From Ferrovaceae bacterium (GTDB taxonomy: Bacteria; Pseudomonadota; Gammaproteobacteria; Burkholderiales; Ferrovaceae): a stretch of 64,000 nucleotides of DNA. The DNA lies in the NCBI GenBank assembly GCA_027449685.1, contig DAIDLC010000004.1, forward strand, positions 62,001 through 126,000, read 5' to 3'. This document shows positions 1-64,000 of the stretch, in pieces (position 1 is the stretch's first letter; the number at the start of each line of letters is the position of its first letter). The notes beneath the pieces were generated by a model, which worked only from the letters and a program-made list of their open reading frames with translations, was not told the DNA's origin and did not search any database. The position numbers and the translations under genes are program-made.

Positions 1-2
1 AT

Positions 3-728
3 GATCTGCTCATCTATGCCTCGGACCCCAAGGCCATTCGCTACGCCTTGTGCAGGAATGTCCTGATTTCAAGTGACCGGCTATGCCCGGGTACCAGAGA
101 TCTGGAGCATCTGGTGGAATGGTATTCCAATCAGGAGTACAGCCAACGCTTTGGGGGCTTGAACAACTGGCTACAAGCAAAAAACAACGCTCAAATACAA
201 CAGGCGCTCAAATCCATTGCGGCAAGTATCCGTACCATCCATTCCGGCATCCCCCAGGTCATCCATTGGTCAGAAGTGGCCCTGGCAAGGCAAAAACATG
301 AAAGAATCTTCACAGATGACCTGCTGAAAATCATTGCAAAATATCCAGCAACCCGGTTTTATTTGTTCTTTCCGCCATACTCCCGTCTCAATTATGCCAT
401 CAAGGCGCAAAGTGCCCCCCAGAGTTATGAAGAGTACCTGGACATCATCCGCTTTGTGATCAACGACTGTGCGCCCTACCGCAACGTCCGGGTTTTTGGC
501 TTTGACACCGAGTCATTTGTGGATGATCTGGCCAACTACAAGGATACAGAACACTATCATCCAAGGATCAATTCGGAAATCCTGCATTGGATGAAAAATG
601 GTGAGCACGAATTGATTCCGGCAAACCTGGAGGCGTACATTCACGACATCAGCGGGCGTGCCCAACATTATCCGCTCAGGGATATTGGGGCGGAAATCGA
701 CGTCTATTTGCAACGTACGCCAAACTAA
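3..728 (+). CDS. SGNH-hydrolase-like protein, C-terminal part (5' end outside window)
   Basis: The reading frame is open to the left edge of the window, so the TTG at 48 in the ORF track is only the first start-like codon and the real start lies upstream. About 240 residues are visible. The C-terminal part has FGFDTESFVDDLANY followed by DTEHYHPRIN, which resembles the late Asp-x-x-His block of SGNH-type proteins found near membrane O-acyltransferase genes. No membrane segment is visible in the retained part. A role in polysaccharide O-acetylation is an inference from this resemblance; the upstream neighbour is not visible, so the function is not secure. Confidence 0.55.
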   Translation, partial: DLLIYASDPKAIRYALCRNVLISSDRLCPGTRDLEHLVEWYSNQEYSQRFGGLNNWLQAKNNAQIQQALKSIAASIRTIHSGIPQVIHWSEVALARQKHERIFTDDLLKIIAKYPATRFYLFFPPYSRLNYAIKAQSAPQSYEEYLDIIRFVINDCAPYRNVRVFGFDTESFVDDLANYKDTEHYHPRINSEILHWMKNGEHELIPANLEAYIHDISGRAQHYPLRDIGAEIDVYLQRTPN

Positions 729-1158
729 TTCGGTGACACGCGGCGGCGATATCCCGAAACCGCCAGAAAACCAGTGGCAGCCTCATCTTAACGTTTAGAA
801 AATACTGTGGAAGACTCAGCCCCGGGCAGAGGTCTTGAGGTGGATCAGGGAAGATGACTGGGTCAGGCGACGTCCAATCTTCACTATCCCGTTGCATCCA
901 AAGGCCGAACGTGGTAGTTTTCGCGCTAACACTTCGACACATTTGGGGCTGACGGTAAGGCCGGTTTTTGTGGGGAAGTTGCGGTCAAAGTCGAGAATTT
1001 CTGGTTTTCCTGGAATTGGCCAGAACAAAATCCAGGGTTCCACCCAATAATAATAGTCAATCTGATGATTTGTCGAAATAAAATTGATAAGTAATCCATC
1101 GCGGTCATGTTACACTTCGTTCCAGGTCGGCCACCCAATCTTTTTTTAGGAGTACTCC
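729..1158. other. Non-coding stretch, no gene recognised
   Basis: These 430 bases lie between the SGNH-like gene and the lipoprotein gene. Several short ORFs (60-90 codons) occur on both strands, but none has a convincing ribosome-binding site or a recognisable protein, and they overlap one another. The last 80 bases are AT-richer and probably hold the lipoprotein promoter; I cannot assign a confident -35/-10 pair. An AGGAG ribosome-binding site precedes the ATG at 1159. Confidence 0.5.
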
Positions 1159-2166
1159 ATGAAGAACCCGATTGTTAAGCGTATCCGGATCCTGGCGGTC
1201 AGCGGGGTTTCGGCTCTTGTGTTGACTGCCTGCGGAGGCGGAGGGGGTGGTTCAGCCCCGGTTCCGCCACTAACCATATCGGGGGTGGCCGCAACTGGGC
1301 CTGGCCTGGTGGGTGCTACGGTAACGGTCACTTGTCCGGCGGCCAGCGGGGTGGGTACGGTAACGGGTACGGCCACCACCAATGCTGCCAGCGGCACATC
1401 ACCGGCAGGGAGCTATAATGTGACTGTGAGTGGCGCCAAGGCCCCCTGTATCATCGTGGCGTCTTCCCCGGCCGTTGCGGCTACGGCCACGACCCCAGCC
1501 ATTCCTGCGATCACTTTGACCTCCATCGTGCCTGCCCTGACCACCTCAGCTAATGGCACAGCCACCGCCACGGCGAACGTGACGCCGCTCACCACCACCG
1601 TTGTGAATACGCTCGTGGCCGCCAAGGTGAATGGAGCCACCAATACCACCACCGCCACCACCACTGTCACGCCCCTGGCGTTGCTCAATAGCGGGAATGT
1701 ACCTACAGTCGCTCAGGTGAATACTGTGGTAGCCACGACGGTTGCGACCTTCAATCAGGTGTTGGCTGCGACGAACCCCACTGCCACTGCCTTGCCCGTG
1801 ACGACGAACCTGTTGTCGGGCAGCTTTACGCCCACCTCGAGCGATCCGGTCAACACTGTGATGGATACGCTCGCCAGTTCAGGGGTGATCACCTCTGCCG
1901 GTACAGTGGCGCCTGAAGTTGTTCAGGCGATCACAGCCACGGTCACGACCGGTACGCCACCTGCCACCATCGCGGTACCTGTCACGACCACTGTCAATGG
2001 CCAAACAACCCAAACTACGGCCACCGTCACTACTTCGACTGTAATTACAGCAGTCACAAGCGCTCTAGGTACTACAGCCGTCACCCCGATCACAGTGGGG
2101 ACCGGTCCCAGCACGGCACCTACGGCAACAAGTACCACGGGTTCGGGAACAGGCGCCACGGGTTGA
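1159..2166 (+). CDS. Thr/Val/Ala-rich putative lipoprotein
   Basis: 335 residues. The N-terminus is a lipoprotein signal: basic KRIRI, a hydrophobic stretch, then the lipobox LTAC followed by a glycine run (GGGGGG) that would be a flexible tether. A short Ig-like or carboxypeptidase-regulatory-like segment with two further Cys follows (about residues 38-100). The remainder is low complexity, built almost entirely from Thr, Val, Ala, Ser and Pro with TTTV, TATV and TTTT strings, and it ends in a Gly/Ser/Thr tail. AGGAG lies 8 bases upstream of the ATG and a strong terminator follows, so it is probably a single-gene unit. The composition suggests an exported, extended or beta-structured surface protein; no enzymatic motif is visible. 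Function unknown. Confidence 0.75.
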   Translation: MKNPIVKRIRILAVSGVSALVLTACGGGGGGSAPVPPLTISGVAATGPGLVGATVTVTCPAASGVGTVTGTATTNAASGTSPAGSYNVTVSGAKAPCIIVASSPAVAATATTPAIPAITLTSIVPALTTSANGTATATANVTPLTTTVVNTLVAAKVNGATNTTTATTTVTPLALLNSGNVPTVAQVNTVVATTVATFNQVLAATNPTATALPVTTNLLSGSFTPTSSDPVNTVMDTLASSGVITSAGTVAPEVVQAITATVTTGTPPATIAVPVTTTVNGQTTQTTATVTTSTVITAVTSALGTTAVTPITVGTGPSTAPTATSTTGSGTGATG

Positions 2167-2212
2167 TGCCGGTATGATCAGACGGTGGAGTTTCACCGTC
2201 TGGCATGAACCT

Positions 2213-2243
2213 GAAAAAACCGGGAGATTTTCCCGGTTTTTTT
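2213..2243 (+). terminator. Rho-independent terminator after the lipoprotein gene
   Basis: AAAAAACCGGGA-GATT-TTCCCGGTTTTTTT forms a GC-rich stem with a tetraloop and a T7 tail. The A-rich 5' flank makes it potentially bidirectional. A smaller hairpin (GACGGTG ... CACCGTC, about 2181-2200) sits just before it. Confidence 0.88.
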
Positions 2244-2314
2244 ATGGGCGCTCGCTCAGAACGTGATAATCTGCCAAGCGCTTTCTTCAATTCACCCGTT
2301 ACGTTTTCCCTGCC

Positions 2315-3154
2315 ATGAATAAGCCGCAACTTGTCCTTGCCACCAGCCTGACCATGCTGGCTTTTGCCGGTAATTCCCTGTTGTGCCGCATGGCCCTGAA
2401 GGACACGCCCATCGACGCCCAGAGCTATACCACACTGCGCCTGGTGTCTGGCGCCCTGGTGTTACTGCTCCTGCTGGGGTGGCAACGCAAGGCCCCCTTG
2501 GCCCGGGGCTCCTGGCGCAGTGCCTGGGTGTTGTGGGTATATGCGATTGCGCTTTCCTTTGCCTATCGCACCATCAATGCCGGAGCGGGTGCCCTGATGC
2601 TGTTCTGTGCGGTGCAACTTACCATGATCCTGATGGGCTATCGGGCGGGTGAGCGCATGCGGGGATGGCAAATCCTGGGCTTTGTGGGCGCCATGACGGG
2701 CTTTGTGGTGCTGGTATTTCCCAAGGCCCAACCCCCTTCACTCGTCGATGCAGGTTTGATGTTGATCAGCGGCGTGGCCTGGGGCATCTATTCCCTCCTG
2801 GGGCGCGGGCAGAGCGATCCGGTGGGGGCCACGGCGGGAAATTTTTTGCGGGCCGCGCCCATCACCCTGGGGGTGTCGCTGCTCACCTTGCCGTGGATGC
2901 ATCTCGACGCCTTGGGGGTCTATTATGCCCTGTTGTCCGGAGGAGTCACCTCGGGTTTGGGCTATGTGCTGTGGTATCGGGTGTTACAGCACATGCGCGC
3001 CATGACCGCCTCCACCGTGCAACTGTCCTCTCCTCTGGTGGCTACAGTGGGCGGGGTGGTTCTGTTGGGCGAACCGCTGACCAGCGAGTTGTTTGTGGCC
3101 TCCTTGCTGATTTTGGGCGGAATCTGGCTGGTGCTGCGCTTTGAGCGACGCTAG
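2315..3154 (+). CDS. EamA/DMT-family transporter
   Basis: 279 residues, the usual length of a ten-helix drug/metabolite transporter. Hydrophobic segments run through the whole protein in two EamA halves. The first opens with LVLATSLTMLAFAGNSLLCRMAL, and the second contains the AWGIYSLLGRG and LSSPLVATVGGVVLLGEPLT signatures typical of the C-terminal EamA repeat. It should act in the inner membrane as an exporter of metabolites or amino acids; the substrate cannot be read from sequence. It has its own start after a terminator and converges with the minus-strand ATP-grasp-like gene 32 bases downstream. Confidence 0.85.
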   Translation: MNKPQLVLATSLTMLAFAGNSLLCRMALKDTPIDAQSYTTLRLVSGALVLLLLLGWQRKAPLARGSWRSAWVLWVYAIALSFAYRTINAGAGALMLFCAVQLTMILMGYRAGERMRGWQILGFVGAMTGFVVLVFPKAQPPSLVDAGLMLISGVAWGIYSLLGRGQSDPVGATAGNFLRAAPITLGVSLLTLPWMHLDALGVYYALLSGGVTSGLGYVLWYRVLQHMRAMTASTVQLSSPLVATVGGVVLLGEPLTSELFVASLLILGGIWLVLRFERR

Positions 3155-3186
3155 GGCCACAGAATTGCTGGGTGCTCGGTGCGGTG

Positions 3187-4536
3187 TCAAGTGGCCTGGA
3201 CCGCCAAGACCGGAGCAAAACCACCACCCGGGGTCCTGAAATTGGTGGTTTGCCCCTGATACAGGCGTGCGGCTACCAGCAGGATCTGCCCCCGATAGAC
3301 GTACAGCCTGAAATCGATTTTTCGGGTGGTCGTGCTTCCCTCCAGTGGGATGATGCGCTCACCCGGAGGAGAAAACTCCTGCGCCACATACTGGCCTTGC
3401 AGGATGTGGGACCACACACTCCGGGTCAGTTTGTCGCCACGATACACGGCCTTGCTGCCATGCCCCCCCGCGGGTTTGAAGAACAGGGTTTTGCGGGCTT
3501 CCCACAGCGCTGCGGCGTTTTCTGCCGACACCAGTGCGGTGGGCAGCACGGCCTTCAAGGCTTGGGTCTGCGTGGGGGAAAGCCCCCACTCTGCTAGCAG
3601 GGACTGCTGGGAGAGCAATGACAGGTTGCGCTTGTCGGCCAACAGGGCATGCAGATGCGGGTTGGGGGTGAGCACCACAGCCCCCTCCAGATAGGCGGCA
3701 CGCAGGGCTGCATGACGCGCTTGCTCGAGGGAAAAATCCACCAGCCGGTTGTACACCAGATCGATGGGCGCATCCTGGTAAAGAAGCCGTCCCCCGGCGT
3801 AGTGCAAGTCCTGGGCATCCACAATCAGGGTAGTGAAACCCTGGCGCTGCAATACTTTCCGGGCCAGGATGAATTCCGGATACAAATACTGCGCCTGGGG
3901 CTCGTCATCCACCAGGGCGATGCAGCGCGGGATTCCCGCGCGGCCCTGCAGGGCCCATTCCTGCCGAAACATGTCGCCCACAGCCCCCTCAAAATCCTGC
4001 CCGTTCCAGGGGTTGGTGTGCGCCTGGACCTCCGGGCAGCAGGCGCTTTGAGCCCGGGCCAGGAGGGCGTTGAGAAAGGCGCCACCGGCATTGGTGTTGA
4101 TTTCGATGAGTTTGGGGCCGGACGGTGTATGATGAAAATCGTAGCCCATGAACACGCCTGCAGGGCCAAAGTCTGGTTGCGCCGCTGCGCCCGCCCAGGC
4201 CAGCACCTGCCGTTGGTAGGCGGGAAGGCGAGTGGCTGCCTCGATGGCCAGTACGGTCTGGTGCATGTGCTCCAGGGCTTCGCGGGGCGCAAACACCGGG
4301 GTGTGGGCAAATAAATGCGGGTGTGATTGCAGCAGTTGCGTGCAGAACACCGGGTCGCCCACCGCCTGTTCCAGGGCAGAGCATAAAGCGCTCCGGTCCA
4401 GGGTTACACACCGGCACTCGCGGTTAAACCGTTGTGACAGATCGGTGGGTGGGGGGCCGGGGCAGACCGGGACGGAAGCGTTCAACAAGCAATCATACCG
4501 GCCGTATCGGGTGCCATCATGCCCAGAGCGCAACAA
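3187..4536 (-). CDS. ATP-grasp-like protein of unknown substrate
   Basis: Up to 449 residues, but the TTG start at 4536 has no clear ribosome-binding site and the true N-terminus may be shorter. Features are consistent with an ATP-grasp ligase. A central GPKLIEINTNAGGAFLNALL resembles a metal- and nucleotide-binding strand. A later FFKPAGGHGSKAVYRG looks like an ATP-binding glycine loop, followed by VAQEFSPPGER and, near the C-terminus, KIDFRLYVYRGQILLVAARLYQGQTTN. No transmembrane segment or signal peptide is visible. It is divergently arranged with an aldehyde dehydrogenase 93 bases away, which may share its promoter region. It could be a peptide- or polyamine-ligating enzyme, but no specific reaction is supported. 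Confidence 0.6.
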   Translation of the reverse strand: MLRSGHDGTRYGRYDCLLNASVPVCPGPPPTDLSQRFNRECRCVTLDRSALCSALEQAVGDPVFCTQLLQSHPHLFAHTPVFAPREALEHMHQTVLAIEAATRLPAYQRQVLAWAGAAAQPDFGPAGVFMGYDFHHTPSGPKLIEINTNAGGAFLNALLARAQSACCPEVQAHTNPWNGQDFEGAVGDMFRQEWALQGRAGIPRCIALVDDEPQAQYLYPEFILARKVLQRQGFTTLIVDAQDLHYAGGRLLYQDAPIDLVYNRLVDFSLEQARHAALRAAYLEGAVVLTPNPHLHALLADKRNLSLLSQQSLLAEWGLSPTQTQALKAVLPTALVSAENAAALWEARKTLFFKPAGGHGSKAVYRGDKLTRSVWSHILQGQYVAQEFSPPGERIIPLEGSTTTRKIDFRLYVYRGQILLVAARLYQGQTTNFRTPGGGFAPVLAVQAT

Positions 4537-4629
4537 AAAATCGTTCTTGGGGCAGCGTCCGGTGCATCAACCAGCCAGTCAGGAGCCTCATGACGATCAT
4601 CCAGAAATAGACCACAGGTTAAAGCACTC

Positions 4630-6066
4630 ATGACAGCGCATTCTACGCCCTCGATGGATTCCTGCCCACTGTTGACCACGCTGCAACGCCAGCGCCAGGA
4701 TTATTTGCTGACAGGGCCCCCGGGGGTGCAAGAGCGCATTGCGGCACTGCACTCATTGCAGCGCTTATTGCGCGAACACCAAAACGCCTTCCTCACGGCC
4801 GTCAGCCAGGACTTTGGCCACCGTTCCCGCCATGAAACCCTGCTGGGTGAAGTGTTCCTGATTCAGGAGTCCATCCGGCATGCCATCCGGCATTTACCCC
4901 AATGGATGCGCCCGCAACGGCGTCGGGTGCCGCTGCAATTGTGGCCCGCCAGGGCGCAACTCCGGTTTGAGCCCCTGGGTGTGGTGGGCATCATGGCGCC
5001 CTGGAATTACCCCCTCAGCCTGGCACTCATGCCGCTGGTGGCGGCTCTGGCCGCGGGCAACCGGGTCATGCTCAAACCCTCGGAATACACCCCGGCCTGC
5101 AGTGAATTATTGGCGCGCCTGTTGTCCACTGCCTTTGACCCCCGACAGGTGAGCGTGGTGACCGGAGATGCCCAGATTGGTGCCACTTTTGCGGCGCTGC
5201 CCTTCGACCACCTGTTTTTTACCGGGGGAACGGCCACCGGGCGTCTGATCATGCGCGCCGCCAGCGAGCACCTCGTACCCGTCACGCTGGAATTGGGCGG
5301 GAAATCTCCGGCACTTCTCGATGCACCTTGTTTGCTGGAGCAGGCCGTTCAACGGATTGCCCGCGGAAAATTGTTCAATGCCGGACAAACCTGCATTGCG
5401 CCCGATTATGTGCTGCTCCGCCCGGGTCAGGTGGAACCTTTTGTGGCGTTGTACCGCAAAGCGGTGGAGCGTCTGTACCCCAGTGTGGTAAACAATCCGG
5501 ATTACACCTCGGTAGTCAATGAGCGCCACTATGTGCGCCTGCAAGGGTTGGTGGACGATGCCAGGCGCCAGGGCGCGCGGGTGGTGGCAATCGATCCGCA
5601 GTCCGAACATCATCAAGCACCGGCGCAGCGCAAGTTCCTGCCCACCGTGCTGCTGGATGTGACCGATGACATGCAGGTGATGCAGGAAGAAATTTTCGGC
5701 CCCATTCTGCCCCTGAAGACCTATACGGACCTGGACCAGACACTGGCCTGGATCAACGCCCGTCCCAAACCGCTGGCGCTGTACTATTTTGGAACCGATC
5801 GAGGACGGCAGAATCGCGTCCTGGCACGCACCAGCGCAGGCGGGGTGAGCATCAACGATACGCTGCTGCATGCTCTGGTGGAGGACTTGCCCTTTGGGGG
5901 GATTGGTGCCAGCGGGATGGGGGCCTACCATGGTCACGACGGTTTCCTGACCTTCAGCCATCGCAAGCCGGTGGTATGGCAGGCCCGCTGGAGTGGGGCT
6001 GCCCTGGCCGAGCCGCCCTATGGCCAGTTGGTGGAGCGCCTCATGGCCCTGTTGATGGGGAAGTAG
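4630..6066 (+). CDS. Aldehyde dehydrogenase, coniferyl-aldehyde-dehydrogenase type
   Basis: 478 residues of the NAD(P)+-dependent aldehyde dehydrogenase superfamily, oxidising an aldehyde to the acid in the cytoplasm. The cofactor-binding APWNYPLSLALMPLVAALAAGN, the general base in VTLELGGKSPALL and the catalytic cysteine in FNAGQTCIAPDYVL are all present, as is the C-terminal FGGIGASGMGAYHG block. The short N-terminus and this block match the class 3-like coniferyl aldehyde dehydrogenase group (CalB), which also includes broad fatty/aromatic aldehyde dehydrogenases. The natural substrate is uncertain. Its last 26 bases overlap the 3' end of the convergent diguanylate cyclase gene. Confidence 0.85.
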   Translation: MTAHSTPSMDSCPLLTTLQRQRQDYLLTGPPGVQERIAALHSLQRLLREHQNAFLTAVSQDFGHRSRHETLLGEVFLIQESIRHAIRHLPQWMRPQRRRVPLQLWPARAQLRFEPLGVVGIMAPWNYPLSLALMPLVAALAAGNRVMLKPSEYTPACSELLARLLSTAFDPRQVSVVTGDAQIGATFAALPFDHLFFTGGTATGRLIMRAASEHLVPVTLELGGKSPALLDAPCLLEQAVQRIARGKLFNAGQTCIAPDYVLLRPGQVEPFVALYRKAVERLYPSVVNNPDYTSVVNERHYVRLQGLVDDARRQGARVVAIDPQSEHHQAPAQRKFLPTVLLDVTDDMQVMQEEIFGPILPLKTYTDLDQTLAWINARPKPLALYYFGTDRGRQNRVLARTSAGGVSINDTLLHALVEDLPFGGIGASGMGAYHGHDGFLTFSHRKPVVWQARWSGAALAEPPYGQLVERLMALLMGK

Positions 6067-7603
6067 CCGGGCCGGTTGGCGGGAGATTGCCTCGGGATTT
6101 GATATAGTCGCCCAGGTCCTTGTCGGCACCTTGCACGTGATCCACCACCCAGTTCTTCAACAATTGGGAGGCCAGCATCTCGTTGGATTGACTCAGGGAT
6201 TCCCGGATGCGCGCCAGGGTGTTTTTCATGACTTCATGCCCATGCTGGTGCGCGACGCGATCGGGGTAGTCCAGCTTTTCCATGAGGGCATCTTCGGTGG
6301 CAAAATGCTGGTCCACACGCTGAAAGATTTCCTCAAAGATGGTCCAGACGCCGTCCCGATTTTCGCTTTTGAGTGAGCGATTCATTTCGTTGACCAGGGT
6401 AACCAGCTCCTGGTGTTCCCGGTCGATGTCGGTCACACCCACCAGATGACTGGCGTCCAGGGTAATCCAGTCGCTTTGGGCAGGGTGGATGACTGGCATG
6501 GCCTGGGAAAAGCTGAACTGGTGCTTGCCCTGCTTTTTACTTTCGTACATGGCGCTATCTGCCGCCGAGAGTAAGGTATCCATTTCAAAACCGTTGTCGG
6601 GATATAGACTGATGCCGATACTGGCGCTGACCTGGCAGGCGGGGTGGGCCGTGAGGGGAATGGGGGGCTGCAGGGACTGCAGGATCTTTTGGGCAATGGG
6701 AATGGCCTGCTCGGGGCGCTCCAGGTCGGGCAGGACCAGGGCAAACTCATCCCCCCCCAGGCGTGCCACGGTATCGCTTTCACGCAGGCAGCTCAACAAG
6801 CGGTGGGCCACTGTTTTGAGGACCACATCCCCGGCCTGGTGGCCGAGTTCATCATTGATGGCCTTGAACCCATCCAGGTCGATAAAGAAGAGCGCCACTT
6901 TCTTGTTGCTGCGCATGGCCTGAAGAATTTCCCGGGACAAGCGGTCAAAGAACAGGGAACGGTTGGGCAGGTTGGTTAGAGGGTCAAAATTGGCTTGACG
7001 CCAGATGAGCTCTTCGGCGCTTTTTTTGCGGGTGATGTCCACGAACTGGGCTACATAGCGCTGAATTTTTCCTGTGGTGTCGCGGGCCGCATTGATGGTG
7101 AGCCATTCCACATAGGGGGTGCCATCCTTGCGCCGGTTGATGATTTCTCCTTCCCAGTGGCCCATGGTGGTGAGGCTATGCCACAGGTTTTGGTAGAACG
7201 CCTGATTTTGCAGTCCCGAACTCAACAGGTTGGGTTTCCGTCCAATGGCTTCTGCCGCCTCAAAGCCGGTGATGGCGGTAAAGGCCGGATTGACGTCCAG
7301 AATCGTCCCGAGCGCATCGGTGATCAGCATGGCCTCGCTACTATGGTCAAAAACCAGCGCGGACAAGCGCAGGGACTCCTGGGTGTTGTGCAGGCGATTC
7401 AGGTTGAGCGTGTAGGGCCGATAGACATAAAAATAAAAAATGGGAAAGAGCAGGATGGTGAGCAACGTGGCATCCAGCAGCGTGGCTGCTCCGTCGGACA
7501 TGGGGGGCAGCCAGCCCAGCAAGACCATGGCCAGGGATTCGATGGCAAACACCGAGACTGACAGAAGGGTCAGGATCCTCCAGGGAGAGAGATTGGAATT
7601 CAC
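6041..7603 (-). CDS. Membrane PAS-GGDEF diguanylate cyclase with C-terminal bacteriohemerythrin domain
   Basis: 520 residues. Two transmembrane helices lie at about residues 8-60 with almost no periplasmic loop. A PAS domain follows (about 75-200, LSALVFDHSSEAMLITDALG), then a GGDEF domain with an intact RLGGDEFALVLPD active site (about 205-375), so c-di-GMP synthesis is expected. The last 130 residues are a hemerythrin domain with the di-iron ligand pattern: DREHQEL, DQHFATEDALME, HQHGHE and VDHVQGADKD. This suggests oxygen or redox control of cyclase output (inference from related Bhr-DGC proteins). The GTG start uses the last G of a 12-G run; no other start exists in this frame before a stop. 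Removing one G would join the frame to an upstream ATG at 7664. Confidence 0.88.
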   Translation of the reverse strand: MNSNLSPWRILTLLSVSVFAIESLAMVLLGWLPPMSDGAATLLDATLLTILLFPIFYFYVYRPYTLNLNRLHNTQESLRLSALVFDHSSEAMLITDALGTILDVNPAFTAITGFEAAEAIGRKPNLLSSGLQNQAFYQNLWHSLTTMGHWEGEIINRRKDGTPYVEWLTINAARDTTGKIQRYVAQFVDITRKKSAEELIWRQANFDPLTNLPNRSLFFDRLSREILQAMRSNKKVALFFIDLDGFKAINDELGHQAGDVVLKTVAHRLLSCLRESDTVARLGGDEFALVLPDLERPEQAIPIAQKILQSLQPPIPLTAHPACQVSASIGISLYPDNGFEMDTLLSAADSAMYESKKQGKHQFSFSQAMPVIHPAQSDWITLDASHLVGVTDIDREHQELVTLVNEMNRSLKSENRDGVWTIFEEIFQRVDQHFATEDALMEKLDYPDRVAHQHGHEVMKNTLARIRESLSQSNEMLASQLLKNWVVDHVQGADKDLGDYIKSRGNLPPTGPATSPSTGP

Positions 7604-7614
7604 CCCCCCCCCCC
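7603..7614. repeat. Poly-C/poly-G tract (12 bases) at the diguanylate cyclase start
   Basis: Twelve C residues on the plus strand read as twelve G on the coding strand, directly abutting and partly forming the GTG start of the GGDEF-hemerythrin gene. With 12 G the ATG at 7664 runs out of frame. With 11 or 14 G it would read MHNRLLNRLRRPSSISLGGG straight into the cyclase. Mononucleotide tracts of this length at a 5' end are typical of slipped-strand phase variation, but a homopolymer miscall must be excluded. Confidence 0.85.
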
Positions 7615-7916
7615 AGTGAGATGGAGGATGGGCGGCGTAAGCGATTCAGTAGCCTGTTGTGCATGGGTTGAGGGACGGGACGGTCTTTGGTTTTTATAAT
7701 TTGTAATAAATATTCTCAAAACAATAACCGTCTGCAGTCTAGCATCGAATGGCTAAAGCCGTCCAATGCTGTCGTGTCATGTGGGGAGCGGATCAGAAAT
7801 TGGCACTAAACGCCTAATGTCGTCCCAATGCTGCGGTGCCAAACGCAGGGCAGATCAGGAACGAGCGCTGAGGGCCGTCAGAGCCGCAGGCCCGGGCAAG
7901 CGCGTTGCCAGACTCT
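7604..7916. other. Intergenic stretch with an imperfect direct repeat
   Basis: No gene is recognised between the diguanylate cyclase start and the end of the DUF4156 gene. Two imperfect copies of about 38 bases occur at 7761-7798 and 7822-7859, sharing GTCC(C)AATGCTG and the ending AGATCAG or GGATCAG. The region 7680-7740 is AT-rich and may contain the promoter of the minus-strand cyclase gene. Confidence 0.45.
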
Positions 7917-8255
7917 TCAGGGGAGGGGACAGTGATAGACCCCGAAGGTCTGTTTTCCCAATTCCGGGCGATCCCCGGGCACTAGCGCGTTGCCACCAGC
8001 GTCCAGGGCTGCGTTGCGTGCCAGTTGCAATAAATCGCCATTGATGGCTTCCACGCTGCGACTGACGAAACCGACCTGGGCCAAGACCGAGACGGTGGTG
8101 TTGCCTTGGAACTGGCACTGGGCCACTTGATTGGCGGCCAGTAGCGGAATGTTTTGCGAGCCTGGGCGAACATCGATCAACTCATTGGCACAGCCAGCCA
8201 GAAGCACCAGTGACGTGGCGTATAAAAAAAAGGGACGGGCAAGGGGAGAAGGCAT
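7917..8255 (-). CDS. DUF4156-family lipoprotein
   Basis: 112 residues from the reassigned ATG at 8255, which has CAGGAG 9 bases upstream and yields a proper lipoprotein signal ending in VLLAGCANEL. The longer ORF start at 8324 would bury this signal. The mature part has the DUF4156 pattern: a short strand, VAQCQFQGNTTVSV, then LLQLARNAALDAGGNALVPGD and a terminal FGVYHC, with two Cys that may form a disulfide. Members are small envelope lipoproteins of unknown role. It lies 47 bases downstream of sppA on the same strand and is probably co-transcribed. Confidence 0.75.
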   Translation of the reverse strand: MPSPLARPFFLYATSLVLLAGCANELIDVRPGSQNIPLLAANQVAQCQFQGNTTVSVLAQVGFVSRSVEAINGDLLQLARNAALDAGGNALVPGDRPELGKQTFGVYHCPLP

Positions 8256-8302
8256 GAGCAGAGACTCCTGAACAAAAAAAGACCATGCGCCCTCAACCAA
8301 GG

Positions 8303-10219
8303 CTAGGGCGCAACGCATAGGCAATGGGCCAGCACCAGGCTGCCCGGGCGCTGTTGATCCGAATTCACCCGTTCACCCAAAAGGCGCAAGAAATCCAGTG
8401 ACCCCTTCGTGCTCAGGGCAGGGGGGGTAGACCAGAGGTTCTGGGCGGCTCCGGGTGCTCCGGCCAACCACTGCCAACGCTGCGCTGCGGCCAACAAAGT
8501 GCGCAGGGCTCGGGCATTTTGCAGCAGAGCCAGCCAATGCTCCAGGCCACGGGGTGGTGGGTCCCGATAGTCCACCTGATAGGCCGAACCCAGATGAGCC
8601 CGCTGGGCGGCTGCCTGGATGGCGTCCTGAAGAGAGCCCAGGCGGTCCACCAGGTGCCGCTCCAGGGCTTGTTGTCCAGTCCACACGCGCCCCTGGGCCA
8701 CGGCTTCGATCTGTTCCCGAGGCTGTTTGCGTGCCACGGCAGTTTTTTGGGTGAAATCGGCGTAGAGATGATCCACGTTGCTTTGGATCATGGATTGCAG
8801 CCGGGGGTCCAGGGGGCGCAAGGGATTGGAGGCATCGCTCAGCCAGGTGGTGGTGACCCCGCCGGGGTGAATGCCCAGCTTGCCCATGAGCTTGTCGGCC
8901 GTGGGGAGCAGTGCAAATACCCCGATGGATCCGGTGACCGTGGTGGGGTCGGCAATCAGTTCGTCGGCCCCAAGGCCCATCCAGTAGCCCCCCGAAGCGG
9001 CCAGATTGCCCATGGAAACGACCACGGGCTTACCCGCGGCGCGGGTAAGCACCACTTCGCGTCGAATCAGCTCCGAGCCGTAGGCACTGCCACCCGGAGA
9101 GTTGATCCGGAGTACCAGGGCTTTCACCTGGGGGTCTTCCCGGGCCGTGCGGAGGAGGTCTGCAGTGCTCAGGCCCCCAATGGTTCCGGCTGCTGCTTCT
9201 CCGTCGTGGATTTCGCCCTCGGCCACGACCATGGCAATGTGCGCCCCCGCGCTGTCTGGTTTCAACTGGTCCAGATAGTCGTCCAGGGAAATCTGACGAA
9301 AATCATGCCCCTCGGAGTCGGCCACTCCTTCCTTGATTTGCGCCTGGCGCAAGTCCGAAGCCGTCTTGAGGACGTCCACCCAGTGCAGATCCAGGGCCAG
9401 ACGGGCTTCATCGCCGCCGGCTTGTTCCAGTAAATGGGGTAAGCGGGCAATCTCCTCGTTCAGAGTACCGGGGGCCAGATGGCGGGCCTGTTCCACCGTT
9501 TGGGTGTAGGAGAGCCACAGCGCGTCCAGCAACGTGTGATCGGCCTCCTGCGCCGCAGGCGAGGGCTCGTTGGCGATGAACGGTTCGCCAAAGCTTTTGT
9601 AGGTGCCCACGCGCACCAAATGCACGGTTACCCCCAGCTGGTCCAACGCGTCCCGATAGTAATTGCGGTAATGACCAAAACCCTCCAGTTCCACTTGCCC
9701 CATGGGGTCCAGAGCGACTTCGTCGGCATGCACCGCCAGATAGTATTGGCGCTGGTCATAATGACTGCTCCAGGCAATGACGCGCTTGTGATGAGCCCGA
9801 AAACGATCCAGTGCTGCCGCCACCTCGTGCAGGATGGGCAATCCGGTTACCCGCAGATCGTCCAGATGCAGGATGACGCGGGTAATTTTGGCGTCCTGCC
9901 CGGCCGCATCCAGAGCCTGCAGCACATCGCGCAATTGAATATCTGCCTGCTGCTGAGGGTTGTTGGCCATTTGCGAGAGCAGCAAGCCATCGGCACTGGC
10001 TGCATGCTGTTCCACCAGTTGGCCACTCAAATCCAGGACCAGGGCTGTGTTGGCTTGCAAGCGGGGGGTACGATGCAGCAGGGCGTAGGTCAATACGCCC
10101 GCCAGAAGACACACAAACAGGAGATTGAGGGTTAGCCGTCGGGTAGCGTCCAGAGCGTGCCATAAAAACACCAACAACGCGCGTAACACGGTGAATAAGC
10201 CACGAAGAATCGGTTTCAT
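8303..10219 (-). CDS. sppA: Signal peptide peptidase SppA, 67K type
   Basis: 638 residues, the double-domain form as in E. coli (about 618). One N-terminal transmembrane anchor (LTLNLLFVCLLAGVLTYALL, about residues 28-48) holds two ClpP-like domains in the periplasm. The general-base lysine is in VGTYKSFGEPF in the N-terminal domain, and the nucleophilic serine is in NLAASGGYWMG in the C-terminal domain. This split catalytic dyad is characteristic of SppA. It degrades cleaved signal peptides in the inner membrane. The ATG overlaps the stop of the upstream psiE-like gene by 4 bases (ATGA), so the two are translationally coupled. Confidence 0.93.
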   Translation of the reverse strand: MKPILRGLFTVLRALLVFLWHALDATRRLTLNLLFVCLLAGVLTYALLHRTPRLQANTALVLDLSGQLVEQHAASADGLLLSQMANNPQQQADIQLRDVLQALDAAGQDAKITRVILHLDDLRVTGLPILHEVAAALDRFRAHHKRVIAWSSHYDQRQYYLAVHADEVALDPMGQVELEGFGHYRNYYRDALDQLGVTVHLVRVGTYKSFGEPFIANEPSPAAQEADHTLLDALWLSYTQTVEQARHLAPGTLNEEIARLPHLLEQAGGDEARLALDLHWVDVLKTASDLRQAQIKEGVADSEGHDFRQISLDDYLDQLKPDSAGAHIAMVVAEGEIHDGEAAAGTIGGLSTADLLRTAREDPQVKALVLRINSPGGSAYGSELIRREVVLTRAAGKPVVVSMGNLAASGGYWMGLGADELIADPTTVTGSIGVFALLPTADKLMGKLGIHPGGVTTTWLSDASNPLRPLDPRLQSMIQSNVDHLYADFTQKTAVARKQPREQIEAVAQGRVWTGQQALERHLVDRLGSLQDAIQAAAQRAHLGSAYQVDYRDPPPRGLEHWLALLQNARALRTLLAAAQRWQWLAGAPGAAQNLWSTPPALSTKGSLDFLRLLGERVNSDQQRPGSLVLAHCLCVAP

Positions 10220-10662
10220 TCCGGCGAATCACTCAGGGGAGTGAAGTAGATGGCGGCGATGCGTGCTCCCACCAGAACGGCCAGCAAAAAACCCAAGGCC
10301 AGAATGTCGCGCCAGTCCATGGAATGACTGTACAAGCCCATGAAAATATCCCGCAAAATAAAGACGATGGCCACCTCGGAAATGACCCGCATGCGAATGC
10401 GGTGAAATTCCAGATAATCGGTAAAGGTACGGAACAGTTCGATAAGCACGAAGACCGACAAGATGGAGCTGACCAGAGTTTGAATGGCGAATTCGTGGCG
10501 CAGGTTTTTAAGGGCGTCATACAGATCGAACAGGACGCCCAAAAAAGCCACGCCCAGGGTGATCAGCATGACTAGAATGAGAAACACGATGATCAGATCG
10601 ATGATGGTTCCATAGGAGCGCATCACCTGACCCTTGATGCCGCGAATGTGCGCAAAACGCAT
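10216..10662 (-). CDS. PsiE-family small membrane protein
   Basis: 148 residues from the ATG at 10662 (GGGAG about 11 bases upstream); the longer ORF uses a TTG and adds a polar tail with no counterpart. Four hydrophobic segments are visible (IIDLIIVFLILVMLITLGVA, TLVSSILSVFVLIEL, VISEVAIVFILRDIFMGLY, ILALGFLLAVLVGARIAAIYF), with FRTFTDYLEFHRIRMRVI between them, the layout of phosphate-starvation-inducible PsiE proteins. Biochemical function in the family is not established. It overlaps sppA by ATGA. A TATAAT-like element lies upstream on this strand near 10766. Confidence 0.8.
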   Translation of the reverse strand: MRFAHIRGIKGQVMRSYGTIIDLIIVFLILVMLITLGVAFLGVLFDLYDALKNLRHEFAIQTLVSSILSVFVLIELFRTFTDYLEFHRIRMRVISEVAIVFILRDIFMGLYSHSMDWRDILALGFLLAVLVGARIAAIYFTPLSDSPE

Positions 10663-10765
10663 GACTTCAAGCTCCCTTGTGGACGGGGGTGTTGATGATC
10701 TTACTTCCGGCAAACGCGGCCGCCATGGCCACCATGCCTTGCCAGAGGACCGATGGCGAGGTGCT

Positions 10766-10771
10766 ATTATA
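10766..10771 (-). promoter_or_regulatory. Possible -10 element for psiE-sppA
   Basis: The minus strand reads TATAAT here, about 104 bases upstream of the psiE-like start and just past the 3' end of the ABC permease gene. No good -35 hexamer is seen 17 bases further upstream, so the assignment is tentative. Confidence 0.3.
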
Positions 10772-10807
10772 GCCGTACTGCAGGTTTACGCCGGAATTGC
10801 CCCCAAC

Positions 10808-11917
10808 TTACCCCATATGGGTGCGAAAGCGCCAATGGGCGGTGCTCATGCTGGCCACTGCCAGCAGGGCCAGGGGCCAATACTGGGGCCAGAGCAGGGC
10901 GAGGCCAGCGCCCTCCAGAAAAACGCCCCGCACAATCACCAGAAAATACCGCATGGGATTGAGGAACGTGAGCCATTGCACCGGTTCTGGCATATTGGCA
11001 ATGGGGGTGGAAAACCCGGACAGGATGACTGCCGGAACCAAAAACAGGAATACCCCCAGCAGCCCCTGTTGCTGGGTGTTGGCCAAAGAGGAAATCATCA
11101 GGCCAAGGCCGATGGCCGCCCATAAAAACAGGATGATGCCCAATATCAGGGCGAGCAGACTGCCGGTGAAGGGGACATGAAACCAGACCACCACCAAGGT
11201 GGAAATGAGCCCGGCTTCCAGTAGGCCGATGATGAACCCTGGCAAGGCTTTTCCCAGCAATATTTCCAGCGGACGCAACGGACTGACCAGCAATTGGTCC
11301 AGCGTGCCCATTTCGCGCTCCCGGGCCACCGACAGGCCCGTGACCAGCAAGGTCACCACCAGTGTCAGCAAGGCCACGATGCCCGGGACGATAAACCAGC
11401 GCGAAATCAGATTGGGGTTATACCAGGCTCTGATTTCCGGGAGCGCGGGAGGTGCCGCCCAACCGTATTGGGCCATCCAGTCCTGATTGAACTGATTGAT
11501 GATGGCACTGACATCATTCAGGGCAATGGTGGCCGTATTGGAATTACGTCCATCGATGAGGACTTGGATCTGGCCCGACTGATGCTGCAGGATATTTTGG
11601 GTAAAGTGCGGCGCCACATGCAGTACCAGCAGGACTTTCTGGTTGTCGATCGAGGGCGCAATCTGGGATTCATGGCTGATGAAGACGGTTTGATGAAAGG
11701 TGGGCGAGCCTTCAAAATAAGCCACAAGCGTGCGCCCCACGGCCCCGGCATCTTCGTTATACACCGCGTAGGGAATCTGGTTCAAATCGAAAGTGGCCGC
11801 ATAACCAAACACCAACAATTGAATGAAGGGCGGGCCGATGAGCACCACCCGGCTGGCTTTGTCCTTGAGCAAGGCCAGGAATTCCTTGATGATCAGTGCC
11901 CAGATGCGTGCCAGCAT
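10808..11917 (-). CDS. ABC-2 type transporter permease (YhhJ/YbhR-like)
   Basis: 369 residues. An N-terminal transmembrane helix (IGPPFIQLLVFGYAATFDL) is followed by a large periplasmic loop (about residues 45-175), then five clustered helices with the ABC-2 signature REREMGTLDQLLVSPLRPLEILLGKALPGF. The C-terminal QWLTFLNPMRYFLVIVRGVFLEG is typical of YhhJ/YbhR permeases. It should form a heterodimeric export channel with the next-upstream permease, powered by the two-domain ATPase. Its ATG overlaps that gene's stop codon by one base (TGATG). It is the last gene of the five-gene efflux operon. Confidence 0.88.
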   Translation of the reverse strand: MLARIWALIIKEFLALLKDKASRVVLIGPPFIQLLVFGYAATFDLNQIPYAVYNEDAGAVGRTLVAYFEGSPTFHQTVFISHESQIAPSIDNQKVLLVLHVAPHFTQNILQHQSGQIQVLIDGRNSNTATIALNDVSAIINQFNQDWMAQYGWAAPPALPEIRAWYNPNLISRWFIVPGIVALLTLVVTLLVTGLSVAREREMGTLDQLLVSPLRPLEILLGKALPGFIIGLLEAGLISTLVVVWFHVPFTGSLLALILGIILFLWAAIGLGLMISSLANTQQQGLLGVFLFLVPAVILSGFSTPIANMPEPVQWLTFLNPMRYFLVIVRGVFLEGAGLALLWPQYWPLALLAVASMSTAHWRFRTHMG

Positions 11918-13035
11918 CAGTCCAGCCTTTTGCGCGATTGTCGCCAGGTCAAACCAAAGAAAATGAGCGCCATGAGCAACAGGGCAGCGGCGTTGGTAAG
12001 GATGACTTCTGGCACATTACCGGCCAGAAACAGGGTTTGCAACAGGGCCACAAAGTATCGGGCCGCAACGATATGGGTCATGAACTGGATGGGTTCGGGC
12101 ATGGAGCCAATGTCAAAAATGAAACCGGACAAAATGAAGGCAGGCAGAAAAGTGACGATGATGGCGATTTGCCCGGCCACAAACTGATTGCGTGCCACGG
12201 TGGAAATCAACAGTCCCATCCCCAGGGCCACCAGCAAAAACAGGGCCGATGCCAGAATCAGCAGGCCCAGACTGCCTTCCAGGGGAACCGCAAAGAGCCA
12301 CAGGGCCATGCAGACGGATAGGGCCATGCCCCCCATGCCCAGGAGAAAATAGGGGATCAGTTTGCCCAGTAACAGTTCCAGGAGCGATACCGGGGTGGCC
12401 ATGAGTGCTTCCATGGTCCCGCGCTCCCATTCCCGAGCCACCACCAGGGCGGTCAACAGGGCCCCGATCAGGGTCATGATGACAGCGATCAGACCGGGTA
12501 CCAGATAGTTTCGGCTGCGTAGGGCCGGGTTGAACCAGATGCGGTTTTCCAGCGTGGCAGGCAGGTGCAGGATTTGACCCGAACGGGTGGCGCGCTGTTG
12601 CAACCAGGTTTGCCATACGCCTTGCAGATAGCCCTCCAGCAGGCGTGCGGTATTGGCGTCCACCCCATTGACCAGGATGCCGAAGGGCGCAGTGCGTTGT
12701 TGCAGGAGCGCGCGGGTGAAGTCGCTGCGTAACCATAAAACGCCATCGACCTCATGGCGCATCAGGGCAGCGCGGGCCGCGGTCAATTGCGTGAAGGGAT
12801 GGATCTGAAAGTACGTGGACTGACTCAAACCGGCCACGAATTCATTGGTTTCCTGGGTGGGTTGTTCCACCACCACGGCCACAGGGACATGATGGGCATC
12901 CAGCGAGACGCCATAGCCAAACAGAAACAGCAAAAATACCGGCAGCACAAAGGCAATGGCAATGGCGGAAGGATCCCGCAGGATTTGCAAAAATTCCTTG
13001 CGTACCAGGGCGTGCAAGCGTTGGGCAGTGATCAT
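11917..13035 (-). CDS. ABC-2 type transporter permease (YbhS-like)
   Basis: 372 residues with the same architecture as its downstream neighbour: one N-terminal helix (IAIAFVLPVFLLFLFGYGVSLDA), a periplasmic loop, then a C-terminal membrane domain containing REWERGTMEALMATPVSLLELLLGKLIPYF. It pairs with the downstream permease to export a substrate, probably an organic cation, drug or detergent-like compound as for YbhFSR; the specificity is inference. Its ATG overlaps the stop of the ATPase gene (ATGA). Confidence 0.88.
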   Translation of the reverse strand: MITAQRLHALVRKEFLQILRDPSAIAIAFVLPVFLLFLFGYGVSLDAHHVPVAVVVEQPTQETNEFVAGLSQSTYFQIHPFTQLTAARAALMRHEVDGVLWLRSDFTRALLQQRTAPFGILVNGVDANTARLLEGYLQGVWQTWLQQRATRSGQILHLPATLENRIWFNPALRSRNYLVPGLIAVIMTLIGALLTALVVAREWERGTMEALMATPVSLLELLLGKLIPYFLLGMGGMALSVCMALWLFAVPLEGSLGLLILASALFLLVALGMGLLISTVARNQFVAGQIAIIVTFLPAFILSGFIFDIGSMPEPIQFMTHIVAARYFVALLQTLFLAGNVPEVILTNAAALLLMALIFFGLTWRQSRKRLD

Positions 13036-14846
13036 GAGGCGCGCCGCAAGGGGGATTCATGCTGCTGAATGAGGGTGATGAAGGCCTCTTCCATGGAGGG
13101 CTGGGCTTGATCCGGGCGTGCCGCCAGAGCACGCACGCTTTGTGGGGTGCCCTGGGCCAGAATTTCGCCCAGGGACATGAGCACCAGTTGATCGCAATAT
13201 TCTGCTTCCTCCATGAAATGGGTGGTGATCATCACCGTGACCCCGCTGTCGGCCAGCTGGTTGATGCGCTTCCAGAAATCGCGACGGGCCAAAGGGTCCA
13301 CCCCTGAAGTGGGTTCATCCAGAAACAGGATGAGCGGTTGGTGCATCAAGGCACAGGCCAAAGCCAGACGCTGTTTGAAGCCCAGGGGTAGATCCTGGCT
13401 ATTGGCCAGGGCGAAGGGGGTCAGTTCGAATTCGTCGAGGGCCCATTGGATGCGCGCTGTTTTATGTGCTCCACGCAATCCGTACAGGGCGGAGAAAAAG
13501 GCAAGGTTTTGCAATACGCTTAAATGCCCATACAGGGAAAACTTTTGGGCCACATAGCCGATGTTGCGACGAGCTTGGGCTGCTGCTCGGCCCAGTTGCT
13601 CTCCCGCCACGCGCAGGGTGCCCGCAGTGGGGGATAACAATCCGCAAAGCATGTTGAAGGTGGTGGTCTTGCCCGCCCCATTGGCCCCTAGCAGACCGAA
13701 AATCTGTCCCCGAAGCACCGTGAAACTGATCCCCTTCACCGCCACGAATTCCCCAAAACGTCGAATCAAGTCATGTACCTCGATCACCGGTTCGGGGCTG
13801 AAGGTGGGTCCAGTGGCCTGAATGGGCTGGGTCAGTGGTTCGGGCCGGGGGGGTGATACGCTGGGGACGGCGCTGGGGATGGCTTTGGGGGTGGCTTTGG
13901 GGGTGGCCTCAGAGGCTGCGCCGCTGTGCTGTGCCTGATACAGGCGCACCACGAAGGCGTCTTCAAAGCGGGGGGCAATGGGCATCCATTGCTCGGGGGG
14001 CTGTGGGAGCGCCTGGGGCTCGCGGCAGACCACCCGCACGCCCTCTGCCTGAATCGTGGCATCCAGCACCCCGGTGCGCTGCCGCAGGCGGGACTGCAAG
14101 AGGCGGCGCGACAGGCCCGGTTGGGTCACCAAAAAACAGCACCCCTGCAGAGGAGCCGTCAGCACGGGATGCGGCGCATGCTCCAGGAGTTGGCCTTGGT
14201 GCAGCAGGAGAAGGTCATCACAGCGTTCGGCCTCGTCCAGGTATGCGGTGCTCACCAATACGCTCAACCCCTGGTGGCGCAGCCCCAGAATGATTTGCCA
14301 CAACTCCCGCCGCGAGATGGGGTCTACGCCCACGGTGGGCTCATCGAGCAACAACAGGGCAGGGGCCCGCAGCAGGGCACAGGCCAAACCCAGTTTTTGC
14401 TTCATTCCTCCGGACAGTTGGCCCGCACGGCGCGCTCCAAAGGGCCCCAGAGCGGTCAGAGCCAGCAATTCCTGTTGCCGGGCCCGTTGCCGGGATGGTT
14501 CCAGGCCTTGCAGGGCCGCGTAAAGATCCAGATTTTCTTGCACCGTCAATTCTTCATACAGCCCGAAGCGTTGTGGCATATAGCCAATCAGCTGCTGAAT
14601 CTGTGCCCCTTGGGTGCGGCTGTTCAGGCCCAGTACCTGGACTTCTCCCTGATCGGGATGAAACAGGCTGGCAGCCAGGCGCATGAGGGTGGTTTTGCCC
14701 GCTCCATCGGGCCCCAGCAAGCCGGTAACGCGCCCCTGGGCCACCTGGGCCGTGACCGCATTCAGGGCCAGAACCCGCTGTCCCGCACGTTGAAACCATT
14801 TGCTGCAGCCTTGCAGTTCTACCACTGCCGGGGTGGCGCTACTCAT
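13032..14846 (-). CDS. Two-domain ABC transporter ATPase (YbhF-like)
   Basis: 604 residues with two nucleotide-binding domains. NBD1 (about 7-230) has the Walker A variant GPDGAGKTT, signature LSGGMKQKLGLA and Walker B LLLLDEPTVGVDP. NBD2 (about 350-590) has GANGAGKTT, a degenerate signature LPLGFKQRLALA (LSGG replaced by LPLG) and LFLDEPTSGVDP. They are joined by a linker with a short tandem pattern (ATPKATPKAIPSAVPS). The fused organisation and the D in the first Walker A match YbhF-type ATPases. It begins 3 bases after the HlyD gene's stop and overlaps the next permease gene by ATGA. Confidence 0.92.
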   Translation of the reverse strand: MSSATPAVVELQGCSKWFQRAGQRVLALNAVTAQVAQGRVTGLLGPDGAGKTTLMRLAASLFHPDQGEVQVLGLNSRTQGAQIQQLIGYMPQRFGLYEELTVQENLDLYAALQGLEPSRQRARQQELLALTALGPFGARRAGQLSGGMKQKLGLACALLRAPALLLLDEPTVGVDPISRRELWQIILGLRHQGLSVLVSTAYLDEAERCDDLLLLHQGQLLEHAPHPVLTAPLQGCCFLVTQPGLSRRLLQSRLRQRTGVLDATIQAEGVRVVCREPQALPQPPEQWMPIAPRFEDAFVVRLYQAQHSGAASEATPKATPKAIPSAVPSVSPPRPEPLTQPIQATGPTFSPEPVIEVHDLIRRFGEFVAVKGISFTVLRGQIFGLLGANGAGKTTTFNMLCGLLSPTAGTLRVAGEQLGRAAAQARRNIGYVAQKFSLYGHLSVLQNLAFFSALYGLRGAHKTARIQWALDEFELTPFALANSQDLPLGFKQRLALACALMHQPLILFLDEPTSGVDPLARRDFWKRINQLADSGVTVMITTHFMEEAEYCDQLVLMSLGEILAQGTPQSVRALAARPDQAQPSMEEAFITLIQQHESPLRRAS

Positions 14847-14849
14847 GGC

Positions 14850-15938
14850 TTATGATCCGCAACCATGGGGGGGCGTATTCTCCTGGACGGCATCGAGGGG
14901 TATGAGCACGGTGGTGGGCATGCCCAGACGTAGGCGATGGCCTGGGTTACAGGCATAAACGCGCAAGCGATACATGAGTTCGGTGCGTAGTTCGGGAGTT
15001 TCTACGGTTTTGGGCGTGAATTCGGCGGTGGGGGAAATGAAACCGACCCAGGCTTGGATCCGTTCGCCGGGCCATGAGTCACTTTCAATCCAGGCGCGCG
15101 TACCGGATTTGACCCGGCCCAGGGCCTTTTCTGGAAGCCAGGCCCGTATCCATACGGGATCATCCAGGGCCAGGGTGAGTACCGGTGTTTGCGGCGAGGC
15201 CATATCTCCGGGTTCCATGATGCGGGCCTGGACGATTCCGGCTTCGGGGGCCACCACCCGGGTGTCCACCATGTCCCTTTCGCTCAGAGCCAGGCTGGCC
15301 CGGTCGGCTTCCAGCGTTTGCCGGGCACTGGCAATATCCTCTTTGCGAGGACCCAAGAGAGCCAATCGGAGCGCTTGCTGGGTATGGTCCAGGGTGGCCT
15401 GGGCGGTTTTCAGGGTGGTTTCAGCGTTATCCAGACTCTGTTGGGGTACGAAGTGTTGGCGTTCCAGCGCCCGTTGGCGCTGCGCGCCAAGTTGCGCCAC
15501 GTCCAGATTGGCCTGGGCTGCAGCCACATCGGCCCGGGCCTGGGCAATTTCTTCCGGGCGCGAGCCGGCCAGCAGGCGCGCCAGGATCTGGGCCTGGGCT
15601 TCCACCTGGGCCTGGGAGCGGCGCAGGGCCTGGCGAAACCGTTCGGGCTCCAGTTCGGCCAAAACCTGACCGGGGCGCACCGTATCGCCCTCTTGCACCA
15701 GCACGCGGGCAATGCGCCCCGAATCCTGAAAGGCGATTTGGGTTTGCCGAATGTCCACGTTGCCATACAGCTTGATGAAGCCGGAAGGGGCCGGATGAAG
15801 CTGGGGGTAGATGAACCGGGCCAGACCGACCAACACAACCAGCAAAATGGGTAGCAGCAGAAGGCGTTTCAGTTTTTTCCGGCGCTGGGGGGGCGGGGTC
15901 TTGCTGGGGGCGGACGCCTCGCTGGGGGGTTGGTTCAT
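14850..15938 (-). CDS. HlyD-family periplasmic adaptor (membrane fusion protein, YbhG-like)
   Basis: 362 residues from the ATG at 15938, preceded by AAGGAC at 10 bases; the ORF-track start at 15968 lacks this. A proline-rich cytoplasmic tail precedes a single transmembrane helix (LLLLPILLVVLVGLARFIYP). Next come a biotinyl-lipoyl half (GRIARVLVQEGDTVRPGQVLAELEP), a long alpha-helical hairpin rich in Ala, Gln and Arg (about 110-210), and the second lipoyl half with beta-barrel domain. It bridges the ABC permeases to a TolC-type channel. It directly precedes the ATPase gene. Confidence 0.9.
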   Translation of the reverse strand: MNQPPSEASAPSKTPPPQRRKKLKRLLLLPILLVVLVGLARFIYPQLHPAPSGFIKLYGNVDIRQTQIAFQDSGRIARVLVQEGDTVRPGQVLAELEPERFRQALRRSQAQVEAQAQILARLLAGSRPEEIAQARADVAAAQANLDVAQLGAQRQRALERQHFVPQQSLDNAETTLKTAQATLDHTQQALRLALLGPRKEDIASARQTLEADRASLALSERDMVDTRVVAPEAGIVQARIMEPGDMASPQTPVLTLALDDPVWIRAWLPEKALGRVKSGTRAWIESDSWPGERIQAWVGFISPTAEFTPKTVETPELRTELMYRLRVYACNPGHRLRLGMPTTVLIPLDAVQENTPPHGCGS

Positions 15939-16009
15939 GGGAAGAAGTCCTTTCAGGGATGAGGCCACCGGAAAAGCAGCACGGCAGATGCTTCGGAAGT
16001 GACCAAAGA

Positions 16010-17365
16010 TCAGGGCGGGAGCGGATGTGTTGGGTCGTGCAACAGCGCGTTGACCGATTCCAGATCGGCCACGGTCAGGATGCCGGCGGCGGCTTTGAGG
16101 GTGATGCGCGCCATGACATGGTTATACAGCGCCTGATTGTAGGTCTGCTCGCTGCGGATATAGTCGGTGGCGATATTGAGGACGTCCACAATGGAACGGG
16201 TTCCCACTTCATAGCCGGTGCGGGTGCCTTCCAGTGAAATCTTGCTGGAGGCCACTTGCGTCTTGGCCGCTTCCAGTTCGGCCACGCTATCCTCCAGATT
16301 CAAAAAGGCCGTTTGCGTGTTGAGCGTGACCTGATCGCGCACGCCCTGTAATTCTTGCAGGCTGGCGCGCGCCTGGGCCTGGGCCTGGTCCACGGTGGCG
16401 CTGATCTGGCCCCCGTCAAACAAGGGCATGGTCAGGTTCAGGCTGGCCCCCTTCTGGTTGATATCCAGATTGGGAAAGGGCGCGCCCATCACATGCTGAG
16501 AGATACCCTGCACATTGACCACCGGCCAACGCGCCCGTCGATTGAATTCCACCTGTTCCTGGGCAATGCGCAGTTGCGCTTCGTTTTGATGGATGAGGGG
16601 CTGGTTTTGCAGTGCGGATGCTACCCAGTCCGCACTCTTGTCGGGCTGGGGAAGCAGGGGTTGGAATGAGCCCAGATCGGCCAAGGTGCCGGTTTCCTGA
16701 TGGGTTAGGCGTTGTAATGCGCGCCGTGCCACGGTAACGGCATTATGGGCCCGGATGCGCTCGGAGCGGGCAGCGTCGAGCCGCGCCTGGGCCTCGTGCA
16801 CGGCAATCACATCTCCTGTGCCCACTTCCAGGGTGGCACGGGTTTGCTGATTGAGGGTGTCCAGCAACTTTTCCTGCTCTTCGGCCACGCGATTTTGCGC
16901 CTCGGCCTGCAATACGCCAAAGTAGGCGTTGGACAATTTGAGCGCTAACTGTTGCTGACTGTAGACCAAGGCTGCTTCACTGGCCTGAATCCGGTTGTCG
17001 GCCTGGGCCAGTGCGGTCCAGGCCTGGCCGTTGAATACCGTCTGCGTCAAATTGACGCTGAAGTTGTTGGAAGGGTAACTTTGTGAAATGGGGTTTCCCA
17101 GGCCGGTTATGCCTGCAGTGTTTTCACCAAAGCCGGCGCTCAAGCCCATGTGCGGCCACCAGGCGGAACGAGCCAGCGGTCGGCTTTGCAAATCGGCGTC
17201 GAGATTGGCTTGCGCCTGGGCCAGGGTGGGGTCGGAGTGCAGGGCCCATTGCCAGCTTTGTAAAAGGTTTTCTGCCTGGCAAGAGACGGCCCCAAACCCT
17301 GTTAGAAGGATCAGCAAAGCTGCCAGCCCGCGGGCGGGGCACCGTGTTGTTGAACACCAGGACAT
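16010..17365 (-). CDS. TolC-family outer membrane efflux protein
   Basis: 451 residues from the ATG at 17365, chosen because it begins a good signal peptide (LAALLILLTGFGAVSCQAEN). An in-frame GTG at 17401 adds 12 residues; neither has a strong ribosome-binding site. The mature protein shows the internal TolC duplication: two alpha-helical coiled-coil halves with LSNAYFGVLQAEAQNRVAEEQ in the first and TQTAFLNLEDSVAELEAAK in the second, plus GTRSIVDVLN late in the sequence. It is the outer membrane exit duct for the downstream HlyD-ABC system and is first in that operon. Confidence 0.9.
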   Translation of the reverse strand: MSWCSTTRCPARGLAALLILLTGFGAVSCQAENLLQSWQWALHSDPTLAQAQANLDADLQSRPLARSAWWPHMGLSAGFGENTAGITGLGNPISQSYPSNNFSVNLTQTVFNGQAWTALAQADNRIQASEAALVYSQQQLALKLSNAYFGVLQAEAQNRVAEEQEKLLDTLNQQTRATLEVGTGDVIAVHEAQARLDAARSERIRAHNAVTVARRALQRLTHQETGTLADLGSFQPLLPQPDKSADWVASALQNQPLIHQNEAQLRIAQEQVEFNRRARWPVVNVQGISQHVMGAPFPNLDINQKGASLNLTMPLFDGGQISATVDQAQAQARASLQELQGVRDQVTLNTQTAFLNLEDSVAELEAAKTQVASSKISLEGTRTGYEVGTRSIVDVLNIATDYIRSEQTYNQALYNHVMARITLKAAAGILTVADLESVNALLHDPTHPLPP

Positions 17366-17609
17366 GTCAGAAAACCATCGTGTAGGGTCAGGAAGAAGCA
17401 CTTACCGCTTCAATTCTACCTCAAGCAGGTGCTCTCTGGAGAAGAATGCCACGCGTTGCAGGCAGCCCGGGTGCAAGGGCAGCATGGATGGCAGGACCGC
17501 GGGGATGGGTGCATGGCTCTCGCAAAACGGGGATTTGCCGTACAATGCCCGTTGGAGTGTAGGCAATCTTTTGTCCAAACGGGTGACGGGATTTTCCGGG
17601 GGCTGGGCG

Positions 17610-20201
17610 ATGTTTGAGATGGATCCGTATCAGTTGTTTTTGCAGGTAGCCCCGGATGCCTTCTTCGTGCATGACGGGCAAGGCCGTATTCTGGATGTGA
17701 ACGAGATGGCTTGTACCAGCCTGGGTTATACCCGTGATGACTTGCTGGGCATGAACGTCCTGGATATCGAGCAGGATTTTGACCGGCTTCAGGCGTTGGC
17801 CCTTTGGGCACGTATCCAACCGGGGCAGATCAGCGAATTCAACGGCACCCACAGGCGCCGCGATGGGACCACCTTCCCGGTGCAGATTCATGCCAAAGCC
17901 CTCCTGTATAACGGGACGGTGTGCCTGTTTACCTTGGTGCGGAATATCTCGGCACAAATAGCGCTACAGCAACAATTGCAGCGGCAAGTCAGGCTGTATT
18001 CGGCCCTGAGCGAAATCAATCAGGCCATTGTTCGTTTGACTTCCGAAGAAGATCTGTTTCCTCTGGTGTGCCGTATTGCAGTGGAATTTGGCGGCATGAA
18101 GCTGGCCTGGATTGGCCAGTTGTCTGCTTCCGGTCAATTGGTTCCCAGCTGTTGGTATGGCACCGGACAGGAATACCTCACCCATCTACACCTTTCCCTC
18201 GATCCTGCAGTGCTTGAGGGTCAGGGCCCGGCGGCCACCAGCTGGCGCGAGCAACGCAGCGTGATCGTCAATGATTACCAGGCGCATGCGCTAACCGGGC
18301 CTTGGCGCGCAATGGCCGCCCGATACGGGTGGCGTTCTTCCGGTACTTTCCCGATTCTGCGGGCCGGAAAGTCCGTTGCCACCCTGGGCATGTACCACGA
18401 CCTTCCGGGAGCCTTCGATGCTGCCGCTATTGCGCTGATGGAGGAAATGACGCGCGACATCAGTTTTGCATTGGATCAATTCGATCGCAACACGGACCAT
18501 CTCCAGGCGCTGGACACCGTGCAGCGCCAGAAGGACTTTTTGAACGCCATTCTGGAGGCCGAACCAGAATGTGTGAAGGTGCTGGATTCCGACGGCAAAC
18601 TGTCGCATATGAATCCAGCAGGACTGGCCATGCTGGAGCTCGATTCCCTGGAGCAGGCACAGTCTTTATCGTTGCTCGATTTTGTGCATCCCGATTACCG
18701 CGATAAATTTCTTCAGTTTTATAAAAATGTTACTGCTGGACAACGGATCATCCTGGAGTTTCCGGTGGTCGGGGCCAAGGGCACCTTGCGCTGGCTGGAG
18801 TCCCACGGCACACCGCTGCCGGATGCCGATGGTCAAGGAACAGCCTTGCTGGCTGTGACGCGCGATGTGACCGCGCGCAAGATGGCGGAAAATCTGATTT
18901 GGCGCCAGGCCAACTACGATCTGCTCACCGAACTGCCCAATCGGCTGATGTTTTATACGCTCATGCGCCATGAAATTCGGCGTGCGAAGCGCGATGCGGT
19001 TGGTTTGGGCCTGTTGTTCATCGATCTGGACCAGTTCAAGGACGTCAATGATACCTGGGGGCATCAGTTTGGCGATCAGTTGCTGCAGGAGGTGGCACGG
19101 CGCCTGACAGCCTGTGTGCGTCAATCCGATACAGTGGCGCGTCTTGGCGGGGATGAATTCACCGTGATTTTACCCCAGATCAATGACAGCCTGGCAATGG
19201 AAAAAGTGGCCGTATCCATCCTCCAGGGTTTGGCCGAACCTTTTCTGTTTTCCGACAAACCGCCCGTGCATGTTTCGGCCAGCATTGGCATTACCGTGTT
19301 TCCCCAGGATGCCACCGAGGTGGATGCCCTGCTGAGCAATGCTGACCAGGCCATGTATGCCGCCAAGGATGCCGGACGCAATCAGTATGGGTTTTTTACC
19401 CGCCAATTGCAGGAGCGTGCCCATCGCCGTTCGGGGCTCTTGGCGGAATTGCGCCTGGCATTGGCAGAACAGCAGTTTTGCCTGCATTTTCAACCACAAA
19501 TTCATCTGGTTTCCGGTCAGGTGCGCAAGGCCGAGGCCTTGCTGCGCTGGAATCATCCTCAGCGGGGTCTGGTGGGGCCGCTGGACTTCATCCCTTTGGC
19601 TGAAGAAACCGGTTTGATCGTGGATATAGGCGATTGGGTGTTTCAGGAAGCGGTGCGTTGGGCCAAGCGGTGGTCGGCGCGTTGCCCGGATTTTCAACTG
19701 GCGTTGAATGTGTCTGCGGTGCAATTCAAGCGGCGTGCGGACTTGCTGGAAAACTGGGGCCAGCATCTGGAGGCCGAACAACTGTCCGGCCAACACCTGG
19801 TGGTGGAAATCACCGAAAGTCTGCTGCTGGAATCCGACCCGGAAATCAAGCGCGTGCTGGAGGGCCTTCGTTCCCGACATATCGGCCTGGCCGTGGACGA
19901 CTTTGGTACCGGGTATTCCTCTCTGTCCTACATTCACCGCTTTCCTCTGAATTATCTCAAAATCGATCGCTCTTTCGTGGCCGATCTGGGGCTTAACCCC
20001 CGGCACGTGGCCTTGTCCAACGCCATCATCGTCATGGGGCATGAGTTGGGCTTTCAGGTGATTGCCGAAGGGATTGAAACCGAAGTGCAACGCAACATCC
20101 TGCTGGCTGCCGGCTGCGATTTCGGACAGGGGTATTTTTTCTCCCGCCCCCTGGACCCAAAACAGTTTGAACAACGCTACCTGCAGCCACACTGCTGCTG
20201 A
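17610..20201 (+). CDS. PAS-GAF-PAS-GGDEF-EAL sensory c-di-GMP turnover protein
   Basis: 863 residues from the ATG at 17610. The ORF-track start at 17088 lies antisense to the tolC-like gene and gives a non-homologous N-terminus. Order: PAS (about 8-110, FLQVAPDAFFVHDGQGRILD), GAF (about 130-295), PAS (about 300-425), GGDEF with intact RLGGDEFTVILPQ (about 430-590), EAL (about 610-860). The EAL domain retains AEALLRW, DDFGTGYSSLSYIH, LKIDRSF and AEGIETE, so phosphodiesterase activity is plausible as well as cyclase. No transmembrane helix is seen, so it should be cytosolic. The ligands of the sensory domains cannot be told. Confidence 0.9.
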   Translation: MFEMDPYQLFLQVAPDAFFVHDGQGRILDVNEMACTSLGYTRDDLLGMNVLDIEQDFDRLQALALWARIQPGQISEFNGTHRRRDGTTFPVQIHAKALLYNGTVCLFTLVRNISAQIALQQQLQRQVRLYSALSEINQAIVRLTSEEDLFPLVCRIAVEFGGMKLAWIGQLSASGQLVPSCWYGTGQEYLTHLHLSLDPAVLEGQGPAATSWREQRSVIVNDYQAHALTGPWRAMAARYGWRSSGTFPILRAGKSVATLGMYHDLPGAFDAAAIALMEEMTRDISFALDQFDRNTDHLQALDTVQRQKDFLNAILEAEPECVKVLDSDGKLSHMNPAGLAMLELDSLEQAQSLSLLDFVHPDYRDKFLQFYKNVTAGQRIILEFPVVGAKGTLRWLESHGTPLPDADGQGTALLAVTRDVTARKMAENLIWRQANYDLLTELPNRLMFYTLMRHEIRRAKRDAVGLGLLFIDLDQFKDVNDTWGHQFGDQLLQEVARRLTACVRQSDTVARLGGDEFTVILPQINDSLAMEKVAVSILQGLAEPFLFSDKPPVHVSASIGITVFPQDATEVDALLSNADQAMYAAKDAGRNQYGFFTRQLQERAHRRSGLLAELRLALAEQQFCLHFQPQIHLVSGQVRKAEALLRWNHPQRGLVGPLDFIPLAEETGLIVDIGDWVFQEAVRWAKRWSARCPDFQLALNVSAVQFKRRADLLENWGQHLEAEQLSGQHLVVEITESLLLESDPEIKRVLEGLRSRHIGLAVDDFGTGYSSLSYIHRFPLNYLKIDRSFVADLGLNPRHVALSNAIIVMGHELGFQVIAEGIETEVQRNILLAAGCDFGQGYFFSRPLDPKQFEQRYLQPHCC

Positions 20202-20443
20202 TCACCCATAAAGCTACCCCCAACCCGTTTATTCGGTTGCAGGTGGCGTGTGTGATGCAACCCAGCCCCGTAGAAGGTCTCCCCTGGCGTGGCGTGAACG
20301 ACCCTCTCCCAGACCTCCAGCATTATCGCCCAAGCACGGAAAGAGACTTGCATTATGCGCTCTGATTGGGTATATTGTTCGTGTACGTACTAAATGTGAT
20401 CCAACTGACAATTTCTCAATTACCACGACTGGAGACTCTTCCC

Positions 20444-21013
20444 ATGAAAAAAACGCTCTTGACCCTCATTACCGGAACCTTGCTGGCCACCTCGGCCTGG
20501 GCCGAACCGGCCACCTACACCACAGACCCCAATCATACCTTTGTGCGCTTTTCCTACAGCCACTTGGGGTATAGCACCCAACTGAGCCGCTTCGACAAGG
20601 TCTCGGGCACGATCACCCTGGATCAGGCCGCCAAAACCGGCTCCGCCGACATCACCATCGATACCCGTTCGGCCAACACCGGCTCGGCCCAGTTCAATGA
20701 ACATATTCAAGGGGAAGACTTTTTGAATACTGCGGCTTATCCCACAGCCACCTTCAAATCCACCAAGATGACCTTCAAGGGCGATACGCCGGATGAATTG
20801 ATGGGGGATTTGACCCTCAAGGGCATTACCCGGCCCGTCACTCTCAAGGTGACTTCCTTTAAATGCATGCCTCATCCCATGTTGAAAAAAGACGCCTGTG
20901 GCGCCGATGCAGTGGCCCATGTGAAGCGTACTGATTTCAACATGGGAAAATATGCCCCCTATGTGGGAGATGACGTGACCCTGACGGTATCGGTGGAAGC
21001 CATCAAGCAATAA
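20444..21013 (+). CDS. YceI-family periplasmic protein
   Basis: 189 residues from the ATG at 20444 (GGAG 9 bases upstream). A Sec signal peptide (LLTLITGTLLATSAWA) precedes a lipocalin-like YceI domain: YTTDPNHTFVRFSYSHLGYSTQLSRFDKVSGTI, then FNTAAYPTATFKSTKM-type strands and a terminal VGDDVTLTVSVEA. YceI proteins bind isoprenoid-type lipids in a hydrophobic tunnel; the ligand here is unknown. The 242-base gap before it shows no recognisable gene. It converges with the EF-hand gene. Confidence 0.88.
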   Translation: MKKTLLTLITGTLLATSAWAEPATYTTDPNHTFVRFSYSHLGYSTQLSRFDKVSGTITLDQAAKTGSADITIDTRSANTGSAQFNEHIQGEDFLNTAAYPTATFKSTKMTFKGDTPDELMGDLTLKGITRPVTLKVTSFKCMPHPMLKKDACGADAVAHVKRTDFNMGKYAPYVGDDVTLTVSVEAIKQ

Positions 21014-21038
21014 CCCCTGACGGGGTAGCCGGATGCGT

Positions 21039-21067
21039 GAAGCCTCAGCCCCAAGCGCTGAGGCTTC
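21039..21067. terminator. Hairpin between convergent genes (possible bidirectional terminator)
   Basis: GAAGCCTCAG ... CTGAGGCTTC forms a perfect 10-bp stem, extendable by a C-G pair, with a short loop. There is no T-run on either side, so termination efficiency is uncertain. It lies 25 bases after the yceI stop. Confidence 0.5.
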
Positions 21068-21166
21068 GCGGCTCTGGGGGTCCTGGGTGGGCACGACACG
21101 GGTCCTCTGCTGGAGCGCACAGGGTGCGTCCCTTTGGTGCCTCCTTGAAGGTGCAGCCTCAGGGCA

Positions 21167-23044
21167 TCATCTGTGGGACCATAGCCACCAGGCCGCCACC
21201 AGAGCCAGCAATACAGTCGCCCCTGGAAGGTAAAGGCGCCAGGAGGGGCTCTTGTCGGCGTAAGGGTCGATAAGCGAGCGCTCGGCGTTTTGTGGGAGTT
21301 GCGGGAGCTGTGTGAGGGAGGTTCCGAAGGGGATGTTGATGTGGGCGCGCGCGTTGATGGCCCACCCGTTGGCATCCAGCAATGGTCCCAGGTTGCGGGT
21401 GCGCAATTTAAACCAGGCCAAGGCCACAGCGGGAGCAGAAATGGCCAGCATCAAACCCAGCAGAGCAAGGGGAATCTGCCACCACCGCAGGGCGAGGATG
21501 CCCATGATGACCGAGGCCAAGGCGGTTCCGATGGCCCCCACGGCCATGCCGATGGCCGCAAAGATGCCGGCAAACTTGGCCACATCAAAGGGCTGAGGCA
21601 AGGCAGCAGAAGCACCGGTTTTATTGGTAGAAGCCGGGGTCATGACGGGTTTTACTGTGGCATCTGCGGCCTGAGCCATGCGGGCTTCGTTGGCGCTGGA
21701 TTTGCTGGCGGCCAATTTTTGCAACTGCTCCCCCAGCAGTTTGACAAAGCGTTTGTAGGGCGACCAGAAAGCCTGGCGCAGACTGATGGGGTGATCGATG
21801 ATCTTGACGATGGTGGCATCCCAGTCCAGTCCCTGGCGATCATAAAAAACACCATTACGCCCCACCATGAGTTGATCCGAGTCCCCGGCCGTGAATGCGG
21901 CAGCAATGGAGATTTTTTTACCACCACGGGTACAGTCGCAATACACCAGGCAGATGCGGGATAGTGCGGCCAGCAGAGCATGGCGCGCCGGATCGGTTAC
22001 CGTAATGCATAACTCGCAGGAGCGCCCATCCAGGTAGAGGGTTCCGGCCTGGAAGGTGGCCTTGCCCTGGCGCGTGTAGAAGTCTTTGAAAGCCACGAAA
22101 TTGTTGGCCAGGGTCATGAGGTCGCGTTTGTAGCGTGTCAGGCGTTCAAGTGTCAGCGTGATCTCGTCTTGCGTATCGCCTACGGGTTTGCCGTTCGCCC
22201 AGGCGGCATACTCGGCAAACGCTTGCTTGACTTGCTCCCATTGTTCTGAATGGAGATGGGATCGGAATCCTAGCAGCGGGGTCAGCACCTGTTGGGTCAA
22301 GGCCTGCAGGGCCTTTTGCCAGGCTGGGTTGATTCCTTCCTCGAGGGGGAGTTCACCCGATTGCGCAATGCGCGCCAGGGGCAAAAGGGTGAGCGCCTGG
22401 GTCTCAACCAGTGACTTTAAATTTAGAGACTTGAAGTGATCCTCGGTGGGGTCCAGCAGGGGCTGTGCGCGCGTATCGAAGGCGCTGATACGACAGCGCA
22501 AAAAATAATCATCCACCTTGTCTTGCACGGCCAGCAATGTGTCGAAGGCGGCTTCCGTGGCGTCACCCAGTGCAGGAATGGTGGGGCAGGCCTCTTGCCA
22601 GGCTTGTAATTGGGCGGCATGCAAACGATCCTGGGCGGTTTGAATTTCATCCACCGACAGGGTGTCCTCGGGACTTTTACCCAAACTTGTCAACAGGGCC
22701 TGCAAGCGTTGCCGCAACGCAGGGCCCCCGGGACCGTCCATACGAATGTCTTCCTGTCTGATCCCATCTTGGCTCTGTCCGAGTTGTTCCGGGTTCGTCA
22801 GGCGCTCTCGGGCCCATTGCACTGCGGCAATCAGTTCGTTGGCGCGCACATGACCGTCTGCATCGGCATCGATCAGGGTAAGGGTGCGTTCGTCAAACTG
22901 GATGCCTGCCACGGGGCAGGAGAGAGCCATCCATAATTTCTGATCCAGCTGGTCGATGGCCAACAAATCAGACGCGTCATCCAGGCGCACCTGATCGAAG
23001 CCTCCCGCCCGAAAAAATCGCCAACGTCGCAGGGGTTCCGTCAT
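21167..23044 (-). CDS. EF-hand-containing membrane protein of unknown function
   Basis: 625 residues from the ATG at 23044; an upstream TTG/GTG-type extension in the ORF track reaches 23128. A single canonical EF-hand loop (DADADGHVRANE, about residues 59-70) predicts Ca2+ binding. A long soluble region follows without recognised motifs. The C-terminus has two adjacent hydrophobic helices (about 495-545), a short exposed segment, and a final helix (LYLPGATVLLALVAAWWLW) ending in a basic tail. The bulk is therefore probably cytoplasmic or membrane-associated. Its 3' end converges with yceI. No specific function can be supported. Confidence 0.7.
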   Translation of the reverse strand: MTEPLRRWRFFRAGGFDQVRLDDASDLLAIDQLDQKLWMALSCPVAGIQFDERTLTLIDADADGHVRANELIAAVQWARERLTNPEQLGQSQDGIRQEDIRMDGPGGPALRQRLQALLTSLGKSPEDTLSVDEIQTAQDRLHAAQLQAWQEACPTIPALGDATEAAFDTLLAVQDKVDDYFLRCRISAFDTRAQPLLDPTEDHFKSLNLKSLVETQALTLLPLARIAQSGELPLEEGINPAWQKALQALTQQVLTPLLGFRSHLHSEQWEQVKQAFAEYAAWANGKPVGDTQDEITLTLERLTRYKRDLMTLANNFVAFKDFYTRQGKATFQAGTLYLDGRSCELCITVTDPARHALLAALSRICLVYCDCTRGGKKISIAAAFTAGDSDQLMVGRNGVFYDRQGLDWDATIVKIIDHPISLRQAFWSPYKRFVKLLGEQLQKLAASKSSANEARMAQAADATVKPVMTPASTNKTGASAALPQPFDVAKFAGIFAAIGMAVGAIGTALASVIMGILALRWWQIPLALLGLMLAISAPAVALAWFKLRTRNLGPLLDANGWAINARAHINIPFGTSLTQLPQLPQNAERSLIDPYADKSPSWRLYLPGATVLLALVAAWWLWSHR

Positions 23045-23287
23045 GTGGGGTCTCATTAATAGGATCGTGGAGGGCAAGTCAGTCCTGCATCGGGAGGCGC
23101 TGGCCCGGGTCAAAAATTTCCCGGCCAAACCCGGCGCGAGACTAGTGCTGTGGCATTGTAACCGATCCCTCTTTTCATGGGTGGCCTGGAATCAGGGAAA
23201 ACCAGCTGGCACATACCCTGCTCAGGGGCATCAAAATAATGGCAAAAGGTATTCAGGGTGTTGATTTTTGAGTAGAATGACGGGAGT

Positions 23288-23301
23288 TTGACGTAAGTCA
23301 A
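23288..23301. promoter_or_regulatory. FNR-like box upstream of fnr
   Basis: TTGACGTAAGTCAA is a perfect palindrome, extended to TTTGAC-N4-GTCAAA. It differs from the FNR consensus TTGAT-N4-ATCAA by one base in each half. It lies about 170 bases upstream of the fnr start, consistent with autoregulation, although no well-spaced -10 hexamer follows. Confidence 0.55.
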
Positions 23302-23430
23302 AATGGCGCTCGCCGCCTTATGTCTCGACGGGGGCGCTGGGGCGATGAGTCAATGCGCGCCCCGTAGCAGCCAGATGATCCGGGTGCATTGGGTCCCTTT
23401 GAGCAGGCTGCAATGATTTTGGAGGTCTTT

Positions 23431-23457
23431 GTGAACAACCGGTGCGCACGGGTTTGA
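23431..23457 (+). other. Possible 8-codon leader ORF before fnr
   Basis: GTG AAC AAC CGG TGC GCA CGG GTT TGA (MNNRCARV) is preceded by GGAGG at 5 bases spacing, a better ribosome-binding site than that of fnr itself, and stops 7 bases before the fnr ATG. It could couple translation to fnr, or be chance. Confidence 0.3.
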
Positions 23458-23464
23458 TGGGTGT

Positions 23465-24178
23465 ATGGATTTCTCCGAGCTGAAATCAGTCTGTTACGGC
23501 TGTAGCATTCGCGAACTTTGTCTTCCAGAAGGCTTGACCGATGAAGAGGTCCTGCTGCTGGATCAGCATATGTTGCATCGTGTTCCGGTTCGCAAGGGCG
23601 AGCCCCTGTATCGCACGGGCGATCCCTTCAAGTCCCTCTATGCCGTGAGTACCGGGTTTTTCAAAACCAGCATTCTGCATGAGGATGGTCGCACGCAGGT
23701 CACCGGGTTTCAGATGGCGGGGGAAGTTCTGGGGCTGGATGCCATCAGCACGGATCATCACATTTGCGATGCCATTGCCCTGGAAGATAGCGCCGTGTGC
23801 GAAATCGACTTCAACCAGTTTGAGCAACTGGGGCAACTCATGTCCAACCTGCAACATCGCTTCAATAAAACCCTGTCCCGGGAAATCGTGCGGGATCAGG
23901 GCATCATGCTGCTATTGGGGAGCATGCGGGCAGAAGAACGCCTGGCCGCCTTTCTGGTGAATCTGGCCAAACGCTTTTCGGCGCGCCGACAATCCGCCTC
24001 TCAGCTGGTGTTGCGCATGACCCGCGAAGATATTGGGAGTTATCTGGGCATCAAGCTGGAAACTGTCAGCCGCATTTTGTCCCGTTTTCATGATCAGCAG
24101 TTACTGGAGGTCCGGGGTCGGCATATTCGCATCCTGCAACCCCAGGGGCTCGATCGACTGCTCAACAGCAACATCTGA
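23465..24178 (+). CDS. fnr: FNR-type oxygen-responsive transcriptional regulator
   Basis: 237 residues. The [4Fe-4S] ligands are all present: Cys10, Cys13 and Cys19 (VCYGCSIRELC) and Cys112 in SAVCEIDF, matching Cys20/23/29/122 of E. coli FNR. A cyclic-nucleotide-binding-like beta-roll (about 25-140) precedes a dimerisation helix and a CRP-type helix-turn-helix with IKLETVSRILSRF. The E--SR recognition residues are those that read TTGAT half-sites. Such boxes are found before ompW, hemN, the cupredoxin gene and fnr itself in this window. It should switch genes in response to oxygen limitation. Confidence 0.93.
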   Translation: MDFSELKSVCYGCSIRELCLPEGLTDEEVLLLDQHMLHRVPVRKGEPLYRTGDPFKSLYAVSTGFFKTSILHEDGRTQVTGFQMAGEVLGLDAISTDHHICDAIALEDSAVCEIDFNQFEQLGQLMSNLQHRFNKTLSREIVRDQGIMLLLGSMRAEERLAAFLVNLAKRFSARRQSASQLVLRMTREDIGSYLGIKLETVSRILSRFHDQQLLEVRGRHIRILQPQGLDRLLNSNI

Positions 24179-24264
24179 TACAGCGCTGATCGACTATGGC
24201 TGGTCACTGATGGCATACAAAAACCGCTTACTGGTCGATAAAATCACTCCTGTGTTATATCGTT

Positions 24265-24296
24265 CACTATACTTTGATCCAGATCAAAGTATAGTG
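24265..24296. promoter_or_regulatory. FNR box within a perfect 32-base palindrome upstream of ompW
   Basis: The core TTGATCCAGATCAA (24274-24287) matches the FNR consensus exactly and lies within 14-base perfect inverted arms around a CCAG centre. A TATGAT hexamer at 24310-24315 lies exactly where the -10 of a class II promoter (box centred at -41.5) would be, giving a predicted start at 24322. Confidence 0.85.
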
Positions 24297-24431
24297 TTGC
24301 GCGCTCCCTTATGATGTTCCTTGCAGGGTGACCGTGAGGATAATCGCGGCATCTTCTGTTTTTCAAACCGGGGCCCAGCGGCGTAAGACCGTAATGGCCA
24401 CAAATCATCCATCTGAGGGGAAAATACGTTG

Positions 24432-25073
24432 ATGAAAACAAACTTGATGAAGAAGTCCGTCCCAACCGGGCTGCTGTTAGCTGTTCTTGCTGGGGTCGCG
24501 CAGTCTGCGGTGGCGCAGGCCGATGAGGAACTCACGCCCTGGCTGGTCCGGGTGCGAGCCCTGGTGATTCATACGGACACCAACAACACGGCGGGTGGCG
24601 GAGTATCTGCGGATACCTTGAAAATATCTGATGAGGTTCAGCCCGAAGTAGACGTGTCCTATTTTTTTACCCCCCATATAGCCGCCGAACTGGTGGCCAC
24701 GTATCCGGTCAGTCATAATATCCAACTCAATGGCACGAATATCGGTGGGTTGAAAGAGCTCCCCCCCACCTTGAATCTCCAATACCACTTCGATCCCATG
24801 GGCAAGGTCACCCCTTACCTGGGGGCGGGCTTTACTTACCTGCGCACCTGGGATTCCCGCGCTGCGGGCGGTTCCTTGACCACTTCCCAGAGCAACTGGG
24901 GCCCGGATGTACAGGTAGGGATGGATTATGCGCTCAATGCGCATGTGTCACTCAATCTGGATATCAAGAAGCTGTTTATTAGTGCCGACGTGCAGACCGT
25001 GGGAGGCGCCAGTGTCCTTACCGCCAACCTCAATCCATGGATCGTCGGCGTGGGTGCGGGCTACCGCTTTTGA
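24432..25073 (+). CDS. ompW: OmpW-family outer membrane protein
   Basis: 213 residues from the ATG at 24432; the ORF-track start three bases earlier is a TTG. A signal peptide (TGLLLAVLAGVAQSAVAQA) precedes an eight-strand beta-barrel: WLVRVRALVIHTDTN, DVSYFFTPHIAAELVATYPVSH, LNLQYHFDPMGKVTPYLGAGFTYL and a terminal aromatic VGVGAGYRF for Bam-dependent assembly. OmpW proteins form a narrow channel for hydrophobic molecules. The FNR box upstream suggests induction at low oxygen, as reported for enterobacterial ompW. Confidence 0.92.
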   Translation: MKTNLMKKSVPTGLLLAVLAGVAQSAVAQADEELTPWLVRVRALVIHTDTNNTAGGGVSADTLKISDEVQPEVDVSYFFTPHIAAELVATYPVSHNIQLNGTNIGGLKELPPTLNLQYHFDPMGKVTPYLGAGFTYLRTWDSRAAGGSLTTSQSNWGPDVQVGMDYALNAHVSLNLDIKKLFISADVQTVGGASVLTANLNPWIVGVGAGYRF

Positions 25074-25110
25074 CCGTCTTGACGCCGACAACCCCCTCGT
25101 CGGCACCATT

Positions 25111-25147
25111 CGCCACCGCAAGGGAAGGTGCTTTGCGGTGGCGTTTT
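25111..25147 (+). terminator. Rho-independent terminator after ompW
   Basis: CGCCACCGCAA ... TTGCGGTGGCG forms an 11-bp stem followed by TTTT. It lies 38 bases after the ompW stop codon. Confidence 0.8.
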
Positions 25148-25291
25148 CATGAACACCTGTCCGCTCGTGTCCCCCGGTTTGGCACATTCCGGGCCGGATG
25201 TGCAGCACCTCAAGAACAAGCGGGCCGCTGTATTCAATGGGCCTGACTGGTCTTTTGCGGCCGGAAAGAGAATAATGAACGGTGACAATCA

Positions 25292-25305
25292 TTGATTCAG
25301 GTCAA
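25292..25305. promoter_or_regulatory. FNR box upstream of hemN
   Basis: TTGATTCAGGTCAA has one perfect half-site and one mismatch (GTCAA for ATCAA). CATAGT at 25328-25333 sits exactly at the -10 position of a class II FNR promoter, predicting a transcript start near 25340, 22 bases before the hemN ATG. Confidence 0.72.
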
Positions 25306-25361
25306 GTCAGGTTTGTCTGCTTTCCTGCATAGTTCAACCTTTACACGAGAACCCCATTGGT

Positions 25362-26747
25362 ATGGAACGCATTACCCCCGATCTGATGCGCCGCTTCGAC
25401 ATTCCCGGGCCGCGGTACACCTCGTACCCCACGGCTGATCGGTTTTTGCCAGATCCGGAGGGTCTGGTGCTGAAGCAGGCTCTGGAGGAGCGCGCTGGCG
25501 CAGCGGCTCTGCCCATGTCGCTGTATGTGCATGTTCCCTTTTGCGAGTCGGTGTGCTACTACTGCGCCTGTAACAAGGTCATTACCAAAGACCATACCAA
25601 GGTGCAGGATTACCTGCGTTATCTGGAGCGGGAAATCCACCAGGTGTCGCAGCATTTGATGGGTCCTGGCGGGCGCCTGTCCCCCGTGTCCCAGTTGCAT
25701 TTTGGGGGTGGGTCACCCACTTTTCTCAGTGATGACGAATTAGCCGCTCTGGTGCAACTGCTGCGCGCACGTTTCGAGTTTGTGGAAGGAGCGGAATATT
25801 CCATCGAAATCGACCCGCGTACGGTCAATGCCGCCCGCTTGGCCCATGTGCGCGCCCTGGGTTTTAATCGGGTCAGTTTTGGGGTGCAGGATTTCGATCC
25901 CCAGGTGCAACTGGCCGTTCATCGGGTGCAACCCTTTGAACAAGTCGAAACCCTGATGGCGCAGGCGCGTGCCTTGCAATTTGATTCCATCAATGTGGAT
26001 CTCATCTACGGTTTGCCGCATCAGTCCCAGGCGTCATTTACGCGCACCCTGGAACAGGTTGCGGCTCTGCGTCCTGACCGCATTGCCCTTTATGCGTATG
26101 CTCACTTGCCTGCGCGTTTCAAGCCGCAACGGCGCATCGATGCAGCCCATCTGCCGGGAGCCGATCTCAAGCTGGGCATGCTGGACAGGGCCATCGACAC
26201 CTTTCTGGAACAAGGCTACGACTATATTGGCATGGACCATTTTTCCCTGCCCCAGGATCTTCTGGCGCAGGTCAAGCGCGAGGGACGGTTGCAGCGCAAT
26301 TTTCAGGGCTATCACACCAATGCCGGTTCGGACCTGGTGGGTTTTGGGGTATCGGCCATCAGTCAGGTGGGGCGTGCCTATAGCCAAAACCTGAAAACCC
26401 TGGCGGAATACTACGCGGCCATCGATGCCGGACGCTTGCCCGTGGACCGGGGACTTACGCTCACCGAAGATGATCTGCTGCGGCGCGAGGTCATCATGGG
26501 GCTCATGTGCCAAGGGAAGATGGATTTTCAGGACTTGCAACGTCGCTATGCTATCCACGTGGCAAGCTATTTTGAAGAAGCTCTGGCGCGTATGCGCGAA
26601 TTCGAACAGTTTGATCTGGTCCGGCGTACAGACTCTGGACTTCAGGTCAGCAAGGCGGGGTGGTTTTTTGTGCGGGCCATTGCCATGGCATTCGACAAAT
26701 ATCTCTGGATGCATTCAGACCACCAGCGCTTTTCAAAGGTGTTGTAG
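25362..26747 (+). CDS. hemN: Oxygen-independent coproporphyrinogen III oxidase
   Basis: 461 residues, close to E. coli HemN (457). It is a radical-SAM enzyme converting coproporphyrinogen III to protoporphyrinogen IX without oxygen. The cluster motif is in YVHVPFCESVCYYCACNKV (C-x3-C-x2-C, with the extra Cys of HemN), followed by HFGGGSPTFLS. The N-terminal MRRFDIPGPRYTSYPTADRF trip-wire and the C-terminal HemN domain (DLLRREVIMGLMCQGKMDF) are also present. It is cytoplasmic. The FNR box and terminator make it a single-gene anaerobic transcription unit. Confidence 0.96.
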   Translation: MERITPDLMRRFDIPGPRYTSYPTADRFLPDPEGLVLKQALEERAGAAALPMSLYVHVPFCESVCYYCACNKVITKDHTKVQDYLRYLEREIHQVSQHLMGPGGRLSPVSQLHFGGGSPTFLSDDELAALVQLLRARFEFVEGAEYSIEIDPRTVNAARLAHVRALGFNRVSFGVQDFDPQVQLAVHRVQPFEQVETLMAQARALQFDSINVDLIYGLPHQSQASFTRTLEQVAALRPDRIALYAYAHLPARFKPQRRIDAAHLPGADLKLGMLDRAIDTFLEQGYDYIGMDHFSLPQDLLAQVKREGRLQRNFQGYHTNAGSDLVGFGVSAISQVGRAYSQNLKTLAEYYAAIDAGRLPVDRGLTLTEDDLLRREVIMGLMCQGKMDFQDLQRRYAIHVASYFEEALARMREFEQFDLVRRTDSGLQVSKAGWFFVRAIAMAFDKYLWMHSDHQRFSKVL

Positions 26748-26771
26748 TAGTCTCCTAAAGTGGTCTTTATC

Positions 26772-26806
26772 GCCCTCGTTGCTCACGCTTCGAGGGCTTT
26801 TTTTTG
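26772..26806 (+). terminator. Rho-independent terminator after hemN
   Basis: GCCCTCG ... CGAGGGC forms a 7-bp stem with a 12-base loop followed by a run of eight or more T. It lies 25 bases after the hemN stop. Confidence 0.85.
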
Positions 26807-26933
26807 GGGGGCGCACAGCACCAACCCTCTTGCGCGCTGGGCTAGCCCACGCCACCCGGCGAGATTTTGCAGCAGGTGCGGCAACAGGACATCCTAAAGC
26901 CGTATAATGAGCGCTTTTACCTCGGCGGCCTTC

Positions 26934-27977
26934 ATGAAAAAAATTCTGATTCTAGGTGTTAACGGGTTCATTGGGCATCACCTCAGCCAACGAATTCTGA
27001 CGACGACGGAGTGGGAAGTGTATGGGATGGACATGCAAAGCGATCGCGTGTCCGATCTCATCGACCATCCCCGCTTCAATTTTTTTGAAGGCGATATCAC
27101 CATCAACAAGGAATGGATCGAATACCACGTCAAAAAATGTGATGTGGTCCTGCCGCTGGTGGCCATTGCTACGCCTGCTACCTACGTGCAGCAACCCTTG
27201 CGCGTGTTCGAACTGGATTTTGAAGCCAATCTGCCCATTGTTCGCAGTTGCGTCAAGTATGGCAAACGGATCCTGTTTCCCTCCACCTCCGAAGTCTATG
27301 GCATGTGCCACGACGAGGAATTCGATCCCGAAGCCTCCGAACTCATTCTGGGCCCGATCGAAAAACAACGCTGGATCTATTCCTGTAGCAAACAGTTGAT
27401 GGACCGCGTCATCTGGGCGTATGGCATGCAAAACGGCCTGGACTTCACCCTGTTTCGCCCTTTCAACTGGATTGGTTCCGGCCTGGACAGCATTCACACA
27501 CCCAAGGAAGGTAGTTCGCGGGTCATCACCCAGTTCTTTGGGCATATCGTGCGTGGAGAAAACATCAAACTGGTGGACGGGGGCAGTCAAAAACGCGCCT
27601 TTACGTATATCGATGATGGCATTGCTGCCCTGATGAAGATGATCGACAACAAAAATGGCGTAGCCTCCGGAAAAATCTACAATGTGGGCAATCCTTCCAA
27701 TAATTATTCGGTCAAGGAGCTGGCCCACATGATGTTGAAACTGGCCCTGGAATACCCCGAATATCGTGCCACGGCCGAACAGGTTCAGTTGCTGGAAACC
27801 ACTTCCGAGGCTTATTACGGCAAGGGTTATCAGGATGTTCAAAACCGTGTTCCAAAAATCACCAACACCATGGCCGATCTGGACTGGGCACCCCAAGTGA
27901 CCATGGCCAATGCCCTGCGCTACATCTTCGACTCCTATCGCAGTCAGGTGGCCGAAGCGCGCGGGCTTGTGGACTGA
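26934..27977 (+). CDS. UDP-glucuronate C4 oxidase/decarboxylase, stand-alone ArnA C-terminal-type protein
   Basis: 347 residues from the ATG at 26934, which begins directly with the Rossmann strand KKILILGVNGFIGHHL; the ATG at 26907 adds nine residues. It corresponds to the C-terminal half of E. coli ArnA. The NAD+-binding loop, PSTSEVYGMC with the catalytic Glu, RWIYSCSKQLMDRVIWAYG (Tyr/Lys) and YYGKGYQDVQNR with the conserved Arg are all retained. It converts UDP-glucuronate to UDP-4-keto-arabinose with loss of CO2, the first Ara4N step. There is no fused formyltransferase; that half is encoded separately at 30124-31044. It is followed after 70 bases by purE. Confidence 0.88.
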   Translation: MKKILILGVNGFIGHHLSQRILTTTEWEVYGMDMQSDRVSDLIDHPRFNFFEGDITINKEWIEYHVKKCDVVLPLVAIATPATYVQQPLRVFELDFEANLPIVRSCVKYGKRILFPSTSEVYGMCHDEEFDPEASELILGPIEKQRWIYSCSKQLMDRVIWAYGMQNGLDFTLFRPFNWIGSGLDSIHTPKEGSSRVITQFFGHIVRGENIKLVDGGSQKRAFTYIDDGIAALMKMIDNKNGVASGKIYNVGNPSNNYSVKELAHMMLKLALEYPEYRATAEQVQLLETTSEAYYGKGYQDVQNRVPKITNTMADLDWAPQVTMANALRYIFDSYRSQVAEARGLVD

Positions 27978-28047
27978 AAACCCGGGTGCCAATCCAGGGT
28001 AAACAGCCCCCGGTTCGGTTTGTCAATACAAGTGCGGTACGTAGGAC

Positions 28048-28566
28048 ATGAGTGAGCAGGACATGCAAAAACCTCGGGTCGGTGTGGTGATGGGAAGCCA
28101 GTCAGATTGGCCGGTCATGGAGCCGGCGGCATTGATATTGGCCCGTTTTGGCGTGCCCTTCGAAACCCGGGTGGTCTCAGCCCATCGCACCCCCGACCTC
28201 CTGTTTGAATATGCCGCGCAGGCGCGCGCCCGTGGTCTGGCCTGCGTGATTGCCGGAGCCGGAGGAGCCGCCCATCTTCCCGGAATGTTGGCTGCCAAGT
28301 GTACCCTGCCGGTTTTGGGCGTTCCCATTCCCGCCACTGTGCTTCAAGGGCAGGATGCCTTGCTGTCCATCGTGCAAATGCCCAAGGGGGTGCCGGTGGC
28401 TACCTTCGCCATTGGGGCTGCCGGTGCGGCCAATGCGGGGCTATTTGCCGTGAGCCTGCTGGCGCTTACGGACCAACCATTGGCGCACGCTCTGGACGCC
28501 TATCGGACCGAACTGGCCCAGTCTGTCCTGGCCATGCCACTGCCCCCCCTGGTTTCCCGCCCATGA
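28048..28566 (+). CDS. purE: N5-carboxyaminoimidazole ribonucleotide mutase
   Basis: 172 residues, the usual class I PurE length. The signature loops [13 protein letters not shown] and [15 protein letters not shown] hold the catalytic Ser/Asp and His, and [17 protein letters not shown] forms the substrate pocket. It interconverts N5-CAIR and CAIR in purine synthesis. The last bases overlap the purK start (ATGA), so the two are translationally coupled. Confidence 0.96.
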
Positions 28567-29693
28567 ATCGCAAGGAATCGACCCTGGGCATTCTGGGGGG
28601 AGGGCAACTGGGCCGCATGTTTACCTGCGCGGCCCGCACCATGGGGTATGACGTGGTGGTGCTGGATCCCGACCCCGAAGCACCGGCGGCGCATTTTGCC
28701 ACCCGTCATCTCTGTACTCCCTTCACTGACGCGCAGGCGCTCAATGATTTGGCGCGCAGTTGCAGTGCGGTAACCACCGAGTTTGAAAACGTTCCGGCCT
28801 CCTCTCTGGACATTCTGGCCAGTGACACCGTGGTGCGACCAGCGGCACAGGCGGTGGCCATTGCGCAAAACCGGATTCTGGAGAAGACCTTTCTTCAGGA
28901 ACAGGGAATTGCCGTGGGGGCCTTTTCCGTGGCCCGGTGCCGGGAATCCTTCCGGCACGGTCTGACCCAGGTGGGGCTGCCGGCCATCATCAAAACCTCC
29001 CGGTTTGGTTATGATGGCAAAGGTCAGTATCGGGTCGATACCCTGGAGCAAGCCAACGACATCCTGGAACGGGAACCGGCCATGCTGCCGGTGGTCATCG
29101 AAGCCTTGTTGCCGCTGGATCTGGAAATTTCCGTGATTCTGGCGCGTAGCGCCGGCGATGAGCTCAGTTTTTGGCCGGTGGCAGAAAACCGTCATTCCCA
29201 GGGTATTCTGGATGTCACCCTTGCGCCGGCCCGGGTTTCTGGGGTGCTGGCAGGGCAGGCGCAGGATACGGCCGCCACCATTGCACGACAGCTGGACTAT
29301 GTGGGCGTCATGGCGGTGGAGTTCTTTGTTAGTCAGGGCCGCTTGCTGGTGAATGAAATCGCCCCACGACCTCACAACAGTGGGCACTATACGCTGGATG
29401 CCTGCATGACGAGTCAGTTTGAACAACAGGTGCGCATGCTGGCAGGCTTGCCCGCCGGAAGTACAGAGCAACTGCGTCCTGCCGTGATGGTGAATCTGTT
29501 GGGTGATTTATGGGCCGAAGGAACCCCACCCTGGGCTCTGCTGTATGCCGAACCAACCCTGAAGCTCCATCTGTATGGCAAACAGGACCCGCGTCCAGGG
29601 CGAAAAATGGGGCACTTCACCGTGTTGGGGACTAGCGTGGAGCAGGCCTTGGGCACTGCCGAAAAGCTGCGCCACGCCCTGCGGCAGAGATGA
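28563..29693 (+). CDS. purK: N5-carboxyaminoimidazole ribonucleotide synthase
   Basis: 376 residues from the ATG at 28563 overlapping the purE stop; the longer ORF to 28299 is a shadow over purE. The ATP-grasp enzyme makes N5-CAIR from AIR, ATP and bicarbonate. The N-terminal [12 protein letters not shown], the lid and grasp segments [19 protein letters not shown], and the metal-binding [17 protein letters not shown] are intact. It acts immediately before PurE. Its 3' end converges with the PII gene 9 bases away. Confidence 0.96.
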
Positions 29694-29702
29694 GTTTGGT
29701 GG

Positions 29703-30065
<363 letters not shown>

Positions 30066-30123
30066 TCAGCGGTCATCCCCAGGGCGGGGCATTACGGGAT
30101 GATAACACCTGCAGCGGATTCTG

Positions 30124-31044
30124 TTACAGTGGGCTGGGATGAACTCCTTTGGGAAAGCGCGCCTTGAAGCCAGAAGCATCCAGCAAGACGCCCCCCACTT
30201 CCAGTTCGAGCAGGTACAGTGCGCGTCCATCGCCCCCCACTGTCTGGGCAACGGCCTGGGGATGTGGATTCAGGCTGGTGCGTAAAATCCGGGCCACTTG
30301 CCCCTCCAGTTGAGTGGTTGCCCCGGGGTACGGCGGGGCCACTCCCCGCACCAGATTGTGGATTTGCTGTGCGCTTTGCCGCCAGTCGATACGTCCGTCT
30401 TCCGGACGTCGACCCCCGAAATAACTGCCCTGTTTCAGGTTTTGTGGGGTATGGGGTGCGCTGCCGTTGAACAAGGGGCCCAAGACGTGTTCCAGCATGT
30501 AGGTGGCTGCGGGGACCAGGCGTTCAAAGACTTCGAAGGCCGTGTCATCCGGGCCGATGGGAACGCTCACTTGGGCCACGATAGCGCCTTGGTCCGGTTT
30601 GACGGTCATGGCGTGCAAGGTGGCGCCGGTTTCCTTTTCGCCGTGAATGACTGCCCAATTGACCGGAACACGCCCGCGATATTTGGGAAGGAGCGAGCCA
30701 TGCAGGTTGTAAGCGCCCTGGGTGGGAATGTTGAGCAGATCTTCACCCAGCATGTGCCGGTAATAGAACGAAAAAATGAAGTCTGGGTGCAGGTCACGAA
30801 TCGCCTCGACGAGGGCTGGGTGGTTGGGGTCCTGCGGGGTGATCGTGGGAATGCAGTGGCATCCGGCTAGCCGTGCCACACTCTCAAACCAGATGGTTTC
30901 TTGCGGATTGTCCTGGTGGGTTACCACCAGTGCCACCTCCACACCGCGATCCAGCAACACCTGCAGGCAGCGGGCGCCAAAGCGGTGGTAAGCAAAGACC
31001 ACCACGCGTTTGGCAGGAGAAGAATTTTTACGGGTTAGCGTCAT
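30124..31044 (-). CDS. Stand-alone formyltransferase, ArnA N-terminal-type
   Basis: 306 residues, equivalent to the N-terminal half of E. coli ArnA. The N-10-formyl-THF transferase core is intact: FIFSFYYRHMLGEDLL, NLHGSLLPKYRGRVPVNW with catalytic Asn and His, and the Asp in TVKPDQGAIVAQ. The C-terminal subdomain contains YFGGRRPEDGRIDWRQ. It should formylate UDP-L-Ara4N made by ArnB. It is last in the arnT-E-B-C cluster, 112 bases after arnC. The decarboxylase half sits elsewhere on the opposite strand, so this is a naturally split ArnA. Confidence 0.87.
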   Translation of the reverse strand: MTLTRKNSSPAKRVVVFAYHRFGARCLQVLLDRGVEVALVVTHQDNPQETIWFESVARLAGCHCIPTITPQDPNHPALVEAIRDLHPDFIFSFYYRHMLGEDLLNIPTQGAYNLHGSLLPKYRGRVPVNWAVIHGEKETGATLHAMTVKPDQGAIVAQVSVPIGPDDTAFEVFERLVPAATYMLEHVLGPLFNGSAPHTPQNLKQGSYFGGRRPEDGRIDWRQSAQQIHNLVRGVAPPYPGATTQLEGQVARILRTSLNPHPQAVAQTVGGDGRALYLLELEVGGVLLDASGFKARFPKGVHPSPL

Positions 31045-31156
31045 GGGCGGTGTCAGATTGAGTTGGAGGGGTTGAGTAGTCTGCTAGAGCGTAGCGTATG
31101 GCGCGCAGGCAGATATCGGGATTGCCAGAACGGGAACGGAAAGCGGAGCCATGCGC

Positions 31157-32116
31157 TCATCTGGTTTGGTCGTGTAAATCGGGGGCTTCCAGAATGGCCT
31201 GGATCAGGAAGCGTGGGCGATCCCGCACCTGTTGGTAAATGCGCCCCACGTATTCCCCCAGCAAACCAATGCCAAACAGCAGAATGCTGATGAGAAAGAA
31301 CGTAATGGCGAAGAGGGTGAACACGCCCTCGGCCTCGGGGCCCAGTATCCAGCGACGCACAAACAGGTAGACCACGAACAGACCGGACAGGACGGACAGG
31401 ACCATTCCCAGCAAGGAGAAGGTTTGTAGGGGGACCACGGAAAATCCGGTGATCAGATCGAAGTTGAGGCGTACCAGGCTGTACATGGAATATTTTGACT
31501 CGCCTGCTGCGCGTTCTTCGTGTTTGACCTGAATCTCTACGGGATTGGCCGAAAAGGTGTAGGCCAGGGCCGGAATGAAGGTGTTGACTTCGCGGCAGGA
31601 AGAAATGGCGCGGATGATGCGTCGGTCATAGGCCCGCAACATGCACCCCTGGTCCGTCATATGAATCCGTGTCATGCGCTCGCGCAGGCGGTTCATGAGG
31701 CGTGAAGCCCAACGCCGCCAGGTGCTGTCCTGACGCTGCATGCGGATGGTACCCACATAATCATGCCCGGCATCCATGGCCTGTAAAAGTTTTCCAATTT
31801 CTTCCGGGGGGTTTTGCAAATCGGCATCCAGGGTGACGATGCGTTCGCCCCGGGCTTGCTCGAATCCGGCCATGATGGCCATATGCTGTCCGTAGTTGCC
31901 GTTGAGCAAGATGACGCGGGTAACTTCGGGGCGCCGTTCAAACTGTTGTCGCAGCAGGGCCCCCGAGCGGTCCCGGCTACCGTCATTGATAAAGATCAGC
32001 TCGTAGGAAAGATGCAAGGCATCCAAAGCCGGGTAAACCCGGTCAAAGAGGGCTTGCAATCCCTCCTCCTCGTTGTAGACGGGAATGATGACGGACAGGA
32101 GAGGAAGGTGGGCCAT
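31157..32116 (-). CDS. arnC: Undecaprenyl-phosphate 4-deoxy-4-formamido-L-arabinose transferase
   Basis: 319 residues from the ATG at 32116, matching the E. coli length (322); the ORF extension to 32188 overlaps arnB. The GT2 domain has VIIPVYNEEEGLQ, FINDGSRDRSG and LDADLQNPPEEI (DxD-type), followed by two C-terminal transmembrane helices (VVPLQTFSLLGMVLSVLSGLFVVYLF and VFTLFAITFFLISILLFGIGLLG). It transfers formylated Ara4N from UDP to undecaprenyl phosphate at the inner membrane. It starts 16 bases after the arnB stop. Confidence 0.9.
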   Translation of the reverse strand: MAHLPLLSVIIPVYNEEEGLQALFDRVYPALDALHLSYELIFINDGSRDRSGALLRQQFERRPEVTRVILLNGNYGQHMAIMAGFEQARGERIVTLDADLQNPPEEIGKLLQAMDAGHDYVGTIRMQRQDSTWRRWASRLMNRLRERMTRIHMTDQGCMLRAYDRRIIRAISSCREVNTFIPALAYTFSANPVEIQVKHEERAAGESKYSMYSLVRLNFDLITGFSVVPLQTFSLLGMVLSVLSGLFVVYLFVRRWILGPEAEGVFTLFAITFFLISILLFGIGLLGEYVGRIYQQVRDRPRFLIQAILEAPDLHDQTR

Positions 32117-32132
32117 GATGAACAGTTCTCGG

Positions 32133-33284
32133 TTAGCCGCGCGCCTGTTGCAGGACGCTTTGTAGGGTGCTGCAGACACGATCCACATCCTGCGTGGTGA
32201 GTGCCGGGTAAAGGGGAAGTGTCAGGGTACAGCGGGCAATCCGTTCGCTATGCGGAAAGTCTCCCGCCTGATAACCCAGGGTCCGGTAGCGGCTGGTCAG
32301 GTGAATGGCCTCGTAAGAAATGCCACTGCCAATGCCTTGAGCGGCCAGTGCATCCATGATCTGTTTGCGGCTCCAGGTCAACTGTTCCAGGCGCAGCAAG
32401 GGGGCAAAGAAATTCCAGCTATGTCCCCTGTCACCCCGGGCGGGTAATTCGCACAGGGGTTCGGTGGCCAGGTTGTGAAAATAGCGGGCCACCAGTTGCC
32501 GCCGTTTTTCGATAAATTCCTCCAGACGGGCCAACTGGAGCAAACCCAGGCGGGCATTGACATCGGGCAGGTTGAATTTTCCGCCGGCCACCAGTACGTC
32601 CCGGGTGCCGTCCGGATTGCGGGAAATGCCGTGAAAACGCCACTTCTCGGCGAGTTGGGCTTCGGATTCATCGGCAAATACCAAAGCCCCCCCTTCGATG
32701 GTGGTCAGGTTTTTGTTGGGGTGAAAACTGAAACTGGCCATGTCCCCAAAACTGCCAATGGGACGCCCCTGCCAGCGTGAGCCAATGGCCAGGGCAGCAT
32801 CTTCGATGACGCGCAGATTGGTGTCTCCCGCCAAGTCGTACAAAGCCTCCATGGGCAAGGGAAGCCCGGCAAAGTGGGTGGGCATCAGGGCACGGGTTTT
32901 GGGGGTAATGACACGCTCGGCAGCCTCCAGATCCAGATTGCGCGTTACGGGGTCCACATCCACGAACACGGGTGTGGCTCCGGTGCGGGAAATGGCATTG
33001 GCACAAGAGAAAAACGTTTGCGCGGGCAGGATGACTTCGTCCCCGGGGCCCACGCCAGCCACCTGCAGGGCCACCTCCAAAGCGGCAGTGGCCGAAGAAA
33101 ACACACGCACCGGGCGCCCGCCGTGATAGGCCGACAGGGCCTGCTCGAACTCGAGGACGCGTGGACCGGAGGTGATCCAGAGGGAGCGCAAGGTGTCGGC
33201 CACGGCCTCCACCATGGCCTCGTCCAGCGTAGGCCGCGCAAAGGGCAGAAAGGGCAAAGCGGAGGGTGAGTTAGCTGCGTGCAA
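32133..33284 (-). CDS. arnB: UDP-4-amino-4-deoxy-L-arabinose aminotransferase
   Basis: 383 residues if translation starts at the TTG at 33284, preceded by GGGAG at 9 bases; this gives the E. coli ArnB length (about 380). The longer ORF start at 33383 would read through the end of arnE. It is a DegT/DnrJ-family PLP enzyme. SLWITSGPRVLEFE near the start, VFSSATAALEVALQ, VIEDAALAIGS and the Schiff-base lysine in FSFHPNKNLTTIEGGALVF are present. It aminates UDP-4-keto-arabinose using glutamate. It overlaps arnE by 14 bases. Confidence 0.9.
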   Translation of the reverse strand: MHAANSPSALPFLPFARPTLDEAMVEAVADTLRSLWITSGPRVLEFEQALSAYHGGRPVRVFSSATAALEVALQVAGVGPGDEVILPAQTFFSCANAISRTGATPVFVDVDPVTRNLDLEAAERVITPKTRALMPTHFAGLPLPMEALYDLAGDTNLRVIEDAALAIGSRWQGRPIGSFGDMASFSFHPNKNLTTIEGGALVFADESEAQLAEKWRFHGISRNPDGTRDVLVAGGKFNLPDVNARLGLLQLARLEEFIEKRRQLVARYFHNLATEPLCELPARGDRGHSWNFFAPLLRLEQLTWSRKQIMDALAAQGIGSGISYEAIHLTSRYRTLGYQAGDFPHSERIARCTLTLPLYPALTTQDVDRVCSTLQSVLQQARG

Positions 33285-33642
33285 TGAGGAATACTCCCAG
33301 AATGACGACAAAAATCCCTGCCAGGCGCAGGGAGGAAAGGGACTCGCCCAGCAGCCAGTAGGCGGCGGCGGCATTGACCACATAGCCTATGGAGAGCATG
33401 GGATAGGCCATGGACACGGGAACCCGGGACAAGGCCATGATCCAGATCACGACGCTGAAGCCATAGCAGCATAGCCCGCCCAGAATATGCGGCTCGCTGG
33501 CCACTTGCCAGCCGATGGGAAGCAGGTTGCGCCATTCAAAGGTGAAATGCCCGATGGCGTTGGTTCCGGCCTTGAGCAATAATTGAGCGGCTGCATTGAG
33601 CAGAACCCCGGTCAAAATGAGAGAAAAACTCACCAGATTCAT
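33271..33642 (-). CDS. ArnE/EamA-like small flippase subunit
   Basis: 123 residues with four transmembrane helices (FSLILTGVLLNAAAQLLLKAG, ILGGLCCYGFSVVIWIMAL, VSMAYPMLSIGYVVNAAAAYWLLGE, LRLAGIFVVILGVFLIA), the size of ArnE/ArnF. These proteins flip undecaprenyl-P-Ara4N to the periplasmic face, in E. coli as an ArnE-ArnF pair. Only one such gene is present here, so it may act as a homodimer or have a distant partner (inference). It lies between arnT and arnB on the same strand. Confidence 0.82.
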   Translation of the reverse strand: MNLVSFSLILTGVLLNAAAQLLLKAGTNAIGHFTFEWRNLLPIGWQVASEPHILGGLCCYGFSVVIWIMALSRVPVSMAYPMLSIGYVVNAAAAYWLLGESLSSLRLAGIFVVILGVFLIARS

Positions 33643-33654
33643 GTCATGTCCCTG

Positions 33655-35343
33655 CTAGCGCGCCAAGGCGGGATGATGCTCCGGTTGCGCCGGTGTACTG
33701 AAGGGCGCCACTATAACATGGCGCGAATCCCGAAATTGCAGCTGCAGGGGCCAATGGGCACGCAGGAGATGCTCGTACATATCCGGGTTCATGATGGCTC
33801 GTGCGGCGGGGTCGCTGCGCCAAAGGGGTAAAAAATCCTCGAGCGTGGCAATGGCCCCTGTGGGCTGCAGGGTGAGCCCGAAAGCCAGTTCATCCTGAAA
33901 AGCCACCAGTGTGACGGTGCGCTGCAAGTAGTAATCCAGGACCTGATCGTAGGTACCCACGCTATACACTTGCGAGGCCTGACGCAAGGCCGTGCCTTGC
34001 TGCTGCACCAGGGCTTTGCTGGAGGTTACTGCGGCCAGCGATTCGCTACCCTGCAGCAACAGTTGGGCGCCTAGCAGGGAGGAGAGGGCCATGAGGCTCA
34101 GGGCGCTTGCCTGATGGCTGCGCTGTTGCCAGCTCCACAGGCCAGCCCCGAGAAGGACCACCGCAGCCCCGGCGATCCAGCGCGCGTACACCTGATACAG
34201 GGATACCATGTCGGGATCCACATCCAGATCGAACCCCAAGGCCTTGGCTCCCTGCGGGAACGCCAGCAGGGCAGCCACCAGCGCCAGAAAGGCCCCTCCC
34301 AGGATGCCGGTAGCGGGAACCTGCCCCGGCAAATGGGTCTGGTGGTGCAGTTGGCGCCCCATGAGCAGAGCCAGGGCAGGAAAAGCCGGCAGGATATAGG
34401 ATGGAAGTTTGGAGCCTGACAGGCTGAAAAAACCAACCACGAACAAGGCATACAAGGCCAGAAACCGTTGGGGCGAAAAGCTTTTGGCCTGCACGTGACG
34501 CAAGGGCTTGAAAACACTGGACCAGAGTAAGCCCGTCCAAGGGAACAGTCCGGCCAGCAAGACGGGCAGGAAGTACCAGAAAGGCTCTACCCGTTGATGC
34601 ACGGTACTGGTAAAGCGTTGCAGGTGTTCATGGATGAAAAAGAATGGAAGGAATTCGGGATGCACTTGCGCTGCCAGCCAAAACCAGGGGGCTGCCAGCA
34701 ACAGGAAGAGTAACCCGCCGGTGAGGGGTGTCAAGCGTTTCCAGGGAGAAAAATCCCGGGTCCAGAGGGAGTAGAGCAGCAGTGTGGTCCCCGGTAGGGC
34801 CAGGGCAATCAATCCCTTGGAGAGCAGGGCGGCGGCGGCCCCCGCCCAGGCCAGCCGCATCCAGTGGCGCATGGCGCGGGATGCTGGCTGGGCGGATTGG
34901 GCCAATAAAAAGGAACCCACGCTAAACGTCATCCAGAAGGTCAGGCCCATGTCCAGCGAATTGATGTGACCCAGTGCCGCAAAATAAATACTGCCGGATA
35001 ACACCAGCCCGGCCCGCCAACCGGCACCAATGCCAAACAGCCGGTTGCCTAGAAACCAGACCCAGAGCAGGCAGGCCAGGCCGGTCAGGGCGGTCCAGGC
35101 ACGCGCAGCGGTTTCGGTAGGGCCCAGAAGCCTGATGGCGCCCGCCGTGGCCCAATATTGCAGCGGTGGTTTCTCGAAATAGGGGATCCCGTTGAGGTGG
35201 GGTGTAACCCAATCGCCCGTGACGGCCATTTCGCGGGCAATTTCTGCATAACGTCCCTCATCCGGGCGGGTAATGCTGCGTGTGGACAGCCCCAGGCTCC
35301 ACAGCAGCAGGACGAGGAGCACCAGAGCCGTGCCGTGTTTCAT
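33655..35343 (-). CDS. arnT: Lipid A 4-amino-4-deoxy-L-arabinose transferase (ArnT/PMT family)
   Basis: 562 residues from the ATG at 35343 (E. coli 550); the ORF track extends into trxB. A GT-C membrane glycosyltransferase with about 12 helices: TM1 LVLLVLLLWSLGLS, then the catalytic periplasmic loop TRPDEGRYAEIAREMAVTGDW with the essential Asp-Glu, WVTPHLNGIPYFEKPPL, and a C-terminal periplasmic domain. It moves Ara4N to lipid A on the outer face of the inner membrane, reducing negative charge and thus polymyxin sensitivity. It begins 13 bases after trxB. Confidence 0.9.
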   Translation of the reverse strand: MKHGTALVLLVLLLWSLGLSTRSITRPDEGRYAEIAREMAVTGDWVTPHLNGIPYFEKPPLQYWATAGAIRLLGPTETAARAWTALTGLACLLWVWFLGNRLFGIGAGWRAGLVLSGSIYFAALGHINSLDMGLTFWMTFSVGSFLLAQSAQPASRAMRHWMRLAWAGAAAALLSKGLIALALPGTTLLLYSLWTRDFSPWKRLTPLTGGLLFLLLAAPWFWLAAQVHPEFLPFFFIHEHLQRFTSTVHQRVEPFWYFLPVLLAGLFPWTGLLWSSVFKPLRHVQAKSFSPQRFLALYALFVVGFFSLSGSKLPSYILPAFPALALLMGRQLHHQTHLPGQVPATGILGGAFLALVAALLAFPQGAKALGFDLDVDPDMVSLYQVYARWIAGAAVVLLGAGLWSWQQRSHQASALSLMALSSLLGAQLLLQGSESLAAVTSSKALVQQQGTALRQASQVYSVGTYDQVLDYYLQRTVTLVAFQDELAFGLTLQPTGAIATLEDFLPLWRSDPAARAIMNPDMYEHLLRAHWPLQLQFRDSRHVIVAPFSTPAQPEHHPALAR

Positions 35344-35356
35344 GGGGATGGCCGGC

Positions 35357-36400
<1,044 letters not shown>

Positions 36401-36419
36401 TCAAGGCTATAATTCCCTC

Positions 36420-38741
36420 ATGTCTGCTTTGACTCTTTCTCAAAAGTTCATGCGCCTGCTGCGTGAAGCCCTGCTGGGGGTTCTTGTGCTGCTGGCGCTC
36501 TATCTGGCATTGGTGTTGGTCAGTTACCACCGCAGCGACCCGGGTTGGTCCACGGGGGCCTCTACCCAGCAGATTGCCAATGCGGGTGGCAAGGTGGGTG
36601 CCTGGTTGTCCGATTTGCTGCTGTACCTGTTTGGATATTCCACGGCATGGCTGGTATTGGCGCTGTTGATGGTGGCCTGGCAAGGCTATCGGCGCTCCCA
36701 GCGGGAGCGCGAGCGGGAAATGGGGGTGGAGCGCCCGGTGCTGACCGCCCATGGCCTATGGGTCATGGGCGGGGGCTTCCTGTTGGTACTATTGGCCAGT
36801 TGTGCGCTGGAGGCCATGCGTTTTGCCGGTGACCGTTTCGAACTACCGCTGCAGCCCACGGGCGCGGATGTGTGCAGTGGCGCAGGGGGCGTCATCGGTT
36901 GCGAATTGGGCGATCTGGTGGCTCAGTCCTTTGGGGTAACCGGCGCCCTCATGCTGTTGTTGGCTGGTTTCACCATTGGGTTATCCTTGTTGGGCGGATT
37001 TTCCTGGGTGGATGTGGCGGAATGGCTGGGGGTTCGGGTGGAAACCTCGGTGCTGTGGCTGTTGGGGCGGTATAAAACCGGACAGGACCGCAAAGTGGGG
37101 CGTAAAGCCGAAGAGGCCCGGGCTGCCGTGGTGGTGGAAGCGCGCAAACAACTGGAGACCCAGGCCCCCCTGCAGATCACGCCACCGGTCACGGAAATCC
37201 CCCAGTCGGTGCGTGCGGTCAAGGAAAAGCAGGCGGCCTTGTTTCAGGACCTGCCCGACTCCCCCTTGCCGGCCTTGTCGTTGCTGGACCAACCCGAAGT
37301 GCGGACCGAGATTCTCTCGGCCGAGTTGCTGGAATATACCTCGCGCCTGATCGAACGCAAGCTGGGGGAATTCAATGTGCAGGTGCGGGTTTTGGCGGCT
37401 TATCCCGGCCCGGTGATCACCCGTTACGAAATCGAACCGGCCGTGGGAGTGAAGGGCAGTCAGATCGTCAATCTGGTCAAGGACCTGGCACGGGCCTTGT
37501 CGGTGGGCAATATCCGGGTGGTGGAATCCATTCCTGGTAAAAGTTGCATGGGCCTGGAAATTCCCAATCCGCGCCGGGAGGTGGTGCGGTTATCGGAAAT
37601 TTTCAGTTCTGCGGTGTATGGCGACATGAGCTCCCCCCTCACTCTGGCGTTGGGCAAGGATATTGCCGGTAATCCCGTGGTCGTGGATCTGGCCCGTATG
37701 CCCCACTTGCTGGTGGCCGGAACTACGGGCTCTGGCAAGTCGGTGGCCATCAATGCCATGATTTTGAGCCTGCTGTACAAGGCTTCCCCACAGCAGATCC
37801 GGATGATTCTGGTGGACCCCAAGATGCTGGAATTGTCTGTATATGACGGCATTCCCCACTTGTTGGCGCCAGTGGTAGTGGATATGAAAGAAGCGGCCCA
37901 CGCCCTGCAATGGTGCGTGGTGGAGATGGACAAGCGCTACAAGACCATGTCGGCGCTGGGTGTGCGCAACCTGGCGGGGTATAACACCAAGGTGGAGGAG
38001 GCACAGAAGGCGGGCAAGCCCTTGACTAACCCCTTTACCCTGACACCGGATCAGCCCGAGCCTCTGGAACGCTTGCCCAATGTGGTGGTGGTCATCGACG
38101 AGTTGGCTGATCTCATGATGGTGGTGGGCAAGAAGGTTGAAGAGCTGATTGCCCGTATCGCTCAAAAAGCCCGTGCTGCGGGAATTCATCTAATCGTAGC
38201 CACCCAGCGCCCCTCCGTGGATGTGATTACGGGGCTGATCAAAGCCAATATTCCCACGCGTATTTCCTTTCAGGTGTCCAGTCGTGTGGACTCCCGTACC
38301 ATTCTGGATCAAATGGGGGCAGAGGCTTTGCTGGGCCAGGGGGATATGCTCTATCTGCCCACCGGCGCGGGCTATCCCCAGCGGGTGCATGGCGCCTATG
38401 TGGCCGACCATGAAGTCCACCGGGTGGTGGAATTTCTCAAGACGCAGGGCGCTCCCAACTATATCGACGGACTACTCGATGGCGCAGCCGTGGGCGCGGC
38501 TGAAATGGACGTCAGTAGTGGCGATGCCGCCACCGGAGAGAAGGACCCCCTGTATGATGAGGCCGTGGCCATTGTCCTGAAAAATCGGCGTGCCTCCATC
38601 TCCCTGGTCCAGCGGCATTTGCGCATTGGTTACAATCGTGCGGCGCGTTTGGTGGAAGACATGGAAAAGGCCGGTTTGGTCTCTACCATGGCCACCAACG
38701 GTAACCGCGAGGTGTTGGTTCCTGCAGGGGCAACGGAATGA
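36420..38741 (+). CDS. ftsK: DNA translocase FtsK
   Basis: 773 residues from the ATG at 36420 (AAGG upstream); the ORF-track start at 36348 overlaps the divergent trxB. Four N-terminal transmembrane helices (about 10-175) anchor it at the septum. The linker is short (about 190-280) compared with E. coli, as in many FtsK/SpoIIIE-size proteins. The motor has Walker [16 protein letters not shown] and Walker [14 protein letters not shown]. The C-terminal gamma winged helix ([22 protein letters not shown]) recognises KOPS and activates XerCD at dif. It is coupled to lolA by an ATGA overlap. Confidence 0.96.
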
Positions 38742-39367
38742 AGAAACGCATCTTGATCTTATGCCAGTTGGCGGTGGGGGTGCTGGGGTTGGGACTGGTA
38801 TCTCAGGTACATGCCAGCGGCCTGGAGCGTTTGAAATTCTTCATGCAGGATACGCGCGCCGGAGAAGCGCATTTTACGCAGCAAGCCGTAAAGTCCTCCG
38901 CCGACAAAGCGCAGTCCAGTTCAGGGTTGTTTCAGTTTTCCCGCCCGGGCCGGTTTCGCTGGGAGTACCAAAAGCCCTACCCACAAACCATCGTGGGCGA
39001 TGGCCATACGCTTTGGATCTGGGATCCCGACCTGATGCAGGTAACACGCAAAAAAATGAGCGAGAGCCTGGGATCGACCCCGGCGGCCATTCTGGCAGGC
39101 GAGAACACCCTGGACAAAGGTTTTTCCCTGGAAGAAGCCCCTCCCGCCGAGGGGCTGGAATGGGTTCTGGCTACCCCCAAATCCCGCGATTCGGGTTTCG
39201 AGCGGATTCGTCTGGGCTTTGACGCCCATTCCCTGGTGCAAATGGAGTTGCTGGATAATTTTGGACATACCATTCGCATCGCCTTCAGCCAGTTCAACCC
39301 GGCACCGCACTTTGCGCCAGACACCTTTCGGTTTGTCCCGCCGGCAGGGGCCGATCTGATCCAGTAG
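38738..39367 (+). CDS. lolA: Outer membrane lipoprotein carrier protein LolA
   Basis: 209 residues: signal peptide ([22 protein letters not shown]), then the LolA fold with [53 protein letters not shown] and a C-terminal [13 protein letters not shown]. It ferries lipoproteins from LolCDE to LolB across the periplasm, which fits the lipoproteins encoded nearby. It overlaps ftsK by 4 bases. A tRNA cluster begins 47 bases downstream. Confidence 0.95.
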
Positions 39368-39414
39368 CGCCCTTTTCTTGATTTTTTGCGCTACACACCG
39401 GATAATTGCGGGCT

Positions 39415-39491
39415 CGGGGTGTAGCGTAGTCTGGTAGCGCGCCTGGTTTGGGACCAGGATGTCGGGAGTTCGAATCTCTCCACCCCGACCA
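39415..39491 (+). tRNA. tRNA-Pro (anticodon TGG)
   Basis: 77 bases including an encoded CCA. The acceptor stem CGGGGTG/CACCCCG is perfect, the anticodon loop TTTGGGA carries TGG, and the T-loop is TTCGAAT. It is the first of three tRNA genes in the same direction. Confidence 0.96.
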
Positions 39492-39515
39492 AAGATTGCA
39501 GGGTGTTCCTGACAG

Positions 39516-39592
39516 GTGCCCGTAGCTCAATCGGATAGAGCACCAGCCTTCTAAGCTGGGGGTTACAGGTTCGATTCCTGTCGGGCACGCCA
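39516..39592 (+). tRNA. tRNA-Arg (anticodon TCT)
   Basis: 77 bases with encoded CCA. Acceptor GTGCCCG/CGGGCAC, D-loop GCTCAATCGGATAGAGC, anticodon loop CTTCTAA with TCT, and T-loop TTCGATT. It lies 24 bases after tRNA-Pro, probably in one transcript. Confidence 0.96.
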
Positions 39593-39622
39593 AAAGCGCG
39601 CTGTTGTAAGGTTGTTCCGGTG

Positions 39623-39698
39623 GTGGCGGTAGCTCAGTTGGTAGAGTCCCGGATTGTGATTCCGGTTGTCGTGGGTTCGAATCCCATCCGTCACCCCA
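39623..39698 (+). tRNA. tRNA-His (anticodon GTG)
   Basis: 76 bases with encoded CCA. Acceptor GTGGCGG/CCGTCAC, anticodon loop TTGTGAT with GTG, and discriminator C. A G at 39622 supplies the G-1 identity base required by HisRS. It is last in the cluster and borders the vapBC module. Confidence 0.96.
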
Positions 39699-39747
39699 AT
39701 GATCAATATCAATCACGCAGTAAAAAATGAGCAAAGCTTGAATACGG

Positions 39748-40152
39748 CTATCTTTCGAGCCAGTTTTCTACTTTGAGGCCAGGGATGTGGCTGAATTCGC
39801 GTATGTTATCCGTTACTAGCGTGAGGCCGCGCGCGCAGGCATGGGCGGCGATCAGCAGATCGTTCATGCCGATAGGTTGGCCAGCCCCTTCAAGCTCGGC
39901 GCGGATGTTTCCATAAGCCACATCAGCCGGAATGTCTAGTGGCAGCACTGGAATGGTTTCGAGGATGCTGGCCACCTTGGTGAACAACTTGGGGGAACCC
40001 TTCTTTGCGCAGCCATAGCGCAGCTCGGCCGCAACGATGATGCTGGTGAAAATCTTCTTCGATCCAACCAGTTCAATGCGACGTGCAGCAGACCCAGAAG
40101 GATTGCGGATCACGTCGCTGATGATATTTGTGTCCAGCAGATATCCGCTCAA
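39748..40152 (-). CDS. vapC: VapC-type PIN-domain toxin
   Basis: 134 residues. The four PIN acidic positions are visible: LLDTNIISD, AAELRYG, MNDLLIAAHA and LVTDNIREF. VapC toxins are Mg2+-dependent ribonucleases, often cutting initiator tRNA or 23S rRNA; the target here is unknown. It overlaps the antitoxin gene by 4 bases, the normal order. Its 3' end lies 49 bases from tRNA-His, a position typical of laterally acquired modules. Confidence 0.92.
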   Translation of the reverse strand: MSGYLLDTNIISDVIRNPSGSAARRIELVGSKKIFTSIIVAAELRYGCAKKGSPKLFTKVASILETIPVLPLDIPADVAYGNIRAELEGAGQPIGMNDLLIAAHACARGLTLVTDNIREFSHIPGLKVENWLER

Positions 40153-40421
40153 AATAGGTCTTCCGGTTGGGAGGGTATGTCCTCAATCGTCGGGAACTGA
40201 TCTTCTGGTCCAATTGGTATCTCCTTCCTCCAATCGGCCAGCAGCTCAACGATGTTCGCTGGCCGGGTCACTGGCTCGATGATGAGTTTGCTGCCTTCGC
40301 GGTGAATCAGTACACGATTCCCTGGTAACTCGAACTCCACAGGAATTCGCACTGCTTGGCTGCGATTGTTGCGAAAGAGTTTCGCTTCCTTGGGTCTGGA
40401 TGGCATTGATTGGGCAGGCAT
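40149..40421 (-). CDS. vapB: VapB-type antitoxin (SpoVT/AbrB-like)
   Basis: 90 residues from the ATG at 40421, which has GGAGG at 8 bases; the ORF-track start at 40448 lies within the promoter repeats. The N-terminal swapped-hairpin AbrB DNA-binding domain is AKLFRNNRSQAVRIPVEFEL, followed by GNRVLIHREGSKLIIEPV. The acidic C-terminal tail (EDQFPTIEDIPSQPEDLF) should wrap around and block the PIN active site. It probably represses its own operon through the repeats just upstream. Confidence 0.92.
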   Translation of the reverse strand: MPAQSMPSRPKEAKLFRNNRSQAVRIPVEFELPGNRVLIHREGSKLIIEPVTRPANIVELLADWRKEIPIGPEDQFPTIEDIPSQPEDLF

Positions 40422-40436
40422 GGGGCCGTCCTCCGA

Positions 40437-40458
40437 TGTATATGTCACATTGTATATG
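40437..40458. promoter_or_regulatory. Direct-repeat operator candidate of vapBC
   Basis: TGTATATG occurs twice, separated by TCACAT (14-base period), 15 bases upstream of the vapB start. The minus strand of this stretch also gives TATACA, which could act as the -10. Overlap of repeat and promoter fits VapBC autorepression. Confidence 0.5.
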
Positions 40459-40503
40459 CCGCACTACGTTATGTCAAAGAGCCGATCTTGGCCCTCTAGC
40501 AAG

Positions 40504-41304
40504 TCAGGCAAAGAGCTGATAGAGCATCTTGCTGGAAATCACAATCAGCAGACCGGAAAAGATCAACCGCAACAGGCGGGCCGGCAAGCGATGCGCCGCA
40601 TAGGCCCCCAGCATGGCCGTCAACAGGCTCGTGGCCAAGATGCAGGCCAACCCGGGCAGGTACACAAAACCCAGGCTCCAGGGCGGCAAGCCCGTAAGTC
40701 CCCAGCCATTGAAGACATACCCCACGCTGCCCCCCAGGGCAATGGGAAACCCGACCGCCGCCGAGGTTCCGATGGCGCGGCGCAAGGGTACGTTGCACCA
40801 TTCCAGGAAGGGTACGGTCATGGCGCCCCCGCCAATGGCTGCAAGCGCCGAGACGAGTCCAATGACGCTGCCCACCGCCGCGATACCGGCAGAACCTGGC
40901 AAGCTGCGACTGGGCTTGGGACGAAAATTGAGGACCATTTGCAGCGCCACATAGAGCATGAATCCGGAAAAAAACAGGGCCAGAAATTGTACGGAAAGAT
41001 GCCGCGCAAGGAATGTGCCTATGCCGGCCCCCAGCAGAATGCCCGGCGTGATGGTGCGTACCACGGGCCAGAGGACCGCTTGATGTTGATGATGGGCGCG
41101 CAGACTGGATAAGGAGGTAAACAGGATGGAGGCCATGGAGGTGCCCAGCGCCAGCTGAAAAATGACGTCACGGGGCATGCCAAGATGCTGAAACAACAGC
41201 ACCAGTGCCGGTACCATGATCAGGCCGCCACCCACACCCAGCAAGCCGGCAAAGAAGCCGGCAACGATGCCGATGGCCAGATACGACAGAATGATGGACA
41301 GCAT
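40504..41304 (-). CDS. TauE/SafE-family sulfite or organosulfonate exporter
   Basis: 266 residues, eight predicted helices in two TauE repeats. The first has GIVAGFFAGLLGVGGGLIMVPALVLLF and the second SAGIAAVGSVIGLVSALAAIGGGAMTVPFLEW, each with the GVGGG or GIGGG-type loop of the family. It is an inner-membrane anion permease. Its closeness to the mdc genes (90 bases downstream of mdcH) might suggest a link to carboxylate handling, but mdcLM already supply malonate uptake; the substrate is not determined. Confidence 0.85.
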   Translation of the reverse strand: MLSIILSYLAIGIVAGFFAGLLGVGGGLIMVPALVLLFQHLGMPRDVIFQLALGTSMASILFTSLSSLRAHHQHQAVLWPVVRTITPGILLGAGIGTFLARHLSVQFLALFFSGFMLYVALQMVLNFRPKPSRSLPGSAGIAAVGSVIGLVSALAAIGGGAMTVPFLEWCNVPLRRAIGTSAAVGFPIALGGSVGYVFNGWGLTGLPPWSLGFVYLPGLACILATSLLTAMLGAYAAHRLPARLLRLIFSGLLIVISSKMLYQLFA

Positions 41305-41394
41305 GTTGTTCCTTCAAGATCGGGGGGAGAAAAGGTTTCCCACTGTAGTGCGTGCGACAGTTTTGGGTCTGATGTTCCTGGTTACGGCGTTTGC

Positions 41395-42309
41395 CTACGG
41401 GTGCTGCTGGGCCACCCAGTGTGCCAGCCCATCGATACTCCGGAAATCCTCGCAGGCCCGGATCGGGATGCCATTGTCTCGGTCGCGCCACAGACGCGAC
41501 AGGGCATTGCCCGGCCCAATTTCCAGTACCAGATCGGGTTGCATTTCGGTCACGGCATCCAGAACCCCCGCCCAGTCCAGGGGGTGACTGATTTGGCGCG
41601 CAAGGGCCTCAAGCGCTGCAGCTGCGGTGTGGGCCGTACGGCCGTCGATGGCACTCAATACCGGCAATTCCAGGGGGGCAGTGGCGTAGGGTTGCAGCAG
41701 CGGTAAAAACGCTTGGCTGGCGGCCGCCAAAAACGGGGTGTGCGACGGGGTATGAACGGCCAGACGCAGTGCCCGCCGTGCCCCATCGTTACGCGCCAGG
41801 GTGCTGGCCATTTGCAGGTTTTCTTCCAGTCCTCCCACCACGAACTGTTCGGCGCTGTTGCAAATGGCCAGCACGGTACCCGACTGCTGGGCAATGCGTT
41901 GCACGGCCCTTTGGTTGAGGCCTGTGATGGCCAGCAACCCTGCGGGCCCGGACACGCAGCAATCCATGAGATGCGCCCGGGTGGCACATAGCGCGATGCC
42001 CTGTTGCGCAGAAAACACGCCGGCGGCACAACAGGCGGCCATTTCACCCAGGGAGTAGCCCGCCACGGCGATCGGCCGGGGTAGCTGGGCCGCCAGTGCG
42101 TTCCACCAATGCATATGCACGGCAAAAATCAGGGGCTGGGCCACCGCATTGGCCGCCAAGTCCTGGGGCGCAACGGCGGATTGGTGCCACAGCGTGGGCA
42201 GGGCCTGGTCCAGCGCCTGCTGAATCGCCGCTGGAGCATCCTGTTGCAGGCGCTGCAGGTGAGCGGGTTGTTGATCGCCTTGGCCGTTGAAGAGAATGGC
42301 CAGCCGCAT
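41395..42309 (-). CDS. mdcH: Malonate decarboxylase epsilon subunit (malonyl-CoA:ACP transacylase type)
   Basis: 304 residues from the ATG at 42309, right after the mdcB stop (TAAgATG); the ORF-track start is far inside mdcB. The acyltransferase fold has the start motif LFNGQGDQ and the nucleophile elbow AVAGYSLGEMAACCAAG with the GxSxGE serine, plus His in AVHTPSHTPFL. It loads malonate onto the thiol of the MdcC prosthetic group during activation. It is last in the mdc operon. Confidence 0.9.
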   Translation of the reverse strand: MRLAILFNGQGDQQPAHLQRLQQDAPAAIQQALDQALPTLWHQSAVAPQDLAANAVAQPLIFAVHMHWWNALAAQLPRPIAVAGYSLGEMAACCAAGVFSAQQGIALCATRAHLMDCCVSGPAGLLAITGLNQRAVQRIAQQSGTVLAICNSAEQFVVGGLEENLQMASTLARNDGARRALRLAVHTPSHTPFLAAASQAFLPLLQPYATAPLELPVLSAIDGRTAHTAAAALEALARQISHPLDWAGVLDAVTEMQPDLVLEIGPGNALSRLWRDRDNGIPIRACEDFRSIDGLAHWVAQQHP

Positions 42310-42310
42310 C

Positions 42311-43186
42311 TTACAGCGCATCCAAAAATAGCGTAACGCCCAGCAGGTCTGCACTGCCTCCCGGACTAAGCGCGCGCACCTCGAACTCCTGCCCAATACG
42401 CTGTGCGCGCGCCGGCCAGTCCGGTGAAAAGACCCCTCCGGCCGCCAGAAACTCGCGCGCCCTGGTTTGGGCAAAATGCAGCCCCTGGGGGCCTGCGCGC
42501 CACAACAGGTTGGTATCATCCAGCCGGGCCATCAAGGCAAACAGGCATTGCACGGCCCCCAGTTCCGGCGATCCGGTGCGGGCCTTGACCCGACGGTATT
42601 CCGGCAGGCCCACCTGGAGTACGGTGGGAAAACCCGCCGCAGCTTCGTGGCGTGCGCCTCGATGGCCATAGCGCCGACGCACCTGTGCGCCATGACTGTG
42701 GGGGGCTAAAGCTGCGGTGTCGAGAATGGCCGCTCCCCAGCGAGCGTTTACTGTGGCACAAAGGGCTTGCGGCGTGCAGGCCAGATTCTGGTGTAACAGC
42801 ACGCCTGCCGCCGCGCACAGCCATCCCAGATTGAAAATGGCGCCGCGATGCGTGTTGACGCCGCCTGTGGCCTGCAGCATTCGGGCTTCTGCGGCTTGTC
42901 CTGCCTGTCGCAAGGTCTCGAAGGGGGCCAGGCGGGCGCCCAGTCGGGTGATTTCGGGAAAGTAACTACGCAACGCCTGCAGACTGCGCACAAAAGTGGA
43001 AAAATTCATATCCGGGTGACTTCCGTTGGATTCGGGAGTGATCAGGCCGGGTTTGGGGGATAGGGCCACTTCACGATACAACGCCTGGATGGCTAGTCGG
43101 CCCAAGCGCCTGAGTGCGGGGTGGTCATCCAGAGCCGGGACCGGGTGTGGCGTGTGCCAAGGGGCGCAGAGGGTCCATTCAGGCAT
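42311..43186 (-). CDS. mdcB: Triphosphoribosyl-dephospho-CoA synthase
   Basis: 291 residues, CitG/MdcB family. It makes 2'-(5''-triphosphoribosyl)-3'-dephospho-CoA, the prosthetic-group precursor for MdcC. Motifs include REVALSPKPGLITPESNGSHPDMN, GVNTHRGAIFNLGWLCAAAG and the C-terminal LSPGGSADLLGVTLFL. It overlaps mdcG by 8 bases and is followed almost without gap by mdcH. Confidence 0.93.
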   Translation of the reverse strand: MPEWTLCAPWHTPHPVPALDDHPALRRLGRLAIQALYREVALSPKPGLITPESNGSHPDMNFSTFVRSLQALRSYFPEITRLGARLAPFETLRQAGQAAEARMLQATGGVNTHRGAIFNLGWLCAAAGVLLHQNLACTPQALCATVNARWGAAILDTAALAPHSHGAQVRRRYGHRGARHEAAAGFPTVLQVGLPEYRRVKARTGSPELGAVQCLFALMARLDDTNLLWRAGPQGLHFAQTRAREFLAAGGVFSPDWPARAQRIGQEFEVRALSPGGSADLLGVTLFLDAL

Positions 43187-43838
43187 GCGCCAAGCTCTCC
43201 AGAAGCGTTGTTACCGGACACAGTTCCACCCGCTGAGCGCCCTTTACCAGCACCTGGGCACTGGCGGGCTGGTTTTGAGCGGCGGCCCATTCCTTCCAGG
43301 ACACGGCACGCTGATCGGGAAAGCGAATTTCTCCATCGAGGGCACAGGGCAGTTGTTGCGCCGTATCGTGCAAGGCTTCGAGGCAAAGGATCGATTGGGC
43401 CAGAGAGTCCACGTCACAGACCAGATCGATATCGGACTGGGGGTGGCGATAACCTGGTCCGCCCAGGACTTCCCAGGCCAGGGACCCATACACGCCAGCC
43501 GTGATGCCGTGCGTCCTCAGAGTGGCATCGAGCCGTTCCAGAAGGGTGGCCTGAGCCTTTGGCAAAGTCTCCAGGCATTGGTGGATGGACAGTGGGGGGG
43601 TGAGGCGCAGAATGGCCTGCGGGGATACCAGACAATGGCAGCGCTGGCGCTGGTTTTGTACCAGGAGAGTGACCGCCAGCAAGGCCTGCGCGCACTCTGG
43701 AAGTTGACGCGCAACCACCAGGGGCCGGTGCCGGGCAACCCAGTGCTCGAGGGCCGGTTGCAGCAGCACAGAGGGCGTTTCCCCCAGGGCTTGCGGCCGG
43801 GCTGCGGAAGACAGGTAGGCCAGATCGTGACGGCGCAT
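43179..43838 (-). CDS. mdcG: Phosphoribosyl-dephospho-CoA transferase (holo-ACP synthase)
   Basis: 219 residues from the ATG at 43838, 10 bases after mdcE; the longer ORF to 44048 overlaps mdcE. The nucleotidyltransferase signature GVYGSLAWEVLGGPGYRHPQSDIDLV with the metal-binding DxD is diagnostic of MdcG. It transfers the dephospho-CoA prosthetic group to the serine of apo-MdcC, releasing diphosphate. Confidence 0.9.
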   Translation of the reverse strand: MRRHDLAYLSSAARPQALGETPSVLLQPALEHWVARHRPLVVARQLPECAQALLAVTLLVQNQRQRCHCLVSPQAILRLTPPLSIHQCLETLPKAQATLLERLDATLRTHGITAGVYGSLAWEVLGGPGYRHPQSDIDLVCDVDSLAQSILCLEALHDTAQQLPCALDGEIRFPDQRAVSWKEWAAAQNQPASAQVLVKGAQRVELCPVTTLLESLAHA

Positions 43839-43848
43839 GGAAAAGCAC

Positions 43849-44559
43849 TCAGGCGGCCAGGACGGCTGCGACAATTGCCGCGGCTTCCTGTCGACCGCCA
43901 CGCAGGCGGCCTTGCTGCAGACGGTTGTCGCCGCCAGGCTGTGAGGCCCGCAGTTGGGCCAGGGCTTGTTCCAGCAACTCGGAGGAAGGGGTATCCCACA
44001 GGGCTTCGATGGCTCCCATGCGGTGATAGTTTTCTGCCCCGGGGGCAAACGTGGGAGAACTGGCCGCCAAGGCCACCAGACGCTCGTGAGGGATTTTGGT
44101 GACGCGGGCCATGGCCTTCAAATCCATCACGCGCACTTGTGCTGATTGGAGCGCATACACCCGATCGGCCATCAGGCCAAAGGACAGAAATCCACCACTG
44201 ACGGCTTCGCCGGTGATCAAACCCAGGGTGACATGTCCCCGGCGTCGCGCCAGGTCCACGCAACGTGCCAGATGTGCGAGGCTCCCATTCAGACAGAGCA
44301 GCTCTTGGGCGCGCGCCAGCGCCTGGCCTTGGGTATCCACCAGAAAGATCAGGGGACGGCCGGGATGCTGGTCCACGAGGTCCAGCACCTGGCTGGCCAA
44401 ACGCAGAGCGATGTCATGACTGATGGCGGCTGCGTCCACGGTTCCCAGAAGGGCTACTGGTCCGATGGCGGTGTGGGCCGTTCCGGCAATGACCTGGCGG
44501 GTGACAGAGGCATCGTGCCCGGCCGGAAACAAGGTATCCAGAAGAGGGAAGAGGGTCAT
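43849..44559 (-). CDS. mdcE: Malonate decarboxylase gamma subunit
   Basis: 236 residues of the carboxyltransferase/crotonase-like fold. Together with MdcD it decarboxylates malonyl-S-MdcC to acetyl-S-MdcC. Visible elements are IFLVDTQGQALARAQELLCL, LGLITGEAVSGGFLSFGLMADRVYAL and VMDLKAMARVTKIP. Its ATG overlaps the mdcD stop (ATGA), consistent with stoichiometric synthesis of the subunits. Confidence 0.93.
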   Translation of the reverse strand: MTLFPLLDTLFPAGHDASVTRQVIAGTAHTAIGPVALLGTVDAAAISHDIALRLASQVLDLVDQHPGRPLIFLVDTQGQALARAQELLCLNGSLAHLARCVDLARRRGHVTLGLITGEAVSGGFLSFGLMADRVYALQSAQVRVMDLKAMARVTKIPHERLVALAASSPTFAPGAENYHRMGAIEALWDTPSSELLEQALAQLRASQPGGDNRLQQGRLRGGRQEAAAIVAAVLAA

Positions 44560-45470
44560 AGGGATAATCCTTGGCGCAGGGTTACCAGGGCATCACGCTC
44601 CAGCAGGGGAATCTGCTGGGGATTGGGAACACCCAGTGCCGCCCAGACTTCCAGCCCGTCGCGCATTCCTGAAAATTGTTGGCAGCGTTGCGTCAGGCGC
44701 TCCTGTTCGGCGCGCAGCGCGTGAGGCTCCGGTGGGTTTTCCTGCCACTGGGCGAGCAGCGTGATGATGGTTTGCCGAAAATCTTCCACATCATCTTCCA
44801 CCAGCGCCACACAATCCCCCATCAGGTAGCGATGTTTTCCCCCAGTGACGCGCCATACCAGGGCGCGATCCCGACTGTCGAATTCTTCCACGCCCGCCAC
44901 GGTTTCGATGACCTCCGGGCCGGACAAGGCCAGGCGCCCCTGTTCCGACATGAGGATGGCCGAGCAGAGTCGAGAAACGATGCCCATCCCGCCAAAGGCT
45001 CCACACATGCCGCCGATGAGCGCGAATACCGGAATGCCAGCCGCGCGGGTGTCTAATACCGCACGCATGATTTCAGACAGGGCAATCAGACCGGCATTGG
45101 CTTCATGCAAACGTACGCCCCCCGAATCTACCAGAAACAGCACCGCCAGGGGCTTGTCCCGGATGGCGCGCTGTAACAGGCCCACGATCTTGGCACCATG
45201 CATTTCGCCCACGGCCCCACCCAGAAACTGGCCTTCCTGGGCAATGATCTGTACCGGTTTGCCGCCCAAGGTGCCAGAACCGATCACTACGCCGTCATCC
45301 AGGGCTCCTGGCAGATCCAACAGGGCCAGATGAGGGCTGGAATGTGCACTTTGGGGGGGCAGAAACTCGGCAAAGGACTGTGCATCCAGCAGACGGTTGA
45401 CCCGCTGGCGTGCCGTGGCCTCGTAAAAACTGGGGCCCCGTGAGGGGGGCGAGGGTTGTGGGAGATTCAT
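44556..45470 (-). CDS. mdcD: Malonate decarboxylase beta subunit
   Basis: 304 residues from the ATG at 45470 (GGAGG at 7 bases). Carboxyltransferase beta-type fold: PSFYEATARQRVNRLLDAQSF, VQIIAQEGQFLGGAVGEMHGAKI, VLFLVDSGGVRLHEANAGLIA and VFALIGGMCGAFGGMG. It is the catalytic partner of MdcE. The ATG overlaps the mdcC stop (ATGA). Confidence 0.94.
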   Translation of the reverse strand: MNLPQPSPPSRGPSFYEATARQRVNRLLDAQSFAEFLPPQSAHSSPHLALLDLPGALDDGVVIGSGTLGGKPVQIIAQEGQFLGGAVGEMHGAKIVGLLQRAIRDKPLAVLFLVDSGGVRLHEANAGLIALSEIMRAVLDTRAAGIPVFALIGGMCGAFGGMGIVSRLCSAILMSEQGRLALSGPEVIETVAGVEEFDSRDRALVWRVTGGKHRYLMGDCVALVEDDVEDFRQTIITLLAQWQENPPEPHALRAEQERLTQRCQQFSGMRDGLEVWAALGVPNPQQIPLLERDALVTLRQGLSL

Positions 45471-45781
45471 TGGGCACCTCCGCAATAGTCTCTGAAGGCT
45501 TGGCCCAGGCGCAAGGTGACCACTGCAGGGGTGGCGCCCATGTCATTGATGGTGATGGCGGTACCCCCCAGGGCATGTTGAGCTGCAAAATCGGCAAGAA
45601 CGGCTTGCCAGATGGGAGCAAAACCCCGGGCCGAGGTGTGGATGGACACCTCACAGCCGTTGGGTTGGCCCCCCTGGGTGATGAGCACTTCCAGATTGCC
45701 AGAACTTACCACGCCACAAAGAGAGGCTTTGGCGCTGGGTTTACAGGGCTGCGCGGGGAATTGAAATGTGAGTTGGTCCAT
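45467..45781 (-). CDS. mdcC: Malonate decarboxylase acyl-carrier (delta) subunit
   Basis: 104 residues from the ATG at 45781, 5 bases after the mdcA stop; the longer ORF start lies inside mdcA. The attachment serine for the phosphoribosyl-dephospho-CoA arm is in GVVSSGNLEVLI. The rest matches MdcC (QPNGCEVSIHTSARGF, TAITINDMGATPAVVTLRL). It carries acetyl and malonyl thioesters between MdcA and MdcDE. Confidence 0.93.
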   Translation of the reverse strand: MDQLTFQFPAQPCKPSAKASLCGVVSSGNLEVLITQGGQPNGCEVSIHTSARGFAPIWQAVLADFAAQHALGGTAITINDMGATPAVVTLRLGQAFRDYCGGAQ

Positions 45782-45786
45782 GCGGG

Positions 45787-47442
45787 TCACCAGTTTCTGA
45801 AGCGGGAGGGAGGGGTATACAAGCCGCCCGAGCAGCGCACCAGGTCCTTCACGGAGCGGGCGGCCAGCAGATCGCGAGTTGCCAGGCGCGGGTCGATACC
45901 CAGATCGTCCACACGACGAATCACACCGCGTGCCCGCAACTGATCCACCTGGGCCTGGTCGCGGGCCAGGCCCACCGGGGTGAATCCGGCCACACCGCGA
46001 ATGGCCTGTTCGCGTTCTTCGGGCGTACGACATAACAGCAAGTTGGCAATGCCTTCTTCGGTGACCACATGGGTGACATCGTCCCCATAAATCATGATGG
46101 GGGGCAACGCCATACCCAGACTTTCTTGCATTTTCCAGGCATCCAGTTGCTCCACAAACACAGGGGTCATATGTTCCCGAAAGGTTTCCACGCATTGCAC
46201 CACCAGTTTGCGCCCCCGGATGGCTTGGGGGCCTGCGGCTTCCCGGCCGGCCTTGAGCCAGGCTGGCGAGGCATGCCGGCGTCCGTGGGGGTCCGAACCC
46301 ATGTTGGGTGCGCCGCCAAAACCCGTAATGCGCCCCAGAGTGGCCGTGGAACTGTTACCGGCCAGATCGATTTGCAGGGTAGACCCGATGAAGAGGTCAC
46401 AGGCATACAGTCCGGCAGTCTGGCTGAAGGCCCGATTGGAGCGCATGCTGCCGTCCGCGCCGGTAAAGAACACATCGGAACGCGCGGCAATGTAGGCGTC
46501 CATGCCGACTTCCGAGCCAAAGCTATGCACGGATTGCACGAAACCGGATTCGATGGCAGGAATGAGCGTGGGGTGCGGGTTCAGGGCCCAGTGGGTGCAA
46601 ATTTTGCCCTTCAGCCCCAGGGCAGTGGCATAGGTGGGCAGCAACAGTTCGATGGCTGCGGTATCGAAACCGATGCCGTGGTTGAGGCGGGTGATGCCAT
46701 ATTCAGCATATATGCCCTTGATCGTCATCATGGCCATGAGGATCTGGATTTCCGTGATCTGCGCGGGGTCGCGGGTAAACAGTGGTTCGATGTGGTTGGG
46801 GCGGGGAGCAACCACCACGTAGTCTACCCAATCTCCGGGCACATCCACGCGGGGCAGGTGTTCCAGCCGTTCATTGACCTGAGCGATGACGATGCCGCTT
46901 TTGAATGCGGTGGCTTCCACGATGAGCGGGGTGTCTTCGGTATTGGGCCCGGTATACAGATTGCCGGCGGCATCGGCCGACTGGGCCGTGATGAGGCACA
47001 CGTCGGGGGTGAGATCGACGAAGTAGCGGCCAAAGAGTTCCAGGTACGTATGAATGGCGCCAATTTCGATGCGCCGGTCCTGTACCAGACGGGCCAGACG
47101 CCCACCCTGGGGGCCGGAAAACGAAAAATCCAGGCGGCTGGCAATGCCGCGTTCAAAGAGGTCTACATGGCTGGGCAGTGCCAGTACCGATTGCACCAGA
47201 TGCAGGTGATGCAGTTGTTGGGGATCGCATTCGGACAGGGCTTGGGCCAGAAAGTCCGCCTGTTTTTGGTTGTTGCCCTCCAGACAGACGCGATCACCCG
47301 GTGCGATGACGGTTTCCAGCAGGGTTTTGATGCGCTCGGCTGGTACATGGCGGCCAATGCCGGCCTGCGTGGCGCGCTGCAGACGTGCTTGGCGGCGCTG
47401 GCGGCGGGTGTCCCAGGTGGAGGAGGGGAGCGAAGTGGGCAT
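45787..47442 (-). CDS. mdcA: Malonate decarboxylase alpha subunit (acetyl-S-ACP:malonate ACP transferase)
   Basis: 551 residues from the ATG at 47442 (GGAG at 7 bases), the normal family length; the ORF extension overlaps mdcM. It exchanges acetyl for malonyl on MdcC, releasing acetate. Recognisable blocks are VCLEGNNQKQADFLAQAL near the start, SAQSADAAGNLYTGPNTEDTP, VTRINHG-like LNHGIGFDTAAIELLLPTYA, and FGGAPNMGSDPHGRRHASPAW. It is the first catalytic subunit gene, 23 bases after mdcM. Confidence 0.95.
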   Translation of the reverse strand: MPTSLPSSTWDTRRQRRQARLQRATQAGIGRHVPAERIKTLLETVIAPGDRVCLEGNNQKQADFLAQALSECDPQQLHHLHLVQSVLALPSHVDLFERGIASRLDFSFSGPQGGRLARLVQDRRIEIGAIHTYLELFGRYFVDLTPDVCLITAQSADAAGNLYTGPNTEDTPLIVEATAFKSGIVIAQVNERLEHLPRVDVPGDWVDYVVVAPRPNHIEPLFTRDPAQITEIQILMAMMTIKGIYAEYGITRLNHGIGFDTAAIELLLPTYATALGLKGKICTHWALNPHPTLIPAIESGFVQSVHSFGSEVGMDAYIAARSDVFFTGADGSMRSNRAFSQTAGLYACDLFIGSTLQIDLAGNSSTATLGRITGFGGAPNMGSDPHGRRHASPAWLKAGREAAGPQAIRGRKLVVQCVETFREHMTPVFVEQLDAWKMQESLGMALPPIMIYGDDVTHVVTEEGIANLLLCRTPEEREQAIRGVAGFTPVGLARDQAQVDQLRARGVIRRVDDLGIDPRLATRDLLAARSVKDLVRCSGGLYTPPSRFRNW

Positions 47443-47465
47443 GAGTTCTCCTGGACGGGGTGGGT

Positions 47466-48227
47466 TTAACCCACGAGGGCTTTGGTGGCCAGAAACAACA
47501 CCGAGGGCCCCATCAGGCAACCCAGTCCCGTGTGGAAGGTGGCAATCAAGGCGCCGTAGGGGACCAGGCGTCGATCCGTGGCAGCCAGACCTGCGGACAC
47601 ACCGCTGACCGTTCCTGCCAGGCCACCAAACACCATGGCTGAACGGGGATTGTTAAGCCCCATGAAGCCTGCCGCCAGGGGAGTAAACACCATCACGATG
47701 ATGGCCTTGATCAGCCCCGTGCCAATGGAGAGGGCCATGAGATCGGAACTGGCGCCAATGGCGGCGCCGGTTACTGGTCCCACGATATAGGTGACGGCTC
47801 CGGCGCCGATGGTGGTCATGGAAACGGCATCCCGGTAGCCCATGATCCAGGCCACGGAGGCCCCAATGATGAAGGGAATGATGGTTCCCAAAAACAGGGA
47901 GATCACCCCGATCAACCCGGCTTTTTTGGCCTCATCCACGTGCACTTCGAAGGCGGTGGCCACAATGGCAAAGTCCCGCATCATGGCCCCACCCATCAGG
48001 CCAATACCACCAAATAGCTTGATGTCCGCCAAGCCTTTGCTGCCACCGGTTTTGATGCCGCCCCAGTAAGCCAGCGCCAGGCCGATAGCAATGGCGATGG
48101 CCGAGCCGTGAATGCGCCCAAAAGTGAGCCAGCGCGACAGATACACCGAGATCCACATGATGATACCCACAAAGGCAAAGGCCGCTACCAGGGAGTTGGC
48201 ACGAAGGGCGTGTTCGATCATTTCCAT
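47466..48227 (-). CDS. mdcM: Malonate transporter, MadM subunit
   Basis: 253 residues with about eight transmembrane helices (LVAAFAFVGIIMWISVYLSRW, IAIAIGLALAYWGG, LIGVISLFLGTIIPFIIGASVAWIMG, TTIGAGAVTYIVGPVTGAAIGAS). It matches the larger subunit of the MadL/MadM-type malonate:Na+ symporter. It functions with the smaller subunit encoded 18 bases upstream to import malonate across the inner membrane. Confidence 0.9.
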   Translation of the reverse strand: MEMIEHALRANSLVAAFAFVGIIMWISVYLSRWLTFGRIHGSAIAIAIGLALAYWGGIKTGGSKGLADIKLFGGIGLMGGAMMRDFAIVATAFEVHVDEAKKAGLIGVISLFLGTIIPFIIGASVAWIMGYRDAVSMTTIGAGAVTYIVGPVTGAAIGASSDLMALSIGTGLIKAIIVMVFTPLAAGFMGLNNPRSAMVFGGLAGTVSGVSAGLAATDRRLVPYGALIATFHTGLGCLMGPSVLFLATKALVG

Positions 48228-48245
48228 GAGGTGTATTCCGGGGGA

Positions 48246-48644
48246 TTAAAGGGTATCGACGCTGGTACCAGACTTCCAGGCGTCATCCTGTTTGGGTCCG
48301 GTGCGATTGATGAGGGCGATGACACAGGCGCAGGCAATGACCGCGGTAATGGCCGAGATCACGGCCACCGGCCCGCCTTTCAGGGCCGCCACCACGTTTT
48401 GCTGAGCGGCCATGGCCACCACCACGGGAATATACAGGGCCGCCCAAAATCCAACCCCGTCTTCGGTACGGGCCGGCATCCACCCCCGCCGCTGCAACGC
48501 GGTGCGTGCGCTGATCAACAACAGCATGGCGATCCCGACGCCCCCTACATTGGCCTTGACACCAATGAGCTGTCCCAGGACATCGCCGATATACACACCC
48601 AGCAAGTGGCAAATGGCCAGAATGGCTGTTCCGTAAATGATCAT
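48246..48644 (-). CDS. mdcL: Malonate transporter, MadL subunit
   Basis: 132 residues with four hydrophobic segments (IIYGTAILAICHLLGVYIGDVLGQLIG, VGGVGIAMLLLISAR, FWAALYIPVVVAMAAQQNV, AVISAITAVIACACVIALI), as in MadL. It is the first gene of the nine-gene mdc operon, with GAGGAG 8 bases before the ATG. It pairs with MdcM. Confidence 0.9.
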   Translation of the reverse strand: MIIYGTAILAICHLLGVYIGDVLGQLIGVKANVGGVGIAMLLLISARTALQRRGWMPARTEDGVGFWAALYIPVVVAMAAQQNVVAALKGGPVAVISAITAVIACACVIALINRTGPKQDDAWKSGTSVDTL

Positions 48645-48927
48645 GGGTTATCTCCTCGGCATGGTTGTGGTTGTGATGGATCTGTCTATGGGTCACGATA
48701 CGGGCGCGGCGCCCGCAATGCAATCAATCTGGCCTATAATTCGTTAACTACAAGTTAATGAACAATGGCCCTGGTCCGTACCGGTTTGGACGCGGTCGCA
48801 GGGTACGGCCCTGCAGACTGGCAGAGGGCACGGCTACTGCACTGAGGGGTGAGAACGTATCACGGGCAACGCCCTCTGGATGGGTGACGCACGGTTACGG
48901 CACTCAGGGGAGACAAGGGGATGCAGG
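48645..48927. promoter_or_regulatory. Divergent mdcR-mdcL control region
   Basis: 283 bases between divergent starts. A perfect dyad TTAACT-ACA-AGTTAA (48744-48758) fits a LysR-type T-N11-A site and is a candidate MdcR operator. It lies between a possible minus-strand -35 (TTCATT) and -10 (TTATAG) spaced by 17 bases. Two imperfect copies of a 28-base sequence starting GCACGG (48828-48856 and 48889-48916) occupy the mdcR leader. Confidence 0.55.
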
Positions 48928-49845
48928 ATGATTCGTGAAGATTTCACGCTCAAAAAACTGGAAGTGTTTCTGGCCTTCATGCGGGTCAATCATCTGGCTC
49001 GTGTGGCCGAGGAAATCGGGCAAAGCACGGTGAGCGTGCACCGGGCCTTGCATTCCCTGGAGCAGGCCCTAGGATGCCCTCTGTTCAAGCATGAGGGGCG
49101 CAACCTGATCCCGCTGGATACGGCTTATACGCTGGCCAAACATGCCTCGCGTGTGATTGCGGAATGCGAAGAGGGCATCAAAAATGTGCGCGAACAGGCG
49201 GGCATAAAAGCTTCGCGGCTTAGAATCGGGTCGTTGTACTCGCTTACCTTGCACTGTATTCCGCGCCTCATCGTGGGGGTCAAACTGCGCAAGGTAGGGC
49301 TGGATGTGGATTTGACCCTGGGTTCCAATCAGGATTTGTTGCGCCAGCTCGAGGAAAGACGTCTGGATGCCATCGTGATCGGACTCGATGCGTCCACCAC
49401 ACTGCCGCGCCATCTGGTGGCCGTGCCCCTGTTCAGGGACGAAGTATACTTGGCGGTCCCAGCCGATTCGCCCTATGCGCATCACACCCTCATCGACTTG
49501 AAAGCGCTGCGGGAGGAGAATTTCGTGGCACTTGGCGAGGGTTTCATCACGTCCCGCAGTTTTCAGCAGGCCTTCGAGCAGGCCGGTTTCAAGCCCAAAA
49601 TTGGCATGCAGGTGAGCGACATCTTTTCGCTCATCAATCTGGTCAGTGGGGGGATGGGCTGTACCCTGCTTCCTGGGCGGGTGGCGGAGTTTACGCCCCG
49701 CATCCGCCTGATTCGACTCGAATCCCAATATGTGACGGCTCAGCATATTACCTTGCTGTTCGATAAAAGCCGCGAACAGGAGGCCACTATCCTGGCCCTT
49801 GCCGCCGAGTGTCGCATGTACGCACGGCGGGCTACGCCGGCATGA
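48928..49845 (+). CDS. mdcR: LysR-type regulator of malonate utilisation
   Basis: 305 residues from the ATG at 48928; the ORF-track start at 48880 reads the leader repeat. The N-terminal winged helix (FTLKKLEVFLAFMRVNHLARVAEEIGQSTVSVHRALHSLEQ) departs slightly from common LysR proteins, as in MdcR. The effector domain (LRIGSLYSLTLHCIPRLIVG, GSNQDLLRQLEERRLDAIVIG) should bind malonate. It is divergent from the mdc operon and likely activates it. Confidence 0.92.
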   Translation: MIREDFTLKKLEVFLAFMRVNHLARVAEEIGQSTVSVHRALHSLEQALGCPLFKHEGRNLIPLDTAYTLAKHASRVIAECEEGIKNVREQAGIKASRLRIGSLYSLTLHCIPRLIVGVKLRKVGLDVDLTLGSNQDLLRQLEERRLDAIVIGLDASTTLPRHLVAVPLFRDEVYLAVPADSPYAHHTLIDLKALREENFVALGEGFITSRSFQQAFEQAGFKPKIGMQVSDIFSLINLVSGGMGCTLLPGRVAEFTPRIRLIRLESQYVTAQHITLLFDKSREQEATILALAAECRMYARRATPA

Positions 49846-49932
49846 AGGCAGTGTTCGGTGCGGGCACGCGGTGCACCGCGCCCTGCGCAGCGGCATGATA
49901 CAGTGAATACCCTGCGCTCGAGGAGGCTTGCG

Positions 49933-50913
49933 ATGACCAACATTTCAGACGACACTTTTCCGCGCCTGCTGGGGGATATTGGTGGGACTCACGCGCGTTT
50001 TGCTCTGCAGTGGCGCTTTCAGGGCCCGCTCACCGAGCCGGTGAGCTTGGAGAGCAAGGATTTTCCGGGACCCCTTGAAGCCATCCGGCATTATCTGCGC
50101 AACCAACACGCGCCGACTCCGCGCTGGGCGGCACTGGGCCTGGCAACACCCATCACGGGCGACGCAGTGGCCTTGACCAATCATCCCTGGCGATTTTCTG
50201 CCCGTGCCTTGCAGCAGGATCTGGGGTTGACGCGCCTTGAACTGCTCAATGATTTTACGGCGCTGGCCCTGGCCTTGCCCCTTCTGGGTCCGCAGGACTG
50301 CACCCCCATCGGTGCGGGTTGTGCGGTGGTCGGTAAAGCTCTGGCGTTGCTGGGCCCGGGCACGGGTCTGGGGGTTTCGGGATTATTACCCGCTGCCACG
50401 GGTTATGTGGCCATCGAAGGGGAGGGGGGGCATGTAACGCTGGCTGCGGCCAGCGCGCGGGAAGCAGAGATTCTGGCGCGTGCCTGGACACACTGGTCCC
50501 ACGTTTCTGCCGAGCGTCTGCTCTCCGGGCCCGGTCTTGAGTTACTCTATGGTCTGTTGAGTGAAGACTCCGGTATGCGCCACGGATGGTTGAGCGCGGC
50601 CGAAATTGCTCATCGGGGGTGCCAGGGGCAGGATGCCCTGTGCCGCGAAACCCTGGATGTTTTCTGTGCCTTCCTGGGCACCGTGGCAGCCGACTTGGCC
50701 CTGACGTTGGGAGCGCGGGGTGGAGTTTATCTGGGTGGTGGAATTTTGCCCCAATGGGGTGATTATTTTCTGCGCTCTCCCTTTCGGGCCCGCTTTGAAA
50801 GCAAAGGGCGCTACGGCCCCTACCTGGCATCCATTCCCACCTGGCTCATTCAAGCGCCTTGGCCCGGACTTCTGGGTGCCGCCCAGGCCTTGAACGAACC
50901 CTTTGCCGCTTAA
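49933..50913 (+). CDS. glk: Glucokinase
   Basis: 326 residues from the ATG at 49933 (AGGAGG at 7 bases), E. coli Glk family (321). Phosphate-binding LLGDIGGTHARFAL, substrate-contacting NHPWRFSARAL and LNDFTALALALPLL with the catalytic Asp, the adenosine segment LLGPGTGLGVSGLLP, and EGEGGHVTLAAAS are visible. It phosphorylates glucose with ATP in the cytoplasm. It follows mdcR after 87 bases and precedes the Sel1 gene by 16. Confidence 0.94.
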   Translation: MTNISDDTFPRLLGDIGGTHARFALQWRFQGPLTEPVSLESKDFPGPLEAIRHYLRNQHAPTPRWAALGLATPITGDAVALTNHPWRFSARALQQDLGLTRLELLNDFTALALALPLLGPQDCTPIGAGCAVVGKALALLGPGTGLGVSGLLPAATGYVAIEGEGGHVTLAAASAREAEILARAWTHWSHVSAERLLSGPGLELLYGLLSEDSGMRHGWLSAAEIAHRGCQGQDALCRETLDVFCAFLGTVAADLALTLGARGGVYLGGGILPQWGDYFLRSPFRARFESKGRYGPYLASIPTWLIQAPWPGLLGAAQALNEPFAA

Positions 50914-50929
50914 TAACGAGGAACCACCC

Positions 50930-51757
50930 ATGTCCAACCGCTTTGCACGCCTGCTACTCCTGCTGCTGTTTTACTGTGCAGCGGCTTTTTCGGACGATCC
51001 TGTCCAATGGAGCAAGGAGGAAATCCTGCATAACCCCACCATTGGAAATTACAAGGGTTATGCCGAATTCAAGATGGCTCATTATGCTGCGGCCCGTTTC
51101 ATCTGGGAGACACTGGCCGGCGTGGGAAACCCCGAAGCCTTGTTCAATCTGGGTATTTTGGCCGAAGATGGTTTGGGTCAGCCCAAGGACCTGCAAAAAG
51201 CCGAAGCCTTGTACATCGCCTCGGCTGATGCGGGAGGGTTCAAGGCCCAATATCGTTTGGGGGTACTCTACAGTACGCCTTCTGCCCTTCCTGAAAATTT
51301 GGAACGGGCCCGGCATTACCTGGGGTTGGCGGCTCAGGGTGGCGATGCCGATGCCGTGGCCAGACTGGCGGCCCTGGGCCAACCCGGGCATCCGCTCAGT
51401 GATTTCGACCGGGCCGAAAACCTGGCCAGCGGTGGCCAGTACACACAGGCCGCAGCACTCTACAAGACCCTCGCCCAGGCTGGAAATATGCGGGCCAGAA
51501 CTCGCCTGGCCTGGCTGTACGAGGCCGGTCAAGGCGTGGAGCGCAACCTGGATGAGGCGGCCACCCTGTTTATGGACTCGGCGCGTCAGGGCGATGCCGA
51601 GGCCCAGTATGCCCTGGCCGTGATGTATAAAACTGGCAAAGGCCAGGTGCAGGACGATGCGGCCAGCCGCTATTGGTTGCAGCGCTCGGCGGCCCAAAAA
51701 TATCCGGCCGCAGTGGCGGCGCTGGCCGCGCAGGATCAGCCTGATCCCGTGGAATGA
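50930..51757 (+). CDS. Sel1-repeat periplasmic protein
   Basis: 275 residues from the ATG at 50930 (GAGGA at 9 bases). A signal peptide (FARLLLLLLFYCAAAFS) is followed by at least five Sel1-like helical repeats, e.g. GNPEALFNLGILAEDGLGQPKDLQKAEALYIASADAG and GDAEAQYALAVMYKTGKGQVQDDAASRYWLQRSA. Such solenoids act as protein-protein scaffolds in the envelope; the partner is unknown. It is co-directional with glk and the dehydrogenase downstream. Confidence 0.85.
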   Translation: MSNRFARLLLLLLFYCAAAFSDDPVQWSKEEILHNPTIGNYKGYAEFKMAHYAAARFIWETLAGVGNPEALFNLGILAEDGLGQPKDLQKAEALYIASADAGGFKAQYRLGVLYSTPSALPENLERARHYLGLAAQGGDADAVARLAALGQPGHPLSDFDRAENLASGGQYTQAAALYKTLAQAGNMRARTRLAWLYEAGQGVERNLDEAATLFMDSARQGDAEAQYALAVMYKTGKGQVQDDAASRYWLQRSAAQKYPAAVAALAAQDQPDPVE

Positions 51758-51782
51758 CCCCTGGGTTGCGGCGGATTTTTTG

Positions 51783-51802
51783 CTGAACTGAACTGAACTG
51801 AA
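51783..51802. repeat. Four tandem CTGAA repeats upstream of gabD
   Basis: CTGAA x4, followed by a partial C, lies 15 bases before the ATGAGGA stretch containing the ribosome-binding site of the downstream dehydrogenase. A pentanucleotide repeat in a leader could vary in number by slippage and alter promoter or leader spacing. Confidence 0.85.
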
Positions 51803-51817
51803 CAGAATGAGGACATC

Positions 51818-53272
51818 ATGCAGGTACTGAAGGACGAAGGGTTGTTGCGTCAAGCGTGTTTGGTGGGTGGTGAGTGGATTGGGGCCGATGAGGGAGCGAC
51901 CTTTCCCATTCACGATCCCGCCACTGGCCTGCATCTGGCCAGCGTGCCCTTGTGCGGGGTACGGGAAACCGAGAGGGCCATTACCCAGGCGCAGAGGGCC
52001 TTTTCTTCCTGGAAGCGCACCACGGCGGCACAGCGTGCAAAGATTTTGCGCGCCTGGTTTGAGCTGATGCTGCAACACCAGGAGGACCTGGCGCGTTTGA
52101 TGACCGCCGAGCAGGGAAAACCCTTGTCCGAAGCGCGCGGCGAAATCGGGTATGCGGCCTCGTTTCTGGAATGGTTTGCCGAGGAGGCCAAGCGGGCTTA
52201 TGGCGAGATCATTCCCACCACGCACCAGGATCGTCAATTATTGGTTACCCGAGAACCCGTGGGGGTATGTGCGGCCATCACGCCCTGGAATTTCCCGGCT
52301 GCCATGATTACGCGCAAGGTGGCGCCGGCCCTGGCTGCGGGCTGCACCGTGGTGCTCAAACCGGCCGAGCAGACGCCCTTGTCGGCCCTGGCGCTGGCAG
52401 AACTGGCGCAGCGCGCCGGAGTGCCTGCAGGGGTGTTCAATGTGGTGACGGGTGACGCACCCACCATTGGAGCGGTTCTGACCCAAAGTCCCGTGGTGCG
52501 TAAACTCAGTTTTACCGGCTCCACCGAAGTCGGCCAGTTGCTCATGCGCCAATGTGCGGGAACCCTCAAACGGCTGTCTTTGGAGCTGGGTGGGAATGCG
52601 CCCTTCATCGTGTTTGATGACGCCGATCTGGAGGCGGCGGTGGCTGGTGCCGTGGCCTCGAAATATCGTAATGCGGGACAAACCTGCGTGTGCAGCAATC
52701 GCTTGTTGGTGCAGGCGGGTATTTACGAGCGGTTTGCCGCAGCGCTGGCACAGGCGGTGGGGGCCTTGAAGGTGGGGAACGGGGTGGACGAGGGGGTTGC
52801 CCAAGGGCCCTTGATCGATGAGGCGGCTGTGACCAAAGTGGAGCGGATGATCGAGGACGCTTGCCAAAAAGGGGCACGGGTGGTCTTGGGAGGCCGGCGT
52901 CACTCCTTGGGCGGTACCTGGTTTGAACCCACCATACTGGCTGATGTGACGCCGCAGATGCGCCTGGCGCGCGAAGAAATTTTCGGCCCCGTGTCGCCCC
53001 TGTTTCGTTTCGACACCGAAGAACAAGCCCTGCGCATGGCCAATGATACCGAGTATGGGTTGGCAGCCTATTTCTACACCCGGGATCATGGCCGGGTTTG
53101 GCGCGTGTCGGGCGCACTGGAATACGGCATGATTGGCGTGAACACGGGCCTGATTTCCAATGAAGTGGCCCCTTTTGGAGGTGTCAAATTTTCCGGGATG
53201 GGACGGGAGGGCTCCCGTCACGGGTTGGAAGAGTATCTGGAACTCAAATATTTGGCCCTGGCAGGTTTGTAA
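51818..53272 (+). CDS. gabD: NAD(P)+-dependent succinate-semialdehyde dehydrogenase
   Basis: 484 residues, the GabD length. Catalytic Cys in NAGQTCVCSNRLLVQ, general base in SLELGGNAPFIVFDDAD, cofactor-binding ITPWNFPAAMITRKVAPALAAGC and FTGSTEVGQLL. SSADH markers include the second Cys two residues after the nucleophile and FGGVKFSGMGREGSRHGLEEYLELKY. It oxidises succinic semialdehyde to succinate. It is preceded by the CTGAA repeat and followed 3 bases later by the TIGR01777 gene. Confidence 0.93.
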   Translation: MQVLKDEGLLRQACLVGGEWIGADEGATFPIHDPATGLHLASVPLCGVRETERAITQAQRAFSSWKRTTAAQRAKILRAWFELMLQHQEDLARLMTAEQGKPLSEARGEIGYAASFLEWFAEEAKRAYGEIIPTTHQDRQLLVTREPVGVCAAITPWNFPAAMITRKVAPALAAGCTVVLKPAEQTPLSALALAELAQRAGVPAGVFNVVTGDAPTIGAVLTQSPVVRKLSFTGSTEVGQLLMRQCAGTLKRLSLELGGNAPFIVFDDADLEAAVAGAVASKYRNAGQTCVCSNRLLVQAGIYERFAAALAQAVGALKVGNGVDEGVAQGPLIDEAAVTKVERMIEDACQKGARVVLGGRRHSLGGTWFEPTILADVTPQMRLAREEIFGPVSPLFRFDTEEQALRMANDTEYGLAAYFYTRDHGRVWRVSGALEYGMIGVNTGLISNEVAPFGGVKFSGMGREGSRHGLEEYLELKYLALAGL

Positions 53273-53275
53273 CCC

Positions 53276-54175
53276 ATGAAATTGTTACTCACGGGAGGGA
53301 CAGGACTCATTGGCAGGGTGCTGTGTCGCGCCCTTTGCGCCCAGGGTCATCAGGTTACCGTATTGACCCGCAATCAGCATCGGGCGCAAGCCATCCTGGG
53401 CCCGAACATCTCCTTGATGACCTCGCTGGAACAATGGACCGAAGAACAGGAATATGCTGCCGTCATCAATCTGGCCGGTGAGCCCATCTTTGATCATGCC
53501 TGGAGTGAACGACAAAAGCGTGTGCTCCTGGCCAGTCGGGTGGATTTGACGCGGCAACTGGTGCAGCAAATGGCCCTGCGCTCTGTCAAACCGCGGTATT
53601 TTTTGAGTGGCTCCGCGGTGGGTTACTATCCGGACGGGAGTATGCCTGTAGATGAATCCCAGGCGCCTGGCACCGGGTTTGCCGCCCGGCTTTGCGTGTC
53701 CTGGGAGCAAGCGGCACTCCAGGCGCAGTCCTTGGCGGTTCCCGTGACCCTGCTGCGGACTGGTTTAGTCCTCAGTGCCCGTGGGGGGCTCTTGCAGCGC
53801 ATGGTGTTGCCGGCCCGGTTGGGGTTGGGCGCGGTGGTAGGTGGCGGACAACAATGGATGAGCTGGATTCATCTGGAGGATTATATTCAGGCGCTGCTCT
53901 GGATGCTGGAGCGCGCCCCTGTGGCGGGCCCTTATAATATGACTGCACCGGTTCCGGTGACCAATCGGGAGTTTATGGATCGGTTGTGTGCGCAACTGCA
54001 TCGCACCTGCCGCTTTGCCATTCCCGCCGGGTTGTTGCGTCTGGGTTTGGGCGAGCGTGCGGCCTTGTTGACCGAGGGGCAGCGCGTGGTTCCCCAGCGC
54101 TTGCTGGCAGAAGGGTTTGCTTTTTGCCATGACACCCTGCAAGCGGCGCTGCAGGATCTGCTTGCGCACCAATGA
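53276..54175 (+). CDS. TIGR01777 (YfcH-type) NAD(P)-binding epimerase-like protein
   Basis: 299 residues. N-terminal Rossmann glycine loop KLLLTGGTGLIGRVLCRAL, then AAVINLAGEPIFDHAWSERQKRVLLASRV, which is diagnostic of this family, FLSGSAVGYYPDG, and a C-terminal DUF1731-like LLAEGFAFCHDTLQAALQDLL. Substrates of the family are not known. It starts 3 bases after gabD and is likely co-transcribed. Confidence 0.9.
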   Translation: MKLLLTGGTGLIGRVLCRALCAQGHQVTVLTRNQHRAQAILGPNISLMTSLEQWTEEQEYAAVINLAGEPIFDHAWSERQKRVLLASRVDLTRQLVQQMALRSVKPRYFLSGSAVGYYPDGSMPVDESQAPGTGFAARLCVSWEQAALQAQSLAVPVTLLRTGLVLSARGGLLQRMVLPARLGLGAVVGGGQQWMSWIHLEDYIQALLWMLERAPVAGPYNMTAPVPVTNREFMDRLCAQLHRTCRFAIPAGLLRLGLGERAALLTEGQRVVPQRLLAEGFAFCHDTLQAALQDLLAHQ

Positions 54176-54200
54176 CATCTTTGACAACATGGGGTAATTC

Positions 54201-54971
54201 ATGAAACACAAGGTGGGGTGGGGCCGGAGTCTGGTTCTGTTGGTATGGCTGTGGGGTGTGCAGGGATTGGCGCATTCCCAGGACTTACTGGTTTCTGCCG
54301 CGGCCAGCCTGGCGGACGCCCTCAACGCCATCAAGCCACGTTTTGAGGCTGCCCATGCAGGGACGACGGTACATTTCAACTTTGGGGCTTCGGGCGCACT
54401 CTCCCGGCAAATCGAAGCAGGCGCACCGGTGGATCTTTTTGTCAGTGCCGCCCGTGGGCAAATGGACCGGTTGCAACAACGGCAATTGATTGTGCCAGGA
54501 ACGCGCGTGGATCTGCTCTCCAACGAACTGGTGCTGATTGCTCCGCTCAACGCCCCGTCGGCTCTGGCCGGTTTTTCGGATCTGCCGCGCACATCCCGCA
54601 TCGCCCTGGGGGATCCGGGCTTCGTTCCCGCAGGAGAGTATGCACAACAAACCCTGACGGCACTGCAATTGTGGACAGAATTGCAGCCCAAGTTCATTTA
54701 CGGTCAGGACGTGCGCCAGGTTCTGGAATACGTGGCACGCGGCGAAGTAGACGCCGGCCTGGTATTTGCAACGGATGCGGCCTTGCTCCCCCAACAGGTA
54801 AAAATCCTGGCCAGGGCCCCGCAAGGTTCGCACGTGCCCATCGTGTACCCCGCCGCACAGATTGCGGGTGCAGCACATCCCGAACTGGCTGCTGCGTTTT
54901 TACACATGCTGGGCCAACCCGACAGTTGCCACATCTTTCAGCACTATGGTTTTGTCTGTTTAGCCCCATGA
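54201..54971 (+). CDS. modA: Molybdate ABC transporter substrate-binding protein
   Basis: 256 residues: signal peptide (SLVLLVWLWGVQGLAHS), then LLVSAAASLADALNAI and FNFGASGALSRQIEAGAPVDLFVSAA, the oxyanion-binding Ser residues of ModA, and DAGLVFATDAA late in the protein. It binds molybdate or tungstate in the periplasm and delivers it to ModBC. It is the first gene of modABC, 70 bases before modB. Confidence 0.92.
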   Translation: MKHKVGWGRSLVLLVWLWGVQGLAHSQDLLVSAAASLADALNAIKPRFEAAHAGTTVHFNFGASGALSRQIEAGAPVDLFVSAARGQMDRLQQRQLIVPGTRVDLLSNELVLIAPLNAPSALAGFSDLPRTSRIALGDPGFVPAGEYAQQTLTALQLWTELQPKFIYGQDVRQVLEYVARGEVDAGLVFATDAALLPQQVKILARAPQGSHVPIVYPAAQIAGAAHPELAAAFLHMLGQPDSCHIFQHYGFVCLAP

Positions 54972-55041
54972 CTATTGCCGGAGGTCGCCTTGAACCACTT
55001 GATCCTGGTTGTAGCGGTTTTCCTGAGCGGGTGATTGCCTC

Positions 55042-55704
55042 ATGGATTCTGTAGTCGACGCCTTGCGTCTGTCCCTGCTGGTGTCGTTCAGCGCCACCGC
55101 ACTGCTATTTGTGGTGGGGTTGGCGCTGGCCTGGGTGCTGGCCATGCGTCAGTTTCCGGGCAAGAACTTCCTGGATGCCCTGATCTCCATTCCCCTGGTG
55201 TTGCCCCCCACCGTAGTGGGGTACTATCTGGTGGTGCTGCTGGGTAGAAGGGGCTGGATTGGTGCCCCGCTGTATCGCTGGACCGGTTGGAGTGTGGTGT
55301 TTACCTGGCAGGGAGCGGTGCTGGCGTCTTTCGTGGTGGCCTTGCCCCTGATGGTGCGGGTGGCGCGCGCAGCCCTGGAAGCTGTAGATAAGGATTTGGT
55401 GCAGATCAGCGCCACCCTGGGGAAGTCGGAATGGGAAACCACCTGGCGCATCCTCTTTCCCCTGGCTTGGCGGGGAATTCTGGCGGCGGTCTTGTTGTCT
55501 TTTGCCCGAGCCATGGGAGAGTTTGGCGCCACGCTCATGCTGGCCGGGAATATTCCCGGGCATACCAGCACCTTACCTTTGTCCATTTATTCGGCTTTTC
55601 AGTCGGGGGATGATGCTCTGGCGCAACAGATGGCCGTGCTCCTGACACTGGTGTCGGTGGTGGTGATGATTCTGGCCAACCGCTGGGCCGGGCAGCGGCT
55701 ATGA
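55042..55704 (+). CDS. modB: Molybdate ABC transporter permease
   Basis: 220 residues, about five to six transmembrane helices. The permease motif for contact with the ATPase (SATLGKSEWETTWRILFPLAWRGILAAVLLSFARAMGEFGATLMLAG) is intact and matches ModB. It forms the inner-membrane dimer through which molybdate passes. Its stop overlaps the modC start by ATGA. Confidence 0.93.
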   Translation: MDSVVDALRLSLLVSFSATALLFVVGLALAWVLAMRQFPGKNFLDALISIPLVLPPTVVGYYLVVLLGRRGWIGAPLYRWTGWSVVFTWQGAVLASFVVALPLMVRVARAALEAVDKDLVQISATLGKSEWETTWRILFPLAWRGILAAVLLSFARAMGEFGATLMLAGNIPGHTSTLPLSIYSAFQSGDDALAQQMAVLLTLVSVVVMILANRWAGQRL

Positions 55705-56456
55705 GCACTGCCCCCGTGTTGTCGCTCTCCCTGCGCAAAGCTCTGCCAGGAGGGTTTATGCTGGATTTTTCCTGGCACTGCCACCCAGAGGTCGTGGTCT
55801 TGTTTGGCCCTTCAGGGGCGGGCAAATCCATGACCTTTCGCATGTTGTCGGGTTTGGTTACGCCCGACTCCGGAGAAATCATTCTGGGCGGCAAAACCTT
55901 GTACAGCCACGCCAAAGGGATCAACTGCTCTCCCCAACAGCGCCAGGTGGGCTATTTGTTTCAGCACTATGCCTTGTTTCCGCACATGACGGCAGCGCAA
56001 AACATTCTGTATGGGCATCCCGCGCCGCGCACACCGGCGGCGCTCAGCGAATTGCAGGCGCTGTTGGGCCAGTTTCAATTGGAAGCGGTGGCCTGGGCGC
56101 GCCCGGCTGCCCTCTCGGGGGGGCAACGCCAGCGGGTGGCCTTGGCGCGGGCCCTGATGCGCAAACCGGCCTGGTTATTGCTGGACGAGCCACTCTCTGC
56201 GGTGGATTTGAGCGTGCGCCGCAGTATTCGTTCCGAGCTCAAGCAATTGCAACGGCGCTTGAATATTCCCATGATTCTCATCACCCATGATTTGGGAGAA
56301 GCCTTTTCCATGGCGGATCGCCTGATCATTTACGATCAGGGGCGCGTGGTGCAAAGCGGCTTGCCCGAGGAGATTCTGGCCAATCCACTAAGCCCCATCA
56401 TCTCTGAGTGGGCAGGACACTGCCCGCCGGCCCATTCCCCGGTATTTTCCTTTTGA
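55701..56456 (+). CDS. modC: Molybdate ABC transporter ATPase, short form
   Basis: 251 residues. Walker A GPSGAGKSMTFRM, Q-loop FQHYALFPHMTA, signature LSGGQRQRVALARAL, Walker B WLLLDEPLSAVD and H-loop ILITHD are intact. E. coli ModC (352) carries a C-terminal mop/TOBE domain that binds molybdate for trans-inhibition; this protein ends about 100 residues earlier, after SPIISEWAG. No mop-like continuation is visible in other frames downstream. Confidence 0.92.
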   Translation: MSTAPVLSLSLRKALPGGFMLDFSWHCHPEVVVLFGPSGAGKSMTFRMLSGLVTPDSGEIILGGKTLYSHAKGINCSPQQRQVGYLFQHYALFPHMTAAQNILYGHPAPRTPAALSELQALLGQFQLEAVAWARPAALSGGQRQRVALARALMRKPAWLLLDEPLSAVDLSVRRSIRSELKQLQRRLNIPMILITHDLGEAFSMADRLIIYDQGRVVQSGLPEEILANPLSPIISEWAGHCPPAHSPVFSF

Positions 56457-56552
56457 GCGTGGTAATGGGACCTTCCGGCCGCAAGGCGCCCAGAAGAAAC
56501 ACAGGCAGATCGATTGCGTTTCTTGAGAGCGCTGGCTGCAGGTTTGGATACA

Positions 56553-56587
56553 CCAATCCTCCAATGCGAATACGCCAAGCCTCCAAT
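56553..56587. repeat. Short direct repeat in the modC-TonB receptor gap
   Basis: CCAATCCTCCAAT and CCAAGCCTCCAAT occur 22 bases apart. They lie in the roughly 200-base gap before the TonB-receptor gene, which otherwise shows no gene. They could be a regulator site or chance. Confidence 0.4.
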
Positions 56588-56656
56588 TCATGAATTTCAT
56601 TGTTTTTAATTCTCTGCAGCTTGACTAGAATGGCGCCTTTGCCTTTCTTCCGGCCC

Positions 56657-59017
56657 ATGTCGCTTTTTCGCTGCTTACTGTGTGCTTTGATGGGTTGGGC
56701 CAGCTGGCTGGTATGTGCCGCAAACCCGGTTTGGGCCGAGGAAACGGACCCTGTAGTCAAAACACCTCTCAACCCCGCCACGGTGTCGGAGCTGCCCTCC
56801 ATCGAAGTCATCTCCACCACGCCCATTCCAGGATTGGGGATGTCCCTGGACAAGATTCCCTCCAATGTTCAGAGTATTGGCATCAGTCGCATCAAGGATC
56901 AGTACGTTCCCGATTTTGCCGACCTCCTGAATCAAAACCTGGGAAGCGTCAATCTCAACGACACGCAAGGTTCTCCGGTGCAAATGGATGTGAATTTTCG
57001 GGGATTTACGGCTTCGCCCGTGCTGGGTACCCCGCAGGGGCTTTCCGTGTTCGTGGACGGGGTGCGGGTGAACGAAGCCTTTGGCGATACCGTCAACTGG
57101 GATCTGCTGCCCCAAAACGCCATATCCAGTATCAATCTGATGCCGGGTTCCAACCCGATTTTCGGGTTCAATACGCTGGGAGGGGCCATCAGCATCAACA
57201 CCAAAAGCGGCTTCGAATTCCCTGGAACACAATTGACTCTGTCCGATGGCTCCTTCAATCGACGCAATCTCGCTGTGGAAACGGGTGGGCATGGCGAGAC
57301 GATGGATTATTATCTGGCCGCAAATTTCCTGAACGATACCGGTTGGGCCTGCTGTAATCCTACGCAGGTCAAACAGCTTTTTGGTAAAACAGGCTATCAG
57401 GATGACCAGAGCGACATCGATCTCACCTTCATGTACGCCGATAATCAATTCAGCGGCAATCAAACCATTCCCCTGTCCTTCATGGGCAATCCCTCTCAGT
57501 CCTATACCTGGCCGGACATCAATACCGACCGGCTCTCCAGCCTCAACCTGCGCGGTACGCATTTTCTTGATTCCGAGTTATTGCTGGCGGGCAATGTGTA
57601 TTACCGCAGCGTGGCAACCACCGTGTTCAACAGCAACGCGGGGCCTTGCAGTACCAGCACAAACGCTACCGGGGCATTGATTGGGGCGGCAGATGGTATC
57701 GTCATCAATCAGGCTCTGCCCGGTGATCAGGGCTGCAACATTTCCAGTGTGGTGGATCAGGCCCGCGTGGGGTCCACCTTGCAACTGACGTCCACCTCCC
57801 CCTGGTGGAATCATGACAACAGCCTGACAGGAGGGGCTAGTTATGACCATGGTGCGACCGGATTTACCGAGTCCAACCAACCTCTGGCGGTCATGCCGGC
57901 ATCGCGCAACACCCTCTCCAATGAAGCAATTACTCAAATCGTCAATCTGCATGGTTATACCGTCAATCAGGGTGTGTATCTGACCGACACGTATAGCGTG
58001 AATGGTAAAACCCATGTCACCCTGTCTGGTCGCTATGATCATGCGCTGGTAGCCATGGCAGATCAATTGGGGAGCGATCTGAACGGGGGACACAGCTATA
58101 ATCGCGTGGATCCCTCGGCGGGCGTGACCTTCAATCCCAACAAAACGCTCACGACCTATGTGAATTACAGTCAGGGCATGCGGGTCCCCACTCCCACCGA
58201 GCTGGGATGCGCCAATCCCAACGCGCCGTGTGCCCTGCCGAATGCTTTTGCCTCCGACCCCAATCTCAAGCCAGTCACCTCTGCCACCTGGGAGTTAGGT
58301 GCCCGAGGCACGCTCACCCCAGGGTTGCGCTGGAATTCGGCCCTGTTTAGCAGTGTGCTCAACAATGACATTCAGTACCTCATCAGCCCCACCAGCCCCA
58401 CCCAGGGGTATTTTTCCAACGTGGGGCAAACCCAGCGACGCGGCGTGGAACTGGGGGTGGATGCGGGCGCCGAGCCCTGGCACCTGTTTGTCAACTATAC
58501 CTTTCTGCAGGCCACCTATCAGAGTGCGTTTCAGCTAAACGGCGCAAACAGTTCGGCCAATGCCAATGGCGTCTATGCGGTGCAGCCGGGAGACCGGATT
58601 CCGGGTATTCCGCAACAAATCGTCAAGGTTCGGCTGGATTACAACCCTCTGCAAAGCATCAAGGTGGGAGCAACCCTACTGGCACAAAGTAACAGCTACG
58701 CGCGCGGTGACGAAAACAATCAGGATGTGAATGGGCCCATGCCAGGGTTTGCGGTGTTGAACCTGGATGCGCGTTACCACCTCGACACCCAGTGGGAGGT
58801 ATTTTTGCGGGTGGATAATGCCCTGAATCGGGGCTATGCTACCTACGGACAGTTGGGTGTCAACGCTTTTTCCAGTGGTGCGTACAGTGCCACGGGTACG
58901 CCGGAGCAGTTTCGTACCATGGCTCCGCCCTTCGGGATCTGGGCCGGAGCTACCTGGCATTTCGGTACCAAAGAGCAGAATCCGAAAAAGTCATCCAACT
59001 TGCAGAATTCAGATTGA
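56657..59017 (+). CDS. TonB-dependent outer membrane receptor
   Basis: 786 residues from the ATG at 56657, which starts a signal peptide (LFRCLLCALMGWASWLVCAANPVWA); ATG 56630 and the ORF start 56600 are alternatives. A plug domain (LPSIEVISTTPIPGLGMS, DVNFRGFTASPVLGTPQGLSVFVDGVRVNEAFGDTVNWDLL, FGFNTLGGAISINTKSG) precedes a 22-strand barrel with the terminal NRGYATYGQLG ... GIWAGATWHF. Substrate unknown; siderophores, cobalamin or other metal chelates are typical. It follows modABC but has its own gap. Confidence 0.88.
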   Translation: MSLFRCLLCALMGWASWLVCAANPVWAEETDPVVKTPLNPATVSELPSIEVISTTPIPGLGMSLDKIPSNVQSIGISRIKDQYVPDFADLLNQNLGSVNLNDTQGSPVQMDVNFRGFTASPVLGTPQGLSVFVDGVRVNEAFGDTVNWDLLPQNAISSINLMPGSNPIFGFNTLGGAISINTKSGFEFPGTQLTLSDGSFNRRNLAVETGGHGETMDYYLAANFLNDTGWACCNPTQVKQLFGKTGYQDDQSDIDLTFMYADNQFSGNQTIPLSFMGNPSQSYTWPDINTDRLSSLNLRGTHFLDSELLLAGNVYYRSVATTVFNSNAGPCSTSTNATGALIGAADGIVINQALPGDQGCNISSVVDQARVGSTLQLTSTSPWWNHDNSLTGGASYDHGATGFTESNQPLAVMPASRNTLSNEAITQIVNLHGYTVNQGVYLTDTYSVNGKTHVTLSGRYDHALVAMADQLGSDLNGGHSYNRVDPSAGVTFNPNKTLTTYVNYSQGMRVPTPTELGCANPNAPCALPNAFASDPNLKPVTSATWELGARGTLTPGLRWNSALFSSVLNNDIQYLISPTSPTQGYFSNVGQTQRRGVELGVDAGAEPWHLFVNYTFLQATYQSAFQLNGANSSANANGVYAVQPGDRIPGIPQQIVKVRLDYNPLQSIKVGATLLAQSNSYARGDENNQDVNGPMPGFAVLNLDARYHLDTQWEVFLRVDNALNRGYATYGQLGVNAFSSGAYSATGTPEQFRTMAPPFGIWAGATWHFGTKEQNPKKSSNLQNSD

Positions 59018-59110
59018 CCGTGTCGATGCGGGCGGTCAAAACGCCTCTGAAGCGCGAAAGGTGGACGTATCCCACAGGAACGGTGGGGTGTGAACCGGCT
59101 GGTCTCCAGA

Positions 59111-59530
59111 CTACCAGCTTCCCACATTGGGCATGGATATCCAGGGTTCGGCGGGGGCCAAAGGCTCTCCCTGCTGGAGGAGTTCGATGGAAATGGCGTC
59201 GGGCGAGCGCACGAAGGCCATATGTCCGTCTCGGGGTGGGCGGGCAATGGTCACGCCATGGGCCATGAGACGGGTGCAGGTGGCATAAAGATCCTCCACC
59301 GCGAAGGCGATATGTCCAAAGTTTCTGCCGCCCGTATAGGTTTCAGGATCCCAGTTGTAGGTCAATTCCACCTGGGCCTGCTCGTCTCCTGGCGCGGCCA
59401 GGTACACCAGCGTGAAGCGTCCCTTGGGGTATTCGTTTTTCCTGACCACCACCAAACCCAGCGCCTGGCAGTAAAACGCCAGGGATTGCTCCAGATCGGT
59501 GACACGAACCATGGTGTGAAGATACTTCAA
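59111..59530 (-). CDS. gloA: Lactoylglutathione lyase (glyoxalase I)
   Basis: 139 residues. The four metal ligands are present: His5 in LHTMVRV, Glu in QVELTYNWD, His in [11 protein letters not shown] and Glu in ISIELLQ. It isomerises the hemithioacetal of methylglyoxal and glutathione to S-lactoylglutathione. [10 protein letters not shown] fits the Ni2+-type bacterial GloA. The gene converges with the TonB-receptor gene. Confidence 0.93.
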
Positions 59531-59553
59531 GATTATCTCCTAGTCTATTGTTT

Positions 59554-60444
59554 TTAAGATTTCTTGCTGTTTAGCCAGCCCAGAAAGGCGAGAAACGCCA
59601 ACCCGGCACCAATCAACAAAATGCCCGAGACCTCTGGCGCGTGAAAGCGTTCTCCGGTCACCCACCGGGAGGACAGGATGGCGACCACGGGGGTTCCCAG
59701 CACGGACAAACTGGCCTCCCAGGCGGGAACGCGATCCAGAATGTAAATCCAGAGCCACCAACATAAGGCGGTGCTGGCGATGGCCATGAAGCCCAGAATG
59801 GCCAGATATTCGCCATTCCAGCGGGTGTCGTGCTGATGGGCCAGAAGGGCTGCCACAACAAGGGGCACGGCACCCGCCACCATTTGCCAGGCGGTAAGGT
59901 TGAGCAGGTCCACGGTGTGGTGACGGCGCAATTGTTTTACCAGAATGGTCCCCACAGACCAGCATAAGGCCGCCAGAATGCCCAGACCCTTGCTCAGTGC
60001 ACTGGTATGCATGTCCCAGGGTTCGATGATGAGCACCAAACCCAGCAGGGTGCTGGCTGCGGCAATCCACTGTGCGCCCCGAATGGGTTCGCGCAAAAAT
60101 ATTGCGGAAAGCAGCAAGGTCCAGATGGGCATGGTAAAGATCAACACGGCCGTTTTTCCAGGGCCTCCTTCCACCAAAGCCCAGGTTTGAAACAGCATGA
60201 ACCCGGCCACCTGGACCAGGCCAATGAGCAGCGTTGCCCGCGGCACTTGCCAGCGGAGGGAGCGGCCCGTCAGGGGAAGTAACGCCAGCAAGGCCAGCGC
60301 TCCCAATACGGCCCGTTGTGCGGCAAAGTCCAAGGGGTCGGCAAAGGTGAGCCCTTGTTTGGCGACTACCCAGCTATATCCCCAGGTGAGGGACAGTATC
60401 ACCAGACCCACACCTGGGCCCCAGCGATGCCATTTTGATTCCAT
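59554..60444 (-). CDS. EamA/DMT-family transporter
   Basis: 296 residues from the ATG at 60444 (GGAG at 8 bases); the ORF extends upstream to 60477. Ten hydrophobic segments in two EamA repeats: GLVILSLTWGYSWVVAKQGL, VLIFTMPIWTLLLSAIFLREPI, GLGILAALCWSVGTILVKQL and LSVLGTPVVAILSSRWVTGERF. It resembles RhaT/YdcZ-type amino-acid or metabolite exporters. It lies 29 bases after yaeQ, so it is likely co-transcribed. Confidence 0.85.
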   Translation of the reverse strand: MESKWHRWGPGVGLVILSLTWGYSWVVAKQGLTFADPLDFAAQRAVLGALALLALLPLTGRSLRWQVPRATLLIGLVQVAGFMLFQTWALVEGGPGKTAVLIFTMPIWTLLLSAIFLREPIRGAQWIAAASTLLGLVLIIEPWDMHTSALSKGLGILAALCWSVGTILVKQLRRHHTVDLLNLTAWQMVAGAVPLVVAALLAHQHDTRWNGEYLAILGFMAIASTALCWWLWIYILDRVPAWEASLSVLGTPVVAILSSRWVTGERFHAPEVSGILLIGAGLAFLAFLGWLNSKKS

Positions 60445-60473
60445 GCGGCTGCTCCAGTTCTTTATGGGAAGAC

Positions 60474-61019
60474 TCAATCAGCCAGCTGCAGTGGCGCGTA
60501 GTCCACCAGGACGCTGTCAGTGGCGTTGGAGATCCACAGGCTTCCATCCTGAATGGTGCAGCTTAGATTCATGGTGCGTGCGGTGAGTCGGGCCAGTGCC
60601 TGGCTGCTGCTTTGGGCCACGGAAAACAGGCGCAGGTTTTTAAGCCGTTTCGTTCGGGCACTCAAATTGTCCCACCAGATTTGCACGCCATGGCCCCCAT
60701 AGGCATAAATCACCACTTGCTGCGCCCGTCCACAGGCTTTGAGGAGTCGTTTTTCTTCCGGCAATCCCACATCGATCCACAATTGGATGGTTCCGGTCAG
60801 ATCCTTGAGCCATACATCGGGCTCGTCGGCCTCCGACAGACCACCGGCAAACAGCAAATGTTCCTGAGCATGGCAACAAAATGCCAGCACCCGCATCATC
60901 ATGCGCTCATCCGTTTCGGAGGCGTGACGCGCAATCGTCACAGCATGGTCGCCATAGTAATGGCGGTCCATGTCGGAAATTTGCAGGGCGATCTTGAAGA
61001 TCGTCGGTTTGATGGCCAT
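60474..61019 (-). CDS. yaeQ: YaeQ-family protein
   Basis: 181 residues, the exact length of E. coli YaeQ. It matches along its whole length: IKPTIFKIALQISDMDRHYY, TIARHASETDERMMMRVLAFC, GLSEADEPDVWLKDLTG and the C-terminal MNLSCTIQDGSLWIS. The structure is of PD-(D/E)XK-like fold; the activity is unsettled. It is cytoplasmic and followed by the DMT exporter. Confidence 0.93.
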   Translation of the reverse strand: MAIKPTIFKIALQISDMDRHYYGDHAVTIARHASETDERMMMRVLAFCCHAQEHLLFAGGLSEADEPDVWLKDLTGTIQLWIDVGLPEEKRLLKACGRAQQVVIYAYGGHGVQIWWDNLSARTKRLKNLRLFSVAQSSSQALARLTARTMNLSCTIQDGSLWISNATDSVLVDYAPLQLAD

Positions 61020-61078
61020 GGATAAAGGTCATGCCGGTTGTGAACAACCCCTGACTTTACAACAAATTTTGCCTTCCC

Positions 61079-62308
61079 CTACAATTTTTGTTGCTGATAC
61101 CACTGACTGAACAGATTCCATTGGGCATTGGTGCGGGTTGCCAGGGCTGTGGCTGTGTGCAGCATTTCCTCAGCCCAGTCTGAGCGCAGCCCAAAGGCGA
61201 TCAACGCATCGGCATTGGCCGAGCCGGAGCGTCCGGAGGCGCGCAGCTGGTCCCAGGCCAGAAGGCAGCCCATGGTTTCCACCACTGCAGTGAGATGCTC
61301 CAGTTTTTTGCCCCAGGAGCCAATGGCCACCCGGTCTTCAGAAGGCTGCAGGCCTTTCAGGATGCAAGGAAGATCCCCCAGATGCACGGCATGCAGAAAA
61401 GCGTGGTCGATGGCCTGCATGCGCTTTTGCACGCTAACCACGCGAGTGGCCTCATCCGGCCAGGAGGGCTGGGCAACGCCCAGGCGGTTGAGATGCGGCA
61501 CCAGGGCCGATGGTTTGGCCTCTTTGATATCCAGCAGATAATTTCCGTCCGGACTGCCCTTGCCAGCAATCAACACCACGAAGCGCTCCACCCCCAGACT
61601 ACCGGTTCCGGCAATGCGTCGGCCCACGTCACACACGCGATAGAAATCGGGGTTGGGTTGCGTGCTGGCAAAACGCTGGACGAAGGTGGTGACCAGATGT
61701 TTTTGGGCTTCGGATGCCGGCAGGGCTTTGAGGCCATCCACCTTCAAAAGGCGTTGCGGGCCTTTGCGCACGGTGCGCTTGTCCAGAAACGCCGCGCGTT
61801 GACGCTGGTGCAAGGTGCTCAGGAGTTTATTGACAAGCCCTACCGAGGTTTCGGGCTCGACCCATAAGGGTTTGCCGTGAGCCAAGGCTTGCCGATAGGC
61901 CTGCAGGCAGCTTTGGCTGACGCTCAGCGCTTGTTCCCGGGTGGCACTGAGGGCATCGGCTCCACACTGGATGCTGGTGAGCAGCCGGACCAGATCCCAG
62001 GAAGCCGGAGCCAGGGCAGCTTCATCATAGTCATTGATGTCAAAGTAGACCAGACGATTGTCCCCTTTGTAGCTGCCGACGTTTTCGAAGTGTAAATCAC
62101 CACAACACCAGGCCAATGGGGCTTCCAAAAACAGCGGGGAGTCGGGTAAAGCGGCATAGAACAGGTGGCAGGCGCCGCGCAGGAACACGAAAGCGCTGGA
62201 AGCCATCTTGGCATATTTCATGGACAGGCGTTCGGGGTCGCGTCCGGCATTGTGCTGTTGGATCTGTACGATGAGATCCGCGTCATTTGGGCTGTTTGGG
62301 TGACTCAT
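61079..62308 (-). CDS. DUF2252-domain protein (kinase-like fold)
   Basis: 409 residues covering the DUF2252 signature: RLSMKYAKMASSAFVFLRGACHLFY, CCGDLHFENVGSY with the HxDxxxxN-like catalytic loop (GDLHFENVG), VYFDINDYDEAALAPASWDLVRLLTSI, and a C-terminal AHA-type TALATRTNAQW. The fold resembles aminoglycoside/HipA-type kinases; no substrate is known. It is divergent from the HD-GYP gene (260 bases between starts, no gene in between). Confidence 0.85.
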   Translation of the reverse strand: MSHPNSPNDADLIVQIQQHNAGRDPERLSMKYAKMASSAFVFLRGACHLFYAALPDSPLFLEAPLAWCCGDLHFENVGSYKGDNRLVYFDINDYDEAALAPASWDLVRLLTSIQCGADALSATREQALSVSQSCLQAYRQALAHGKPLWVEPETSVGLVNKLLSTLHQRQRAAFLDKRTVRKGPQRLLKVDGLKALPASEAQKHLVTTFVQRFASTQPNPDFYRVCDVGRRIAGTGSLGVERFVVLIAGKGSPDGNYLLDIKEAKPSALVPHLNRLGVAQPSWPDEATRVVSVQKRMQAIDHAFLHAVHLGDLPCILKGLQPSEDRVAIGSWGKKLEHLTAVVETMGCLLAWDQLRASGRSGSANADALIAFGLRSDWAEEMLHTATALATRTNAQWNLFSQWYQQQKL

Positions 62309-62568
62309 GGGATGGGTTCGGTGGTTGGTGGGTTGTGCTCCAAGGGGCTGAGGATGGGAGCAATCCTGTTAGGCCACTGATTATGGCACAGATAAAGTGT
62401 CGAAATTTGAGGTATTCTCCCAGTGCCTCGTGGATTTGCACCTGTGGCTTGACCTCTTTTCATCGCGCTTGCTTGTTATCAGGAGCATTGAAACCACTCT
62501 GTCTTGCCGGACTGCTGCCGCGACTTTGGCCATTACTGACCCCCTCGAATGTATGGAGGAGTTTGTCC

Positions 62569-63471
62569 ATGAACTATCTGGAAGATTTACTGCAAACCCT
62601 GTTCGTCATGGCCTCGATGGTGGAGGCGCGTGACCCCTACACCGGTGGTCACTTGTGGCGGGTGGCCCAGTTTTCACACCTGCTGGCCGAGGCTGCGGAT
62701 CTTCCGGAAATGGACACCGCGCGTATCGCTTTGGGAGGCTTTCTGCACGATCTGGGTAAGATCGGTGTTCCGGATGCCATCCTGAACAAGCCCGATCGTC
62801 TTACAGATCATGAGTACGAAGTGATCAAAACGCATCCGGAGGTTGGGTTTCGTCTGATTTCCGGGCACCCCCTGGCCTCTCTGGTGCAGGCTGCGGTGCA
62901 CTCGCACCATGAAATGCCGGATGGAAAGGGCTATCCGCAGCATCTGGCCGGGGCGGACATTCCCATCGATGCGCGCATCATTGGGATTACCGATGCCTTC
63001 GATGCCATGACCAGCACGCGTCCCTATCGGCGTGGAATGCCGGTGGAGCGGGCCTTGACCATTATCGGCGAACATTTGGGGCGGCAGTTTGACAGCTCTC
63101 TGGGGACGCGCTTCATGGCCTTGGGTGCATCGGGTGCGTTAAACCACATCGTGGGGCACTCCGATGCCGGGATTCCGATGCAGGAGTGCCCTGAGTGTGG
63201 GCCCATCATTGTCGTGCGTCGTGATCAGGATACAGGGGCCTATGTTTACTGCCGCAATTGTGGCTACAAGACAACCGTCATCCGGGAAAACGGCCAGATC
63301 AGCCTTGCCGAAACCGATGATCATGGAACACCTGCCGAACTGGAACCAGAAATCGATCATGCGCTCATCGGTCAGTTGGTGGAGGAGGCTGCTCGCAGTT
63401 TGGGCGATGCCCCCGAAATCGTGGGAGAGATCGGTGATCGCAGCCTGAACGCATCACGGAACAATCAATGA
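62569..63471 (+). CDS. HD-GYP domain phosphodiesterase with C-terminal zinc ribbon
   Basis: 300 residues from the ATG at 62569 (GGAGGA at 8 bases); the ORF-track start at 62287 extends into the divergent gene. The HD-GYP core is intact: GGHLWRVAQFS, GFLHDLGKIGVPDAILNKPDRL, SHHEMPDGKGYPQHLAG and DAFDAMTSTRPYR. After residue about 200 there is a second domain with two Cys pairs (ECPECG ... YCRNCGYKT), a rubredoxin-like or zinc-ribbon knuckle, then an acidic tail. No PAS, REC or membrane segment. Predicted c-di-GMP hydrolysis to GMP; the ribbon could bind metal, redox state or partner. Confidence 0.88.
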   Translation: MNYLEDLLQTLFVMASMVEARDPYTGGHLWRVAQFSHLLAEAADLPEMDTARIALGGFLHDLGKIGVPDAILNKPDRLTDHEYEVIKTHPEVGFRLISGHPLASLVQAAVHSHHEMPDGKGYPQHLAGADIPIDARIIGITDAFDAMTSTRPYRRGMPVERALTIIGEHLGRQFDSSLGTRFMALGASGALNHIVGHSDAGIPMQECPECGPIIVVRRDQDTGAYVYCRNCGYKTTVIRENGQISLAETDDHGTPAELEPEIDHALIGQLVEEAARSLGDAPEIVGEIGDRSLNASRNNQ

Positions 63472-63508
63472 TCACAGCCTGAACGCATCACGGAACAGTC
63501 AATGATCA
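63441..63508 (+). repeat. 34-bp tandem duplication at the 3' end of the HD-GYP gene
   Basis: CAGCCTGAACGCATCACGGA begins both 34-bp copies (63441-63474 and 63475-63508), which differ by one base. The first contains the stop codon of the HD-GYP gene, so the second copy is untranslated. Confidence 0.9.
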
Positions 63509-63574
63509 AGAGCTCTGCATGGCGATTTGTCTGCTGCGCCGTAAAACTCCGTCGTTCAGCGCAGGGGATATTTA

Positions 63575-63588
63575 TTGATCTAGATCAA
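63575..63588. promoter_or_regulatory. FNR box upstream of the pseudoazurin-like gene
   Basis: TTGATCTAGATCAA matches the FNR consensus at all ten half-site positions. It lies 114 bases before the cupredoxin ATG. No clear -10 hexamer is seen at the class II distance. Confidence 0.78.
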
Positions 63589-63639
63589 GAACTTTCGGTT
63601 TGTGTGCACACTCCAACCAAGTAGGAGAAAGATCAATTT

Positions 63640-63693
63640 ATGGTGGCGACGGTTGCCGTTGTTGCCCCTGGCGTCTTTGTCCGTTTTGCTTAG
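63640..63693 (+). other. Possible 17-residue leader ORF
   Basis: The ATG at 63640, 12 bases after AGGAG, opens MVATVAVVAPGVFVRFA and stops at TAG 63691-63693, whose bases are part of the TAGGAG ribosome-binding site of the cupredoxin gene. The overlap would allow translational coupling. It could also be chance. Confidence 0.3.
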
Positions 63694-63702
63694 GAGTCCG
63701 CC

Positions 63703-64000
63703 ATGAAAAAATTTGCATTATCAATGGTCGCGGTGCTCACCAGTCTCAGTTTTAGCGCGTGGTCAGCTGATCATGAAGTGAAAATGATGACACAAGGCAC
63801 GGAAGGGCAGTCACTGGTTTTTGAGCCTTCCTATCTCAAGGTTGCGGTGGGTGACACAGTAACATTCAAACCCATGCAAAAAGCAGGCCACACCAGTTAT
63901 TCCATTTTTGAGCCTTCTGGTGCCACACCCTGGAAGGCCCAGCCGGATACGGAAATCAAGGTCAAACTGGATAAGGAAGGGATCTATCTGGTGGAATGTT
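63703..64000 (+). CDS. Pseudoazurin/plastocyanin-like cupredoxin (3' end outside window)
   Basis: About 99 residues are visible; the gene runs off the right edge, which is why it is absent from the ORF track. A signal peptide (MKKFALSMVAVLTSLSFSAWSA) is followed by HEVKMMTQGTEGQSLVFEPSYLKVAVGDTVTFKP, a pattern close to pseudoazurin. The first type 1 copper ligand is probably the His in KAGHTSYSI, and the Cys is the last visible residue (YLVEC); the second His and Met are beyond the edge. It carries electrons in the periplasm, for example to nitrite or N2O reductase or an oxidase. AGGAG is at 7 bases and an FNR box lies upstream. Confidence 0.82.
   Translation, partial: MKKFALSMVAVLTSLSFSAWSADHEVKMMTQGTEGQSLVFEPSYLKVAVGDTVTFKPMQKAGHTSYSIFEPSGATPWKAQPDTEIKVKLDKEGIYLVEC

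Follow-up and report, generated by a model that had tools for sequence, protein, structure and literature searches.

We analysed a 64,000-nucleotide stretch (G000:C4:62001-126000, here called the window) of G000, a draft assembly (1.86 Mb, 100 contigs) that is 83% complete. The minus strand of the window carries at 7603-6041 a gene with a GTG start, encoding a 520-aa membrane-PAS-GGDEF-hemerythrin protein. We found Pfam matches to PAS, GGDEF (2.1e-51) and a C-terminal Hemerythrin domain (5.4e-8), and two transmembrane helices were recognised by eye. The translation preserves both the GGDEF motif and the RxxD I-site (RESD-TVARL-GGDEF), which places the protein among the diguanylate cyclases. 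The diiron ligand set of bacteriohemerythrins consists of seven residues: five His, one Glu and one Asp (PMC9388753). Aligned to DcrH-Hr (2avk), the hemerythrin part keeps the ligand positions, as matched by eye, and is of the bacteriohemerythrin type. The product is predicted to be an oxygen/redox-sensing c-di-GMP signalling enzyme.

The start of this gene is marked by a run of exactly 12 G on the coding strand (7614-7603, minus strand), whose final G also opens the GTG codon. An earlier note on this DNA had described such a run ending inside the GTG of the PAS-GGDEF-hemerythrin gene, and the description is accurate. We identified no other G/C run of at least 9 nt in the window, and no A/T run of at least 9 nt. 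In the whole 1.86-Mb genome the tract is the longest of 22 distinct G/C runs of at least 9 nt (18 of 9, 3 of 10 and 1 of 12), and most of the others are Gly codons in the interior of long ORFs. A long mononucleotide run in the coding start or promoter region is one feature of contingency loci, and the 12 G ending in the GTG provide it.

The last G followed by TG forms a GTG start whatever the tract length. At the present length this GTG is the in-frame start, as had been claimed: its frame is open for 14 codons upstream, containing no ATG, GTG or TTG, and the next in-frame starts downstream (7552 and 7528) both lie within the first membrane helix. An ATG at 7664 opens a leader of 50 nt ahead of the tract (7615-7664, minus strand). 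At 12 G, this ATG begins an out-of-frame ORF of 105 aa ending at 7347. It reaches the gene frame only with 8, 11 or 14 G; the joining with 11 or 14 G that had been predicted for this ATG is therefore correct, and 8 G has the same effect. With 10, 13 or 16 G, a case absent from the earlier note, the leader ORF terminates at a TGA overlapping the GTG (GTGA). The upstream ATG by itself is unremarkable, because 39% of shuffled leaders contain an open upstream ATG no more than 61 nt away.

To compare the two starts, we calculated the pairing with the anti-Shine-Dalgarno (anti-SD) sequence, which was -9.8 kcal/mol for GTG 7603 and +0.7 for ATG 7664. For the GTG it varied with tract length, from -2.0 at 8 G to -7.8 at 10 G. 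With about 10 G or more, the tract amounts to a strong SD-like element, whereas no SD precedes ATG 7664. The net score for the GTG (opening plus SD) had its minimum at 12 G (9.9) and 13 G (10.1), and was 11.4 at 11 G, 11.2 at 14 G and 15.7 at 10 G, a loss against the optimum of ~1.3-1.5 kcal/mol at 11 or 14 G and ~6 at 10 G. At the assembled length, the net score was 9.9 for the GTG site and 5.4 for ATG 7664, which lies in an unstructured region. Among 42 long ORFs the best starts had a median of 4.8, so the GTG site is poorer than that of most genes. The energy model behind these scores is crude, with no start-codon or spacing terms and a poor parameterisation of poly-G pairing, and does not settle the choice between GTG and ATG.

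A C-rich stretch, CCATCCTCCATCTCAC (7616-7631, minus strand), belongs to an mRNA arm for which pairing with the G-tract is predicted. The fold of the leader mRNA was not more stable than those of shuffled sequences (z 0.74). No riboswitch or leader RNA was found in 7300-8400 at the Rfam gathering thresholds, and the leader sequence gave no match to viral contigs.

Comparison across related genomes revealed a second species of the genus (G001) that keeps the G-run at this place, with 23 G as assembled. In G001, the upstream DUF4156 lipoprotein gene (Pfam) is 75% identical to that of the window, and the intergenic DNA past it aligns at 67% identity per aligned base. This alignment retains a promoter-like block, a Fur-box-like site, the ATG and then the G-run at the corresponding point. 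The 23 G, whose number is made unreliable by a chimeric join there, are the sole G/C run of at least 10 nt in G001. After them, the contig continues into unrelated DNA of 71% GC, whose peptide matches Epimerase only below threshold. The remaining part of the G001 gene, from residue 255, is on a separate contig, its 3' part being 77% identical to the window's gene; the middle, on the downstream side of the tract, is absent from all contigs. We read the contig that carries the run (G001:C3; L165 1-307), which looks chimeric with foreign 71% GC DNA next to the 23 G, as a chimera created in assembly through poly-G. In G002, the third genome of the genus and only 65% complete, we did not find the locus.

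Twelve consecutive identical columns at 67% identity have a p of about 0.008. Given ~15 runs of at least 12 nt in 32 family genomes (64 Mb) and a sole run of at least 10 in G001, the probability that a G-run landed on this site by chance is of the order of 1e-6. Thus either the two species inherited the tract from their ancestor or it has been maintained; G001 is the one informative congener on which its conservation rests. Conservation of a G-run in the start region is what a functional tract, or one maintained by slippage, would show. Conservation of the run in relatives, a further feature of contingency loci, was seen in G001 only.

Upstream of the leader, we found a Fur-box-like site, TGAGAATATTTATTA (7704-7718, minus strand), with 11/14 matches, which ranks first among the 7-1-7 matches of the window. 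The homologous site in G001, CGATAATCATTATCA, has 13/14, and G000 carries two Fur-family genes. Iron (Fur) regulation of the hemerythrin cyclase is a reasonable lead from these motif matches. A possible promoter (TTGGAC, 19 nt, then TAGACT/TAGTAT preceded by TG; 7766-7736, minus strand) was recognised by eye and is conserved with G001; a consensus promoter scan did not call it. In the stretch that separates the cyclase promoter from the lipoprotein gene, the window exceeds G001 by ~140 nt (7767-7916), and this extra DNA contains a weak terminator-like hairpin at 7814-7802.

We tentatively interpret the G-run as a conserved part of the start region of a probably Fur-linked cyclase gene, serving mainly as the Shine-Dalgarno element of the GTG, with its length tuning translation. 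The run would act mainly as the Shine-Dalgarno of the GTG that it abuts, and this action would be balanced by a hairpin between the G-run and the C-rich leader. Slippage by 1-2 G would shift translation by degrees, with 12 G near the modelled optimum. Tract length would also alter the fate of ribosomes arriving from the upstream ATG, which would be fused to the gene, stopped atop the GTG or left out of frame; ribosome loading at the ATG, if any, would add a period-3 effect. Length variation would be likely in a run of 12 G, as inferred from the rise of the homopolymer indel rate with run length (PMC5854121). Phase variation of the tract is offered here as a hypothesis.

It is possible, though rather unlikely, that the run is a neutral relic, that is, a genus-ancestral G-run grown long through slippage bias, with no regulatory role and an incidental 5' location. 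Markov simulations (orders 1-5) gave 0.4-2 runs of at least 12 nt per 1.86-Mb genome and ~0.01-0.07 per window. Since such models expect about one run of 12 per genome, tract length alone is weak evidence, and we dropped the rarity of the run as an argument. Long G/C runs are also common enough in the family to suit a neutral origin, with nearly 30 of at least 11 nt in the 32 genomes, mostly at unrelated places (unrelated genes or contig ends). What a neutral relic accounts for less well is that the run was retained uninterrupted while its flanks fell to 67% identity, and that it is placed exactly on the start codon.

The survey of the other runs gave no sign of a general poly-G contingency repertoire, either in the genome, where they are mostly Gly codons, or in the family, where they lie in unrelated genes or at contig ends. 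We also rejected a 13-G run of a sister genus as an equivalent tract (G003:C4:2682-2694; L250 3307-3319, G-strand), since it lies ~660 nt upstream of a related TM-PAS-GGDEF cyclase gene and not at the start of that gene; this run precedes a short PAS-like ORF. In another family genome, two contig ends (L273 and L274; G019:C84 and C87) carry G-runs of 17 and 12 nt, each preceded by an identical 40-nt flank. Poly-G thus breaks or forks the assembly at a second site, and the two runs are possibly two lengths of one tract.

The search for MutS (PF00488) found none in the 83%-complete G000. We rejected loss of mismatch repair as a cause, since MutS is present in both congeners and its absence from G000 is probably an assembly gap. 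G005, which is 99% complete, is likewise without MutS.

The earlier note had proposed a contingency switch, in which ATG 7664 is the real start, 11 or 14 G are ON, the assembled 12 G are OFF or low, and slippage toggles the cyclase. We consider this unlikely, even though the frames behave as claimed and the ATG region is unstructured in the model (net 5.4). The ATG has no SD, and the GTG with its strong SD is usable in every state, so that an OFF state would leak. In favour of the switch, the ATG is present in G001 as well, its frame staying open as far as the run, and the leader is Arg-rich; the leader codons, however, lack coding-type conservation. Between G000 and G001, 5 codons of the 17-codon leader are identical, none is synonymous and 11 are changed. 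In the 3' part of the gene, 129 codons are identical, 72 synonymous and 61 nonsynonymous, and in the lipoprotein gene the corresponding numbers are 46, 35 and 27. Synonymous changes thus make up 0/11 of the changed codons in the leader and 72/133 in the gene, which suggests that the leader is not conserved as a protein; N-termini drift, so the comparison is no more than suggestive. The length of the N-terminus is not decisive between the two starts either: homologous N-terminal modules of other genera start ~23-38 residues ahead of the conserved TM1 Glu, and the distance here is 21 residues from the GTG and ~41 from the ATG at 11 G, both slightly beyond that range.

The persistence of the GTG at all lengths, together with a run that is itself a strong SD and the modelled optimum at 12-13 G, suggests that slippage would more plausibly tune translation than toggle it. 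A change in tract length would then be predicted to act as a graded dial and not as an ON/OFF switch. Of the contingency interpretation, the tract itself stands, being real, located in the translation-start region and kept in a second species; the clean two-state ON/OFF proposed to arise by slippage is not supported, in view of the surviving GTG, the ATG without SD and the leader without synonymous changes. The alternative raised in the same note, an effect on the ribosome-binding site, fits better than ON/OFF through the modelled length dependence, at the precision of a crude model.

Quite unlikely, in our judgement, is a three-state slippage dial, in which ribosomes from the upstream ATG would be fused to the cyclase at 8, 11 or 14 G, stop and re-initiate at its start codon at 10, 13 or 16 G, and run past it out of frame at 9, 12 or 15 G, these states being added to a poly-G ribosome-binding site that is itself tuned by length. 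Such a dial would give an uncultured environmental lineage heritable heterogeneity in an iron-/redox-linked c-di-GMP source.

Very improbable is an artefact, either an error of assembly or base calling in the tract length (a true 11, for example) or a two-colour poly-G read artefact in the congener: G001 is a metagenome assembly whose contig turns into unrelated 71% GC DNA right after the 23 G, and G000 is also a draft (100 contigs, 83% complete), but an artefact in a separately assembled genome, G001, would not hit upon the homologous base and place there the sole run of at least 10 nt, and a wrong length would not undo the conservation of the run.

Judged from its sequence, the poly-G start region of this cyclase gene would belong to a known kind of element; it resembles homopolymer contingency loci, with two of the four defining features found. 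Like the poly-G/C contingency loci of Campylobacter and Neisseria, it has a long 5' G-run where 1-nt changes alter the frame or the start context. In contrast to those loci, the start codon here survives all lengths, and the target is an intracellular second-messenger enzyme rather than a surface structure. Hypermutable homopolymer tracts were previously found in putative diguanylate cyclases of V. cholerae (9C, vc274080_01721) and V. fischeri (9T, VF_1200); they varied in mismatch-repair-deficient mutation-accumulation lines, and heterogeneity in biofilm control was proposed (PMC5854121). These tracts share with ours a mononucleotide run in a diguanylate cyclase gene, whereas the run described here is placed on the start codon.

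A G-tract also occurs in the 5'-UTR of M. tuberculosis espR, where one extra G alters RNA folding and translation and function was shown (PMC11898584). That tract lies 144 bp upstream, where transcription begins, while the run described here touches the start codon and is known from sequence alone. Phase variation of c-di-GMP enzymes was reviewed as a recent theme (PMC11868660). The phase-variable c-di-GMP phosphodiesterases PdcB and PdcC of C. difficile (genes pdcB and pdcC) are controlled by invertible DNA (PMC9286219), and our locus would share with them phase variation tied to c-di-GMP, with a homopolymer in place of inversion and a synthesising in place of a degrading enzyme. Coupling of a hemerythrin domain to c-di-GMP turnover, presumably redox/O2 responsive, is represented by V. 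cholerae Bhr-DGC and Ferrovum Bhr-HD-GYP (PMC9388753). In Bhr-DGC the hemerythrin is N-terminal to GGDEF, whereas the protein described here is 2TM-PAS-GGDEF with a C-terminal hemerythrin.

In the literature searched, we found no report of the combination of features described here. The earlier note called a contingency switch on a hemerythrin-type cyclase an unusual logic; homopolymers in cyclase genes as such have a precedent in Vibrio (PMC5854121). A tract that varied in nature would take homopolymer contingency beyond the surface antigens of host-associated bacteria, to a redox-sensing c-di-GMP enzyme. It would also provide a locus of an uncultured environmental bacterium whose mix of alleles could be counted directly from metagenome reads.
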